Assembly: GCA_963576735.1 (NCBI GenBank) | Contig: OY755173.1 | Coordinates: forward strand, 7,968,873-8,032,872 | DNA length: 64,000 bases | Source of the DNA: Bedellia somnulentella | Taxonomy: Eukaryota; Arthropoda; Insecta; Lepidoptera; Bedelliidae | Direction: 5' to 3' | Shown here: positions 1 through 64,000 of the stretch, in pieces | How positions within the stretch are numbered: the first letter of the stretch is position 1 | Layout of the letters: each line of letters begins with the position of its first letter | Notes under the pieces: generated by a model | The model's input: only the letters and a program-made list of their open reading frames with translations | Told to the model about the DNA's origin: nothing | Database searches by the model: none | Made by a program: the position numbers and the translations under genes

Positions 1-819
1 TAGAAGTAAAGTATAATAAAACAAAGGGCGGTGACTTCATCTAATAAAATCTCAGTTTTTCTAGGTAGTTCTATCCTGTAGTTGCCACAAGCATCCATTT
101 ATATTTCAAAGTTACCTGCTGTAGTTGGCAGCCGATGCAATAAAAGGGAACCTAACTTGCCATGTTTAGTCTACGTAGAACTTACGCGGTCCCCACACTA
201 GTGCTGGGAACTCTTGATGATTTATCGATGGAGATTTCAATTATTATTATTTTAAACTGATTTGGGTTAATTTTAATTCAAAGAGGAATTAGCTAAATAG
301 AGAAGAAACGAAAAATACTAATATCCAAAAGTGGTTCAGTGCATTTCCTGTGACTGAGAAGCAAATGTCAGAACATTGAATCAACCAATTAGGGTGTAGA
401 GTCCACGTATTTTGACACTTTATTTTCAACGGAAATTATTCAGCAAATTTTATACTGAACTACGTTTGGTTTTCTCTACGTTTTAAAGAAACAAAAATGA
501 GCTCATGACAAAACAATTGTGTATTTTGCTGAGGTAGTTATTTAAATACACTGAGAAAATTATAATCTCTATATGTGTTTTTATGGAAATGTGGTAAGCA
601 TAGAACCCGCTAGTTAGAACCCGTTAGAGACTTCTTTGGTTCATCCATCAATGTTGCGGCTAGACAAGAACATAACTAATTGACAAAAGAAGCAAACTAG
701 ATTCCGCGGCTCAAAGTAGCTCACACATTCATCATAATTTTTACACGATGAAAAAAGCCTCTCTAAAAAGAGTATCTCTTTCTTCTGCATACAAACGATG
801 TATAATGAGTCTACTCCTT
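1..819. other. non-coding, nothing recognised
   Basis: AT-rich sequence with no open frame resembling a known protein and no repeat family seen elsewhere in the window. The last 9 bases (CTACTCCTT) are the left copy of the target-site duplication of the Family A insertion that follows. Confidence 0.6.
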
Positions 820-1070
820 ACATACATACATATACTCACGGCTATAATTTCCAAAACGGGGTAGCCAGAGCTTTGGAATGAGAAATTCCTCAGCCACTTT
901 TGGAAGTTGCGTGGGGAAAAGATGGTAAAATAAAGGTCGTTGGTGATGGGTCTCCAACCGCATCGCCCAAAAATCCCTTAAAAAGCCCCATTACCGTCAG
1001 TCGCCTCTTACGTACACCCACCGGAAGAAAAGGGGTAGTGCTATTCTAAGCCGACACTACTCAGCAATTA
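820..1070 (-). mobile_element. Family A SINE-like retroposon, near full length
   Basis: Reading on the minus strand, the element starts with a head containing GTGTCGGCTTAGAATAGC, passes through TAAGAGGCGACT and GATGCGGTTGGAGACCC, and ends in the AGCTCTGGCTACCCC / CCGTGA module with a TATG-repeat tail. It is flanked by a direct duplication CTACTCCTT at 811-819 and 1071-1079, which supports insertion by target-primed reverse transcription. It has no convincing long ORF. GGTTGGAGACC resembles a pol III B box, but no clear A box is visible, so its origin as a SINE is inferred. Confidence 0.75.
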
Positions 1071-3951
1071 CTACTCCTTGTAGTAAATTAGTTGCGTTGA
1101 GAAACAAAATTTTTGCGAACTTCTAAAGTAGCTTACTATTTTAATTAATTTTGAATAATAATAAATAGAAATATTATATCTCTGTAATGATTCTGTATAA
1201 CCTTGGCAAAAATACTTATTTTTTTTATATTACTTATCAGCGTAGATTCTTGTCAAAATAACAAAAGCTATCAAAAAAGGTTCGATATTGTTATAATAAA
1301 TGCGTTTTCCTTCACTATATTTTAACACGTTCAAAATTCTGAACTCTCTCAAAGTTCTCATGGCGTGGCAACTCAAAGCAAAATTGCTTCACAGCACACA
1401 CCAATTTATTATCCTGCGCTCAAACTACTTTGAACAACTTAAATAACTTTAATACCAAGATCTTCTCCGTAATTATTGACTCAATAACTAGCAGCTTTAA
1501 GATCGAGAATACATTTGCCGGTTTCAAACGATAAGCTGGACTGGAATCGGACATCAAATGATTACAAGCCGCAACTACTGATTTCAAAAGGACGTAACAC
1601 GCACAATCTGAACATGCATTTTCGAATTTATGTCGGTGGTAGAAAGTCTGTTTTGAGTAAACGAGATTGCTGAGTATATTATTTTTGAATTTTGGTCAGT
1701 GGAAGCAATGAGAGAGGGCGTGCGATAAATAACTGCCTTTGTGCCGTCACTGTTGCCGCTGATAAAATACATCCAGAGATTGTCAGTATTTTTTTGTTCT
1801 TACACAACTGAGTTTGGACGAGTTCCAGGGATTAGGACTTGAACGACGTTTTTACACTGTCAAATAAAGCCGACGGATTTAGTATACATTATTCATGGAG
1901 CTAAGTTGAAAGGTATTTAACTGAAAATAGTTTTTATACTCTTCATGATTTTTAATACTTCACAAAAAGAAATACTATAGGAAGCTGGTAAAAAACTTTG
2001 GAAAGTAGATTTAATTAGAAAGTAATTTCATAGATTATGTTCAGAAAATATTAAGACACCAAACTAGCCGTCTCACATTTAAAAATACTCGGCAAAACTA
2101 ATTCCTTCATAAAAGAAATATCTCTGTATTTGACTTCACTGATAGTTACCAACGCCATCTAGTGGTACACTCTACAGTCTGTCGTCACGTTTAATGCGCT
2201 GCTTCACTGACGAAAATTTAATTATAAACTCCGATTTCGTTACACGAAACTGTTTTTGTGCCTAACAATTTTGTTGAAATATGTTGATAGTTATGTTTAT
2301 GTATAATTTGCAAGTATTAGATATTTTTAAAAGAAACATTATGTCAATTATCTTAAAGATTTATCTAAAGGCATAACGTAAATATAAAGTTTTCTTTTAT
2401 TTACCTTTTCTTTAGTTTTATTAAGTTTATAATATATATATAATATAGTTTATATATAATACTTATATATCCTTTGAACAAATCTTGTAAAATAAACTTT
2501 ATTTAATACCAAACATATTGTAGTTCTACTTTTTAGATGGAAAGCCATTTTGTTAAATCTTACCTCAACAAATAGTGCAGTAAAAACTACGGTTCGGATG
2601 TATCGATAACATATTGGATGGTGTTAAATCACTTCACTGAACGACATTTTTATCCGGTTTTCACCCTCTCAGAAATGTCTCGAGTGGAAAGATAATGACA
2701 GTACAGACAGCATAAAAATCTGTAACTTTTTTGTTAGTTAAGTAGGTAATACACAACATAATAAAAAAATATTTTTTCTCGTTGGGTATGGGTAGATTAG
2801 CTATGCAACATATTCATGAAAATATATTGCTTATTTACTAAACTTATGCACGATTTCCACAATTCATTCCCATTGAGTTAAGCAGACACTATAAATCGCA
2901 ATTTTTGTAATGGCATTAATAAGTAAGTACTATAAAATTATAACACAAATAGTCAAAGGAAACACGAAAGGGGTTAATTATAACGATAATTATAAGATAA
3001 AATTAACTGTTAAAATGAACATATTAGTTTATTAATAAACCTTTCATCACACTTGCTCATAAGGTAACTCACATTGTACTGAGTTAAGACACATAGAACC
3101 GCTTGTTTCCAAAATTGTGCTATTGGATTATCATTTCGCACCAGTGATATAATGTACTATTTTCCTTTTTTTCGCCCTTTTTGTATTATAATTAACAAAT
3201 TCTAGGTTGCCATGGTAGCCTTTGGTAGTCACACTAAAGTGGCTTTCACCACCATTTCTCATTTTTCATCGGCAATCAATTTAATGCAAGCACGAGGCAT
3301 TTAATGATTTAGGCTACTAACATAGGCTAAATTTTACTTATATTATATGAGCCTTGTTGCCTAAGATAAATTATTTATTATATTTTTATTGGCTTGGTGT
3401 TGCTGTCTGTACGCACGGGGCGTGTCGGCAAGCGAAGCATCGCGCTTTCAACTCTGCTCATTATTTTGATATTAAGCTCTCCCTCACGAGTCTGATATTT
3501 AGAGGAAGTGCAAAGCTTTGTTTGCGCACATTTAACTTTATAAATTGAAAACATAAACTTAAAACTTAAATACAAACTCTGTATCCTGTATATTTTGATT
3601 TTTTAAAATTTTTGTGTTAAATAGTTAATTGATATATTTTTCAAAGTACAACTATGGGTACGTTATTTTTTTAATTTTGGTACTTACACTATTCATTCCC
3701 ATAAGATTAGAGTGGCTGTTGCGTACTTGGTACGATCTCAATCTTAAAGAGGTTCAGCCTCATATTTTATAGGCTGATCATTCGTAACAACCGAACTAAC
3801 AAAATCGACCTGTACTCACCTAATATTGGACTAATAGCTGTATATTAGTGAAAAACCTGAATAACACCGGAAAACTATAAGCCTTGTTGAAACAATGTTG
3901 AAACAATGTTTCTCTCTAAAGTAGCTCCCGTTTGAACTACTCCGATTCATA
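1071..3951. other. non-coding, AT-rich intergenic
   Basis: No gene is recognisable. A TA-rich low-complexity tract lies around 2430-2480. A slightly GC-richer patch at 3395-3500 is open on both strands for about 65 codons, but neither translation resembles a protein family. Confidence 0.5.
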
Positions 3952-4085
3952 ATAAATAAAGAATAAATAAAGGAAAGAAAAATTTCGACACAGGCGGGGA
4001 CACGAAATTTTTCTTTCCTTTATTTATTCTTTATTTATTAGTAATAATCCCCACATGAGGTTTTCATGCACAAAAAGATTTAAAT
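3952..4085 (-). repeat. small hairpin retroposon, copy 1
   Basis: The left 80 bp form a near-perfect palindrome: AATAAATAAAGGAAAGAAAA on one arm, CTTTCCTTTATTTATT on the other. A unique tail TAATCCCCACATGAGG follows. The unit is bracketed by a 14-bp direct duplication TACTCCGATTCATA (3938-3951 and 4086-4099). A second copy at 25470-25568 has the same design and its own different duplication. The orientation is inferred from the AATAAA-rich end, which looks like an A-rich 3' tail read on the minus strand. Confidence 0.65.
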
Positions 4086-6137
4086 TACTCCGATTCATAT
4101 TAATGAATCAGTTTTATTTTTTGGCAGTTGAATTGAGTTGAGTTCTTTTTGGTTGAAACTTCATTTATCTGAAATCAATAGGAGCGAAGCTCCATTTACT
4201 CCTGGACTCTTGTATTTCATTTGTGGTCTTCCCCCTAAACAGCTGGACTGATCTCTACCAACCTTTGCATGATGGTCATAAAATCCAGTACCAGGTCGTG
4301 ACGGAGAGTTTTTCGAAGAATAATTAAATTAATAAAAGTTTCCCATGTTAGTCTAAGGGGAAAAGTTTCGAAAATCTCAATAAAAATGCAGAAACCATGT
4401 TTTATTGCCCGGTTCTGCTCCAAATTCTGGTATGCAACTCTTCAATGCCAATCTTGTTGATTATATACTTGTGATTGTGATTCATATGCCCGGTGTTGTG
4501 TGAATATTAAACGCTTGTTGTACGATGACAAAAAGAATATTTTTGATGTTTTCCAAAACAAGTAAATGATCATTTTTACTTTAGTGTTATAATAACATTG
4601 TAATAATACATGATGATTCGAGTGAGCTAAGTTAATTATTTCAGCTTACTTATTTAAATGCGGTTTTATTTAGTGATGTCACAATTAATATTTTAATCCT
4701 ATAAGTAAACGTACAGTTACACAAAGTATAATTTGCTATTTTAAATGACTGCAGCCCCGACAGATACATTACCTGGTGAAATTACTCGTAAATTATTTTC
4801 TAAAACTAGGTTGGCATTGAAGCTTCGCATGCCTAAAATTGGAACGAGGCCGGACAAAATCAAACATGGTTTCTATTAATAATTTTATTGAGATTTTTGA
4901 AACTTTTTGTTTTTCATCGATTCAGGCAATGTGAAAGCCTTTGGCTACCCGATTGTATCCCATCCAAAAAGTGGCGAACGGTTACAGCTACTGAAGATAT
5001 ACCCACCTCTTCAACTTTAATCTTAATAAATGTAAAATACTGCATGTATTCCTTTCAAGTTTCAAAGCTTTCTAAATTCTGTGCATATTTCCCATTTCAA
5101 CATTTATAGTAGTCAATAAATTGAGTACTAGCTGAGCAGGAATGCTTTGTGAAGCCAAATTGGAGCGACGTGGTAAGTGATTTTCGAGTATTCGCTGGGG
5201 CGGACTTCCCTATACTTCCATAGACTTACACGGGAAACTTTTAAGGGTGGTTATTCCGCAATCTTATTTTTTTTTCGAACACACTCTCCTTCACGACCTG
5301 ATTCTCAATGCTTATGATCTTCATGCAGAGTTTGGTAGAGATCGGTTCAGCCGTTTAGTTCGTTGGATTACGTTTAAATGTAGAAACCCGATTGGTATCC
5401 TTGTGATTACGTGATACACGCGTGCTTAGGCACTGAAAATTCTTAGATTCTGGTAAACCAAAGAAACTTGGCGTTAATTTTAATCATAGCCCTAAACTTG
5501 TTTAAACGTATATGCTAACTTTAGAAACCCTGCGTAGAGTCGGCTTAGAATAGCACTTTATTGCACTTTGGCGCCCTTCGATGCCGAGACTGGCCGCTAT
5601 TTTAATATATTTTTACTGATACATACCAACTCCAGCAAGTGCAAATATTAAATATATATTCTATACAATGACCCCCTTAAATATTAATGATATTTTTATT
5701 TATTTTATGTGTATATTTATGACGTTTTTTGTCCCGTATTTATATAATTTCTATTTACTAAGCGGCGCCAAAAATACTTTTTTAAGTGAAAATTCCATCA
5801 GTCAAATAAAGAATAAAAAAGTAAAAACACATTAAGTAGTAGTAAAGTATCATGGTTTATGAGATATAGACTAGTGCCAAACAGACAGGCGGACAGACAG
5901 ACATACCTACAGAGAAGTCGCTTTAAGACTCTAACTAAATGTTTCTGTTTTTTTCAGCTTGCCTTGATATTTGGCGTGACTGGTGCATGTCAGAATTGAC
6001 TTGAAAGAATTGGCAAATTTATCACTAAATACTACAACAATACTCACGCACGGTAGAACCATAGTGGAATCTACTATGATAATAATTTACTGCGAAAGCA
6101 ACCTCGATAATATGATACACAGACATGCACATATAAT
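4086..6137. repeat. degraded old repeats, no gene
   Basis: Two related, inverted degraded segments lie at about 4180-4430 and 4860-5400. They share blocks such as TTTATTGAGATTTT read on opposite strands, and phrases similar to 27510-27720 (GGAGCGAAGCTCC versus GAGCGTAGCTC). They look like old 3' regions of a retroelement. At 5880-5930 there is a run of CAGACAGGCGGACAGACAGA type seen in lepidopteran repeats. No coding region is supported. Confidence 0.4.
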
Positions 6138-6386
6138 TGCCATGAAATGCCGGCTTAGAATGTCAGTGCCCCTTTCTACCCACGGGTGTCGTAAGAGGCG
6201 ACTAAGGATAGGGCTTTTATAAGTGGTTTTTGGGCGATGCGGTTGGAGACCCATAACCAACGACACTTTTTTTCAACCATCTTTTCCCCTTTCAACTTCC
6301 AAATGTGGCTGAGGAGTTTTTTTAGCTCTAAAGCTCTGGCTACCCCTTTTTGGGATTTATAGCCGTGAGTTTATGTATGTATGTAC
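6138..6386 (+). mobile_element. Family A SINE-like retroposon
   Basis: The copy runs from the GCCGGCTTAGAATGTCA head through TAAGAGGCGACTAAGG and GATGCGGTTGGAGACCC to CTCTGGCTACCCC and ends in TATGTATGTATGTA. It belongs to the subfamily with the CACGGGTGTCGTAAGAGG variant. Any reading frames through it are incidental. Confidence 0.75.
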
Positions 6387-6658
6387 ATAAATATACAACA
6401 GTTTATATATTACAACGCTCTATCATCACAAATTCACTATTATTGTATGGGAACATCTTTTCAGTCGCATAACTTTATTTACCCAATTTAATTTGTCGAA
6501 TCATTGTTTTGAAAAATCATTTTTTGCACTAACTTTGACAGGGTTCGATTAAATCATATCACGAAAAATTATAAGGGGGATGGGGGGTGTATCTTACGTG
6601 TATTATATTTTTGAAATTTGCGCACAAAACCAAAAGCAGTTTGTAGTGTGACTTTTAT

Positions 6659-6871
6659 TTGCCGTACTACCACTTTATCCAGCATGATCTAGAAGTAATA
6701 TTTATCTTTGCAAATGCACCAGGCAGAATCGCGTTCAATCGCTTAAAAAGCCCGGAATCATCTGGACTCATACTTCCGCATGATTTTTATGGAACCCATT
6801 TGGATGGACAAGGGAAAGCAAGAGATCATGTTATTAAAAATAATAATTTATTGGTGTTAAAGGAAATCTGA
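6659..6871 (+). pseudogene. transposase-like protein fragment (tentative)
   Basis: An open frame of 70 codons from a TTG ends at TGA. Its central part contains APGRIAFNRL, GLILPHDFYGTHLD and GQGKA, which I associate from memory with the C-terminal part of an uncharacterised DDE-type mobile-element protein of arthropods. The superfamily cannot be named. No ATG, no upstream continuation and no TIRs are visible, so this would be a relic. It could be chance, although the motif string is unusually protein-like for the local composition. Confidence 0.35.
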
Positions 6872-6945
6872 AGTCCGAGGATAATGAATGTTTATATATA
6901 ATTTTCATGAATTCGAACACCAGGTGACTAATTGCTACGTATTGT

Positions 6946-7015
6946 TTAGAAGTATGAGTACCTCTGCAACCCCTTTGGGATTATACGGCAGGAACATTTA
7001 AATGAGTTTAAATTT
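6946..7015 (+). mobile_element. SINE B 3'-end fragment
   Basis: It matches the last 65 nt of the tRNA-derived SINE: GTTTAGAAGTATGAGTACCT, then CTGCAACCCCTTTGGG and a degraded GGCGTGAACG tail. It is truncated at the 5' side. A short TACATACATACACTCACGCC (7021-7040) after it is a separate minus-strand tail of LINE-C type. Confidence 0.6.
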
Positions 7016-7057
7016 GATATTACATACATACACTCACGCCAATAATTAAATTTGGTA

Positions 7058-7303
7058 CATACATACATATACTCACAACTATAAATCCCTTGACGGGGTA
7101 GCCAGAGCTTTGGAATGAGAAATTCCTCAGCCACTTTTGGAAGTTGATTGGGGAAAAGATAGTAATAATAAATGTTTTTGGTGACGGGTCTCCAACCATA
7201 TCGCCCAAAAATCACTAAAAAAGCCCCTATACCCTTAGTCGCCTCTTACGATCACCCACGGGTAGAACTGGGGTAGTGTTATTCTAAGCCGACACTACAC
7301 AGC
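7058..7303 (-). mobile_element. Family A SINE-like retroposon with target duplication
   Basis: The TATG tail is at the left, read on the minus strand, and the head ends at GCCGACACTACACAGC. A 10-bp duplication AAATTTGGTA flanks it (7048-7057 and 7304-7313). The duplication is intact, which suggests a fairly recent insertion. Confidence 0.75.
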
Positions 7304-7580
7304 AAATTTGGTATTATTCTATTAATTTTATAAATGAAAAAGTTTAGATGTTTGTGTGTTTGAGGCAGAAAGGCTCCTCAAGCACATAATGTATATGAAT
7401 AAAATTATGTTGATTGCTACATAATGACCCAAATTGTAACATAGGATACTTTTTATCCCGGAAAATTTTGACCATTAAAATATTCACGCATATTGAACTA
7501 AGAGTACCGGAAAAACGCCTAAGCTTTGTCATAAGCTAATTTGACAGTACGCAGTCTGTCGGGTCGGCTAGTTTCATATA

Positions 7581-9199
7581 GGTAGACCGGGGACAATTGT
7601 ACCATTTTTTGGAAATTGTTTAATATTGAGAAATCTAATAAAATATAACTTATTATGTTAGGACGCTGTAAAAACTAGATTCATTAGCTACAAATTTAAG
7701 AATGCAGAATTGAATTATTATTTCGAATACTTTCTGAAAAACAAATCTGAACTATAGGATGTCTTATGTTACAATTGACCCCTGCAACGGGTCAATTGTA
7801 CCAATATAATACCAATAATATATAAGGCAATAAAACTCATTATGTTCATTTAATCATCAACTTTATTTGTATTCTATACTATTAATCTCCTGCAATCATC
7901 AGTCTTTATTAATTGAGATCAAAATATTTAGGAACAAGTATGAAAAATCAATACTTAAGTTTAAAAACAAAAAAATAACTTTTCTTCCATAAAAACAAAA
8001 AAAACTAACTGTTTCCACATAGCATGTGATCTATTTGGCTCGGATATTGCTTCTGAATCAACAATAAGCATAATAACAATCATAGAAATATCAAAACTTA
8101 AAAATCTATTTTTATATGAAGGTACAATTGACCCCTGGTACAATTGACCCAAATAATTTATACCTACTAGAAAAGGGAGCAAAAAATTAATCTGATTCAC
8201 AGTTGTGACATATATAATTAGTTTCCTGTGGCGTAAATTCTTCGTGTGCTCACATCCCGCATTGCGAACACTGAACCCAAATTTCGTTAGGGCGACTTCT
8301 ACTATATGGCTCCATGCATAAAACACAAAAACATTCTTCTTCCTCTTCAGAACTCAGAGGATCATTTTCTGCAGCTTTCTTTTTTAATGTTTTTGGTTGA
8401 CTACTTTTCCCTTTCCTTTACCCTGTTCAAAGCTTCCTTAATCCTTTTTGACTTGTTTGGCCCTCTTCTTCTTTTCCGCTTCTTCTGCTTCTTTCTGTAT
8501 AGCATCCTTCTCCGTTGTGTCAGTATATATAGCTGTTTGCCTCTTCTTTCTTCCACGATTGGTCGTTTTTCGAGGCGGTGCTTTAGGTAGTGGACGAACT
8601 GCTTCTGGCGAAAAGTGCTGGTGACTTTTACTTGGTGAAGGCGAAGTGTAAGAGAGCGGTCTGTTTCGAAGTTCACTACTTAAGTTATTGGAAAGTGTAC
8701 TAAAAGGTCTTCTATGTGTGAGTTCAGGGGAGGATTCTCTATTTGTAAATTAAAATGCAATGAGTAGGGTTAATTGTACCACGGGGTTGATTGTACCGGT
8801 ACAATTGACCCCACGGAGACTGGTAAAACTGCTCCAAGTAGGTAGTCAAGAAAACTTCACTTAAAATCCAGTCAATTTCACAGTGAATGTCAAGAATTCG
8901 TTGTCCATACAAAGTTTCAAGCCTGGATAAACTATTGAAAACAATACCTTGGTAACAAAGAGCATATTACGCATCTTATGGGCATATATATTTGAGGTGA
9001 AAACTTACCGCAGCTGGGCAAAAAACAAAAATCCTTCTTAAACACGTCCGTTTCTCAGCGCGAGCAACGCCGACTTGTGAGCGGTTCGAAACACAAAAAG
9101 TGCATATTCTGACGCTACGAACACAAACAAACGTCGCTTGTGTGCAGAAATATCGCCGATGGTACTATTGACCCGTGGTACTATTGTACCCGGTCTACC
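7581..9199 (-). mobile_element. pogo-like (Tc1/mariner superfamily) DNA transposon, deletion derivative
   Basis: Inverted ends GGTAGACCGGGGACAATTGT (left) and its near complement ending CCCGGTCTACC (right) are flanked by TA dinucleotides at 7579-7580 and 9200-9201, the duplication expected of this superfamily. Inside, GGTACAATTGACCC-type motifs recur near 7770-7803, 8121-8155, 8770-8815 and 9159-9190, like subterminal transposase-binding repeats. The minus strand carries the C-terminal end of a pogo-type transposase. The catalytic DDE core is absent, so the copy is non-autonomous. Confidence 0.7.
8187..8700 (-). pseudogene. C-terminal fragment of pogo-like transposase with PHD-like zinc-finger tail
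   Basis: Translation on the minus strand gives a linker with SPEAVRPLPKAPPRK followed by GRKKR and TDTTEKD, a typical C-terminal linker of insect pogo-like DDE transposases. After an in-frame stop and a frameshift it continues with an acidic SSEEEEE stretch. A Cys/His cluster follows: CVLC, then WVQCSQC, then AHEEF, then ICHNCESD and a TAA stop at 8187-8189. The spacing resembles a PHD-type cross-brace finger. One codon between the second Cys pair and the His is TGA where Trp would be expected. The DNA-binding domain and DDE core are missing. Assignment rests on remembered family features. Confidence 0.65.
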
Positions 9200-9687
9200 T
9201 AACACTGACGCCACTGCATCAAAAACAAAATAGTGGACGAAAAACATTAGAAATAGCTTATGACAATATTTGCCTATAATTTATCTCATGCAAAGTACTG
9301 ATATACAAAAACAAATAATAATCATCAGTAGGATCATGCACCCATTTCTTTCCTCAATGCATGTATTTTCTTCTTCGTCTAAAGAAATCATCGCTGGTTT
9401 TAAGAGAAACATCAGTACCAACTAGAGATGGGTCGAGGGCATAAAAACATATTGGGCAGATTGGACGTATTGGGTTAAAATGGGCAAAAATGAATTTACG
9501 CCCGATAAATGCCCAATCGCTGGGCGGAAAAACTAAACTCTACTTTAAAATTAAACTACAAGTGGATCATTATTTTAATTGTGTTTAACATGTACATATA
9601 CATCAGCGTCATCAGAATAAAGTAATAAGAAGAAAAAAAAAAGTTATAATATGCCAAATATGGGCATATAAGTACTTTAAATTCTTA

Positions 9688-10016
9688 CTTAGACGACATT
9701 ATAGTCCAATGGGTAGAACGCCCGCCCGTAAACAGACAGTCGTGAGTTCAAATCCCGGGTCGGGGCTACACCAATTGAGATTTTCTAATGTCATATGTGT
9801 GGTTAATTTATCATGGTACTTAACGGTGAGGGAAAACATCGTAAGGAAACCACATGGCCTAGTCGTACTTAGCCATATGACAGTGTATTCGTACAAAACG
9901 GCGATAGGCCTGCCCCCTATCACGTGAGTTCACTGTCTAAGCAAAACATGGGTTTACAAACATACTTTGGACACTAAGTGGCGCTGTCACGTGATGTTCA
10001 GAACGTTTATGTTATG
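9688..10016 (+). mobile_element. SINE B (tRNA-derived), nested in hAT-like element
   Basis: The pol III A-box region reads TAGTCCAATGGGTAGAAC and the B-box region GAGTTCAAATCC. The body includes CATATGTGTGGTTAATTT and GGCGATAGGCCTGCCCCC. The copy lacks the CTCTGCCAACCCC hairpin before its GAACGTTTATG tail. An 11-bp duplication TTAAATTCTTA (9677-9687 and 10017-10027) flanks it. The head region (CGCCCGCCCGTAAACAGACA) differs from most copies, suggesting a distinct subfamily. Confidence 0.75.
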
Positions 10017-10562
10017 TTAAATTCTTAATCTTTAAAATTAAATTAAATTTTTAACCCACTTTTGCTTTGAACGATTATAATAATTATTATTTATACCCTT
10101 ACAATAAAAAAAAAACATTCAATTATATCAAGCGATTGAGTAGTATAAGATATTAACTTTAGTATAACGAATAATGTTATAAAGCAACAAAGCAAAAAAA
10201 ACATACATTTTATATTTATTTTTTATGATTATTAACACAATGTAGTAACGGTATATTCCGCTTACAGATTTTTAAAATGTGAAAATACTCACGTTCACGC
10301 TACTATTTATACTCAAAGGGGATGAAATAATACTTAGGTATTAGGGTTTTAAACTGAAAAACAGTTCGTGTTCAAATAGTAAAGGTCAATGTATTGAAAA
10401 ATAACCACAGCGGACACGAATGATTTTGATTTCATATATTGACAGAGGACATGAACTATTCGTGGCAAATGGCGCATATTTCCGGGTTGTAATAATTTGG
10501 CGGTAGATGGCGTTAACACCAGTAAAGGTGTAAAGAAACAGACAAAAATCAATTTTCGCGCC

Positions 10563-10615
10563 ACTGAGCTATAGTATCAAATGATATACTATAGCTCAGT
10601 TGGCAGAGCGACGGG
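10563..10615. repeat. palindrome made of two inverted tRNA A-box-like segments
   Basis: ACTGAGCTATAGT and its exact reverse complement ACTATAGCTCAGT are separated by a short TA-rich spacer. The right arm continues TTGGCAGAGCGACGGG, which looks like the 5' part of a tRNA or tRNA-derived SINE. No B box follows, so this is not a complete tRNA gene. Confidence 0.45.
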
Positions 10616-10856
10616 GGCGTATATCCGCTGCTAGATTTTTGTTGTCTTACCTTTTAAAAGGCAAATGCAAATATACACTAAGTTAAGTAATTTTTTTTAA
10701 GATTCAGAAGAGCAGATTTGTAGCCTTAAGTAGATGGATGTAAAACGTAAAGCAAATCGCTCGCTCTGTATTTTTTTTTCAATGTCCTTCGACTTCTTTG
10801 AATACTCAAATGCACTCATATCTTTTCGGTATTTGCTATTATTTGTTATTATTAAC

Positions 10857-11217
10857 ATAACATAAACGTTCACGCCGAATATCCCCGAAGGGGTTGGCAG
10901 AGGTACTAATACTTCTGAACATCACGTGACTTTGTCACCTGGGGTTCAGAGTACCCACTTTTTGCATGGACAGTGTACTCACGAGATAGGGGGCAGGCAT
11001 CTCGCCGTTGTACGAATACACTGTCACATGACTAAGTACAACTCAGCCATGTGGGTTTCCTCACGATGTTTTCCCTCACCGTTTAACAACCATGATAAAT
11101 TAACCACACATATGTCTTTAGAAAAGACAAATTGGTGTAGGCCCGATCCAGGATTTGAACACTAGTCGTTTGCACGATAACCGAGTGTTCTATCCACTGG
11201 GCTATCACGGTCGTCAC
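10857..11217 (-). mobile_element. SINE B (tRNA-derived), full length
   Basis: On the minus strand the head is GTGATAGCCCAGTGGATAGA (A box), followed by GTGTTCAAATCCTGGATC (B box), the common body, CTCTGCCAACCCCTTCGGGG and the GTGAACGTTTATG tail. A 14-bp duplication TTGTTATTATTAAC flanks it at 10843-10856 and 11218-11231. It is inserted inside the hAT-like element and is one of the best-preserved copies. Confidence 0.85.
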
Positions 11218-12099
11218 TTGTTATTATTAACTGTTATATTTTTAAACTTTCTGATCACCGTGAATGCGCTTTTTGCATTTGCAGCGTAGAACATAATAAA
11301 ATATATATATTATATGCTAACAAATAAAATGAGTTGACTTGGATGCTCATACTTTAATAGAAATTTTAAAAAATGTGCCTGGTCAAAAAGATTTATAATC
11401 TCTGACATGTCAAAAAATGGCAGCGCCAGAATTCTACGCAATTTAAAATCTAGGTACAAAATAGCGAGATTGAATAATGTCAATTTGGTCTCAACTCTAT
11501 ATATATAAAGTGTCCAATAGGAGCGTGCGATTTGTACTTAAAGACAGTATCACAATTTTTCCCCATTATATTGTAACAAATTAATGAATTATCATAAAAA
11601 GTATGTTAAGATTCTTGCATTTAAAAATGTTTGCGTTTCTGTCTGCGAAACTTCATAAAACGGGTTGGATTGCATCCATTGACTTTTATGGTAATGGTCC
11701 ATATCATGAACCCTATAAGTATTATTCACTCTTTAAATAAAATAGGTCATTTTATGATGATATTAAATAATAACATCAACCACACTCTTACAATAATGAT
11801 ATTTTAAAAGATTTCTGCCCACGTAATGGACATTTATTCGGCATTTATGGACATTTATTGGGCATAAATCCAATCCGCCCAAAATGCCCGGGCAAAATCC
11901 CATCTCTAGTACCAACTAGGCATATAGATTTACGTAGAGAACTGAACAATGTTCAGTGAACATAAACAGTCGCGGACAGTGACTTGAGCATGTGTGAATT
12001 GAAGCACTGACGCATCATTGTAGCATCACTAATAAGACCTGTGGTGTCACCTATGTGTGATTCGGAGAAGTACTTACATTGTATAAAATGATATTCTAT

Positions 12100-12795
12100 A
12101 TCCCACCAAAAACATTAAATGTAAGAAAATGCCAAGTCTCTCGATGCAGTCTTTCCATCGTAAAAAGTTTTGAGATCTCTTAGAAGCCAAGTCCTATTCA
12201 AAATATTTCGTAGTTATAAATCAACATTTAGTAATTGTATCAATAGTTTTCTTTATATTATAATTATAGTGACTTGGCAATGAGCACAAGAAGAAACAAA
12301 TAAAACGGCATATTTGGAGGAGTTGAAAGTTACACACACCGCATGCGTAAACATTAATATCACAAAATTAATTTTCTTTTGGTTTATCCGTGTCGTCCCA
12401 AACGAATTTCGGCAACGGCAGTCAGTCTTAGTGCACTCTCGATTCATTTACTTGCATAAAGCGATGGCCCGTAAGGTATTCTTAATTATTGTATTGGAGC
12501 ATGTAGTCGGTAGTGACCATCATGATTCACACATAACAAATAATCTGATCACTGGTCTCGTCAGTAACATTTGCACATAATTCCAGGCAGCAAGCAGCTT
12601 TTAATTTGTGCTCATTGCCAAGTCACTATAATTATAATATAAAGAAAACTATTGATACAATTACTAAATGTTGATTTATAACTACGAAATATTTTGAATA
12701 GGACTTGGCTTCTAAGAGATCTCAAAACTTTTTACGATGGAAAGACTGCATCGAGAGACTTGGCATTTTTTTACATTTAATGTTTTTGGTGGGAT
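12100..12795. repeat. long inverted repeat (190-bp arms, 316-bp loop)
   Basis: Positions 12100-12289 and 12606-12795 are reverse complements with a single clear mismatch near the outer end (GTAAGAAAA versus GTAAAAAAA). The outer ends begin ATCCCACCAAAAACATT. No convincing target duplication flanks the outer ends. The right arm ends 5 bp from the stop codon of the Pif1-type helicase fragment, so the arm may be the natural 3' flank of that helicase element, joined to a second inverted copy. The loop (12290-12605) is open for 88 codons on + but resembles no protein. Confidence 0.8.
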
Positions 12796-12800
12796 CTCAT

Positions 12801-13750
12801 TTATTTTTTGTAAGTGTATTTCTTTCTTTTACTTTTAGGTGACCTCACAATTTCTTGGACGTCAGCTACTGCTTTGCTTAGAACCCATTCTCTATCTCTA
12901 TCTCTTTTGTTTCTTCTCTGAGGCTTCGTTACTTCTAAGGTTGACAAGTCTCGGCGATATATACTTCGGAGTCGATTATATTCAGCTATTGCTGTCTCCT
13001 GAGCTTTGATACTACTAAAATTCACATTTATTAAATGTGATCCACCCAAACTAGTCACTCTTGAAAGGGCCACGTATGCTTGACCACAGGTAAAAACTGA
13101 AGAACCTATATCCATCATTGCATTGTTTAGGCTCAGCCCCTGACTCTTATGTATGGTTATAGCATAAGCTATGCATATGGGGAATTGTTCCCGATGAACA
13201 TAAGCTCTAGATATAATTTCAAATTTGGTTTTAACAGCACAAAGTTCATATGAGTGGTCATTACTAAATTTGATTACTATTGTTTTTACTTTCTTTAGGT
13301 CCTCAGGATCATACTTTACACTTTGTGCTATACCGATGGAACCATTAACTAAACCTAAACTAACGTCAATATTTCTTCTTAGCATCACTTTTGCTCCTAT
13401 TTTTATTACTATATACTCCTCTAGGCCTGCTGTCATAGAGACATCATCTTCATATTTTCTTATGCATTCGCGAACCCTTTTCAATAGATGTTTCGGACAA
13501 TCTATACTATCTCTGGCAGTAAGTTGTATTTCGGGGGTGGAAAGGGAATTAAGCATAGCACTGTTTAATTGTTGGCACATATTTTTGGTAGGTAATAAGC
13601 AAACTGTATCATCAGGAAGATTCGATAAATATTGGATAATTTCACGTAATCTGTTTTCATTGGAATGAGAATTAAGAGTAATTAATCGACTAGTTAATAA
13701 ATCACGATCTTTTTGTAAAGTAACACCTAATCTTATTCTTTCCTAGGATC
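12801..13750 (-). pseudogene. Pif1-type (Helitron-like) helicase, C-terminal part
   Basis: On the minus strand the frame is open from about 13748 to a stop at 12801-12803; the first ATG is at 13580. Landmarks in order: LPTKNMCQQLN near the N-terminal side, then IGAKVMLRRN, then YAITIHKSQGLSL (superfamily 1B motif V region), then GQAYVALSRVTSL (motif VI), then AIAEYNRLRSIYRRDL and a basic tail. These are hallmarks of Pif1-like helicases, and the EYNRLR segment is like that of Helitron transposon proteins. Walker A and B motifs are absent, so helicase activity is lost. A one-base frame change near 13737-13747 separates it from the OTU-containing frame upstream. Confidence 0.8.
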
Positions 13751-14090
13751 ATCACCGAATGATCCCTGCAAACGACCATTTTGGTAAACTAGAAAAATAA
13801 AGAGATACAATGCAGCGGCCGCTTTAAGTTCGGATACGGATCCATAGGTGGTTGTTTTCAGCATTGCAGCTGAATACATATCTGCATTGATATAAACGTC
13901 TCCACGTTCGTCGCAGGTATAGACTAGCATGTCATCCCAATTCTCCACTACATAATGGACGACAGCACGCCTAATATCGTTTGACGACTGAAAACTCCCA
14001 TACATGCTGTATGACAACGAATGAAATAAACACGACCCATCTCCAGGAATAGAGATGACTCTGGACAAAGGTCGCCATTTATGTACAATA
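13733..14090 (-). pseudogene. OTU-like cysteine protease domain, N-terminal half
   Basis: The minus-strand frame contains ISIPGDGSCLFHSLSY, the OTU signature with catalytic Asp and Cys (D-G-S-C). It continues with IRRAVVHYVVENWDDM and YGSVSELKAAAALY. The frame is open from about 14087, where an in-frame TGA precedes it, and the usable start is a TTG at 14068, so the true start is lost or further upstream. The catalytic His region is missing, and the frame passes into helicase-like VYQNGRLQGSFGDD and then a stop. OTU domains occur in some animal Helitron-type proteins; here the domain is followed directly by the end of the helicase, which implies an internal deletion. Confidence 0.7.
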
Positions 14091-15035
14091 TTTCACGTTC
14101 CATTACACTATATTTACAATTACTTCTGTAACAATAGGGCTTAAACTTATATATATATGCAAACTAAATAGAACTAAACTAACTAACAAATAACTAACTA
14201 AATAAATATATATCTACTAACTTACAAACTATAACTAAACTAAACTAAATAACACGTAAAGTTCTCCGAATATATCAATTATCACTACAATATTTTTTAG
14301 TTTCGAATTGGGTTTTCATAGACAAATGGCGCTATCAAATGAAAATTATCGAATTATTTTGAAGTACTACTTACACTGCGCTTTATAACGAAACCATAGC
14401 GCGATTCAGACAGGTACAACGCCATCTATCGAGCGCGCATACAATATTTATCGCAATACAATGGAGTTTTAGCTTTATTAATTTAATTAACTTTATGTAT
14501 TAATTTGTATTAATGATAGTCTATGTATTACATTTATATTATTCTTTTCTATTCTATGTATGTATTCATCCAACGAACGAAGTTAACAATGCAGTCAAAA
14601 TCCATACATAATGTTCTTGCCAAACCGCAAATATAAAATTGTTTTCTATGGCATATATTTTTTTAATGTTTTTATAATTTTTCCTTTATATGTGGCTAAT
14701 GACCTATCTTGGTGCAAAATTTGAAGTTTCTAAGTCTGCTAGAAGTACCTTAGATTTTTGATGATCTGTCGGTGAATCAGTGAGTCAGTGAGTGACAAAA
14801 TGGTGTAACTTTGATCGACCGTAACTCCTAAACTATTAATTCATTTGGCGTGTAATTTCGAACTTCAGCTTGTTCTAATGCCTACTATTATTCACCGAAA
14901 ACCTAAACTCCTAGCTTTGTCCACGTCGAAGATATAGGGGGGGCGAAACAGCCGCGAACCGCTTCGAGAAAAGATGGTACGACCGTGCCCGTTTTGCTCG
15001 AGACTTGGCAGGGGCACTACCGTGCCCCCAGATTT
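14091..15035. other. non-coding, possible flank of the helicase element and other degraded repeat
   Basis: 14150-14270 is a run of CTAAATA/ACTAACTAA-type low complexity. 14750-14860 carries GTGAATCAGTGAGTCAGTGA followed by GACCGTAACTCC, phrases common in lepidopteran retroelement 3' regions. 14970-15030 has a short inverted motif around GGGGCACTACCGTGCCCC. No coding region is supported. Confidence 0.4.
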
Positions 15036-15118
15036 TACATACATACATATTCTCACGCCATTATTTCCCATTGGGGTAGGCAGAGACTATCGATCGCCAC
15101 TTGGTACGCTCTCTAGCT
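15036..15118 (-). mobile_element. LINE-C 3' end (non-LTR retrotransposon)
   Basis: On the minus strand it reads TGGCGATCGATAGTCTCTGC, CTACCCCAATGGG and GGCGTGAGAATATGTATG. The first part translates as the end of an ORF2-like protein (W-R/S-I-V-S-A-Y-P-N-G). The CCCAATGGG hairpin and TATG tail match the shared 3' module discussed under findings. Confidence 0.65.
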
Positions 15119-15122
15119 TTGT

Positions 15123-15252
15123 TTATAACAAAAGTTCAAAACATTCTTGAGGCTTTAAACCTTTTTTAAAGTCATAATAAATCCTAGCGCGAAAATCGTT
15201 TTTGTGTAATTGTAGGAATTCCATGATTGCTTCATAAGTCTCAAGACTCAAG
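15123..15252 (-). pseudogene. mariner-like transposase N-terminal fragment
   Basis: The translation contains MEFLQLHKNDFRARIYYDF followed by KKGLKPQECFELL, matching the first helix-turn-helix region of mariner transposases (usual pattern: FRA-I-YDFK-G-x-QEC). It is truncated immediately after this segment and abuts a SINE B tail at its 5' side. No DDE core or TIRs are present. Confidence 0.55.
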
Positions 15253-15548
15253 CGTTCACGCCGTATATCCCCGAATAGGTTGGCAGAGGTACTATTACTT
15301 CTGAACATCACGTACATTGTCACCTGGGGTTCAAAGAACCCACGTGTACTCACGTGATAGAGGGCCGTCCTATCGCCATCTTCTTCATATACACTGTAAC
15401 TAGTTTTCCCTCACCGTTAACAACCATGATCAATTAACCGCTCATATGATTTTAGAAAAGACATAATAGTGTAGGCCCCGACTCGGGATTTCAACCCTCA
15501 TCGTCTCTATGTTAAGCGGTGTTCTACCTACTGAGCTTTCACGGTTGA
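15253..15548 (-). mobile_element. SINE B, degraded
   Basis: On minus: TGAAAGCTCAGTAGGTAGAA (A box region), a degraded B-box region, then the common body and CTCTGCCAACCTATTCGGGG with GGCGTGAACGC tail. Its 3' flank is a mariner-like segment that also follows the SINE at 16521-16872, in mirror orientation. Confidence 0.65.
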
Positions 15549-15856
15549 CAATTTGTAAGACAAATTCTGTCTTACATGAAAGACACCAACATGTCTACTT
15601 TTATAAATATGTCCTCAACAAAGACGTTTGTTTAATTTTTCTTCTTCACTACTTATTGAGGTATATAAATTATAAATAATTAATTTATCGATCTCACCTT
15701 CCAAAGGTTGTCTGGAAGAGATCGCTATTAGCGATAAGACCGCCAATCGTATCTCACTGTAAACTGTTTGATCATATTATTACTTTTGTAAATTTGTGTT
15801 TGATGTGCAATTAAGAGTTATTCTATTCTATTCTATTCTATAGATACAAAATAGGC
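15549..15856. other. non-coding with short TTCTA microsatellite
   Basis: AT-rich sequence with (TTCTA)n at about 15820-15842. Nothing else is recognised. Confidence 0.5.
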
Positions 15857-16095
15857 GTGTAGTGTTGGCTTAGAATAGCAGTATCCCATTACTGTCCGTG
15901 GGTGTTCGTAAGAGGTGACTAAGAATATTGGGGTTTTTAAGTGATTTTTGAACGATGCGGTTGAAGACCCACCACCGAGAACCTTTTTTTTACAATCTTT
16001 CCCCCACTTCCAATTGTGGCTAAGGAATTTCGCATTCTGAAGCTCTGGCTACCCTTTTTAGAGATTTATAGCCATCAGTATACTTATGTATGTAT
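15857..16095 (+). mobile_element. Family A SINE-like retroposon, diverged
   Basis: Head GTGTAGTGTTGGCTTAGAAT, then TAAGAGGTGACTAAG, GATGCGGTTGAAGACCC, CTCTGGCTACCC and a TATGTATG tail. Several substitutions from the consensus suggest an older copy. Confidence 0.7.
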
Positions 16096-16520
16096 AAAAA
16101 ATGCAAAAAATCCATTAATCGAGGATGGATCGATTCGAAAATCGATTTTTTCGCCGTGAATAGCCATCCCTATAAGGAAGTGGCAACTTGACTGGTTTGA
16201 ACTGCGTGCGTAAATTGAGGTACGGTACGCGTCAGTAGGAGTCAGTGTTTTTTTTCGATTGGATTGGTTCTGTGCGGCTCCACCATGACTTTATGGGTGC
16301 CGGGCAGCTGAGGGCTCCCTGGCGGGGAAAATAAGTGTACCTAAGCTAAATCGGATAGAGCAGAGCAGTCGGTGTGTGAGCGCTCGTTTATTTTAGTGTG
16401 TGTCGTGAAATACCAAGAGACTGGGAGAGACGGACAGAGACAAACAAAGATGGACAATACCGTGCCGTGAACAGAGCTATGCGAGCAATGCTTGATTTTG
16501 GCAGTTTTTTACATAATGGA
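16096..16520. other. non-coding, moderately GC-rich patch
   Basis: 16200-16450 is richer in G than its surroundings (GGTGCCGGGCAGCTGAGGGC, GAGACTGGGAGAGACGGACA). It could be the 5' untranslated part of a gene or a retroelement 5' end, but no open frame or family match is visible. Confidence 0.35.
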
Positions 16521-16872
16521 TTGGACTTATGAAGCACGACCGCCGCTCGTCAATACGGACAGGCATGAGTTTAAATCCCGGGCCGGGCTTACACCAATTT
16601 GTCTTTTCTAAAGTCATATGTGTGGTTAATTTATCATGTTTGTTGAGGGTGAGGGAAAATATCGTGGAGAAATTCACATGGCTAAGTTATCCTTAGTCAT
16701 GTGACAGTGTATTCGTACCAAACGCCGATAGGCCTGCCCCCTATCAGATGAGTCCAAGTACACACTGTCTAAGCAAAACGTGGGCACTCTGAAAACCAGG
16801 TGACGATATCACGTGATGTTTAGAAGTATTAGTACCTCTGCCATCTTCTTCGGGGATATACGGCGTGAATTC
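16521..16872 (+). mobile_element. SINE B
   Basis: It carries the B-box region GAGTTTAAATCCCGGG, the body phrases CATATGTGTGGTTAATTT and GCCGATAGGCCTGCCCCC, and the ending CTCTGCCATCTTCTTCGGGG, GGCGTGAATTC. The A box is degraded. It faces the degraded copy at 15253-15548 with matching 3' flanks. Confidence 0.7.
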
Positions 16873-16935
16873 TTGAGTCTTAAGACTTATGAAGCAATCA
16901 TGGAATTCCTACAATTACATAAAAACGGAGCAACA
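16873..16935 (+). pseudogene. short mariner-like fragment, mirror of 15203-15252
   Basis: The sequence GACTTATGAAGCAATCATGG then AATTCCTACAATTACATAAA is the reverse complement of the segment upstream of the mariner-like fragment at 15.2 kb. It translates as TYEAIMEFLQLHKN and then diverges. Together with the flanking SINE copies it defines an inverted duplication. Confidence 0.5.
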
Positions 16936-17696
16936 CTATGGCAATACAAATGACCAAAGATATGAAAACAAAAGTGACAAGCACGAGGCTTGGAATCGTT
17001 TACAAAGTCTGTTCAGGGATGGAAAAACGCCGTTGTTAGAATTATAGAAAAAAAGAGAAAACTTATTGTCTTGTCTACGTATATTTTAGCAAAAAAGAGT
17101 AAAAGCGGCTAAAGCAAGAAAGGACAGCGGCGGACTCCGATTATGACCCGGACTGGCCATTTTGTATTTTTCTCGACTCATGTTTGGGAAACATTGTTTA
17201 GGTAAGGTAATATTTTATTTTATTACTTTAACCAAAATTCTCTTTTTCTGAATGACGTCTAGTGAGTTCGAAATTCCTAAGAAACACATCAGGCACGATA
17301 ATGATGATCACACCAGCGTACGAACTAAATAATGTAATTTTACATTGGCAAATAAAAGTAGGAAAATAGATGGTAAGTTGAAGGATCAGTGCAGATGGTT
17401 TTCAATTCAATCTTAACTATCACTTGTTTGACCCAGATCTATAAATCGCCTCGTCTGACGACTAAGGACTAGTGCTATTTTAACCCGTAATATTTCTTAA
17501 TCTTTGCCACAGTACACAGCTATGGTTAATCTATACGTCGCTTTCGCGCCGCCCTCGCTAGGCTTCATAGGGAGGCGGACACAAATACGTAAATATAGAA
17601 CAGGTATTTTTACGTATTTAATCAAACTAAACTAATCCTAAACCCACAATAAACCTTAAAAGTTACACTAAAAGCTAGGTACGATGATAGGGTTCA
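16936..17696. other. non-coding, unrecognised
   Basis: 16960-17030 translates on + as HEAWNRLQSLFRDGKTPLLEL before a stop, which looks protein-like but matches no family I know. The rest has stops in all frames. Confidence 0.35.
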
Positions 17697-17845
17697 GGGT
17701 GCCCAAACATACATAGGCACAAACACCCACACCGGGAAACCAACAACGACTTTCATTATTATCATCATAACAATGCTTGCTCTGGCCGGGGATCGTATCT
17801 CACAGACCCAAGATCTAGCTGACTGGGCTATGGCGACTGTTGCAG
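17697..17845 (-). mobile_element. tRNA-derived SINE (second tRNA family)
   Basis: On the minus strand it has CGCCATAGCCCAGTCAGCTA (A-box region) and GAGATACGATCCCCGGCC (B-box region), then a tail with GTTTGGGCACCC. It is related to the copy at 17942-18118 in its 3' part (CACACCGGGAAAC versus CGACCGGGAAACG and shared AAACATACA-type end). Confidence 0.55.
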
Positions 17846-17941
17846 CCCGGCGAAATGATCTGAATGGCAATGGACTAAACAATTTTTGATGAGCCATTAC
17901 ACTAAAATATAAACATATCTCACTCAGAGCTCGGTAGATCG

Positions 17942-18118
17942 TTGATCCTGTGTATAGGGTGTCCGAAACATACAAAGACAAACACATACGCCCAGACCTG
18001 GGAAAAAACATCGATGTATATCATATCAATGTCTACCCCGACCGGGAAACGAACCCGGGGCCGCCCGCTTTGCAATCTAATGATGATAATGATCTTCCAA
18101 CTGAGCTACAACGACCGT
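17942..18118 (-). mobile_element. tRNA-derived SINE (second tRNA family)
   Basis: Read on minus: GTTGTAGCTCAGTTGGAAGA (A box), a spacer with ATCATTATCATC, then GCCCCGGGTTCGTTTCCCGG (B box arm). The tRNA-like head is not a functional tRNA gene: the anticodon region is expanded by ATC repeats and the 3' acceptor strand is replaced by SINE body. Confidence 0.65.
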
Positions 18119-18260
18119 CAAACCACGTAAAAGTAGGACAGATAAAATTAAAAAGACAGATTGATATAATGGCGCGTTAGAGTCTTGTGATTAGACAAGT
18201 GATAGCCGATGTTAATGCCAAATGCATCACATTATTCAAATACGTAGATATAATATCTAT

Positions 18261-18493
18261 TTGCAGTGTGGCGCCGTCTTAGAATGTCACTACCCCTTTC
18301 TACCCAAGGGTGTTGTCAGAGGCGACTAAGGACTGTTTTAAGTTGTTTTTACGGTGGGAGACTAACGATACTTTATTTCTACCATTTGGTCCCCTATCAA
18401 CTTCCAAATGAGGCTGAGGAGTTTATAGCTCTAAAGCTCTGGTTACCCCTTTTTGCGATTTATGGCCGTGAGTATATATAAGTATGTATGTAT
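18261..18493 (+). mobile_element. Family A SINE-like retroposon, diverged
   Basis: GCCGTCTTAGAATGTCACTA head, CAGAGGCGACTAAGG, then a deletion of the GATGCGGTTGGAGACCC block, then CTCTGGTTACCCC and GTGAGTATATATAAGTATG tail. Confidence 0.65.
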
Positions 18494-18539
18494 ATGACTT
18501 ATGTTTAATAACGAAATGTTTTGTATGTATAAATTAAAT

Positions 18540-18580
18540 GTGTCAACCCGTGCGAAGCCGGGACGGGCCTCTAGTGTGGT
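18540..18580 (+). mobile_element. 3' tail of an RTE-like retroelement (CGTGCGAAGCCGGG end)
   Basis: CAACCCGTGCGAAGCCGGGA, CGGGCCTCTAGT is the conserved end seen in other copies here: plus strand at 49080-49108 and minus strand at 61316-61355. Only the end is preserved. Confidence 0.5.
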
Positions 18581-18734
18581 ATAAAGATAGCCGGTTGATT
18601 GTGATGCAATGCGAGCGTGGAGTGTGCAGTACTTACGTGTCTGTCAGTCAGTGGCAGCATATGTTACGTTGGTGTAGTGTCCGTTCGTTCGTGTGAGTCC
18701 GTGTCATAATCATAGTAGCAGTTTAGTAGAGTTT

Positions 18735-19175
18735 AATATAACGTAAAGCTGAAAAACAAAGCACGCGATTCGCTTGCAACGAATAGCTTGCGTTTAATAA
18801 ATATACACACATCTGACGCAATTCTGCCCGCGGCCGTTGCCATTGCCATGGCCGTTGCCAAATCGCTACAGCTGAATTTAATAAAAGCGAAACATGCAGC
18901 TGTGCAGCGTCTCGCTCTCCCTCACGCAACCACGACAAGCGCACGGGTGACGTTGTACCGTTGAGAGAGCGAGACGCTACAAAGCACGAATCTCGTCTGC
19001 GCAATTATCGCGTCGCGCGCCACGCTCGTCTCGCTCGGCCTCGCAATCGCAACATAGCGTTGAAGTCAGTGCGATTTAATTTCGTTGGCAGTAGCGTCGA
19101 CTTACTTTGTGGTTTTATAGTGTTTCGTGTAAATAAGTATTGGAATTAATGAAAGTTCGACAATAATTCATAGAA
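18735..19175 (+). promoter_or_regulatory. GC-rich promoter-like region of BED exon
   Basis: This stretch is much richer in CpG than its surroundings. It holds a perfect 14-bp inverted repeat, AGCGTCTCGCTCTC (18906-18919) and its complement (18965-18978), and a third GTCTCGCTC at 19028-19036. TCAGTG at 19066-19071 fits the arthropod initiator and would give a 5' UTR of about 108 nt before the ATG at 19176. No TATA box is evident at the expected distance. Promoter function is inferred from composition and position only. Confidence 0.45.
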
Positions 19176-19391
19176 ATGCCGAGAGAATACCGTGATGTGC
19201 CAATATGGAACTTTTTTGAAAAGTCTAGTGATGGTGATAGAGTAGCGACTTGTAATTATTGTCATCGGCTGCTGTCATATAAAACAACAATTACGAATCT
19301 AAAGTGCCATTTAAAACAAAAACATATTTCAGCATACCATACCTTTCTAAACTTAAGTAAAGGTCCGGATTCGATTGCTGCGCTTCCAACG
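19176..19391 (+). CDS. BED-type zinc-finger coding exon (candidate alternative first exon 1a)
   Basis: The ATG opens 72 codons. Residues 11-50 fit a BED zinc finger: W11, F13-F14, then C26-x2-C29 and H45-x4-H50 as metal ligands, with TNLKCHLKQKH around the histidines. BED fingers bind DNA and occur in chromatin boundary factors (BEAF-32, DREF) and in hAT transposases. The frame stays open to 19523, but a strong donor ACG|GTGAGT at 19391/19392 ends the exon in phase 0, which matches the acceptor at 25031. Spliced there, it would give a 195-residue BED-linker-BESS protein. Alternatives are an independent short gene, the 115-residue unspliced reading, or a captured hAT fragment. No hAT catalytic sequence lies nearby. 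Confidence 0.65.
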
Positions 19392-20309
19392 GTGAGTCAA
19401 CTGCAACAGCAACCTATTCCTGGTTTGTCTGTTCGTCGTGATGTCGAAATTATTATTGGTGGAGGACAAGCATGTGGTGATATGCCTGACCTCCACCATT
19501 ATATTTTTTATCCGGTATTATAATATTTGTGACCCATAATCATAAATTATAATTCGTATTTCTTATCTGTTTGGACATTAAATAAAAGTAAATGTAATAT
19601 TTTTCACACAACATACAATACATACATATACTCACGGCTATAAATCCCTAGCAGGGATAGCAAGAGCTGAGTAATTAGGATTTTTAACACATATGGGTAT
19701 GAATAAATTGAAGCTCATGTAAACGCAATGATTCAATGTTGTCCGGTCTTGGGACCTAAGCGTAAGCGGATGGGTGGGATGAAGAATAGTTTTATTATAA
19801 GTAATTGAAGTGTATAAATATTAATTCAAAGTTCATTGTTTTATCTCTTTGATATCGTTATAACATAGCGTCTACAGCCTGTTATCAAAATGTAGCCGTT
19901 TATCTCACCATAGCAGTCACATGTATGTGAATCACGTGATATACGTAAGATCGAACGCACAAGAAAATTGCACCAAAGAATAATGAATCAACCATAGATT
20001 TCTACATTGATGCAAAAATATAACCTCATATACGCTCCGTCGCGTCGTAGTCCGATAAAAAAATATCCTCAAGGTTGGTCGTACAAAATAACGATTTTTT
20101 CAATAAGTAAATAATACTGTATGAAATAAACTTTAAAGATTCATCAGCGACCATTTGTTCGGCAGACTGAGCTGGGTTGAATTTGAGTTAAAACTTCGGA
20201 TCAGATGATTAAAAAAATAATTTGCCTAGCGGCTGTAAACAACACGTTGCCGCTTCGAGTCCCAATACTCTCATTGAGACTGGTTTAACAAGTTGTCTCG
20301 CTCTAACTC
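19392..20309. other. non-coding between exons 1a and 1b
   Basis: No further BED-linked coding sequence is visible beyond the unspliced read-through to 19523. A minus-strand Family A tail fragment lies at 19612-19680 (TACATACATATACTCACGGC then GGGATAGCAAGAGCTGAG). The remainder is AT-rich. Confidence 0.5.
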
Positions 20310-20523
20310 TAACAATATGTAATGCGCGCTCGCTCACGGTAGCCACGCGCCCGCCGCGCCGCTTTGCCGCCACCGCCGCCGCTCGCTGCCGCGCCGGCCG
20401 GCAACCGCGTAGTAGCTAAACGCACCCCTCCCCACATGCCCCCTTCACCTCCTCAGTCTCCCGAGAGCGCGCTCCGAAGTTAGCTGCAGATTGCGTTACG
20501 TACGATTATTTAGTTTCGCCGTC
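20310..20523 (+). promoter_or_regulatory. GC-rich promoter-like region and 5' UTR of MADF exon
   Basis: A CpG-rich block (CCGCCGCGCCGC, GCCACCGCCGCCGCTCGC) contrasts with the AT-rich surroundings. GTCTCGCTC at 20295-20303, just upstream, repeats the motif of the BED promoter region. TCAGTC at 20453-20458 fits an initiator and would give a UTR of about 70 nt. The same spot (CCTCCTCAG|TCTCC) also looks like a 3' splice site, but joining from exon 1a in phase 0 meets a stop after eight codons, so a BED-MADF fusion is not supported. Confidence 0.5.
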
Positions 20524-21012
20524 ATGGATTTTACAAACGATGATTGGAACACAATAACAATAGTAAAACACGAATTCGATTCAGACGAAGAAACGAGTGA
20601 TACCTCCCTTAACAAAGACCCGGTGCCCTATACATGGAATTCGGAAAATACGTTGCAATTTATTAGATTACTCCAGAATGAAGGCAGAGAATTATGGGAC
20701 AGCACGAACCCACTATATTATGACAGAAAAGCGCGTTCTGTCAAAGTTAAACACTTCGCAAATATTTTTAATTGTACTGCTAATCAAATTTTAAATGAGA
20801 TTTCACATTTAAAAAATCAATACCAAAGTGAACTAATAAAACTAGAAAGGGATCGTGGAATTGATCCAAACGATCAAGAAGATATTGAATCTAGTTGTTG
20901 GGAATATTTCGATGCTTTATCGTTTTTGTCACCCCAGCAGGAATCGACGGAAGCGGCTGCATCATCCAGTAGTAATGTCCAAATAGCTCTTAGTGCTTAC
21001 GAAGTACCTGGG
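20524..21012 (+). CDS. MADF-domain coding exon (first exon 1b) of MADF-BESS protein
   Basis: The exon encodes 163 residues from the first true ATG. An acidic lead (DSDEETSD) is followed by a MADF (Adf-1, Myb/SANT-like) domain at about residues 40-136: TLQFIRLLQNEGRELWDS, then PLYYDRKARSVKVKHFANIF, then a helix with ISHLKNQYQSELIKLERDR, ending CWEYFDALSFL. These show the family pattern of an L-I-x2-L/V start, W-D/P-L-Y-D and a final aromatic W-Y/F. A serine/alanine-rich stretch follows. The exon ends GGG|GTGAGA in phase 0, matching exons at 25031 and 26822. MADF proteins are DNA-binding transcriptional regulators, usually partnered with a C-terminal BESS motif, as here. Confidence 0.8.
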
Positions 21013-21432
21013 GTGAGAGATGGTTTTTTTTATTTATGTATTTATGCCAGATAAGTTTTCCATATATGTATCTGGAACAACTTCAAACAGACAGAATTTG
21101 GCAAGCATTACATTTGGGATGATAAGTTTTTACCTGTTGGTCCTAATCGAATACTCATTTTGTTTTTGATAGCAGATCTTGTATGTGGCCTTGGATGTAA
21201 TCGGCGGAAACCAGCCTTCCTATATGAGATAAAATATGAAATATTCTATGTTTTATTTATTGTTTATCTTATTTTAATAACTATCGGGTATAAAGTAGGG
21301 AATCTGCGTGGCTAGTACGAGCGGCCTATTATCTAGATATCCCGTGGTATAAAACAGATAAAACGCATACTAAAAGCAAAAAAATCCAAAGACTAATCTG
21401 TAAGTCTTAGACTTCGTGGAGGAAAAGAGAGT

Positions 21433-23463
21433 GGGCTTTTTTCATTTTAAGGCGACATGTTCGAAATGGAAACGTAAATTAAGTACAACGTTAATTTTGA
21501 ATATACTTAACTTTAGACGGTAAAAGAAGGTATATAGTATCAATAATTTTTAATTAAAACACATTTAGACTGTAATTATTTGATTAAAATCACTTTTTGT
21601 GTGGCCATGACTAAGCAAAGTTCCATTTAGTCACATTACACAAATGGATGTAAATCAAACAATTCGGAATTTCATGTAATAAAACAATTTTGATTGTAAT
21701 CAAGACACATCTTATATTAGAAATTTAACAACATAATTGTTATTATTATCATATAAAATCACATTTTTGACAAATTTTAAACATTTCGTCACTTTTTGTT
21801 TTTGATCACTAGACATTTTTAGTGTTAAATATGTATTTTAACCAACAAATTAGGAAAAAAACATTATTGCCAAAAGGATACACTAAGTATATTCCTAATA
21901 AATGTTAATTTACAAGTAATATTCTTTAAAAATCTGAGAAAATAGTTAAAAACAACACTGTCAATATAAGGACAGTGACTAAGTAGGAACTCAATATGTA
22001 CGAAATGGAATTACAAAGCTAAGTTCACAGCGCTACAAATATCACGACATAATTATTTAGAATCATTCAGTCATTGTTATTGTACTATATTTTTATTAAT
22101 ACTAAATAAACAATTTTAGTAAAATTAAATTTAAATAAAAAAAAAAATCTTACAGTTCTTCGAAACTTCTACTAATATCCTCGTTTCAACTTTCAAATTG
22201 TATCAAGTGTGAATCTAAAAGAAAGGCATAAAGTGTTAATATACGGGTGTTTCCGGAACTTGAAATAATATTGTCAGATTCGTGTTGCGAGAGATACCTT
22301 GAGTCAGGATTAGTAGGTGAAATAATAAAAATCTGACTTTTTTTTTCGACTCCCCATACAAATTTATAACTTAGTTCCAACAGCGCTAGTGTCTATGTGG
22401 AGTCGAAAAAAAATGTCCCACTTTTATTACTTATTTTACTGATCAATTTTACCGATTTTAATCAGGGTAACCCAACATGAATCTGATAGGTAATATAATT
22501 TCAACTTCCACAAACACCTGTATATAATTACCTATCGAACTTAGTTTTAATAGGAGTTTTTTCTTGCCTTCGTTGTACCAAAAAATAATATAATTCATTC
22601 ATTTATTTTAATGTCTGTTAATCAAAGCAATGTGGCTAATGCTTTACAGTTCCATTTCGTCACTTTTTGATTCCGCTTATACATCACAATACGAAATGGA
22701 TGTGACGAAATTCTATTTTTTTTGCAAATTATTACGTTTTAGAGTGAAAAATTGGTTTAATATCAAATTTAATCGTTGAAACCCATAAACTAATAACTAA
22801 ACTACAATTTAATTTATAAATAAGCTAAAATATAACTTTACTTACCTCAAAATCAAATTAATTAAATGGAAAACAATTTTTGGTAACAGATTACGCACTA
22901 CTTATTATTCATGTTTTAACGAGACATTTAAGTTACACCAAACAGAAAAATTATGCCAGCACGCAAACAATGTTGCCTATATTATAAAACAAATTTAATT
23001 TTGGGGTAATTCATTAGTTAAGCTAATCAAACCCACCTCTGAACGAAAGGGAATTCCACCTTTCAGAAATCGTAGGACAATCGAAATTGTAGTTTTTTTC
23101 TATTTTTTTCTATTGTAATGGTATAAAAAGATAACTAAATTTGAATTTTGACTATATTCTTAATTAAATAAAATAAAACAACACATGAGCTTTGGAGGAA
23201 AATAAACTAAAATTTCTAAACCAAAGTTGGGAACATAGTCGTAGGACACGTATAAAACACGATGTTTTTTTCATTGAAAACACATTTTTTAAGTTATTTA
23301 TATAATAATGTTACTTTTTATGTCTTAAATGTATTAAAAAATGCTTAAGAGATTAGAAAAACAGCCAGAGATGGTATTTCTATGAATTTTGTTTAACAAT
23401 ATTTGCTTTCAAAGTTGAAGGACACGAACATTCTTGGTGGTCGCCCTAAAATGAAAAAAGCCC
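21433..23463. mobile_element. non-autonomous DNA transposon, 2.03 kb, TIR GGGCTTTTTTCATTTT
   Basis: The left end GGGCTTTTTTCATTTTAAGG (21433 on) and the right end complementary to GGGCTTTTTTCATTTTAGGG (ending 23463) form TIRs of about 24 bp, flanked by a possible 4-bp duplication GAGT (21429-21432, 23464-23467). The motif CGAAATGGA / TCCATTTCGTCAC recurs at 21468, 21617, 21785, 22007, 22648 and 22692, and TCGTAGGACA at 23071 and 23240. No transposase frame is present. The superfamily is not clear; a 4-bp duplication is compatible with several. Confidence 0.6.
22242..22522. mobile_element. MITE with TA duplication, nested in the 2-kb intronic element
   Basis: The ends TACGGGTGTTTCCGGAACTT and the complement of TACAGGTGTTTGTGGAAGTT pair over about 33 bp. 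TA dinucleotides flank both sides (22240-22241 and 22523-22524). An internal inverted pair TTTTTTTCGACTCC / GGAGTCGAAAAAAAA (around 22338 and 22401) gives a second hairpin. It is likely Tc1/mariner-type by its duplication. Confidence 0.6.
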
Positions 23464-23493
23464 GAGTATTATTGAGAATAGGAGAAGGAGCCT

Positions 23494-23890
23494 AGCTCTT
23501 AAATTCAAGAAAACTTAGTACCGTATACCGTTATCTCATTCTAACCAATATCGTGACGATAAAATAGCGCTCGTACTAGGCCTCTTGCATAGCTATTACG
23601 AGCGTCCTTTAACTAGATATCGCGTGATATAAAACAGCCATCCCATATGCATTTACCTAGTATAGTATACCGTCATCAGAAGGACAAGCACGAGCCGTGT
23701 TTAAACTAGTTATCACGTGGGAAAAAGCAGCCATCTCTTACGCACTTACTTAGTATCGTATACTGCCATCTCATTCTAACCGTTATCTAGTCGATCAAAT
23801 AGCGCTCGTGCTTGCTATACACTGATCTCATTCTAACGATATCGTTATCGCTCGTTTCGATCATGTAGCGCTCGTACTAGGCCTTTTCTG
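23494..23890 (+). mobile_element. MITE D cluster (AGAAGGGCAAGCACGAGC termini), several copies
   Basis: Complete copy at about 23675-23822: CATCAGAAGGACAAGCACGA at the left and GCTCGTGCTTG at the right, with CGTGTTTAAACTAGTTATC and TTAGTATCGTATACTGCCAT inside. Degraded parts lie on both sides (23494-23640 and 23820-23890), sharing ATAGCGCTCGTACTAGGCC. Another degraded piece is at 21305-21375. These are short inverted-end elements without coding capacity. Confidence 0.55.
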
Positions 23891-23970
23891 ATGTATTAGG
23901 GCAGCACTGGACCACAATATAATATGGATAGTTCAATTAGTTTTTCTATTATAATAAATCGTTTCCATTA

Positions 23971-24179
23971 GCTGTATAGTTTCGGCATAGAATAGCATTT
24001 CCCCATTTCTACCCATGAGGGTGCGTAAGAGGCGACTAAGGGGCTTTTTGGGCGATGCGGTAACCCTTATTTTACGAGCTTTTCCCCACCAACGCTCCAA
24101 AAGAGGCTGAAATATTATTTATTCTGAAGCTCTGGCTACCCCTTCTAGGGATTTATAGCCGTGAGTATATGTATGTATG
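23971..24179 (+). mobile_element. Family A SINE-like retroposon
   Basis: GCTGTATAGTTTCGGCATAG head, GTAAGAGGCGACTAAGG, a deletion around GATGCGGTAACCC, then CTCTGGCTACCCCTTCTAGG, GCCGTGAGTATATGTATGTA tail. It lies in the first intron of the MADF-BESS gene. Confidence 0.7.
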
Positions 24180-24604
24180 CAATACTATTACAATCGATAT
24201 TGTATGTCTACCCCAAGATAATGTGTTACACCCACATTATGTTACGTCAAATTAGCATTGATTCTTTCACCTATACTAGTAGAACTTTAAAGAAAATATT
24301 GTAATGCAAACTTTTATTACTATATTTGTTTTTTTAAGAAGAGATTGAAGATGACTCGATGTAATTATTTAAGATATCTTTAAAGATGCCTTACATGAAC
24401 GGGATAGTGAAAAAACACAATTAATGTAATTTAGTTAATTATATGGGGAGCACCTCTTTTTTTATTTGTTCTAATACCTTGAAGAATTATACAGTTTAGA
24501 GCTTATAGTCGTTGCACGTAGTCTTATTCATTTCGGAAATTAACGCTGTGACGCACGGACAGACACAAAAACAGACATGACAATTGACAAAACTAATAGA
24601 GTTT

Positions 24605-24772
24605 TGAGACAAGTAAAACTTAGCCATGTGGGTTTCCTCACGATGTTTTACCTCACTGTTAACAAACATGATAAATTAACCACACATGTCTTTAGTAAAT
24701 TTAGAATTTGAACTCACGCCTGTCTGTATTGATGGGCGGTCGTTCTACCCATTTAACTATCACGGCTGTTAA
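24605..24772 (-). mobile_element. SINE B, 3'-truncated head part
   Basis: On minus: CCGTGATAGTTAAATGGGTA (A box region), GTGAGTTCAAATTC (B box), then body to CACATGGCTAAG. The 3' half is missing. The head has the TACAGACAGGCGTGAG variant shared with the copies at 9.7 and 16.5 kb. Confidence 0.65.
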
Positions 24773-25030
24773 AGACTATTTTCTTAATAAACCAAAATAC
24801 CAAAAAACCCTGTTTTTTATGTTTTACTCGTAATTATCTTGCGCTCGGAGTATTGTCATATTGTGAAGTTGCGTACTCGCTGCTCTATGGGCAGCTAGTT
24901 TTGCGTCAAATGGTTTGGCGCTACTTATTTCTGAGATTTGTCCAAGGACCTGACTTCCATTTTGTTTCAAATTCGATGACTACACTACAAAATTGTCAAC
25001 ATATTGTTGTAACATAATATTGTTTTCCAG

Positions 25031-25270
25031 ATTTCAAAACCGGAAGATAACCCGAAATCAGAACCAGATAAGAGTCAACCCTCAACTTCATTTTTGGGCA
25101 GTATACCATCTGGTTCGAAACGAACCCCTGTGAAACCCAAAGAAAGAGCCCAGCTAGCCTCTTGTTCCTGCCCCCCGCCTATTCCTGCGGCATCACAGCC
25201 CATGCACTGGCCAGACGAACCAGCAGTGCCTAGAATACGGCCTAGCACTAGCAATCCTGATGAATGCCAG
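25031..25270 (+). CDS. shared exon 2 (Pro/Ser-rich linker) of MADF-BESS gene
   Basis: 80 codons between TGTTTTCCAG|ATT and CAG|GTGAGA, both splice sites close to consensus and both in phase 0. The product is a disordered-looking linker with KPEDNPKSEPDKSQPSTS, a basic KRTPVKPKERAQ patch, CSCPPPIPAA and IRPSTSNPDECQ. It has no catalytic domain. Such linkers join the DNA-binding domain to the BESS motif in this protein family. A stop lies shortly after the donor, so the exon needs splicing. Confidence 0.75.
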
Positions 25271-25304
25271 GTGAGATCTTTATGACTCTTTTATAGAAAC
25301 CAGA

Positions 25305-25444
25305 AGGGCAAGCACGAGCCGTGTTTAAACTAGTTATCGCGTGGGATAAAGCCGCCGCCATCTCTTACGCACTTACTTAGTATCGTATACTGCCATCTCA
25401 TTGTAACCGTTATCGTGTCGATAAAATTGCGCTCGTGCTTGCCC
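25305..25444 (+). mobile_element. MITE D, complete copy
   Basis: Terminal inverted repeats GGGCAAGCACGAGC and GCTCGTGCTTGCCC are exact over 14 bp. The interior has CGTGTTTAAACTAGTTATCG and TTAGTATCGTATACTGCCAT, as in the 23.7-kb copy. It begins 34 bp after the exon 2 donor. Confidence 0.65.
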
Positions 25445-25469
25445 AACAGATGCGCAAAAAGTGTATTTT

Positions 25470-25568
25470 ACTAATAAATAAAAGAAAAGAAAAATTTCGA
25501 CACCGGTTTCTTTCCTTTATTTATTTGTAATAATCCCCACATGAGGTTTTCATGAACGAAACATTCTT
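25470..25568 (-). repeat. small hairpin retroposon, copy 2
   Basis: AATAAATAAAAGAAAAGAAA and TTTCTTTCCTTTATTTATTT form the hairpin, followed by TAATCCCCACATGAGG. It is flanked by a 14-bp duplication AAAAAGTGTATTTT (25456-25469 and 25569-25582). It matches the copy at 3952-4085 in design and sequence but has a shorter hairpin loop. Confidence 0.65.
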
Positions 25569-26398
25569 AAAAAGTGTATTTTGTTGTTAGCGCGAAATCA
25601 AATCATACATTTATTTTACCGGACTTTAAAGAATGAGTTGTGATTTTCAACTTATCTTGTCGTATGCATGCGCTTATGTTTTGCATGTAATATAATTGAT
25701 TAACTCATATCTTGAACCGCCGAACCCAATCATACAATTAATATCGTTGTCTATGTATTGATAACCCATGTGTCCTTAGATATATATTCTATTTTTAAAA
25801 ATAAGCAATACTATGTTGATCTTTGCAAATAATGATCGGAGTATTTTTTCATAAATTCCAATATGGTTATCGAAATCATGGGAATTTCCGATTTCTATCA
25901 TTTCTATATTATTAAAAACTACTAGCATGAAGAAAGGATAGTTACGTGAGTATAGTGCACTCCAAAAGGGATTTTTAATCTAATGTTAATGCTATGATAC
26001 ATTAATATACACATATGCTCAAAACTCAATCGCGAACGGGTTGAAAAAACATTGATGCATCTACAAACTAATTGCAAAGGTAAAAACTGACACCAAACAA
26101 ATACGAAATACACCTTCTCTTATTAAATCTAACTATAAAGTTAACACTACGAAATAAACTTTAAAATGAAAGATAAACTGACTGTTAACCAATGAAAAAT
26201 AACAAAAAATAATGAAACAAATCCAAAGCGTTATGTGTATATTTGCATACGTTTAAATGAATGTACTTCAGGGAATGAAAATAAATCTATAATAATAAAA
26301 ACGGAACTGTTTTGAACACCACTGCTAAATTATTTAAAGATACTCTTTCGTGTCCACGTCCAAACGCACATATTTAGGTTAAATTTCATCAATTTTAT

Positions 26399-26765
26399 AA
26401 CATAACATAAACGTTCACGCCGAATATCCCCGAAGGGGTTGGCAGAGTACTAATACTTCTGAATATCACGTGACTTTGTCACCTGGTGTTCAGAGTACCC
26501 ACGTTTTGCATGGACAGTGTACTCACGTGATAGGGGGCAGGCCTGTCGCCGTTTTGTACGAATACACTGTCACATGACTAAGTACAACTCAGCCATGTGG
26601 GTTTCCTCACGATGTTTTCCCTCACCGTTAACAACCATGATAAATTAACCACACATATGTCTTTAGAAAAGACAAATTGGTGTAGGCCCGACCCAGGATT
26701 TGAACACTAGTCGTTTGCACGATAACCGAGTGTTCTAGCCACTGGGCTATCACGGTTGATCATCA
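26399..26765 (-). mobile_element. SINE B, full length, close to exon 3 acceptor
   Basis: Minus strand: GTGATAGCCCAGTGGCTAGA (A box), GTGTTCAAATCCTGGGTC (B box), complete body and CAACCCCTTCGGGGATATTC, GTGAACGTTTATGTTATG tail. A 14-bp duplication TTCATCAATTTTAT (26385-26398 and 26766-26779) flanks it. Its edge is 56 bp upstream of the exon 3 splice acceptor, and the duplication restores the original intron end. Confidence 0.85.
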
Positions 26766-26821
26766 TTCATCAATTTTATTCTAAGCAAAATGTTCCTAAA
26801 ATTCTCCATTGCTCTTTCCAG

Positions 26822-26953
26822 ATATTTGGTGATTTTGTAGCATCCGAATTGCGAAGTTTACGTACAGATGCATTAAGAAAAAAATTGAAAAGATTAATAA
26901 AGAAGGCTATATTAGAAGCTGAAGAAGAGGAAGACGAGGCACGTTATAATTAA
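26822..26953 (+). CDS. shared terminal exon 3 with BESS-like motif
   Basis: 43 codons and TAA after CTCTTTCCAG|ATA, phase 0. The product starts IFGDFVASELRSL and continues LRKKLKRLIKKAILEAEEEE. This fits the BESS motif of MADF and BEAF-type proteins: F-G-x-x-V/A-x-E-L, two short helices, then a basic helix ending A-I-x-E-A. BESS mediates protein-protein contacts, including self-association. Together with exons 1b and 2 it completes a 286-residue protein. The acidic EAEEEEDEA end is normal for the family. Confidence 0.8.
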   Translation: MFGDFVASELRSLRTDALRKKLKRLIKKAILEAEEEEDEARYN

Positions 26954-27018
26954 GACTTAGAATGTAGTTACATTCACTCAAAGAGACTAAATAACTTTAA
27001 AATTATTTTTTATATTTA

Positions 27019-27024
27019 AATAAA
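27019..27024 (+). terminator. polyadenylation signal of MADF-BESS gene
   Basis: AATAAA lies 66 nt downstream of the stop codon in a short AT-rich 3' UTR. A T/GT-rich stretch (CGTTTATGTTTTC) follows within 40 nt, as expected for cleavage. It ends the transcription unit just before the SINE at 27.1 kb. Confidence 0.65.
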
Positions 27025-27092
27025 GTTGTTATGCAAAAATCGTTTATGTTTTCATTTCCAACGTAATAAACCATTTATGAAAACTACCAAGC

Positions 27093-27452
27093 AACTGTGA
27101 TAGATCAGTGGGTAGAACACGGCTTATCGTGCAAACGATGATGGCTCAAATTTGGAGTGGAGTCTACACCAATTTGCACTACCTACTTTTATGATGTCAT
27201 ATGTGTGGTTAATTTATCATCGTTGTTAAAGGTGAGGGAAATCATCGTGAGGCAACCCTTAAGACTAAGTTTTACTATGACATTTGACAATGTATTCGTA
27301 CAAAATCGCGATAGGCCTGCCCCTATCACGTGGGTACACAGTCCAACCAAAACGTGAGCACTCTGAAAACCAGGTGGCAATGTCACGTGATGTTCAGAAG
27401 TATTGGAACCTCTGCCAAATCCCTTCGGGGATATAGGGCGTGAACGTTTAAA
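27093..27452 (+). mobile_element. SINE B, diverged
   Basis: TGTGATAGATCAGTGGGTAG (A box region), a degraded B-box (GATGGCTCAAATTTGG), body GCGATAGGCCTGCCCC and ending CTCTGCCAAATCCCTTCGGG, GGCGTGAACGTTTAAATG. Confidence 0.7.
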
Positions 27453-28243
27453 TGTGAGTTATGAAAATACGATCACTTCACTATCTAAATATTTTTAATT
27501 AAATATTATTGGAGCGTAGCTCGAGTTACCCCCGACTTTTGTATTAGGCTTGTCACACATATTCTCCTAAATGGTTGCTCCGAACAGAGCCAAATTTTGC
27601 ACGATGGTTCAAGATATCAAGGACAAGGTTTTAACGAAGAGAAAATTTAGATAAATGTTACCATGGAGGAATAATCGCCCTTGAAAGTTTCTAATGTTAG
27701 TCTATGGGAAACGAGTATAAACACAACTTAAAAAAACTCAAAATTTCGGAATGCGAAGCATTCATGCCCACCTAGTGTATATTAAAACTACGTCGTCCAA
27801 TAAATAATCGTATCATTTGTTTCTTAGTCTATATCTTTTATTCCATCATTATCTTATGGGAATAAAAGGTGATAATTGTACTGTAAAATCCAAAAACTTC
27901 CAAAGTCGAATGATAAATTACTTCCTATCCGAAACAAACTCTGCCCCGCAGTAAACACACATTTACGAGTTGCCTACGAAGTGTCAAAAGGCATGTCACC
28001 ACACCTAATTAAAATCGATTCCACCCTCATGATCTGTCAAAAATAATTATCAACCCCACCCCGTCTCCATAAAATTGTAGGACCACGTTTTCGATTCCCT
28101 TACAATTAAATGTATAGGGATAGGCGCGACGTTTAGCTAAAAGTTATTGAAGGATAATAAAAGGTAGAACTTTCTTAGCAACCTTGACAGAGTTATTGAC
28201 AGTGGTGACGAAACGGATGATTTGTATCAACGTATTATTGATA
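27453..28243. repeat. degraded repeat, no gene
   Basis: 27510-27780 resembles the old repeat at 4180-4430 (AGTCTATGGGAAACG, TTGCACGATGGTTC). 27800-28230 is unremarkable AT-rich sequence. The last bases are the left duplication GTATTATTGATA of the next element. Confidence 0.35.
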
Positions 28244-28410
28244 CATACATATTATCAAGGCCATAAATCCCCAGGAGGGGGTAGCTAGAGCTTCAGTGCT
28301 AGAAACTCCTCAGCTACATTTGGAAGTTGATAGGGGAGAAGATGGTAGAAATAAAGTATCGTTGGTAGACACTTGCCGTGTAGTTCCCGCTTAGAATGTC
28401 ACTACCCTCT
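28244..28410 (-). mobile_element. Family A copy with inverted 5' end
   Basis: The left 130 bp read on minus as the 3' two-thirds of Family A (tail, CTCTAGCTACCCC, TCTTCTCCCCTATC). The right part (28376-28410) is the Family A head in the opposite orientation (GCCGTGTAGTTCCCGCTTAG). A single 12-bp duplication GTATTATTGATA (28232-28243 and 28411-28422) flanks the whole, so both parts arrived together. Confidence 0.65.
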
Positions 28411-28722
28411 GTATTATTGATATATAGAAAGAAAACAGCAAAAATAATAAAACTAGGGAAAGCTGTAAGGTCGACCTGGATAAATATCAAATCGATATGC
28501 TGACAACGGCTAAGATATTTTCTTTTTGGTTGGGTATTGGTTGTACTTAACTACTTTTCCAGAAGTACTTTACTACTGAAAAAATACCGTCAAAGTGACC
28601 TAAAAAGGTAATAAATATATGCGGACATATTTTACATAGATCAACTAGCCCCAAACTAAGTAAGACTTGTATTATGGGATACTAACTCAACGATGTTTAA
28701 TAAAATATAATACACATTGAAA

Positions 28723-28938
28723 GGGAGCAGCCCTTGTGCGTCTGCTCCACGTCCACAAAGTTGATCCGCCTTGTAGTGCCTCTCGAAATTGGATGGATTT
28801 GAAGAAATAAAAAGCAGATTTGCTGCGACTAGGGTTTACTGCTTTTAAGTATAAAATAAATTATATAATATATTGACTTTAACAAATAGCTTCTCGTCTT
28901 CTCCGTGTCTTCTTGTGGTAAAATGTGATGAAATAAGG
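28723..28938 (-). repeat. LTR-like or retroelement end, copy 1
   Basis: GGGAGCAGCCCTTGTGCGTC and TGCTCCACGTCCAC open a segment that recurs at 29495-29718, sharing GTGCCTCTCG/GAGCCTCTCG, GAAATAAAAAGCAGAT and TCTTCTCCGTGTCTT. Read on minus it has an AATAAA-type signal-like region and resembles the R-U5 part of an LTR, but no pol or gag frame accompanies it. Confidence 0.35.
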
Positions 28939-29091
28939 GGCTAATTGAGCCGGTATCGGCGTTTTTATACAAAAATGTATTAACAGCTGATACGTTGTTG
29001 TTTCATGGCTCTTGAAGTGACGCGCCTCTGGCTTCTCTAATGTTTTCAGCCAGTGTCAGCGTGCTTCTGTTGAAACGCTTCAACACACATA

Positions 29092-29215
29092 TAAATAACA
29101 CCCAAGACTAAGATACAATAATTTATGCTCATCACATAAATGTTGCCCTCGGCGGGGATCGAACCTCCGGATCGAGAAGTTAGTCACTTATCCACTCGGC
29201 CACGGCTGTCGCCAA
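29092..29215 (-). mobile_element. tRNA-derived SINE (third tRNA head)
   Basis: Minus strand: GACAGCCGTGGCCGAGTGGA (A box), CCGGAGGTTCGATCCCCGCC (B box), then AACATTTATGTGATGAGC and CTTAGTCTTGGGTGTTATTT. The head is tRNA-like, but the 3' side runs into a SINE body, so it is not a tRNA gene. Confidence 0.65.
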
Positions 29216-29413
29216 AAGGTAACTCCAATTACCAGCGCACTCAGCAGTGCCATGCAGTTTTGAAAGGAGGATGAAAGAAATTAATGTTAAAATTTGCAAT
29301 TAGAAGTATCAACAATAAATTAACAAGCCTTATTTCTTCTAGATTCACGCATACAGAAGGAACATACATACATTTCACATACATGCATTTTAGCCCCATT
29401 CTATGTCCTCGAT

Positions 29414-30116
29414 GCAATAATAACATCATAGCAGGTAAGTTAGTACTTCGAATTATTGCAATATTACTTACTTATTGTATTACTTAATATGAACGGGAGC
29501 AGCACTTGTGCGTCTGCTCCACGTCCACGAAGTTGGTTCCGCCTCGTAGGAGCCTCTCGATGATGTTGACGATTTGAGATAAATAAAAACAGATACTTGC
29601 TCAACTTGTTTTATTTCCTCTAGGCAAACTCTTTTACAGCTGTATGACAGTAATAAATATCTTCTTCTCATCTTCTCCGTGTCTTGTTAGTTGTAGTAAA
29701 TGAGATGAAAAAAAGGGGGGGTTGAAATTGACTAATTAAATGAATAAACTTTAAAACTAACGCAAAATACAGGAGGATAAAAGCTAAAAAAGGGCATTAA
29801 ACTTGGAGGTAGGTTAAAAACTAAATAACCCTGTATTTGCCCGCGGTGAGGGGGTTTTACGGTGAGGAAAAGAAAGGAAATGAATTGACTCGCGACACTC
29901 TCCTCGGTTAGATGCTAGTAGGCGGGATGGCTGCTGTGTCCAACCCTTGGTCCTGGTCTTCACCGGCAGCGTGGCGTGACTACAGCTCCTCCTCTTCCCC
30001 CGTGCGCATGCGGTTGTTAGCCGAAAGGTTGGAAGTCGAGCTCTCAGGGGTGCCAATAATAACATCATAGCAGGTAAGTTAGTACTTACAATTATTACAA
30101 TATAACTTACTTATTG
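29414..30116. repeat. 63-bp direct repeats flanking an LTR-like segment
   Basis: 29414-29476 and 30052-30116 are nearly identical (AATAATAACATCATAGCAGG, then TAAGTTAGTACTT and AACTTACTTATTG). Between them lie the second LTR-like copy (29495-29718) and a GC-richer block (29840-30050). On the minus strand the block gives open stretches such as LRARLPTFRLTTACARG, reminiscent of a retroelement polyprotein end but not assignable. Confidence 0.45.
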
Positions 30117-30385
30117 ACAGTCAATTGTAAATAAAGTAAGTACTAAAATGCAGTTGCACAGTACACAGATAAAACTTCCATAGTGCTGTTTTTTTTTTGT
30201 TGTGGTGGACATATGATGAATGATGCTCACGATCAGCAGCAATGGCCCTCCACAAGATGAACTTACCTATTGTATGGTGGGGAGCCGATTGATAATGGGC
30301 ATCAGCGCAAAGCCAATCGTCGCTTGGGGATGACATGTTGATTATTCCTATCGCAACAGGAGGTGAATAGTATTGTATACTATGT

Positions 30386-30648
30386 TGTGTATGTATGGAT
30401 GTATACATACATATACTCAAGGCTGTAAATCTTTAAAAGGGGTGGCCGGATCTTCAGAATCAAAAAAATTTTCAGCCACTTTTGGTTGTTAAGTGGGGAA
30501 AATATTGTAAAATAAATGTTTTTGGTGATAGGTCTCCAACCGCATCGCCTAAAATGACATAAAAAGCCCCGAGACCCGTAGTCGCCTCTTACGATCACCC
30601 ATGCCAAGATATGGCGTAGTGCTATTCTAAGCCGACTCTACACATCTA
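30386..30648 (-). mobile_element. Family A SINE-like retroposon
   Basis: Tail TATACATACATATACTCAAG, GGTGGCCGGATCTTCAG, TCTCCAACCGCATCGCC, AGTCGCCTCTTACG and head GCTATTCTAAGCCGACTC. ATACTATGT occurs on both sides and may be the duplication. Confidence 0.7.
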
Positions 30649-30980
30649 ATACTATGTGTGATCTAGTAAAAGAATCATTTTGGTTAGTTGACTTGCATAT
30701 GTGTGAATTTGTAAATAAATGTTTTTAGCAAAATTATTGATTTTGTTGTATCTGACAGGTCACTGCTTATTATTCGTCATTTATATTGTTTATCTGTAAA
30801 TGTATTATGTTTTAAAACGAAAGATGCTATGTACGGCCAAATTATTTTATGACTAAACACGGGTTTTACAGCGATGTTTTTCTTTAACTTAAATTTGATG
30901 ATCTTTAAGTTTTATTTACGCTACAATTTCCATAAAACCGTGTTAGTATCTCTTCTCTTTTAACTTTTAGTCTCCCTCTT
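30649..30980. other. non-coding, nothing recognised
   Basis: AT-rich sequence without a coding or repeat signal. Confidence 0.5.
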
Positions 30981-31228
30981 CATACATACATACATATACT
31001 CACTGCTATTAAACCCTAGGAGGGGCAGTCAGAGCTAAGGAATTAGAAATTTCTTAGCCACTTTTGGAAAGTTGAGTGGAAAAAAGATGGTAAAATAACG
31101 GTTGTTGGTGATGGGTCTCAAACCGCATCGACCAAAATCCCTTACAAGCCCCAATACCTTAGTCGCCTTTACGTACACCCACCGGAAGAAATGAGGCAGT
31201 GTTATTCTAAGCCGACACTACACAGCTA
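30981..31228 (-). mobile_element. Family A SINE-like retroposon
   Basis: Complete from the (CATA)n tail to GCCGACACTACACAGC head. The CACCCACCGGAAGAAATGAG variant marks the same subfamily as the copies at 0.8, 35.4 and 60.1 kb. Confidence 0.75.
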
Positions 31229-31919
31229 TCAAGTCTATACAAGTCTCTACGTATGGATAATAATACTCTGTAAGTGCTCTGATAGTACATCAGAGTTATA
31301 AGAATCTGTCCCCCCTTTTAAAATATAAAGTTGTATTTCAAAGTATTTCGTTATCCATATAACAGCGTAAGCCTTGACATTCCTAGAATCTTCACCTCAC
31401 GTTTACAGTTACAAATCGGTCATTAGAAGTCTCAAATCTGTATTATTGCTTACTCACGATGAACAATTACTTTTTTATTTTCATTCTTTACGTTGCGTCT
31501 GCCCGCCAGTCTTCCATTCATTTTTGTTCGGGACCCATCGCCCGCGACCGTTCGTTGTTCCGGTCTCAAACGATAGCTTGCATCTCTCTCTTTCTTTACT
31601 TCATTTTATGCTGCCGTCTCTTTTGTTACTTGACACGGTTTCTTTGGCTAGAGATTAGGGGACCGGCAAAAGTCGCTGAGAATAGGGCAGATGTTAAAAT
31701 TTGAGCTTTGTTCGGTAAGTTGCTTGTAAGATTGTAGTGATAGGAATAAGTGGGTTTAGTTGAAATTTTAACGGGTGAAATTTCATATACTAAAAATATT
31801 GTAATTTATAGCATCGATCAGTTTAAAATAGGAATAGGTACTATCCGTATAATATTATGAATTTACGCAGGGAGCTAAAGTATAGAGGTTATTTGATTTA
31901 CTTGGATATTACATTGTCA
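31229..31919. other. non-coding, unrecognised
   Basis: 31370-31700 is open in two overlapping + frames of 81-94 codons, pyrimidine-rich (CATCTCTCTCTTTCTTTAC). Neither translation resembles a known protein. Chance open frames are likely. Confidence 0.4.
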
Positions 31920-31931
31920 TTTACTATTTGA

Positions 31932-32299
31932 GCAACCGTGATAGCCCAGTGGATAGAACACTCGGTTATCGTGCAAACGACTAGTGTTCAAATCCTGGGT
32001 CGGGCCTACACCAATTTGACTTTTCTAAAGACATATGTGTGGTTTATTCATCATGGTTGTTAACGGTGAGGGAAAACATCGTGAGGAAACCCACATGGCT
32101 GAGTTGGACTTAGTCATGTGACAGTGTATTCGTACAAAACGGCGATAGGCCTGCCCCCTATCACGTGAGTACACTGTCCATGCAAAACGTGGGTACTCTG
32201 AACACCAGGTGACGAAGTCACGTGATGTTCAGAAGTATTAGTACCTCTGCCAACCACTTCGGGGATATTCGGCATGAACGTTTATGTTATATGTTTATG
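31932..32299 (+). mobile_element. SINE B, full length
   Basis: CCGTGATAGCCCAGTGGATA (A box), GTGTTCAAATCCTGGGTC (B box), complete body, CTCTGCCAACCACTTCGGGG and GAACGTTTATGTTATATG tail. A 12-bp duplication TTTACTATTTGA (31920-31931 and 32300-32311) flanks it. The CCAC versus CCCC change in the hairpin is a point difference from most copies. Confidence 0.85.
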
Positions 32300-32550
32300 T
32301 TTACTATTTGAACAGCCAAAAGCAGTAGAAAAACAATAGCAAATCTGTGTTTATTGTACAGCTTCACTTAGCTATAAAGTAAAACAATAATGGCATGTGT
32401 TTTAGGTAATCCATTAAATTAAATTAAATATTGCTTATCTATTCTAAGCCGACACTAAACAGCCAATATATATAATCTCAACTCCGATATATAATAAATC
32501 ACAAATGTGAAAGGAGCTTCAGAAACACATATTACCCGATTGCTGTAGTA

Positions 32551-32920
32551 GCAGCCGTGATAGCCCAGTGGGTAGAACACTCGGTTAACGTGCAAACGAC
32601 TAGTGTTCAAATCCCGGGTCGGGGCCTACACCAATTTGTCTTTTCTAAAGACATATGTGTGGTTAATTTATCATGGTTGTTAACGGTGAGGGAAAACATC
32701 GTGAGGAAACCCACATGGCTGAGTTGTACTTAGTCATGTGACGGTGTATTCGTACAAAACGGCGATAGGCCTGCCCCCTATCACGTGAGTACACTGTCCA
32801 TGCAAAACGTGGGTACTCTGAACACCAGATGACAAAGTCAAGTGATGTTCAGAAGTATTAGTACCTCTGCCAACCCCTTCGGGGATATGCGGCGTGAACG
32901 TTTATGCTTATTTATGCTTA
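32551..32920 (+). mobile_element. SINE B, full length
   Basis: CCGTGATAGCCCAGTGGGTA, GTGTTCAAATCCCGGGTC and intact body with CAACCCCTTCGGGGATATGC, GGCGTGAACGTTTATGCTTA tail. A 10-bp duplication TGCTGTAGTA (32541-32550 and 32921-32930) flanks it. Very similar to the copy 600 bp upstream, and probably young. Confidence 0.85.
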
Positions 32921-33049
32921 TGCTGTAGTAATTAGGAATTGAAAATACCTGCTCGCTGTAGTAAGTACGAGTAGAGAAAGTACCCGATCGTTGCAATAAG
33001 TAGGAATGGAAAAATATAGTGATAGAAAGTAAGTTAATTTGTAAAATAG

Positions 33050-33985
33050 AGACTTTTTCCTGCAGTCAAACTGCAAGAGCAGTTTTGTAGGGTGTGTTCT
33101 AAATGTAAGATATATAAACTGTGTATTAATATAATCCAGCAGGAGTATGTCATTGGGGGTTCATCCATGGTCAGGGTCACTGAAGTTAAAGATCTAGGGG
33201 TTAAATTTTGTGATAAATTGCATTTTAGGGAACACATTATCAATATTTCTAAAAAGGCTTTTGGTCAGTTAGGTTTTATTCTGCGCAATGTGCGAGATTT
33301 TACTAATATTAAAGCTATTGTAGCATTATACAATGCTTTAGTTAGAAGTAATTTGGAATTTAATGCACTTGTCTGGTCCCCTCATGAAATTAAATATAGT
33401 CTTATGTTGGAACGAATACAGAATAAATTTGTAAGGTATCTATATCTCAAATACTATGGGGTATACCCATTTTACCCACTTAACTACCCAACTCTATTTG
33501 TGTTGGGTATGGTAGGATATACTGAGCTGAGGGTTAGGAGACAGCTTTCTTTAGTGTTGTACCTATTCAAAGTGCTCAGAGGTAAGTTAGACAATCCAGT
33601 TGTACTGGAGCAGCTTCGCCTCAACATACCAGACAGGTACCATGGGTCGTAGGCGACGACCTGCCCTATTGGCTGTACCGTTCGCACGCACCAAGCTACT
33701 AGGGGAGGCTCCAGTCACTCGGGCTCTTAGTACATTAAATTTAATTGCTGAGGATGTAGACTTGTTTTGGTGTACTCTGAATGAATTCACAATAGTAGCA
33801 TTAAACATAATTTGCTACAAGTGAAGAAATTACATATGTGTTAGAATAAGTTATTTTTTATTAATGTTAATAATTTATTATGAATGTATTTTATAAGATT
33901 TTATGTTTTCCGATGCCATTGCATTAGGCTGTGCCTGTAATGATGGTTATCATGTATGAATAAATAAATAATAAATAAATAAATA
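33050..33985 (+). pseudogene. Jockey-like LINE ORF2, C-terminal fragment with 3' tail
   Basis: The + strand encodes the region after the reverse transcriptase core: VTEVKDLGVKFCDKLHF, HIINISKKAFGQLGFILR, IVALYNALVRSNLEF followed by LVWSPHE and LERIQNKFVRYLY. This is the conserved C-terminal pattern of Jockey/CR1-group LINEs. After 33652 the reading shifts frame and continues with RRRPALLAVPFARTKLLG to about 33823. The element is 5'-truncated, has at least one frameshift, and ends in an (AATA)n tail near 33960-33985. The tail differs from the TATG tail of LINE-C, so it is a different LINE. Confidence 0.8.
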
Positions 33986-34318
33986 AAACAGATATAGGTA
34001 GATATAGTTGATAATGGTAACGGGTTTACAACCACGTCTACCTTTACGCCGCCACCACCGAAAGTGTGTGGTAGTGCTACTCTAGTCTGAACACGCCCAT
34101 GGAGAAAACAGGAACAATTTATTATGAATTTACTACAAAAAGGACGATTTTTACTTGAGCAATGTATATCATGTAATGGTTCATGAACCTGCAAGTAGAT
34201 CTAGTACTAGATTGATGATGAAGAACTGTAGAAGGATTGCAAGTCCTATTGAATCGTTTACGCTGTAGTAAATAGCTAAGGACTAGAAGATAAACAAATA
34301 TGAATTATTTTCATCCTG
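33986..34318. other. non-coding, trace of degraded Family A
   Basis: 34000-34100 retains GTTTACAACCACGTC, ACCACCGAAAGTGTGTGGTA and GCTACTCTAGTCTGAACACG, faint traces of a minus-strand Family A copy. Nothing else is seen. Confidence 0.35.
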
Positions 34319-34620
34319 AAGGGCAAGCATGAGCCGTGTTTAAACTAGTTATCGCGTGAGATAAAGCAGCCGTGTAGTGTCGGCTTAGAACAGCGCTACC
34401 CTATTTCTTTCGGTGGGGGTACGTAAGAGGCGACTAACGGTTTTGGGACTTTTTAGGGTTTTTTGGGCGATGCGGTTGGTGACCCATCACCAACAACCTT
34501 TTTTTTACCATCTTTTCCCCATTCAACATTCCAAAAGTGGCTGAGGAATTTCTAATTCCTAAGCTCTGGTTACCCGTGAAAAAATAAAAAGAAAATTGTG
34601 CTCGTGCTTGCTCTGCTGAT
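34319..34620 (+). mobile_element. MITE D interrupted by a Family A copy
   Basis: GGGCAAGCATGAGCCGTGTT, ATAAAGCAGCC (to about 34370) and TGCTCGTGCTTGCTC (34591-34606) are the two ends of MITE D. Family A (about 34370-34575, + orientation, GTGTAGTGTCGGCTTAGAAC to CTCTGGTTACCC) is inserted between them and lacks its tail. Confidence 0.6.
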
Positions 34621-34649
34621 GTATGGAACTCAATCTGATCTCATCTCTG

Positions 34650-34825
34650 TCAGGCTTATCGCCTTTTTGTACGAATACACTTTCGCATGTAAGCACTACT
34701 TAGACATGTGGGTTTCCTCACGATTCCTTCACCGTTAAGACGAATTGGTGTAGGCCCGTCCATTTTGATCCCGAGGTTTTGATCCATGTCTGTCTGTATA
34801 CGAATTGAACTACTGCGGGTAGCGA
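34650..34825 (-). mobile_element. SINE B, internally deleted
   Basis: TTTTTGTACGAATACACTTT, CATGTGGGTTTCCTCACG, GACGAATTGGTGTAGGCCCG and a degraded head. The central CATATGTGTGGTTAATTT block is missing. Confidence 0.55.
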
Positions 34826-34861
34826 AGCCGACATTACACAGAAATTTACGAATATAACTGA

Positions 34862-35000
34862 CTTACTTATACTTACGCCGCTGCTGGTTGTTCACTTTGC
34901 ATGATCCTGACAAATCTCTCTTGCTTCTATCACGTTCATCATTCTTCTCATAATTGGCTTTTATTCTTTTGACTACAGACTGTCACCCTCGTAAGAACGT
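34862..35000 (-). mobile_element. LINE-C 3' end fragment, degraded
   Basis: TACTTACGCCGCTGCTGG tail region followed by GATCCTGACAAATCTCTC, ATTCTTCTCATAATTGGC, matching other LINE-C copies (for example 42.7 and 54.3 kb). The TGGGGTAGGCAGAGA block is replaced. Confidence 0.5.
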
Positions 35001-35363
35001 TTTCGATTTGGTTTCGGACCGTTTTACGCGGCCGTCCTCTACTAACAACACCATCACCACCAAACAAATTCACACAATTTTAAAATTATCATCGTCTAAT
35101 CAAATATATTTTTTACTTTTTAACTCTATCTATAAGACTGAACCAATGCTAGTTAGACATGACCTGATTTACTCAGATTGACCATCTATAATAATCCTTA
35201 CCAAACTTTTTACTTGTTTTGCTGAAAAATCAGAAGCTAAATGATTTTTTAGTAGTTTGAATTGTCAGATGGCTTGTTACTTAATTACTAATTAATACAA
35301 GGAGTATTTTTAATATTCTAATAATTTTATTGTTATGAATATTAATTTATAATAAATATTATG
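35001..35363. other. non-coding, nothing recognised
   Basis: AT-rich sequence without coding or repeat signals. Confidence 0.45.
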
Positions 35364-35373
35364 TTATATTAAT

Positions 35374-35622
35374 TCATACATATACTCACGGCTATAAATC
35401 CCTAGAAGGGGTAGCCAGAGCTAAGGAAATTGAAATTCCTTAGCCACTTTTGGAAAGTTGAGTGAGGAAAAGATGGTAAAATAAAGGTTGTTGGTGATGG
35501 GCCTCCGACCCCATCGCCCAATGCTCCCATAAAAGCCCTAATACAGTTAGTCGCCTCTTACGTACACGGAATGGAGCGCAAGAAATGGAGTAGCGCTATT
35601 CTAAGCCGGCACTACACAGCAA
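35374..35622 (-). mobile_element. Family A SINE-like retroposon with target duplication
   Basis: CATACATATACTCACGGC tail, GGGGTAGCCAGAGC, TTAGTCGCCTCTTACG, head CTAAGCCGGCACTACACA. A 10-bp duplication TTATATTAAT (35364-35373 and 35623-35632) flanks it. Confidence 0.75.
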
Positions 35623-36224
35623 TTATATTAATAATTTATACTAATAATAAAAGAACTGGCGATAACGCCATTTTCTATATCCGAGTAAATATTCGCATAA
35701 CTACAAGCCTTTTGGTAGTCATCCTTTTATCATCTTATTAAAATCGAAAAATAAGGTCAGAAACAAATAAAGCTAGTATTTTTTCATACTTTATAAATAT
35801 AAACAAATTAAAAATAGGTTTTGTAACAACAATCAATGAGGCATGGTGACAACAAGTAAATTTCATTGAAATAATTTGTGTGTATATTATTACAAAATTC
35901 CCTATTCTAAGACTCTGATTCTTTTCATGATTAAAAGCAAGATGAGTATTATAATCGATAAAATAAAATCGCTAAATACGGCAATCCGCCATGAAATGTT
36001 GAACGCCAATCAGAGCGCATGACGTCACGTTAGAGGTCTTTCTCTTTGTTTACATTTGAATTACGTAAGATAATACACACTCATTCGCTTTTTTAATTAA
36101 ATACGTCGTTATGAACTTCAATTTCTTTTGTGTAAATTGATTGCGCTACATTCAGTTATTTCCATAACATCCATAAGTATTTACAAAGGCTTCCAGCGCA
36201 AATTTACCAAGAATCGACTTGATA

Positions 36225-36295
36225 ATGCTAGGAACGTTTCTGGCATCAAACAAAGATTTCTGTTCAGCAGAATTTAGAAATGTTAAAACTTCCAT
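36225..36295 (+). other. candidate short first coding exon (weak)
   Basis: ATG opens 23 codons (MLGTFLASNKDFCSAEFRNV and three more residues) and meets CCAT|GTAAGTATTG, a good donor, in phase 2. About 200 bp upstream is TGACGTCA, a full CREB/AP-1-type site, and ATTCAGTT, an initiator-like site near 36152. No matching downstream exon was found, so this stays a weak candidate. Confidence 0.2.
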
Positions 36296-37675
36296 GTAAG
36301 TATTGTGTATTATACAGTTAATTTATTAAAACCTATTTATTTTATTAAAACCATAAAAATAAATAGCAATTGTACATATATCAGTATAACATTCAATATT
36401 ATAATTTGAGGTTATGTTTATGTTAAATATTTCTTTTTGCAATTAAATATTTACATATTTAGAATTTGGTAACTGAAAATGAAATAAAATACCTTTTTAA
36501 TAGCTCATACATTAAGGATTTGATAACAGTAAGTAACAGTGAGTAAGAGAATCATAACTTCCAAAAAGTTTGTATATCAATGTTTACTTCTTCCTATAAA
36601 ATTATAATGAATTTAGCAACAAAATAAAAAGGAAATACTGTCGTCAAAGTGATCTTCACAAAAATAAAGCTTTGTAAAGCCACTTCTTTCTTAATTTCTT
36701 ATCAAAAGGAACGATAATATATAACTTCTCAGGAGATTTTATGGACGTATGAGTACCCAGAGGGACGGAACACCACCTCTATACTTTTGAAGTCATGTTT
36801 TAATGTAAAAAATAGTGAAATGTCTTAATTAAATATGAATTAGATAATGGTTACATATACCAAATGATCCTTGTACTCTATAGTGACGTAATCAAGCGAC
36901 GCCATGACACTTTGACGCGTTTTGGTGCAAATTTTAAATTTACGAATCAAAAATTGTTTTTTAAGTACTACACCTAAATTTTCCGCAGAAATATTATGTT
37001 TATTACAATTAATATATATTTCCAAATATTATAGAACAGTTTCTCAAAATTTGTCATCATGCCTAATAGTCATTTTCATCAGTCAAACAACACTAAAGTA
37101 ATGCGCGGAATGAAATAAAAGTGTCAATAAATAATGGCGGCGACATGGTATGCATTCCCGCTGCTCTATCAAGTGTGTCGTCGTGCTACCTCCTCGCGAT
37201 CCATGCCGCCTTAGTACTTGTCACCAAACTTACATTCAGTTTCACATCCATTTATCTTCCTCTAACATTCGTGTGATTTCTTCTGTCCTGGTATTTATGT
37301 AGAAAAGTGTTACATTCGTTCAACTAACTAGATAAGAAAAATATCAGATAAGCCTGCTTACAACCAGCAAGAATGTAATAAAATAATAGCTAAATAACTT
37401 ACTCATTTAAACCTTAGTTTTTAGGTGTAAGATTTTTGAACAAATATGTTTCTTTGTGTATCTGTTATTTATAATGTTATAGGCATTTATCAAAAGTCTA
37501 AATTTTCCCTACACAATGACAGGAGAAAGTGTCAATTCTACACGTAGAAAGGTAAAGTATATAAAAGGAAAAGAAATAATAGAAATAATTTGCGTCTTTG
37601 CATAAATTTCATGCTAAATCTATTTTATCATATTAGTAATCATGTCAACCATCTAGAATAGCCATTTAGTATCCA

Positions 37676-37831
37676 CTACGGCGTGTTCTTGTTGAGCGAC
37701 TGGTTAACATCGCTATAATTGGCATCCAAACTAGTTGCATAAAACCATTTAGTCCGTTCAATGGCTTCCGACCAGTTATCTCCAAATTGAACCTTAATTC
37801 CATACAGGTAACTATCCTTTTCGCTCCAGCT
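37676..37831 (-). other. unidentified 51-residue open segment (possible terminal exon)
   Basis: On the minus strand, after an AG, the frame reads SWSEKDSYLYGIKVQFGDNW, then SEAIERTKWFYATSLDANYS and ends TAG. It is bounded upstream by a stop codon, so it would need to be a 3' exon. The local GC content is higher than its flanks. I do not recognise the sequence. It could be a retroelement relic or chance. Confidence 0.25.
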
Positions 37832-38796
37832 CTATCCTCGCATCATTACGGTACACGCAAGGTAATTTAAAGCGAGTCGTATGGCTCGTCACATACAAAA
37901 TACGGTCATATGATTTATGTCACTTTCATGTCTGGTTCATATAGATGTGTGCTTTCAATTGTCCGCGCTCAATATTGTGACGCATGCGTAGATATCGCCA
38001 GAGCCATCTGTTGACGCAAGTAGGATGCCACGTGGTCTCGCAGGACGTACGCAGGCGTGAAACCATTGATCTAGTCACCTTGACTGCTGTTTCACCTCTG
38101 TTGTATCTAGATGCCTATACTTATTGTACTTATATACTGAGATATTTGCGTTAAGTAAGGCTCAATACGACTTTCTTATTGGATGGGCGTTGTGTGTAAT
38201 TAATTGCTATGGTTGAATAAACTTTGTTCTTAATAGTGTAGTACCAAGTAAGGTGTAATTTTCTTAGATGTCTATTTGTTTCTTATTTACTTTAGGTTAC
38301 TCACATACTCAAAGCAAAATCAGTAGAAAAAGGTAACCATAGCGTCCGAATGTAACGGTATTTCCGATACTTTCAACAACAGACAAGAAAAGCTGAATCG
38401 TTGATGATGATATATTATATTATACCCATTGTGTTGTAATATAAAGCTACCAGGTGAACGAGATAATTAGAAAGAAGTGAAAGATTAATAAACAATAACA
38501 CTCAATGAATGTTTCAAGTAAGTGAAGCGGCAGCAGCGACGGTTGCTGATTACGTAACATATTGACTGGCAAAAATGGGTGAAGGTTGAATATCAAATGC
38601 CTAAATATCCTTTAGGTAAAGATCAACAATTAAAGAGACAAATCAATCAATATTTGCAAGATTATTTGGAGTGAACTCAATCATACAAACACGCAAATCA
38701 CAATTGTGTCTGGCTTCCAATCAGTGTTTATATCTATAAATATTTACTCTAAAGACTCAAATGTTCACATCCCCGAAAGATTAGAAGAGGCACTAA

Positions 38797-39020
38797 CATG
38801 TACTCACGGTTATAAATCATATGAAATATAGGAATATGAAATTCATCAGCCACTTTTGGAAAGTTAAGTGGAGAAAAGATGGTAAAATAAAGTTTGCTGG
38901 TGATGGGTCTCCAACCGCATCACCCAAAAATCCCTTAAAAGCCCCAATACCGTTAGTCGCCTCTTACGTGCACCCAACGGAAAAAAATAGGGTAGTGCTA
39001 TTCTAAGCCGACATTACACA
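38797..39020 (-). mobile_element. Family A SINE-like retroposon
   Basis: TGTACTCACGGTTATAAATC tail end, then CAGCCACTTTTGGAAAGTTA, TCTCCAACCGCATCACCC, TTAGTCGCCTCTTACG and head. GCACTAA on both sides (38790-38796, 39021-39027) may be the duplication. A SINE B 3' scrap (TCCCCGAAAGATTAGAAGAG) lies just upstream. Confidence 0.7.
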
Positions 39021-39049
39021 GCACTAATACTTCTAGATATCAAATTACG

Positions 39050-39175
39050 ATATGTACACACAGTTTACTCACGTGACCTATCCCTGTTTTACTGTGAAGG
39101 TCTATTATCGTTTTGTACGAATGCACTGTCACAAAGGTACCATTACCTCACGACAAATTAAGTCACACATTATCT
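39050..39175 (-). mobile_element. SINE B, degraded middle part
   Basis: TTTACTCACGTGACCTATC, GTTTTGTACGAATGCACTGT and CCTCACGACAAATTAAGTCA are diverged body phrases. No A or B box remains. Confidence 0.4.
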
Positions 39176-39582
39176 TCTTACATATACTCACGAGCCGTGA
39201 GTCACGGCTAGAAATTTTAAAAAGAAATGAAATTGTGCTAGTGTAATCAGATCATACACATCAACAGTAAAAATACTCCCCAGTACCACTTCATCATCAT
39301 CACCATAATCATCATAAAGCCGTTCTTGAGATCTTCACAGCGAATGGTCTTACTCTACCTTTAGATGTGAACTTTACTTCTCTTTAAAGTTAGCAAATTG
39401 ATAAAACTCACAAACAACACTATGAATCTCATATACTTGTAACAGCCAGTTTTCACCAGTAGTAATCTTACAGGTCAAATAAGCTCTAAGAAAAGTACAA
39501 GTAAGTACTATTGTACAATAATGAGTTGTAACTTTCGGTAAATAAATGTTACTGCGTAGGAAAACCAAGGATACTTACTGTA
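39176..39582. other. non-coding
   Basis: A Family A tail scrap (TACATATACTCACGAGCCGT) lies at 39179-39220. The remainder is AT-rich with no signal. Confidence 0.4.
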
Positions 39583-39685
39583 CAAGATTGCATTCATCAT
39601 TATATATTTTGCCCTTATGAGGGATCAAACACACGATCTCAAGTGGTACAGTACTAGTGGTAGAGGTACCTCATCCATATGGGAG
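39583..39685 (-). mobile_element. tRNA-derived SINE fragment
   Basis: Minus strand: CTCTACCACTAGTACTGTAC, CTTGAGATCGTGTGTTTGAT followed by CCCTCATAAGGGCAAAATAT. GTGTTTGATCCC is a B-box match. The A box is not convincing. Confidence 0.45.
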
Positions 39686-40013
39686 CAAGACCACTCCACT
39701 TTGTTGCAGCTTACCAAAGTACATTATGCCCAATTTAATTTATGGTGACGATATTCTGAAAGAACGTCTTGAACATTTGATAGGTGAAAACACCGTTCTG
39801 CAGCAGCAACATAAAATAAATAAATACATCTATTTATTTAACCTGCCGTGATTCTTTTTTAATTTCATCTCTACTTATTTTTACTCTTTATCTTGTATTT
39901 CCTCAGATTATAACTTATCACTTATCTTACATCCATCAATCATTTTGAGAATCATCAACAAACAAAGATTTATTTAAGTCTCCCATGCGTGTCTAGCATG
40001 TTTGCTTGCTTGA
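39686..40013. other. non-coding
   Basis: AT-rich sequence with no coding or repeat signal recognised. Confidence 0.4.
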
Positions 40014-40640
40014 TAAAAAAACCGGCCAAGTGCGAGTCGGATCGCGCACTAAGGGTTCCGTACTATCATATATATAGAAAATCCCGTTTGTGTGAAAATC
40101 ATAGGAGCCAAATTAGGTAAGCAATTTGATTTATGACGTTTAAAAATAGAACTACGGGCTAGATCTCATTTAAACCAATTTTCGTTAGTAGTTTGTATAG
40201 TAATACACATCATATATTTTTTTCAGTATTATCATGCCCATATTTTAGAAGTTACGGGGGGGGGGGACACACATTTTAGCACTTTGAAAAAGTCTCTCGC
40301 GCAAACTATTCAGTTTTGAAAAAAATGATATAAGAAACCTCAACATCATTTTCAAATACCTTTTGATAGATACCCCACACGTATAGGTTTGATGAAAAAA
40401 AAAATTTTGAGTTTCAGTTCTATGTATGGGGAACCCTAAAAATTTTGGTTTTTTTTTCAGATTTTATTTTAAAATCTTAATGCGGTTTACAGAATACATC
40501 TACCTACCAATTTCCAATAATGTAGTTCTTATAGTTTCGGAATAAACTGGCTGTGACATACGGACGGACGGACGGACAGACAGACATGACGAATCTATAA
40601 GGGTCCCGTTTTTGCCATTTGGCTACGGAACCCTAAAAAG
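40014..40640 (+). mobile_element. lepidopteran CGGCCAAGTGCGAGTCGG non-autonomous element
   Basis: It begins AACCGGCCAAGTGCGAGTCG, then AGGGTTCCGTACTATC, and ends CATTTGGCTACGGAACCCT. AGGGTTCCGTA and TACGGAACCCT are inverted copies near the ends. Internal landmarks are a G10 tract at 40257-40266, GTATGGGGAACCCTAAAAAT, a (GGAC)n run and CAGACAGACATGACGAATCT. I recognise this as a very widespread lepidopteran repeat, which supports the host assignment. It has no coding capacity. A degraded relative of its end occurs at about 48420-48490. Confidence 0.7.
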
Positions 40641-41369
40641 GGAAATATGAGAAAAACACCATTACAACAAAGTATATAATAATAAGTTGATCGTTACATT
40701 TTCTATTTAGTACGCATCACCATAACATAATTACATTTATATTTATAACACCAAACTAAACCCTTAAAAATGTTATCGTATTACATCCTATAAAAAATGC
40801 TTCTATGTATATAATAATATGCTTCCCAAAGATATTCTTGATAGTTTCGAAATTTTCCAACTCCTCAGTTTTAGTCCCCTCTTGTGGGTGACAAATTGAC
40901 AATGGACATACAGCGAGAATGTTTGAGTTTTTCAGTTTTATATTTCTTGCTATAAGTTCCCAATATGGTGTGACAGGATTATCTTTTGCCAACGAACCCT
41001 AGGTACGAAGTAGGACTCTTTTACTAACATACCTATTCTTAAAAACGTGCCAATTACTTGCATTTTGACCAAAACTGTTTTAAAAATTGTCCCAGTGACG
41101 TCATAATGCCATTATATAAGGATACCCAATTTCCTAAAGGAAAGTTAAAGACACAACAAAAAGGCCAACTATTCGCAATGAACAGCTCATCAATCAATTG
41201 TCAGAGCTAAACCGAAATTGCACCGAAAAAAATCGCAAATAAATCAGCTATTGAATCATTCTTTTGTCATAGCATCTCAGTAATGCAACAAAGAAAATAA
41301 TGGCATAAGACCTTGCTTTGTTAGTTATGTTCATTGTCGGAGTATGCCAGTGACAAAATGGTGAACAAT
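40641..41369. other. non-coding, nothing recognised
   Basis: A 78-codon minus frame (40756-40992) has no recognisable motif. No repeat family is seen. Confidence 0.45.
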
Positions 41370-41474
41370 CCTTTATCCACTCAACTTTCAAGAGTGGCTG
41401 AAGAATTTCGAATTCTTAAGCTCTGGCTACCCCTTTTTGAGATTTATAGTCATGTGTATATTTATATGTATGTA
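41370..41474 (+). mobile_element. Family A, 3' part only
   Basis: CTTTATCCACTCAACTTTCA, GAGTGGCTGAAGAATTTC, CTCTGGCTACCCC, GTCATGTGTATATTTATATG. It is 5'-truncated, as LINE-mobilised insertions often are. Confidence 0.6.
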
Positions 41475-41562
41475 AGTACTTACGTATCATGGTAAAGCAA
41501 CGGTTTAACAGAAATTATTGGTCATCTCTTCCGGCGAATGATACTGCCGATCATTCCCATTA

Positions 41563-41700
41563 GTTGCTACTGTTAGTATTACAAAACTAATTATACATAC
41601 ATCATATGCTCACTGCCGTAAATTCCAAAAAGTTGCTACTGTTAGTTTTACAAAACTAATTATACATACATCATATGCTCACTGTCGTAAATCCCAAAAA
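41563..41700. repeat. tandem duplication of a 69-bp unit
   Basis: GTTGCTACTGTTAGT-type units begin at 41563 and 41632, each followed by ATACATACATCATATGCTCA. The duplicated segment spans the tail of a minus-strand Family A copy and its flank. Only three or four differences separate the units. Confidence 0.7.
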
Positions 41701-41886
41701 AAGAAAGTCCTCAGCCACATTTGGAAATGATAGCGGACAAGATGGTAGACATAAACTATCGTTGGTGATGGCTCTTCAACCGCATCGCCCAATAACCACT
41801 TAAAAAGCCCCATACCGTTAGTCGCCTCTTACGACACCCGTGGATAAAAAGGGGTAGTGACTTCTAGGCCGGCATTACACGGCAAA
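41667..41886 (-). mobile_element. Family A SINE-like retroposon
   Basis: ATACATCATATGCTCACTGT tail, TCAGCCACATTTGGAAATGA, TCTTCAACCGCATCGCCC, TTAGTCGCCTCTTACGACAC, head GGCCGGCATTACACGGCA. Confidence 0.7.
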
Positions 41887-42668
41887 AAACTAATTGTAAC
41901 CGTATTTTTAGCTAAGTGACGTAAGAAGGTCTCACCTTAAACAAGAATAGCAGGCGTATTGTATGAAGCAGGTAGAGCAGAGGCGGTCAAAACGAATGTT
42001 ACAAAAAGCGTGGGTCGCGCACACCGGGCACGCCCACATAAACCTTGCACCCCTCCGACTGACGTTTGGTAGGGTAGCCTAGGAATGCAATATGGGATTA
42101 AATTAAGATTAAATAGGTAATTTTAAGTATTTTTTTTATTTCAACTGTGCTGATGAAATTATTGTTGAGTTTCAGTGAAGTCTGGACCAAACGATGTTGG
42201 GACCGATTGTTCCTGCCTATTCTATTTGGGATAAAAGAGCGTGTTGTTTATGATATTTAGATTTGGTTAAGTTGTATTTGGCATATGTTCTACATGTTAC
42301 GAATACAATAATGCCCAAAAATTTAGCAGAGAAAATAAAAAAATCATTAAGATTTAAAAGTAAGTTAAGGAAATATTTAGCTTATTAACAAATTTCAAAC
42401 AGCGGCAAGCTCAAAATAAAATATCTTGTTTTATACATTCTATTTATAATCGCTACTGACATTATATATTGCTTAATTAGAATTCGTTATTAATAGTGTT
42501 AGTTAAAAAAGCTTGTTTGGGTTCTGTAAAAGTGATAATATAACTGTGGGTCGTAATTCCATTATACTGTTATATCAAATTATCAAATAACTTAATCATC
42601 AGTATTATTAAATCACGGATGGATGACAACAAAACAATTCTGCCTTACTTAACGTTTATGGCGCTTTT
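41887..42668. other. non-coding, nothing recognised
   Basis: A slightly GC-rich patch at 41975-42070 carries no frame of note. The remainder is AT-rich. Confidence 0.45.
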
Positions 42669-42840
42669 ACTTACCTACTTACTCACGCCCATTATTCCCA
42701 TTGGGGTAGGCAGAGACTATCGATCGCCACTTAGTACGATCTTGACAAACCTCTCTTGCTTCCCTTACATTCATTATTCTTCTCATACATGCTCTTTTAT
42801 TCTTTTCACTTCGGACCCCCGCTTTTCACTTCTGTATTTA
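42669..42840 (-). mobile_element. LINE-C 3' end with ORF2 C-terminal remnant
   Basis: ACTTACTCACGCCCATTATT, CCCATTGGGGTAGGCAGAGA, ATCGATCGCCACTTAGTACG, CTTGACAAACCTCTCTTGC, TCTTCTCATACATGCTCTTT. On minus this encodes the last residues of the LINE protein (S-A-Y-P-N-G and upstream R-A-C-M-R-R-M type segment). Confidence 0.65.
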
Positions 42841-45800
42841 ATTGGATTGCTTTTAATATTTTAGCTTTTGCCTGTAATAAAACTATGATTTATAACTAAA
42901 GCAGTAGGTAAGTTCTTTCACGCTATATTAATCTTATTTTTTTTAAGAAAAGTATATTTATATTATAAGCAATACTAATACTTAGAAAGCACATTATTGA
43001 AACAAAACAACAATTTAAGATTTTAGTCGGTTTTAATTTAAATGCAAACTTGTACAATAATCTAAATAAAAATTTAAAACGTGGTGTATTAAGATTTTTG
43101 TATACCGTTACTAACATAATTTGCTCCATAAATAACTCAAAATATATTACCTAAATTACTCATCCAAAAGTAAGGAGCTTTTAGGAAAGTTCCTAAAGCT
43201 AAGAGGCGTGCGCGCAGTCAGAGCCACTCCTTGGGGCGGCGCGGAACACCTCGCCCCGCCCTTGTCCCGCCCTTCGGCAGCCCTTCGTCATACTGAGCAC
43301 TCGGAAGAAGCTTCTGATTGAAAGTCTTCAGGTAATATATTAGTTTTGTATAAGCTAAGACTGTAATAGAAACAGTTATAACAATTTTGTTACAAATAGG
43401 TATTTGAAATTCAATGTAAGTTTTTTTTAAGGTTGTCTGTCATTAATTGATGCATCTAAAAGGAAACGTATCATGCATTAGTTTTATGATGAATTGAGCA
43501 TAGTATATAAATCAAACTATTCCTGGTAATTTGGAAAATATGGTACCTTTATAGAAAAATCGGCCATGAGAGGGTCGGGCGCATAGTAGAGTTTACAATA
43601 TACAACTTTACAACATTTACAACCATATAACTTTAACGATTTAATCTGACGCCTACATTTTCAGGGCTTCTCAATTCAATGGCCAAATTGTCCAATATAC
43701 TGTATCACACTACACGATCGGCCTTGGGGTGTCCTCATTCATCGAACCATTCTTCAACGAAGAGTCGTCCGCAAAGTGGCTAACTCTCCGAAACCTTCGA
43801 GCACTAAAAAGTTATTTATGTTGGAGAACAAGGCTAGCAAGCAAAAAGTCAACCTACCAAGAAAGATACCTTTCTAATCGCCTCAGTTGAAAACTAATCA
43901 ACAAATACCCCGACTAAAGTTCCACAGAGGTCATAATTGAATCCGCCTATACAACTGCACAGCACGTCATCACAAGACCTCCGGGAAGTCAGTTTTGTCC
44001 GCATGGAAGAATTGAACTGTGCAAGAAAATCTTGGTATCCTTCATTGCACTGACCTCAACCTCACCTAGGGGGAGTGACGATTCTGTAGCACTCGACATG
44101 CACTGCCAATACGAATTCTCAAATGCGGAACCTATGAAGCGCCTCTTTTTTAACAAATCATCATAAAAAACGCTTTTTTATGAATATTTTAAATTTATAA
44201 TTTTGACTGAAATTCAAACTTGATAATCTCTATAAATATTGAAAATAAAAAACTCCTCTACAAAAAACACAATAATTTAGATAGCGCGGCGCCCCCGTTG
44301 ACTTCGCGCCTGTGTGCGCCGCACACTTCGCACATCGGAGCGGCGCGGCCCTGGTTCTTGTAACATTTTGATGTTTTTTTTTATTTCTAGGTACTCCAAT
44401 TACATCTTAACAGCTCAGAGGGATCTGCTTCAGTCTCCAATGCACAAGTTCACAAAGATGCTGCTCAGGCCTATCTTTGTATGATTCGTTACTGTATTCT
44501 ATGAGGAAATCCATATAGCGTTGTTAAAAGTTACACATAATCGCATTCATCCGTACACAGCGGTCTGCCTTCTATTATTTCAACGATTACAAACGCTCAA
44601 GAAGAACAAGATAACGAGATGATTCCGCATCTGCCTCAATAAAGCAAATAAATTTCATAAAATCTGGGTCACTTTAAGTACGTACTCTCGTGTAAAAGAA
44701 ACTTGTATACCCAGTGTTAAAAGAATATCTCTGACAGTTCTGATTATCCTGTTTGGGTAAGAATACCGGAAAAAAAACGAAAGTCTCGCCAAACCTATCA
44801 AGAAAATGTTTCTTTGTGTGTGGCAATTGATTGATTGATTACTTATTAAGCGATTCACTTACAACACACAACTTAAATTTAAAAGCGTTCCATCAGAAAA
44901 GAAATCTAATGAAATTAACAATTACTAGATAGCATTTTTGTTTGTCCTCACAAAAAAGCATCGACTACAAAAATAGCAAACAAACTGTTACTCCCGCAGC
45001 GCTGAGCTCCAATAATCTGCCAAAAACAGACAAAATATGAGTTCGAATCAAACTGGGGTGGACGGGGTGCTGGGCGGCCATGACGTAACATTGTTCATTT
45101 ACTCTACACCAAAAGCTTTATATATGAGTAGTAACTGTATGCTATACATTTATTATTAGCTAATTCTTAATAATATTCTTTTGCTTTATATGTTAGAGTT
45201 TAATAAAAACTGTTGATAAACCTATTATAAAAATATATAGATACCACAGATTTTTGTATCTAATTATAGCTGCCTTGAATAAAACCAAGAGCGTTCGAAT
45301 AACTAATTTTAACAATAATTTAAACTGCGAAGCGAGAAAATAAATTGTACCGTTTTGAAACGTTGACGTAAGACCGACTGAGACATCTAGTGGATAGAAT
45401 GCAAACTAATATTGTCGCCGCTGGATTGTTATACAGTACAGCCAAGGCGTTGTGACGTGGGCAATCAACGTATCTGATATGCTTCCCACTAATGATGTTG
45501 ATGTAATAGAGAATTTGATAAAATATGTTATGATTGTTGAAATATACTTATATCAGAAATTATCACTTGTGTAGGTAATTAGGTAATATAGGTTAATACT
45601 GTTCAGCAACCAATTAAAAGACTTAGGTACAGTTTAATTCGACATTCGATAAAAAGACTTCGAAATAAAGAGAGATCCTATGGCCTGTTCCTTACGCGCA
45701 TGAAAACGATCACGAAACGAACCACTTTTTCCGCCTTTATCCGCCATTTTGGAATAGCTATCATCTTTTACGCAACTATTCCAAATAGATGCAGATTTTA

Positions 45801-46270
45801 TTTAAAATAGGAAAGCAAATTACATATGATGTTTGTGAGTTTAAATTTTTTCTTTCTTTCTCTCCTAAAGAGTCAATATTTTGTTATTGCCGCTTGATAG
45901 CTATTCTATTTCAACCTCTATTTTAAACTGCTTGTTTGAAATAGAGGTTGAAATATATATTTTAAACGTATGTATGTCTTTAGACATTACATGGACGTGT
46001 TTAGTTCCCTAATTTGGGAATGTTCAATTGGACGACGACCGCGACCCCTGGATTTAAGAATGGCACTTTTCTATTTGATAAACCAAGGTTGTCACGGCCC
46101 CTCGACGGTAAAAGATAAATTACTGAACAATTTATTGGTATATATTGGCTTTCATTCCAAATTAAGTAATTATTTGTTTGTCTGTCTATCTGTCTGACTG
46201 ACCGTCAGTCGCCAGGCTGTATCTTATGAACCGTATAACCGTAGCTTGAAATATAATATTTCTTCATTCG
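42841..46270. other. mostly unique sequence; two CpG-rich patches
   Basis: No repeat family or gene is recognised. Two CpG-rich patches stand out: 43195-43330 (GGGGCGGCGCGGAACACC, CCCCGCCCTTGTCCCGCCC, ending at TCTTCAG|GTAATA, a donor-like site) and 44281-44362 (GATAGCGCGGCGCCCCCG, GAGCGGCGCGGCC). 43660-44130 is also GC-richer but has stops in all frames. They could be promoter or 5' UTR elements of an undetected gene. An inverted pair around 45910-45955 (TTTCAACCTCTATTTTAAAC / GAAATAGAGGTTGAAA) forms a small hairpin. Confidence 0.35.
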
Positions 46271-46600
46271 ATAACCGGAATGGCTCACTGGGTAGAACAT
46301 CGCTAATCGTGCAGACGATTAGGGTCCAAATCCCGGGTCGGGTCTACACCAATTTCTCTTTTCTAAAGACATATGTGTGGTTAATTTATCATGGTTGTTA
46401 ACGGCGTGGGAAAACATCGTGAGGAAACACACATGGCTAAGTTGTACTTCGTCATGATACAGTGTATTCTCACAAAACACTGTCCAAGCAAAACGTGGGT
46501 ACTCTGAACACCAGGTGAAAATGTCACGTTATATTCAGAAGTATTAGTACCTCTGCCAACCCCTTCGGGGATATATATGGCGTGAACGTTTGAGTTGAGA
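46271..46600 (+). mobile_element. SINE B
   Basis: AACCGGAATGGCTCACTGGG (A box), GGGTCCAAATCCCGGGTC (B box region), body, then CTCTGCCAACCCCTTCGGGG and GGCGTGAACGTTTGAG. The GATAGGCCTGCCCCC block is deleted. Confidence 0.75.
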
Positions 46601-47139
46601 TGAGTATAACATACACAATAAACAATTAAATTAAGTAAAACAAACAGAAATTCAACAGAACGGGACCTAAATAACTCAAATCAAGTAAATATGAAAACCA
46701 CTGTCACATTAAGTAATAGAACGCCAAACGAGAAATCCATTTAAAACATCGGGGGTCCGATCGTGGTATTAAGGGCGCAGGGGGATGGGGGCGCCACCCT
46801 TGTCTCCTTATCGATCGGCTCACAGGGTTGCTACAACCTGGCGACAACACTTGTAGGGGTGCGTTGCAATTAAGCATAAATATTCATTAAATACGGCAAT
46901 TAGAAAAAGCATTAGTAGTTGAAATTTAAGTAATGTGTGATGTCTAAAGTTCACGCATACCTATTTTGTTTGAAATGAAATTTTATGTTCGATATTACGC
47001 GAAATTGTAAATATATCCAGTTAGAAACAACAAAAACGTATATTATAATATAATATTTTTTTTTGGTTCTTTAAGGAATATTGCCAGAAATGGCATGTGT
47101 TCTCGGAACCAGATGCCAATAAAGATTACATAAATTAAT
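46601..47139. other. non-coding, nothing recognised
   Basis: A short GC-rich patch at 46745-46860 (GCGCAGGGGGATGGGGGCGC) has no frame or family match. Confidence 0.4.
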
Positions 47140-47435
47140 CGATGATTAAGCGAAATTTGGTCAACAACAAAAGCAAACCATCTTGAAGATGGTTTAGGCA
47201 CATAGAGAGGATGGATGACAGTAAATTGGTGATAGGAATCTATAGAGCTAAAGTGGAAGGTAATATTAGTAGAGGACAACCACGTAGGGCACATTTAGAC
47301 CAGATAGAGAGTGTACTTAAAAATGCAGGCAACGAAGTATGAAGAATAAAAGAGCATGTATGAAAAGATTGATGGAAGTAAACGAGGTAAGAGAGGTTTG
47401 CCAGGTTGGTGCGAAGTGGTGATCCAGTATATCTT
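47140..47435 (+). pseudogene. LINE-C ORF2 C-terminal coding remnant
   Basis: The + strand reads RWFRHIERMDDSKLVIGIYR, AKVEGNISRGQPRRAHLDQI, ESVLKNAGNEV and, after a stop, RIKEHV and a further degraded stretch with RFARLV. The H-x-ERM-D, then R/K-G-x-PRR-x3-D-Q pattern is the C-terminal signature of many insect non-LTR retrotransposon proteins. The matching minus-strand copies are at 56037-56260 and 56760-56960. It is 5'-truncated and interrupted by stops, and the 3' hairpin and tail are lost. Clade assignment (RTE-like) is tentative. Confidence 0.65.
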
Positions 47436-47474
47436 TGTAACTAAAGCAAGTAACTTGTTATAAAAATACATATA

Positions 47475-47714
47475 CTACATATACTCACGGCTATATTTCC
47501 CTTGAAGGGGTAGCCAGAGCTAAGGAATTATAAATTTATCAGCCACTTTTGGAAGTTGAGTGGGGAAAAGACGGTAAAAACAAAGGTTTTTGGTGATGGG
47601 TCTCCAACCGCATCGCCCTAAAATCCAATAAAAAGCCCCATTACCCTTAGTCGCCTCTTACGACACCCGTGGGTAGAAAGGGGTAGCGACATACTAAGCC
47701 GGCACTACACGGCA
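47475..47714 (-). mobile_element. Family A SINE-like retroposon, well preserved
   Basis: TACATATACTCACGGCTATA tail, AAGGGGTAGCCAGAGCTAAG, TCTCCAACCGCATCGCCC, TTAGTCGCCTCTTACGACAC, head TAAGCCGGCACTACACGGCA. Confidence 0.75.
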
Positions 47715-48745
47715 AAAATGTAATGATCTATCCAACAATGATCGTAAAATGTTGTGATCGATCATACTAAAAGTAATAATCTTTGTCTTAGGTCGATTTT
47801 ATGGTAGAGTGATTTTAATTGACTGCCCTGCTGATGATATTTATATGGGTAATGTGCTTGATAGGCCTTGGATACAAATTGCGATGAATAAAAAGGGCAT
47901 GGCAATAAGATTGATTTATTGATTATATAATGCGCTAGCGATCGGCCAGCTTCAAATATTTTGTCTTTTGGCGTTCGTTAGATTCTGTCTAGCCCAAGGA
48001 TAAAATATTATGTGACGTATAATCAGAGATTCCTTAGACTAACTTAATTTAACTCTTAACTGTGGCCGAAACCATAATTTGTAAGATTCTTTCTATTTGA
48101 TATAGAAAATGAAAATAGTTCATTGAGTATTTACTGTCTTTTTACAAATAGTCACACTTACTTATTCACAAAAGCTATAGTATAAAGTATAGTGGCATAC
48201 AGGCTATTAGCAATTTTGAAGTTAAATAATATTTATTAAGGGGCGTGCTTTCAGTATGGATCTTACCTTAAATGTAGTTGGTTCGCAAGAATGGCGTTAA
48301 CTAGACTATAAAAACGAACATAACATTTCTGCTAAATGATAAGGTACGAGTATATAGTACTATTTAGTAAAAATAATCAATAAGGTTAATATTTTTTTAT
48401 CGATACCAATTTACAGCTGTAACCACATACAGACAGACGGACATGGCGAAACTATACAAGGTGTCCTTTTGACTACGAAACCATAAAATAATGAGTTCCT
48501 TTTTTCATATAGTTAAATTATTTATTTCAGCTTCCTTTATCAGCAGGAGCCTACAATAGATTTAGGTAAGAATAAGTGGGCTAAATCACGGTTACTGCAT
48601 AGATTTTACCTACAAAGGGGCAGTTAAACGGACTAGGGTAGTAGTACTTAGACAGACAAAACTGATTACTGTTCCCAATATGCAGTAAACAATATTAGGA
48701 AGCGACCAAACTAAACTTTGATTTGGTGGATAAATTAATATTTAG
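47715..48745. other. non-coding with a degraded repeat scrap
   Basis: 48420-48490 (ACATACAGACAGACGGACAT, GGCGAAACTATACAAGG) resembles the 3' part of the element at 40.0-40.6 kb. Nothing else is recognised. Confidence 0.4.
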
Positions 48746-48964
48746 TGTTCATTATCGGCTAAGAATATCCGCCTATCGTAGGAGTGGATTTAGGGTATAG
48801 GGGCCTTTGAAGTGACTTTTAGGCGAAGCGGCTGGAAACCAACCACCAACAACATTTAGATTCAAATCATTTCCACAAAGGTGGCTGGAGAATTTCTGAT
48901 TGTGATGCTTTGGCTACCCCTTCTAGGTGAATATAGTCGTGAGTATATGTTTGTAGGTATGTAT
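48746..48964 (+). mobile_element. Family A SINE-like retroposon, diverged
   Basis: ATTATCGGCTAAGAATATCC head, GGCGAAGCGGCTGGAAACC, TTTGGCTACCCCTTCTAGG, GTCGTGAGTATATGTTTG tail. Confidence 0.65.
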
Positions 48965-49079
48965 AAAAGAAATTTGTGTAAATTGTTTGCTGGTGGTGAT
49001 GAAAGTAACACAGGCTATAAATAACATAAACACTTATCATATAGGCTATATCATAGTGGCTTAACAGTGAAAAATAATT

Positions 49080-49108
49080 AACACCATCCATGCGAAGCCG
49101 GGGCGGAT
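49080..49108 (+). mobile_element. RTE-like 3' tail fragment
   Basis: CATGCGAAGCCGGGGCGGAT is the conserved end also seen at 18540-18580 and, inverted, at 61316. Confidence 0.4.
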
Positions 49109-49213
49109 CACAAGTTTACAATAAAAACAGCATCTCTAAATTATATTCAAAACTGCTAATTTTTTTAACGTCGTATTTGTTTCGAATATAGTTTTTTGCT
49201 CTACGAAGTTTCG

Positions 49214-49360
49214 AACTCAAGGCTATATTTTCCAAGATAGCGTAGCCAGAACTTGAATTGGAAATCAAGCGGTTTTTTTTATAAAACATAAAATGGTTAA
49301 TGGATGCCTGGAACACATTGCCCACGTTCTCATAAAAAGCCCCAAAACTCTCAATCCAAC
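49214..49360 (-). mobile_element. Family A, heavily degraded
   Basis: AACTCAAGGCTATATTTTCC, GCGTAGCCAGAACTTG and later CATAAAAAGCCCCAAAACTC remain. The middle is replaced or lost. Confidence 0.45.
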
Positions 49361-49703
49361 AGTAAGCCAAAAAAGAACATAACTCTGTCTATACCTTTTA
49401 GTGATGAAAGCTTACCCAATGTTAATTTTAAATGACACTTGTAATAAATGAAGTGCCTATTTTGACCGCGGCTTTACTTTGTAGCGAAGGTAATTAGATT
49501 AAAGTGAACATTGTTTGCGAACCAACAACGTTTTGTTTGTGCATTGTTCTGCTACAGAAATTAGGGTTACCACTAATACTACACTCATGCTCCTTTGCAT
49601 TCAGCCGCTAACTGGTTGGTAAGACTGACGAGTGACCAGTAATAGACCTTCCTTTGTAGAGATTTGTGTTAGTGAGTATATAAGAAGAGTTTTCTATGAG
49701 TTT
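49361..49703. other. non-coding
   Basis: No coding or repeat signal recognised. Confidence 0.4.
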
Positions 49704-49860
49704 GCCGTTTCTACCCACGGGTGTCGTAAGAGGCGACTAAGGGTATGGAGTTTTTTGAAGTGGTTTTTGGACGATGCGGTTGGAGACCCATCTTTTCCCC
49801 TATCATATCAAAATGTGACTGAGGAGTTTCTAGCTGAAAAGCTCTATGTATGTATGTACT
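49704..49860 (+). mobile_element. Family A, internally deleted
   Basis: CCGTTTCTACCCACGGGTGT, CGTAAGAGGCGACTAAGG, GACGATGCGGTTGGAGACCC, then a jump to TCAAAATGTGACTGAGGAGT and a TATGTATGTA tail lacking the ACCCC hairpin. Confidence 0.6.
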
Positions 49861-50179
49861 TATGTTTTCTATAAGTGTGGTCGTGCGTTCTGGAATTTGC
49901 GGTGGTAGCAAACAGCCATCTCCCTCATACTTCTAAATTATCCTATATCTTTATCTAATTGTAACCGAGACGAACTCAGGAAATAATTTTAAGCATAGGC
50001 CCTGGCTATGTTTAGAGCCGCGAAATACTGATTGAAACAACTGTTGAGCCACCAGTTTGGTTTATATGAAAATTTATTTAAAACTTTGAGTTAGTGTAAG
50101 TTGAGTGTAATTTAAAGCACACATTTATGTCACTAAATTACACCGGAGTACAATATTTATACTTATAACAACCATGTCC
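49861..50179. other. non-coding
   Basis: No coding or repeat signal recognised. Confidence 0.4.
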
Positions 50180-50560
50180 ATTGTAGAATATGATATTTTG
50201 AGTAAAAAATATGATAATCTTCTAAATACCAGACGGCTAATAAAAATAAAAAATAATAAAAATATTTATTTTTGGACAGCATAAAATCCATTGTGTTAGT
50301 AATCTTAAAACTAAGTGTGTTAGTACTTATATTCTACTAAGGATTTGGTTATATTAATTAAGTGGCCGATAAGTGGATAATCCCCACTATCGGCTATCGC
50401 CTTCAGGACGCCGTTGCTGCTGCCGCGCACCCTGCGCAGTAGTGACGCAGCCTTCTTCCGCAGAATAGTAGTGAAGCTATCTATTTCTGCATACGCAAAC
50501 ATGGCTGAGGCTCTACAGAAGCGCGGCAACCCCAACACACAGAACGCCGGGCCGCCGACA
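50180..50560 (-). pseudogene. LINE ORF2 C-terminal end and 3' UTR (third LINE type)
   Basis: The minus frame ends MLGLPRFCRASAMFAYAEID, SFTTILRKKAASLLRRVRGS, SNGVLKAIADSGDYPLIGHL. The pattern of LPR-C-SA-MFA followed by a short helix RKK-ASL--R-R-S-N matches the C-termini of lepidopteran LINE polyproteins as I recall them. An AATAAAAAT-type A-rich tail region lies at about 50240-50265. Upstream (50540-50700) is GC-rich with repeated CCGCCG / ATATGTCGG words and no continuing frame. Confidence 0.5.
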
Positions 50561-51108
50561 TATGTCGGTAACTTTTTGTCGGCAGCCTAGTTTTTTACAA
50601 TAGACATAATTATTTTAACACAGGCCGCCGGGTTATGTCGCCGGGCAATGTTGGCGGCGGGCTCAGTGTGTATTGCACTTTACGGAGGCGGCGGGTTCAG
50701 TATAGGCTCTAGTTGTTTATATATTCGACTTACAGATAATTAAATAATCTTTTACTTTTTGCTTTCTTTAAAATTAATCTACTAATTGTCTATTTAATTC
50801 ATAAGTCTAGGATTTTTCTTTGGATACCAAGGACGCATACATATATGTGTGCAATTGCGTTAGCAAATATATATAATATTATTATATCGTAACCGATACA
50901 ATAAAAACTTTTCATGGCACGGTCGTTGCTAAGATTGGTTCATGTATATGTTTGTGAAATATGTCATCCTCTGTTGCAAGACTAGTACTTCAGACTAGGC
51001 TCTTGATGTAAAATTTTGGATGGCTGGTTTTGCTTTCTATTCAGAACTACGAAGAACCGGAACTAACAAGCCTAAATGATGTCATTTATTTTCCATAATT
51101 CGTGTAAA
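50561..51108. other. non-coding, GC-rich patch then AT-rich
   Basis: 50545-50700 contains GGCCGCCGACATATGTCGG, GGCCGCCGGGTTATGTCG and GGCGGCGGGCTCAGTG, partly repeated and inverted. The rest is AT-rich. No frame is supported. Confidence 0.4.
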
Positions 51109-51455
51109 CGTGACAGCTCAATGGATAAGAAATTTCGTCCGTCGCGTCATGCAGACAGGCGAGGGTCCAAATCCCGGGTCGGGCTCACACGAATTTGTCA
51201 AATTTTTGTGGTAAATTTATCATGGATGTTAACATTGAGGGAAAACATCGTGAGGAAACCCAAATGGCTCCGCCATTACTGTACTTAAAAATGTGACAAT
51301 GTATTTTGGCACAAAACGGCAAAAGGTACACTGTTCAAGAAAGACGTGGGAACACCACATCTGTGAAAATGTCACATGATTTTCAACAGCATTAGTACCT
51401 CTGCCAACCCCTTCGAGGATATTCGGGGTGAGCGTTTGTGTCTTCGAGTTAATTT
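51109..51455 (+). mobile_element. SINE B, diverged
   Basis: CGTGACAGCTCAATGGATAA (A box region), GGGTCCAAATCCCGGGTC (B box), shortened body, CTCTGCCAACCCCTTCGAGG and GGGGTGAGCGTTTGTG. Confidence 0.7.
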
Positions 51456-51839
51456 AGAAGTTTTTCATTAAGATTTTCTTTCTTTAGGAAACTCTATCGG
51501 TTTGCTTTTTAGGTCGAGGGGGTTATTTTAACACATACCGTAATTTCTATCCCTTAGTTTGCGTAGTCATAAAATTAATTGCAAAAACATTATTCCTGTT
51601 GAAATATGCAATCATATTATTCAACATCTAACAAGCATTCAACAGCTACGCTAACAGCACTAATTAATATCGCATCACCCCATTCATTAAAACAGGGTGG
51701 GCAAAACTAGGTCTCGGTCGACTGCAACCTGCATCAATTAAACTGATACTAACTCTGGAAATAGGAAGCGTGTCTTCTGTCAATGGGGTAGTAAGGGGAG
51801 AGTTTATTCCACTGCACATTATGGGGTTGATTTTATGAT
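51456..51839. other. non-coding
   Basis: No coding or repeat signal recognised. Confidence 0.4.
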
Positions 51840-51853
51840 ACTAAAACGATTTA

Positions 51854-52093
51854 CATACATATTCTCACGGCTGTAATTCCCTAGAAGGGGTAGCCAGAGC
51901 CAAGGAATTATAAATTCCTCAGCCACTTTTGGAAGTTGTGTGGGGAAAAGATAGTAAAATAAAGGTTTTTGGTGATGGGTCTCCAACCGCATCGCCCAAA
52001 AATCTAATAAAAAGCCCCAATACCCTTAGTCGCTTCTTACGACACCCGTGGGTAGGAAGGGGTAGCGACATTCTAAGCCGGCACTACACGGCA
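51854..52093 (-). mobile_element. Family A SINE-like retroposon with 14-bp duplication
   Basis: CATACATATTCTCACGGCTG tail, AAGGGGTAGCCAGAGCC, TCTCCAACCGCATCGCCC, head TAAGCCGGCACTACACGGCA. ACTAAAACGATTTA is duplicated exactly at 51840-51853 and 52094-52107, typical of target-primed reverse transcription. Confidence 0.8.
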
Positions 52094-52169
52094 ACTAAAA
52101 CGATTTATGATAAAGAAATGGAGCCTGAGCTTAAAACTATTAGAAGTGGTTTTATAATGTGTATTGAAG

Positions 52170-52280
52170 GCTTAAAATAGCACAAATCATTTCTTCCCAC
52201 GGGTGTCGTAAGAGGCGACTGAGGATTTTGAGGCTTCTTTAGTTATTGTTTGGCTATGTGGTTGAAGACTTATCACCATT
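52170..52280 (+). mobile_element. Family A, 5' part only
   Basis: CTTAAAATAGCACAAATCAT, CCCACGGGTGTCGTAAGAGG, CGACTGAGGATTTTGAGG. It is truncated on the 3' side, unusual for a LINE-mobilised insertion, so a later deletion is likely. Confidence 0.5.
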
Positions 52281-53778
52281 ACCAATGGCTGGTGCATAGA
52301 TAACGGCATTAAATTATTTATTGAATACTTTAAGTCGTTGGTCTACATACTAAAATAGAACTACGCGAGTAAAACTTACTCCAAATTTTCCTTCCCTTAA
52401 GAAGTAGACCAATGGATTTCATATTACATCGTGCGTAATGAAAAGCTCATTGAATTGATTATTATACTTATAAATCAGACGTGTATGTGTGGGAATTGTA
52501 TTAAATCCATTATTTTAAATTATTTAATACTAAACAAAATGCACGAAAATACGCAAGAGCTGCGTTAGCCGTCCCGCTCCACCCGTGTTCATTTAGGCCT
52601 AAATAGTGCGTGTGCCGTGAAGCGTTTTGTATTGAATGTATCAAGTTTAAATATCTGAAATGTTATGACTAGATTTGATTTTGTTTGTTACTGTTATATT
52701 TTTTCTGTTCAAGGAAATTCAGACTTTTCCTGATCTATTTTGCGAAATATTGATATTTAGTCGATTTTTGTTTTGACATCGACTAAGGAATAAATACTCC
52801 GATTGTTTTGTATAGTAACTAAATTAAATGTTTTCGAAACCTCAAACTACTTGGACGATTTTGGACGAATTAATGGCAACTGCCTACTAGAAAGGAAATA
52901 TTTCATTGATCCTAACTAACCTTGCATAATTCTTTATCGAACATCGTGAGATCTGACGAAATGTTGTTTATTTATTTATTTCATGATATCAAATTTAATT
53001 TGAAAAGAGTCTAGAAGAATTCCTGATACGAAAGTATAAAACACTCTTTTGCTTTTCATTTCAATTTTACTCCGAACGTAGTGCGTCCGAAACTGAGTTA
53101 AGCATGCAATATAATAGTGCCGTTATGACTACAATATCACAATTAAATAGCGAAACCTCACAATTATACTAGCGTGGCCTCAACTCTAACTTAATTACAT
53201 TTAGTTTCCTTTCTAATTTATTCTTTTCTCTAAAATCGTGCGCCAGCGCTTGCTTTCTCACAGGTCACGAGCAAAACCAATTTGAGTCCGTTCACTTCAG
53301 ACTGCACAATGGGAACACTGACATCTCTTTTCAACTAGGCGTTTTAACGCTCTCTCTATCTCTTTCTAGTATGCGCTGTTGTCAATTCTACTTGACCTTG
53401 TTGACGCGGCTTGCAATCGTAATAATAGTATTGATATGCCTAATTAAGTCATAATGATTGATGGTTTATGCTTTTCACCACAGCTACTTATTTCTTTTTG
53501 TTTTTATGATTATTTATGTTGTTAGTGCTATCACGTTAATTTGAATATATTTTATCTACTCCATATTTTTTAATACCACCGCGTGAGGTTATGTATGCAT
53601 ATTTTTTATTTACTAAGTTTCATTATCACGTGAAAGGGTAATTGTACGATTCAATCTGCTTTGGGATACATCTACATATTTAGTCAAAGATATTATATAA
53701 GAAGTTGTCCAAACCTCCCGGATCCAGAACTCGAATCGTAAGAACACATAAGAAGTTCTTGTATTCAGGATAACTATA
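52281..53778. other. non-coding, nothing recognised
   Basis: AT-rich. A small GC-rich patch lies at 52555-52620 (CGTCCCGCTCCACCCGTG). No frame over 60 codons resembles a protein. Confidence 0.45.
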
Positions 53779-54214
53779 TACGTATACTCACGGCCATTAA
53801 TCCCAAAAAGGGGTAGCCAGAGCATCAGAGCTAGAAACTCCTAGAAACAGCCATATTTGGAAGTTGGTAGGGGAGAAGATGATATAAATAAAGCATCGTT
53901 GGTGATGGGTCTCCAGCCGCATCGCCCAAAAATCACTTAAAAAGCCCCAAACCCTTAGTCGCCTCTTACGACACCCGTGGGTAGAAAGGAGTAGTCTAAA
54001 GAGCTTATTCCATTTGTCTGAATGAAGACGTCTGAAAGCCACAGAATCTGAATTCAGACTAGTGGAATAACGTTCAGAACGCTAAGCTTCTGAAAAGTAG
54101 ACAAATTTGTGTAGTGGAATAACAAGCGTCTGCGGCAGTAACTTCGAAGGACGTCTGAATTCAGAAACGACAAAGTGTAATGGAATAAGCTCTTAAGCCG
54201 GCACTACGCGGCAA
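53779..54214 (-). mobile_element. Family A interrupted by a MITE
   Basis: CGTATACTCACGGCCATTAA tail, AAGGGGTAGCCAGAGCATC, CTCCAGCCGCATCGCCC, TTAGTCGCCTCTTACGACAC, and the head TAAGCCGGCACTACGCGGCA resumes after the insertion at 54000-54193. Confidence 0.75.
54000..54193. mobile_element. PIF/Harbinger-like MITE (TAA duplication)
   Basis: Termini AGAGCTTATTCCATT and AATGGAATAAGCTCT are exact inverted repeats of 15 bp. The 3-bp duplication TAA (53997-53999 and 54194-54196) fits the TWA target of PIF/Harbinger. Internal words GTCTGAATTCAGA recur in both orientations. It is 194 bp with no coding capacity. Confidence 0.7.
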
Positions 54215-54289
54215 AAAATATAAATATACCTATACTTTTTGTCTGCTATTCTTTCAGACTTAAGATTATTTTAGCGGTGCATACTTTCA

Positions 54290-54420
54290 AACATACATAC
54301 ATATTCTCACGCCGTGAGTTCCCATTGGGGTAGGCAGAGACTATCGATCGCCACTTTGTACGATCCTGGGAACCTCTCTGGACTCGTTGACATCCATCAA
54401 TCGTCTCATACATGCTCTTT
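54290..54420 (-). mobile_element. LINE-C 3' end, 3' portion (split by insertion)
   Basis: ACATACATACATATTCTCAC, CCCATTGGGGTAGGCAGAGA, ATCGATCGCCACTTTGTACG, CATACATGCTCTTT. The copy stops inside GCTCTTTTATTCTTC, and the second half of that word resumes at 55871 (TATTCTTCATACTTCGGACA), so 54421-55870 is an insertion into this copy. Confidence 0.65.
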
Positions 54421-54934
54421 TTAACCGACTTCAAAAAAAGGAGTGTTCTCAATTCGACCGGTATATTTTATTTTTTTTATGTTTGTTCGCCGATTACTTC
54501 GCCATTTATGAACCGATTTTGATTATTATTTTTTTATTCGAAAGAAGATACTCCCGGATTGGTACCATGATGAGGATATCAGGGTCTGATGATGGGATCC
54601 TGGAGAAATCGAGGGGAACCCTCAAATTTTATAGGCAAATGTACCGCGTTTTACATATTTTCTGAACTTATATTGGCATTTGCTTCTGAAAATCATATTG
54701 TTATGCTGCTGAGCTGATGATAGAAGGTGTGATTCCTCAATCACTAGGTATTAGGAAACAGTTCTTTCCACATTCTATATAGATTTATACTCCTCTTCGT
54801 AGCTTTTATGAAGAGAAGTACAGGTTCACTAAACATTTCTTTTGTTATGTTATTGTTACCGAGAAAGTACCATGAGACCAGGATCTGATGATGGCATCCC
54901 AGGAAATCAAGGGGACTGTCGAAACTCACAATTA

Positions 54935-55107
54935 TGTGACAGTGTATTTGTTCAAAACGCCGATAGGCCTGCCCTGTATAACGTGAGAACACTGCCTAAT
55001 AAATCGTGGGTACTCTGAAAAACAGGTGACAATGTCACGTGATATTCAGAAGTATTACTACCTCTGCTAACCCCTTCAGGGATATTCGGCGTGAACGTTT
55101 GAGTCTT
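54935..55107 (+). mobile_element. SINE B, 3' half
   Basis: ATTATGTGACAGTGTATTTG, GCCGATAGGCCTGCCCTG, CAGGTGACAATGTCACGTGA, CTCTGCTAACCCCTTCAGGG, GGCGTGAACGTTTGAGTC. The head with A and B boxes is missing. Confidence 0.65.
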
Positions 55108-55337
55108 TCTTGAGATGTAGAATTGAAGACCATCGCCTTTCGAAGGATTTTAAGAACAATGTAAGGTTACATATGGTTGAGCCTATTTAATATCGTACTA
55201 TAATAGAAATACCGGAAATACGAAGAATAATACAGTAATGGTCGCTTCCTTATCCATCTTTGCCATCTTTGCGAGGCATCTTTGCCAGGTCTACCCGTCT
55301 CTAAAACTCGTAAAATAAAATAATTTTTAACAAAAAG

Positions 55338-55870
55338 AAAACCGACTTCATAGAAAAACAACCGAAAATAAACAATCTAGTACTAAAAAGTAAGAAATAA
55401 GTTTTTTAATTAAATATGAGTACTGTGATTGATACCTTAGCAATTTCTTTATTCCACACGCGTCAGTTCAACCTACCTAAATATTACAATTCTCTTAAAT
55501 TAATTTTTGAGTCGGTGCCAGACAAACAAAAGTAAATTCACCCTGCTATCTATCTCTGATTATTACAATCTAAAAAATATTATATCGTACAAAAATCAAT
55601 TTACCCTACAACTACAAGGTACCCTACATTTTACATGTATATGAAGTGCGAAATACACACTTCTTATTATCAATAATCATCGAGGCTGGCACCGGCTCAC
55701 AAATTAATTTAAAGAGAATTTTAAGATTTAGGTAGGTTGAACTGACGCGTGTGGAATAAAGAAATTGCTAAGGTATCAATCACAGTACTCATATTTAATT
55801 AAAAAACTTATTTCTTACTTTTTAGTACTAGATTGTTTATTTTCGGTTGTTTTTCTATGAAGTCGGTTTT
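55338..55870. mobile_element. foldback element with about 185-bp arms
   Basis: 55338-55521 and 55686-55870 are reverse complements over almost their whole length (AACCGACTTCATAGAAAAAC, CTAGTACTAAAAAGTAAGAA, TTCCACACGCGTCAGTTCAA), with a few mismatches near the loop (GAGTCGGTGCCAG versus GAGCCGGTGCCAG). The 164-bp loop has no ORF. It is probably a MITE with very long TIRs. Confidence 0.75.
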
Positions 55871-55918
55871 TATTCTTCATACTTCGGACACCTGCCTTTT
55901 TGAGCACATTTCCTATTT
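55871..55918 (-). mobile_element. LINE-C, remainder of split copy
   Basis: TATTCTTCATACTTCGGACA continues the LINE-C sequence interrupted at 54420 and then runs directly into a Family A head. Confidence 0.55.
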
Positions 55919-56036
55919 GCTGTGTAGTGTCGGCTTAGTAAAAGGCGACTAACGGTATTGGGGCTTTTAAGGGATTTTTGGGCGATGCGGTTGGAGACCC
56001 ATCACCATGAACCTTTATTTCACCATCTATTCCCCA
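55919..56036 (+). mobile_element. Family A, 5' part, fused to LINE-C
   Basis: GCTGTGTAGTGTCGGCTTAG, AAAGGCGACTAACGG, GATGCGGTTGGAGACCC, CACCATCTATTCCCCAC and then an abrupt switch at about 56037 to LINE-C coding sequence in minus orientation. Confidence 0.6.
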
Positions 56037-56260
56037 CATGTCCTCCGAGGTCGTCCTCTACTAACATTACCTTTCACATTGGCTCTATAGATCTCTTTCA
56101 CCAATTTACTGTCACCTATCCTCTCTATGAGCCCAAATCATCTCAACATTCCTTTTTCTATCTTTCTTACAATATCATCTTTTATACCACACCTTTCACG
56201 AATCACATCATTCCTCACACGATCTCATAGCCTTATACTTTCAAAATGTTATTATTTTTT
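56037..56260 (-). pseudogene. LINE-C ORF2 C-terminal coding remnant
   Basis: On minus the sequence repeats the signature of 47140-47435: an ERM-D-like start, a KLVKEIYRANVKGNV-like middle and the RGRPRR segment (forward strand CGAGGTCGTCCTCTACTAAC). Upstream, CATCATTCCTCACACGATC, AATATCATCTTTTATACC is more ORF2-derived sequence. It is degenerate. Confidence 0.55.
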
Positions 56261-56436
56261 TAGATTGAAATACTGTCATTCGTTGTTGACGCTCTTAGGC
56301 CTAAATACAATACAAGCCTACAGCTAGCAAGGCCCAGCGCCTCTCTATCGTTATCACTATGTTTAACTCCCTCGGAACTTGGACGGCTAATTGTTAGGAT
56401 TATTCAGGACAGAGTAAAGTTCTTAGTGTGATATTG

Positions 56437-56580
56437 CATACATACATGTACTCACGCCATTATTTACCATTGGGTTAGGCAGAGACTACCGCTTTCTGCG
56501 ATCTTAGCAAACCTTACTAGCTTTATTTACATCCATCAATATTTTCGTACAAGCCCTAATATCGATCATACTTTGGAACC
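56437..56580 (-). mobile_element. LINE-C 3' end
   Basis: CATACATACATGTACTCACG, ACCATTGGGTTAGGCAGAGA, TACATCCATCAATATTTTCG. Substitutions in the hairpin (ACCATTGGGT) mark an older copy. Confidence 0.6.
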
Positions 56581-56590
56581 GCCTTTTTGG

Positions 56591-56731
56591 ATACGATCTC
56601 TACATACATACATATACTCAGCTTTAGAGCTAGAAACTTATCAGCCACATTTGGAAGTTGATAGGGGACAAGATGGTAGAAATAAAGTTTGGTTGGTGAT
56701 GGGTCTCCAACTGCATCGGCAAAAACCACTG
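56591..56731 (-). mobile_element. Family A, 3' two-thirds
   Basis: TACATACATACATATACTCA tail, TCAGCCACATTTGGAAGTTG, TCTCCAACTGCATCGGC. The AGGGGTAGCC hairpin block is deleted. Confidence 0.55.
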
Positions 56732-56960
56732 TCTCTATTTAAACCAAATATATCTTCTATGGTAGTCCTCTACGATCATTACCTTCTACATTGGCTCAAT
56801 ATTATTTTATTACCAATTTTCTATTAACTATCCTCTCTATTTATACAAACCATAACAGTCCATATTCTTTCTATTTTACAATATCATCGTTCACACCGCA
56901 CCTTTCACGAATCACGCTATTTCTTAGTAGATCACATAACCTAACATTACAAGCTTTTGA
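56732..56960 (-). pseudogene. LINE-C ORF2 C-terminal coding remnant
   Basis: This is a diverged parallel of 56037-56260: GGTAGTCCTCTACGATCATT, CTATCCTCTCTATTTATAC, CACGAATCACGCTATTTC. Together with the preceding LINE-C tail and Family A piece it repeats the order seen at 55.9-56.3 kb. Confidence 0.5.
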
Positions 56961-57695
56961 AGCTGAAGGACCTCATCTCTACAGTCACATTAAAATATCA
57001 CTGGAATATATCGCTTAAAAAAACAGGAATTGTGAAAAGTTGTGACGAGGGGAAGCTATGGGGTTATGTTATTTAGACAGACACTGCAAGTCTAATGGCC
57101 TTAAATCTACGGGGAACAAATAATGTCTCGACCAAATTAAAAATAGAAGTGTTGCGAAAAACTTCAAAAGCACAAACAAACCAATTATTTCAACAATAAA
57201 CAACAATGGGATTAAAGAAATAAAGATTAGAAGTTATTGAAAAGTCTGCAGCCGGGTTTTGAAATGGTTTTGTATTTTTATTTTTACTGCGGTAGGCGGT
57301 TGCAGGCACATAACTTTTTGAAGTTTTGTTCCTTTTTTGTTGACTAAGGCTTCCGAGGACTCATACTCATATTGAATTTACATTTCCGGCTATTGTGTAA
57401 AAACTTGTTTTTGTCAAGTAACGTGCACTCCGCTTAATATCAGATTGCGTTTACGAAATTCAAGCTGGTGTGACATTATACTCCGCGTTTTTTGTAATGA
57501 ATAACTGCATAAAGCATCGATGAAAATAACAAGCAAATTTTATACTAGATTAAAAAATGTGACTGTTTTTATTTCATTTTCATATTGTCAAGGTTCCAGC
57601 ACATAAAGTGATAAATCCGCCAATCGTCAAAAAGATAGGTGACTGTAATATGTTTTAGTTGTAACAAAGAGTTTCTTTTCTATTGTAGCTTCTAT
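56961..57695. other. non-coding, nothing recognised
   Basis: AT-rich sequence with no coding or repeat signal recognised. Confidence 0.45.
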
Positions 57696-57924
57696 GCTGT
57701 ATAGCGTTGGCTCAGAATAGCACTACCCCATTTCTTCCGGTGGATGTACGTAAGAGGCGATTGTGTATTGGGGCTTTTAATCATGATCATCACCAACAAC
57801 CTTTATATTAGCATCTTGTCCCCACTCAACTTTTCAAAAGTGGCTGAGGAATTTCTTATTCCTCAGCTCTGGCTACCCCTTCTAGAGATTTATAGCCGTG
57901 AGTATATGTTTGTATGTATTTATG
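57696..57924 (+). mobile_element. Family A SINE-like retroposon
   Basis: GCTGTATAGCGTTGGCTCAG head, GTACGTAAGAGGCGATTG, CTCTGGCTACCCCTTCTAG, AGCCGTGAGTATATGTTTG tail. The GATGCGGTTGGAGACCC block is deleted. Confidence 0.7.
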
Positions 57925-58187
57925 TAAAAAAAATATATTTAAACACTTTACCCTACTGACAATATAGAATGAGTTCGATGCAAGAAACACTTGATCATCA
58001 GCGTATGAGAGGTGGCATGGTGGGATTTATGACCTAAAATTATGGTGATGACCGTATACCCCCTGGGCGGCTTGACAAGAGAATCATTGAAGAAATTCTT
58101 AGGGATTAATTTAATAGTTAATGATTTGAACAATTTAAACAAGGTCATAATTTTAATTGTAATTTTATTTTTCTGCTTTTCGGCTTT

Positions 58188-58336
58188 TATACTCACGGCC
58201 ATAAATCCCAAAAAGGGGTAGCTAGGGGTAGTATTGTTGGTGATGGGTCTCCAACCGCATCGCCAGAAATCTACTTTAAAAAGCCCCATACCTTTATTCG
58301 CCTCTTACGACATCCGTGGGTGGAAAGGGGTAGTAA
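58188..58336 (-). mobile_element. Family A, internally deleted
   Basis: TTATACTCACGGCCATAAAT, AAAGGGGTAGCTAGGGG, TCTCCAACCGCATCGCC, CGCCTCTTACGACATCCG. The CAGCCACTTTTGG block is missing. Confidence 0.65.
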
Positions 58337-58463
58337 TAATTATTTCTTAGCCGCATTTACGCATATTATTTATTCATTAATTATGGTACAAAATAGTTGG
58401 TGAAATAAAAAAGCAGTCTCGTTATCGGCCTCTGAATTAATTTACACATAACAAATTTAAAAT

Positions 58464-58695
58464 ACATATAAACATAAACTCGTGGCTTACTCTTGAAGGG
58501 GTAGCCAGAGCCTGGGAATTAGAAATTACTCAGCCACTTTTGGAAGTAGCGTGGGGAAAAGATGGTGAAATAAAGGTTGTTGGTGATGGTCTCCAACCGC
58601 AACTCCCAAAAATCCCTTAAAAGCCCCAGTACCGTTAGTCGCCTCTTCTCTTACGTACGCCCACCGGCAGAAGTGGGGTAGTGCTATTCTAAGCC
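58464..58695 (-). mobile_element. Family A SINE-like retroposon
   Basis: TTGAAGGGGTAGCCAGAGCC, CTCAGCCACTTTTGGAAG, CTCCAACCGCAACTCCC, TAGTCGCCTCTTCTCTTACG (a CTCTT duplication), head GCTATTCTAAGCC. Confidence 0.7.
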
Positions 58696-60021
58696 AAAAT
58701 TTAAAAGACAAAGGAATTATATTAAGACAGCATATTACATAGATACACATCGCAAATGATGATATCTCCGAAGATACGGTAAAGATACTAACACTCAGGC
58801 CCCAGCAACATAAAAACGTGAGATTGCGTTCGCGAAAATGTCACATTTTTGGTGAGATAGGCCGCCAATTGCCATTAATCACACAGAATCTGAAATATCT
58901 TTACAAAAGACACGTCATTTTCACTCTCACATCTCATGCTACGGGAGCTAAACATCACGGTAACAACTTTTCACCTCGTGTTTTAGAGCAGGTACTTTTT
59001 GCCTACAGAGTAAAGTAATGGTAAAACGCACTCATTTAGTTGTAACTCATATGTTTTCCCTCACCGATAACGACAACAATAGTTTTTCTCAGTTAGTTTG
59101 GCTTGGTATAGCTACCAACGGGTAAACAAACGATTTAATTGGAAAAAAATATGAGCTACATACACTAATTGAGTTGTTGACCGTCAAAGACTGATACGAG
59201 TATGGGATGTTCCATCCCATTTAGTATAACCGCCAACTTGAGCGTGGATTTTCAACAATGGATATTAATCGTCATAACTGCCATAGAATTCTCGGCAATA
59301 TGACTCTCTTGGAATTAGAACAAACACAGACGACACTCAAAGTTATGCATGTGATATCTTGAGAGTTTAAATATGCAATTATTAAAATGCCTATAAGCGA
59401 TAAGCCTGTAAAAAAACATTGTGTATTCTAAGTATTAGTCAAGGTGTGGTGGATGTGGCTGTGTCGCCTGTTATCGACTGGATCTTTCCATAGTTAACCG
59501 AATAAAATTATCTTAATTGGTTTATAAAGTAACTATTCATACTATTCTGCGATACAAAACTAAATGATAACGCAACTTTACGCAATACACTTATTAGCAA
59601 ATATATACCAAGGTTATTTTTAAAACGTACAACTACTGCCATCTAGTAATGAGTTTTCAAACAACTGTAAACAGGGCTATCTTTCTATTGGTCTACAACA
59701 AAATGACGCGAACATTTCAACGTGAGACAGAAATAGAGTATCTAGAATTAGTGAGAACGGGAAAGAGCAACAACAAAACCCGGTTTCCCATCGATTTAGA
59801 GGTCATCAGTTGCGCATGACAAATGTGGATGATAAGAATATTTTGAATACTTCTGATAGTTAATTTTATGTTTAACCTGTTTATTAGAAGTTGTCTAAGA
59901 TTTGTGTGTACTCTTCAAGTTTCTTTACATTTACACACATCACAGCTATAAATCTGTATATGGGGCAGCAAGAGATTTATTAACAATACTCACGCAACTA
60001 CTATTAGTAGATTAGGGAAGT
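58696..60021. other. mostly unique non-coding sequence
   Basis: A SINE B scrap (ATGTTTTCCCTCACCGATAA) lies at 59050-59070 and a Family A tail scrap (CACATCACAGCTATAAATCT) at 59935-59975. No coding region is supported. Confidence 0.45.
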
Positions 60022-60035
60022 TATACTAATTATGT

Positions 60036-60302
60036 ATTGCTGTGTAGTGCCGGCTTTGCTGTGTAGTGCCGGCTTAGAATAGCACTACCCCATTTCTTCC
60101 GGTGGGTGTACGTAAGAGGCGACTAACGGTATTGGGGCTTTTAAGGGATTTTTGGGCGATGCGGTTGGAGACCCATCACCAAAAACCTTTATTTCACCAT
60201 TTTTTCCCCACGCAACTTCCAAAAATGGCTGAGGAATTTCTAATTTCCTAGCTCTGGCTACCCCTTCATGGGATTTACAGCCGTGAGTATAATGTATGTA
60301 TG
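60036..60302 (+). mobile_element. Family A SINE-like retroposon, full length, reference copy
   Basis: The GCTGTGTAGTGCCGGCTT head is duplicated in tandem (20 bp), followed by GTACGTAAGAGGCGACTAAC, GATGCGGTTGGAGACCC, CTCTGGCTACCCCTTCATGG, AGCCGTGAGTATAATGTATG. An exact 14-bp duplication TATACTAATTATGT (60022-60035 and 60303-60316) flanks it. This is the best copy for defining the family. Confidence 0.85.
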
Positions 60303-60335
60303 TATACTAATTATGTGGTAATTATAAAGTATCTT

Positions 60336-60445
60336 AATTTTTTCATTACTCAACTTCCATAAGTGGCAGAGAATTTCATAATCTAAAGCTCTGGCTACCC
60401 CTTCTAAGGATTTTCAGCCGTGAGTATGAATGTAAGTATGTATGT
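60336..60445 (+). mobile_element. Family A, 3' part only
   Basis: CATTACTCAACTTCCATAAG, CTCTGGCTACCCCTTCTAAG, AGCCGTGAGTATGAATGTAA. It is 5'-truncated. Confidence 0.6.
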
Positions 60446-60539
60446 TATAAAGTATTAATATCGTGATCTTGTGTATTGGCTCTCTAACTTGAGATCTCGG
60501 CAATCTCACGACAATCACACAAACAGCTCGCTTCCCTTA

Positions 60540-60677
60540 CGCCCGTTTTCTGAATTGAGTATTCCAGCTGAGAACAACTTAAGTATCGTTCTGTCGCACT
60601 GAAATCTTAACAACTGAATGAGACAAAACGATATTTAAGTCGTTTTCAGCTTCAATACTCAATTCAGAAATCGGGCG
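60540..60677. mobile_element. PIF/Harbinger-like MITE (TTA duplication)
   Basis: CGCCCGTTTTCTGAATTGAG and the complement of its near twin (CGCCCGATTTCTGAATTGAG) form arms of about 57 bp, so most of the 138-bp element is palindromic. TTA at 60537-60539 and 60678-60680 is the duplication. It abuts a minus-strand Family A remnant (GTCGCCTAGTAG, GGGGTAGCGCTATTC, 60681-60745). Confidence 0.65.
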
Positions 60678-60745
60678 TTAGTCGCCTAGTAGAACTCTCA
60701 CGGGAATTGTATGGGGTAGCGCTATTCTAAGACATTTCACAGCAA

Positions 60746-61306
60746 AGGTGTGGATCAAAATATATTCATTATTATAATAATATATTAATGTATAAAATAA
60801 TTAAGAAGTTCCTCTTCTTGTGTACAAATAATTAATAAATAATAATGTAGTCTTCAAGCATATTCCTCAGCGGTCTAGTGCGAATTCAGGAACTTCTTTA
60901 AGCGTTAATTTTACACAATATTAATGCTACAGCTTTTATTTTCTCCCCGCCTGAACTACTATTAATGGTTTAAGCTTTGAAACGCTCATCTTAAAATAAA
61001 AAAAGGTTTGTTCAAGTTTTAAAGGGTGGCTCTCCTCACTCAAACTGTTTTTCCGAATATTAGTATTAGCTTTAGTTACCTACATCCAATTCATTAACTA
61101 GACCACCAAGTCCTTACTAAGGCTATTCATAATTTTGTGCTAATTAATTCTCTCTCTACTACTAATATTCGAAAAAAAAACCGTTTGGGCAAAATTAAGT
61201 TTTTTGTATTGATAAATATAATTTTGTTTGGCTGCTGTGAAAATAGCATTAACAAAATTCCCAACGCGTGATGCGTAAGAATATACTAAAAAGTTAAAAG
61301 ATTTAT
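60746..61306. other. non-coding, nothing recognised
   Basis: AT-rich. A distant inverted pair CCGAATATTAGTATTAG / CTACTAATATTCG lies at about 61052 and 61158. No gene is seen. Confidence 0.45.
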
Positions 61307-61315
61307 AATATACTA

Positions 61316-62022
61316 GCGACCCGCCCCGGCTTCGCACGGGTGCAATGCTACTAATATAATAATAATAATATAAATTAAAAGATAATCAACAACAAAAGAT
61401 ACTTATTCTATTCAGTTTAATTAATTCTTGATATTTTCCTCGCTAGAGAGCTCCGATAAACGCGTGCGATTTATAGGCACGCGCCGCCCGGCGCAATCAA
61501 CTACGACCTAAATTTGTAATATCTTCGGTAATATTCACTTAAATTACATGCTGTAAAAAGCATATTCATCTATAATAAATGCACAATTTATTTAAGGTAC
61601 TTAATTGGATAAGGATTAATGCTGTATTGTTTAAAATCACTTCGTAAATAACCATTTTTTAGTAAAGAATAAAAATGGTTATGCTGGGTTATCCCTAAGA
61701 GATAGACATATACCATCGCGGACTTTTTTGTTGAACTTTTTAAGGTGAACAATACTGTAGTACATTATTTTGATCTATCTCGTAGGGTTCAACCAGCGTT
61801 TGCAATATAAGCGCAAAAAAACGTGCTTATTTACGACATCACATTAGAAACCTTTATATTTATCAGTGTTCCTCTACTATATTATGCATTTATTATACAT
61901 ACAAACCTTCCTTAAGAATCACTCTATCTATTAAAAAAAACCGCATCAAAATCCGTTGCGTAGTTTTAAACATCTAAGCATACATACGGACATACAGCGA
62001 AAGCGACTTTGTTTTATAATAT
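61316..62022 (-). mobile_element. long lepidopteran repeat with GCGACCCGCCCCGGCTTCGC end
   Basis: It begins CTAGCGACCCGCCCCGGCTT, CGCACGGGTGCAAT and ends AAATCCGTTGCGTAGTTTTA, AAGCGACTTTGTTTTATAAT. TTATAATAT-type sequence occurs at both borders (about 61307 and 62014) and may be the duplication. Interior: GGTTATGCTGGGTTATCCC, GCGGACTTTTTTGTTGAAC. I recognise the two ends as those of a common lepidopteran non-coding retroelement. The plus-strand tail versions are at 18540 and 49080. Confidence 0.6.
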
Positions 62023-62077
62023 GTATTGATTGATACGGATATAAACGAAACTTGAGTATTTTGCTAGAATCATATAA

Positions 62078-62333
62078 AATGGCGATCGATAGCGTCTAGC
62101 CTACCTACCCCAATAGGTATAAATACTAATCGGTATATATTTACGTATGATGGCATTGATTGATAGCTGACCGCTGACTGATAAGTATAAAAGTATGTAT
62201 GAAAAGATTGATGGATGTAAACAAAGGTGTAGAGAGGTTTGACAGTATCGCACAAAGAAGCGATCGATAGTCCCTGCCTACGCTAAAGGAAAATAATTGT
62301 ATGAGTATATTTTGTGTGTATGTATGGATGCAC
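62078..62333 (+). mobile_element. LINE-C 3' ends, two partial copies
   Basis: 62078-62126: TGGCGATCGATAGCGTCTAG, CTACCCCAATAGG. 62190-62333: GTATGAAAAGATTGATGGAT, GATCGATAGTCCCTGCC, TACGCTAAAGG and TGAGTATATTTTGTGTGTAT. Both retain the end of the ORF and a degraded hairpin. Confidence 0.55.
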
Positions 62334-63724
62334 TAGCTAGATACTACAATTTGGAATGATGGTGTTAGTATAAGAATTTATGTATGTAATTCATGTTTCG
62401 GACGTTGAGTCTCTGCCTTAGCTACTATTACGATAGTAGTCGATAATCTACCATTCATGCACTAGGCCAGCTTGGAATTCATACAAATCACCCCATTCAT
62501 GGTAGGCTTGGGACCATCGATCGGCTCGATAGATCTGTGCGTAGATATACAGCATATAATGATGATGTGCGTCATATATCAGAGGAAAAACGTACACCTC
62601 ATAATATTTCCTGAGGTTTAGAGTTTGGACAGTTAAAGAAAAATGGCTCTTCATGTCATATTCTTGTGACAGGTTCTTAATAATTTTATTAAGTCATCAT
62701 ATATTTTGGTTCGTTTTTATTTATGTTTGTTTTTTTATTATTTTATAATTCATGTTTTATTTTAAGATTTTTTTTATTTATTTTTGTGAACTTATATTTT
62801 TTTTCTTTTGTTGAAACCTTACTTTAATATTATTTTGTTGTTATGTTTCATGTATTGTTTACCCAAGCTTAGCAATGAATAAATGTTTTTTTTTCTTTCT
62901 TTCTTTCTATATATTTTTTAAGTTACAATGTCTTTTCAACAAAATGTATCCGCCTAGTCAAACATCTTTAAAAAATAGTATAAAGTAGAGTATAGTATTA
63001 TATTATATGTGGTATAGGCAATTTCATGTTACTTGTAATTCTTTAAATATGATGTCATGAAAAGGGGGGTATAAGCCATAGGGGGATTATCAGGAAAATA
63101 ATACTGAACCATTTTTTTTCTATAGGACCATCATGATACCAGCAACGCAATGCTAATAACTCTTATAAAAAGCAATCTTTTTCTTATCGATTCTGTCATT
63201 AAAGGATTGAAGGTCCTTTTATGACGAGAGATCCATTATTCCTTAACCTTTCAAAGGGTAATGAAAAAAACAAGAATGCTCATGCGAAACCTTTTCTGTT
63301 TTCTTGTTTTGCATGTAAACATTTAAATAAGAAATCCGATTAACTTGCACAATCGTACAAAGATAACACAACACCATGTGGATTATCACACACTGTACCA
63401 TAAGACGAAACACAACACACACAAGTAAACATGACCTTTCCCCGGTTCAGATTTTCTTTCAGTGCCCTTTGACCCCAAAAAGCAGCTTATAGAAAGTTAA
63501 CTTTATCCAGTAAAGAATAAAGTATATTTTAGGGTGCCTCTACAAGATGATTGTGCGACTGTGTGAGTATTTAATTGACCACTACACTGACAGGCAGTGA
63601 GAGCGCTTTGTAAGAAAATCGATATGGGTTCATTCATCGTGGATGCACACGGTAACTCGGTTGTGAGATTGATAAAATATATTTTTGATTATTGTTACTT
63701 TCTTATTTTAAGTTACATCATTAA
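62334..63724. other. non-coding with TTTC microsatellite
   Basis: (TTTC)n at about 62889-62908 follows a T-rich tract. A 68-codon minus frame at 62448-62654 contains DAHHHYMLYIYAQIY and AYHEWGDLYEF but matches no known family. No gene is supported. Confidence 0.45.
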
Positions 63725-63830
63725 TTCTATTGGGGTAGGGAGAGATGGCTGTCAATCGCAACTTTATTCCACTCGGTCTTGTAAAAATTCCTTTTCCCGA
63801 TAGAAATAGAAATTGATCGTCTTATAAATG
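63725..63830 (-). mobile_element. LINE-C 3' end fragment
   Basis: TCTATTGGGGTAGGGAGAGA, GGCTGTCAATCGCAACTTTA, CTTATAAATGCTCTC is a diverged minus-strand copy of the LINE-C end without its tail. Confidence 0.5.
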
Positions 63831-64000
63831 CTCTCTAATCCTGTTGCGATATGAGTGTTAATGAAAGTATTTAAAATTTATTAGCTGAGTGATTATTATC
63901 AACAAAAATCGGTAGTTGAACCATGAAAAGGATAAAAAAGTGAACTTATAATCCTTTTCATTAAAGTTGAAATTTCGATTATAATGGCAGTAAGGGCGAA

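What the first reader, a model, noticed from the sequence alone, without database searches (positions are those of the whole stretch)
18735..27024. One BESS gene with two competing DNA-binding first exons: BED finger or MADF
Two coding exons, each behind its own CpG-rich, TCAGT-bearing region, both end in consensus donors in phase 0 (19391 and 21012). Both can splice in frame to the same phase-0 linker exon (25031) and BESS exon (26822). One locus could therefore make MADF-linker-BESS (286 aa) and BED-linker-BESS (195 aa). Drosophila BEAF-32 uses alternative first exons to attach different BED fingers to a shared BESS tail; exchange of BED for an unrelated MADF fold would be a notable variation and would hint at a BEAF-like regulator in Lepidoptera. 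Seen: exons, phases, splice sites. Known: BEAF-32 design and the MADF-BESS family. Inferred: that exon 1a joins exon 2.
Basis: partly seen in the sequence, partly recalled or inferred. Interest (0 to 1): 0.88.

Follow-up and report, generated by a model that had tools for sequence, protein, structure and literature searches.

The report
Jumping-gene relic beside a MADF gene
The supposed second starting exon of this moth or butterfly regulator gene lies inside an old transposon copy that landed just upstream, so the gene looks like an ordinary conserved one, although related species' gene models hint that it sometimes borrows DNA-binding pieces from transposons.

Summary
MADF-linker-BESS is a conserved lepidopteran gene: of 39 proteins sharing its tail, 32 carry the MADF domain and 0 a BED finger. 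The BED "exon 1a" is something else. Window 18724-19910 is a 1.19-kb hAT transposon copy: a left end shared with 36 other matches in this genome, a right end shared with copies that have perfect 8-bp target duplications, and its own 7/8 duplication. Its best genomic relative runs colinear through the claimed donor towards hAT transposase. The "donor" is transposon coding sequence and at chance level. The BED copy shows no sign of constraint (dN/dS 0.84; 8 derived residues against 1). So the BED-linker-BESS isoform is not supported, though chimeric transcripts cannot be excluded without RNA. One lead survives: gene models of this gene in four other Lepidoptera join non-MADF, transposon-like DNA-binding N-termini to the same tail.

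The parts
18716..18723 (.). left target-site duplication TAGCAGTT
   Evidence: matches the right one 7 of 8; 8-mer pairs at this spacing reach 7/8 at 55 of 62000 window positions
18724..19910 (+). hAT-family DNA transposon copy, internally deleted, 1187 bp
   Evidence: left end shared with 36 other matches of 69 in the genome; right end shared with L012, L015, L017, L018, which have perfect 8-bp duplications; closest copy L002 carries BED plus hAT-like transposase sequence; L032 with the same left end has Dimer_Tnp_hAT E 9e-14
19176..19523 (+).
19392..19397 (+). GTGAGT, the claimed donor; reads Val-Ser in the transposon frame, as does GTAAGT in L002
19858..19910 (+). right-terminal block of the hAT element
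   Evidence: 85-87% identical to the terminal ~53 bp of the L015, L017 and L018 elements; alignment
19911..19918 (.). right target-site duplication TAGCAGTC
20524..21012 (+). first coding exon of the host gene, MADF domain
   Evidence: Pfam PF10545 E 1.4e-11; relatives
25031..25270 (+). linker exon, phase 0 both sides
   Evidence: colinear with relatives
26822..26953 (+). last coding exon, BESS-like tail IFGDFVASEL...
   Evidence: 71% identical to the Galleria tail over 42 residues; not recognised by Pfam

Best explanation
Two unrelated things sit side by side. (1) A conserved lepidopteran MADF-linker-BESS gene, coding exons 20524-21012, 25031-25270, 26822-26953, whose protein most likely binds DNA through the MADF domain and pairs with itself or partners through the BESS tail (mechanism inferred from the family). 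(2) A hAT transposon copy, 18724-19910, inserted about 0.6 kb upstream of the MADF start codon. It kept its two ends and the start of its transposase ORF (the BED finger) and lost the rest of the transposase; the BED ORF, the CpG-rich leader and the in-frame GTGAGT are transposon sequence. Shown: transposon identity, ends, target duplication, gene conservation. Inferred: that the BED ORF is a decaying relic and is not used as a first exon of the gene.
For: The 871-bp query 18690-19560 gave 69 matches in the genome (a lower bound; only the best candidates are scored), 36 of them to the left-terminal block 18724-18801 and most of the rest to a subterminal block. In all ten copies lined up, similarity ends, by eye, at a shared TAG. 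L012, L015, L017, L018 end in CCACTA with perfect 8-bp duplications; the window copy has the same right end with a 7/8 duplication. L002 is 85% identical over 19170-19481, through the 'donor', and continues towards hAT-like transposase. P0015 of Euphydryas has the same kind of BED finger (66%) followed by the same transposase-like region, and its contig (11.0 Mb) is not that of the species' MADF-BESS protein P0029 (22.8 Mb). dN/dS 0.84 between window and L002; polarised with P0015, 8 residues derived in the window, 1 in L002, 7 unresolved. 0 of 39 tail proteins have BED; 32 of 39 have MADF. The Galleria protein matches MADF, linker and BESS exons here in order, and its linker and tail match nowhere else in the genome at E<=0.001.
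Against: The BED ORF is still open for 115 codons with its zinc ligands, despite 15% divergence from L002. The donor is a good consensus in both the window copy and L002 and is phase-compatible with the linker exon. Gene models of this gene in four other species do join other transposon-like DNA-binding N-termini to this tail. The last three bases of the right end seem lost and one base of the target duplication differs; of the other six copies lined up, five show no convincing right end and duplication and L014 shows an exact 8-mer repeat with a variant end; L032 shows none in the piece fetched. dN/dS rests on 25 differences and sums over both lineages. No RNA data were available.
Confidence: 0.85

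Rival explanations
1. Transposase capture: the hAT insertion supplied a promoter, start codon, BED finger and in-phase donor, and a BED-linker-BESS protein is made and used beside MADF-linker-BESS.
For: Open BED ORF, phase-0 donor and phase-0 acceptor; models of this gene elsewhere with Myb, basic and Tc5-like N-termini on the same tail; capture by insertion near a host transcript followed by exonisation through alternative splicing is a published model (passages of PMC12062965, citing Cosby et al. 2021).
Against: No sign of constraint; donor at chance level and present in another copy of the element; 0 of 39 tail proteins with BED.
Confidence: 0.1
2. The BED ORF is a stand-alone small gene, unrelated to the MADF gene.
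For: ORF with stop ending at 19523 and an AATAAA at 19577.
Against: Similarity to L002 stops near 19481, so the end of the ORF looks like a deletion product; no sign of constraint.
Confidence: 0.04
3. A BEAF-32-type insulator gene in Lepidoptera with alternative DNA-binding first exons.
For: Shared plan of alternative N-terminus plus BESS tail, if the BED junction were real.
Against: The BED exon is a transposon copy; PMC5094011 (passages) found no BEAF-32 in its panarthropod transcriptomes and judged it probably unique to Drosophila.
Confidence: 0.01

Closest known systems
hAT superfamily DNA transposons (BED finger plus transposase)
   Same: 8-bp target duplications, short terminal repeats TAGTGG...CCACTA, BED finger at the N-terminus, Dimer_Tnp_hAT in a relative with the same left end
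   Different: the window copy is internally deleted and keeps only the BED start of the ORF
MADF-BESS transcription factors of Drosophila (Stonewall and CP60, seen in the listing; Adf-1 recalled)
   Same: N-terminal MADF, linker, C-terminal BESS-like tail
   Different: tail not recognised by the Pfam library; function in Lepidoptera unknown
BEAF-32A/B of Drosophila
   Different: there both alternatives are BED fingers and the two proteins are known; here the BED piece is a transposon copy with no shown junction
Host-transposase fusion genes (Cosby et al. 2021, seen only as cited in passages of PMC12062965)
   Same: transposon DNA-binding sequence near a host gene with compatible splice phase
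   Different: no fusion transcript shown here

Membership tests
hAT transposon copy (window 18724-19910) | 8-bp target-site duplication | tested here: met
   7/8 in the window copy; perfect in L012, L015, L017, L018
hAT transposon copy (window 18724-19910) | terminal sequences shared with other copies of the family | tested here: met
   left end; right end (last three bases seem lost in the window copy)
hAT transposon copy (window 18724-19910) | hAT transposase domain in the same family | tested here: met
   Dimer_Tnp_hAT E 9e-14 in L032, which shares the left end; transposase-like frames in L002 resemble P0015; no Pfam hit to the short L002 piece nor a transposase family in P0015
MADF-BESS family | N-terminal MADF domain | tested here: met
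   PF10545 E 1.4e-11
MADF-BESS family | C-terminal BESS domain | tested here: inconclusive
   no Pfam BESS hit; tail homologous to P0022, named BESS domain-containing by UniRef
BEAF-32-like gene | BED finger spliced to the BESS tail | not testable with these tools
   no RNA; indirect evidence against
BEAF-32-like gene | same architecture in related species | tested here: not met
   0 of 39 tail-bearing proteins have a BED finger by the precomputed Pfam column (candidates limited to 0.55-1.75 times 228 aa)
Host-transposase fusion gene | transposon-derived exon under constraint | tested here: not met
   dN/dS 0.84; 8 to 1 derived residues; small sample
Host-transposase fusion gene | chimeric transcript | not testable with these tools
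   no transcript data held

The most novel reading that the evidence does not exclude
This MADF-BESS gene is a repeated landing place for transposase capture in Lepidoptera: its tail exon accepts transposon-derived DNA-binding first exons (Myb/SANT, a basic region, a Tc5-like helix-turn-helix, and here a hAT BED finger), so that different species, and isoforms within a species, put different DNA-binding domains on one conserved BESS tail.
Probability: 0.15. Interest if true: 0.7.

Novelty: new member of a known kind. Interest (0 to 1): 0.3.

Why it matters
As it stands it mainly corrects a false lead: an in-frame, phase-matched DNA-binding exon upstream of a BESS gene is a transposon copy, and no BEAF-like insulator need be assumed in Lepidoptera. 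If the recurrent-capture reading of the gene is right, it would be an invertebrate case in which one host tail repeatedly recruits new transposon DNA-binding domains, testable with existing RNA-seq.

Tried and rejected
BED finger as a conserved exon of this gene: rejected on transposon ends, target duplication, relaxed substitution pattern and absence from relatives. BED plus tail protein in other Lepidoptera: searched three ways, none found. None of the three listings marks a protein as encoded by the window itself, so the species' own models could not be used, and the length limits of the search could hide long fusions; one search scored only 2 candidates. LAEFQ-type micro-exon in the intron 21013-25030: none found in the three forward frames with up to 4 of 9 substitutions. 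In the alignment the corresponding residues (LSAYE) lie at the end of the window's MADF exon, so the intron position seems not to be exactly the one at which relatives' isoforms join; this counts mildly against carrying the relatives' isoforms over to this species. Other alternative first exons at this locus: the Myb, basic and Tc5-like N-termini of relatives match elsewhere in the genome, none of the scored matches in the window (one search scored 150 of 172 candidates). Plasmid collection search with the locus: no match, as one would expect for an insect locus. Pfam on the basic-region ORF L035: no family. Cosby et al. 2021 is not held. Literature searches: no title or abstract start in the listings reports alternative N-termini of this gene; the five gene identifiers tried appear in 0 papers; most subscription papers are not held. 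Structure prediction was not run; it would not separate the rivals.
Full report
What was claimed and what is there. The four coding pieces exist at the stated places with the stated phases. Exon 1a is 19176-19391 (ATG to ...LPT, then GTGAGT), exon 1b 20524-21012 (MADF, then GTGAGA), linker exon 25031-25270, last exon 26822-26953 ending in TAA. Joined, they give 195 and 286 aa. Pfam recognises the BED finger (7e-12) and the MADF domain (1.4e-11) but not a BESS domain in the last exon. CpG observed/expected is 1.4-1.7 in the 500-base stretches upstream of both first exons, but similar values occur elsewhere in the 17-28 kb stretch that I profiled. TCAGT occurs at 18644, 19066 and 20453 between 18.5 and 21 kb.

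The MADF gene is real and conserved. A search with the tail of the Plodia relative found 39 proteins at E<=0.01; by the precomputed Pfam column 32 carry MADF (PF10545) and 7 do not. Of the 7, two (P0012, P0032) look by eye like shortened MADF forms, one (P0043) is a short unnamed fragment and four have other N-termini (below). All rows that name an organism name Lepidoptera. An alignment of the window protein with 10 of these relatives is colinear from the MADF domain to the end, 38-41% identity overall, with a nearly invariant DECQ.FGDFVASELR block in the tail. In the window's own genome the Galleria protein matches the three exons in order at C3:7989489, 7994026 and 7995685; the other 8 of 11 matches cover the MADF part only and lie elsewhere. 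The first search also found a beetle protein, P0022, named BESS domain-containing, that shares the tail.

The BED exon is a transposon. A protein search of the own genome with the 72 residues gave 27 matches; the best after the window itself is C27:3477446-3477661, 78% identical over all 72 residues. DNA of that place (L002) is 85% identical to window 19170-19481, without a break at the claimed donor: ACG GTG AGT in the window and ACG GTA AGT in L002 both read Thr-Val-Ser, and the shared frame goes on with QLQQQPI. L002 then continues, in broken frames, with sequence like the transposase part of the Euphydryas protein P0015 (72% over its residues 135-235), which itself starts with the same kind of BED finger. 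The CpG-rich leader is shared with L002 too, partly inverted, and with many other places: of 69 matches to the 871-bp query, 36 are to the left-terminal block (18724-18801) and most of the rest to a subterminal block; the list is a lower bound.

The ends of the element. Ten copies with the terminal block were lined up; by eye all lose similarity upstream of TAGTGG (TAGTAG in the window, position 18724). Four of them, L012, L015, L017 and L018, end 393-1064 bp further in CCACTA and are flanked by perfect 8-bp direct repeats. For the other six, searched with one mismatch allowed, L014 has an exact 8-mer repeat 362 bp on with a variant end, and L010, L013, L016, L019 and L020 show no convincing right end. 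The terminal 53 bp of L015, L017 and L018 match window 19858-19910 at 85-87% (alignment). The window copy is flanked by TAGCAGTT (18716-18723) and TAGCAGTC (19911-19918), 7 of 8 alike; pairs that good at this spacing occur at 55 of 62000 positions of the window. Its last three bases appear lost. L032, a copy with the same left end (88% to 18724-18798), has a 458-aa frame with Dimer_Tnp_hAT (9e-14); no right end or duplication was found in the piece of it that was fetched. I therefore read 18724-19910 as an internally deleted hAT copy inserted about 0.6 kb upstream of the MADF start codon.

Is the BED ORF kept by selection? Between window and L002 the 72 codons differ by 19 nonsynonymous and 6 synonymous changes: dN/dS 0.84, or 0.71 from codon 8. 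With P0015 as outgroup, of 16 differing residues 8 are derived in the window, 1 in L002 and 7 cannot be assigned. That is what relaxed evolution looks like, though the sample is small and rapid change under selection is not excluded. The frame is open and the zinc ligands are intact, which is weak evidence the other way. The in-frame donor is not remarkable: 7 of 63 ORFs of at least 80 aa in the window, this one included, have an in-frame GTRAGT, and a 118-codon frame has one by chance with probability 0.09.

Relatives. 0 of 39 tail-bearing proteins carry a BED finger, and a search with the BED part alone returned only P0015, of 2 candidates scored. P0015 is listed on a contig of 11.0 Mb, the Euphydryas MADF-BESS protein P0029 on one of 22.8 Mb, so they appear not to be neighbours there.

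A lead that survives. Four of the 39 tail-bearing proteins have other, non-MADF N-termini: Plodia isoform X2 (Myb_DNA-bind_5, 2.7e-20), Galleria isoform X2 and Amyelois isoform X2 (a basic region without Pfam family), and Aricia (HTH_Tnp_Tc5, 0.0036, below cut-off). In the three species with both forms the shared part begins exactly at LAEFQ. Relatives of these N-termini are repeated in the window's genome: 87 matches for the basic region, many in long frames; 21 for the Myb region; 23 for the Aricia one, of which the one inspected (L038) is a DDE_1/HTH_psq transposase frame. None of the listed matches is in the window. The Galleria and Amyelois basic regions are 54% identical over 127 aligned residues, against 73% for their MADF parts, which fits a shared exon but also two insertions of one transposon family. 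These are gene predictions; whether RNA supports each junction I could not see, and in the window the residues that correspond to LAEFQ lie in the MADF exon, so the joint is not at quite the same place. They make transposon-started chimeric transcripts at this gene plausible and are the reason why I do not put the BED-tail transcript at zero.

Compared with what is known. BEAF-32A and B are made from one gene and differ in an N-terminal 80 aa with a BED finger each; the BESS domain mediates their interaction (PMC5021357, abstract and passages). PMC5094011 (passages) considers BEAF-32 probably unique to Drosophila. Transposon insertion near a host transcript followed by exonisation of its coding sequence is a described route (PMC12062965, passages). 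Our locus has the ingredients of the latter but no evidence of the product.

Verdict. Ordinary pieces in a suggestive arrangement: a conserved MADF-BESS gene with a hAT relic upstream.

Noticed in passing
relatives P0003, P0006, P0023, P0038: Gene models of this MADF-BESS gene in Galleria, Plodia, Amyelois and Aricia join non-MADF, transposon-like DNA-binding N-termini to the same tail at LAEFQ.
   Followed up: partly
P0019 (Aethina tumida), P0018 and P0020: A beetle protein with a similar BED finger (58% to the window's) and, by eye, a BESS-like C-terminal stretch; two unnamed proteins share its N-terminus with other tails.
   Followed up: no
window 12801-14092 (-): Fragments with a Pif1-type helicase domain and an OTU protease domain, probably a Helitron remnant.
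   Followed up: no
L002 2180-3216: The closest hAT copy is interrupted by what looks, by eye, like a non-LTR retrotransposon.
   Followed up: no
window 18435-18485 and 19618-19668: Inverted pair (80% complementary) of a short dispersed-looking repeat, one arm inside the hAT copy.
   Followed up: no
window 18846-19095 versus L002: A subterminal stretch of the hAT copy is inverted relative to L002 and to shorter copies.
   Followed up: partly
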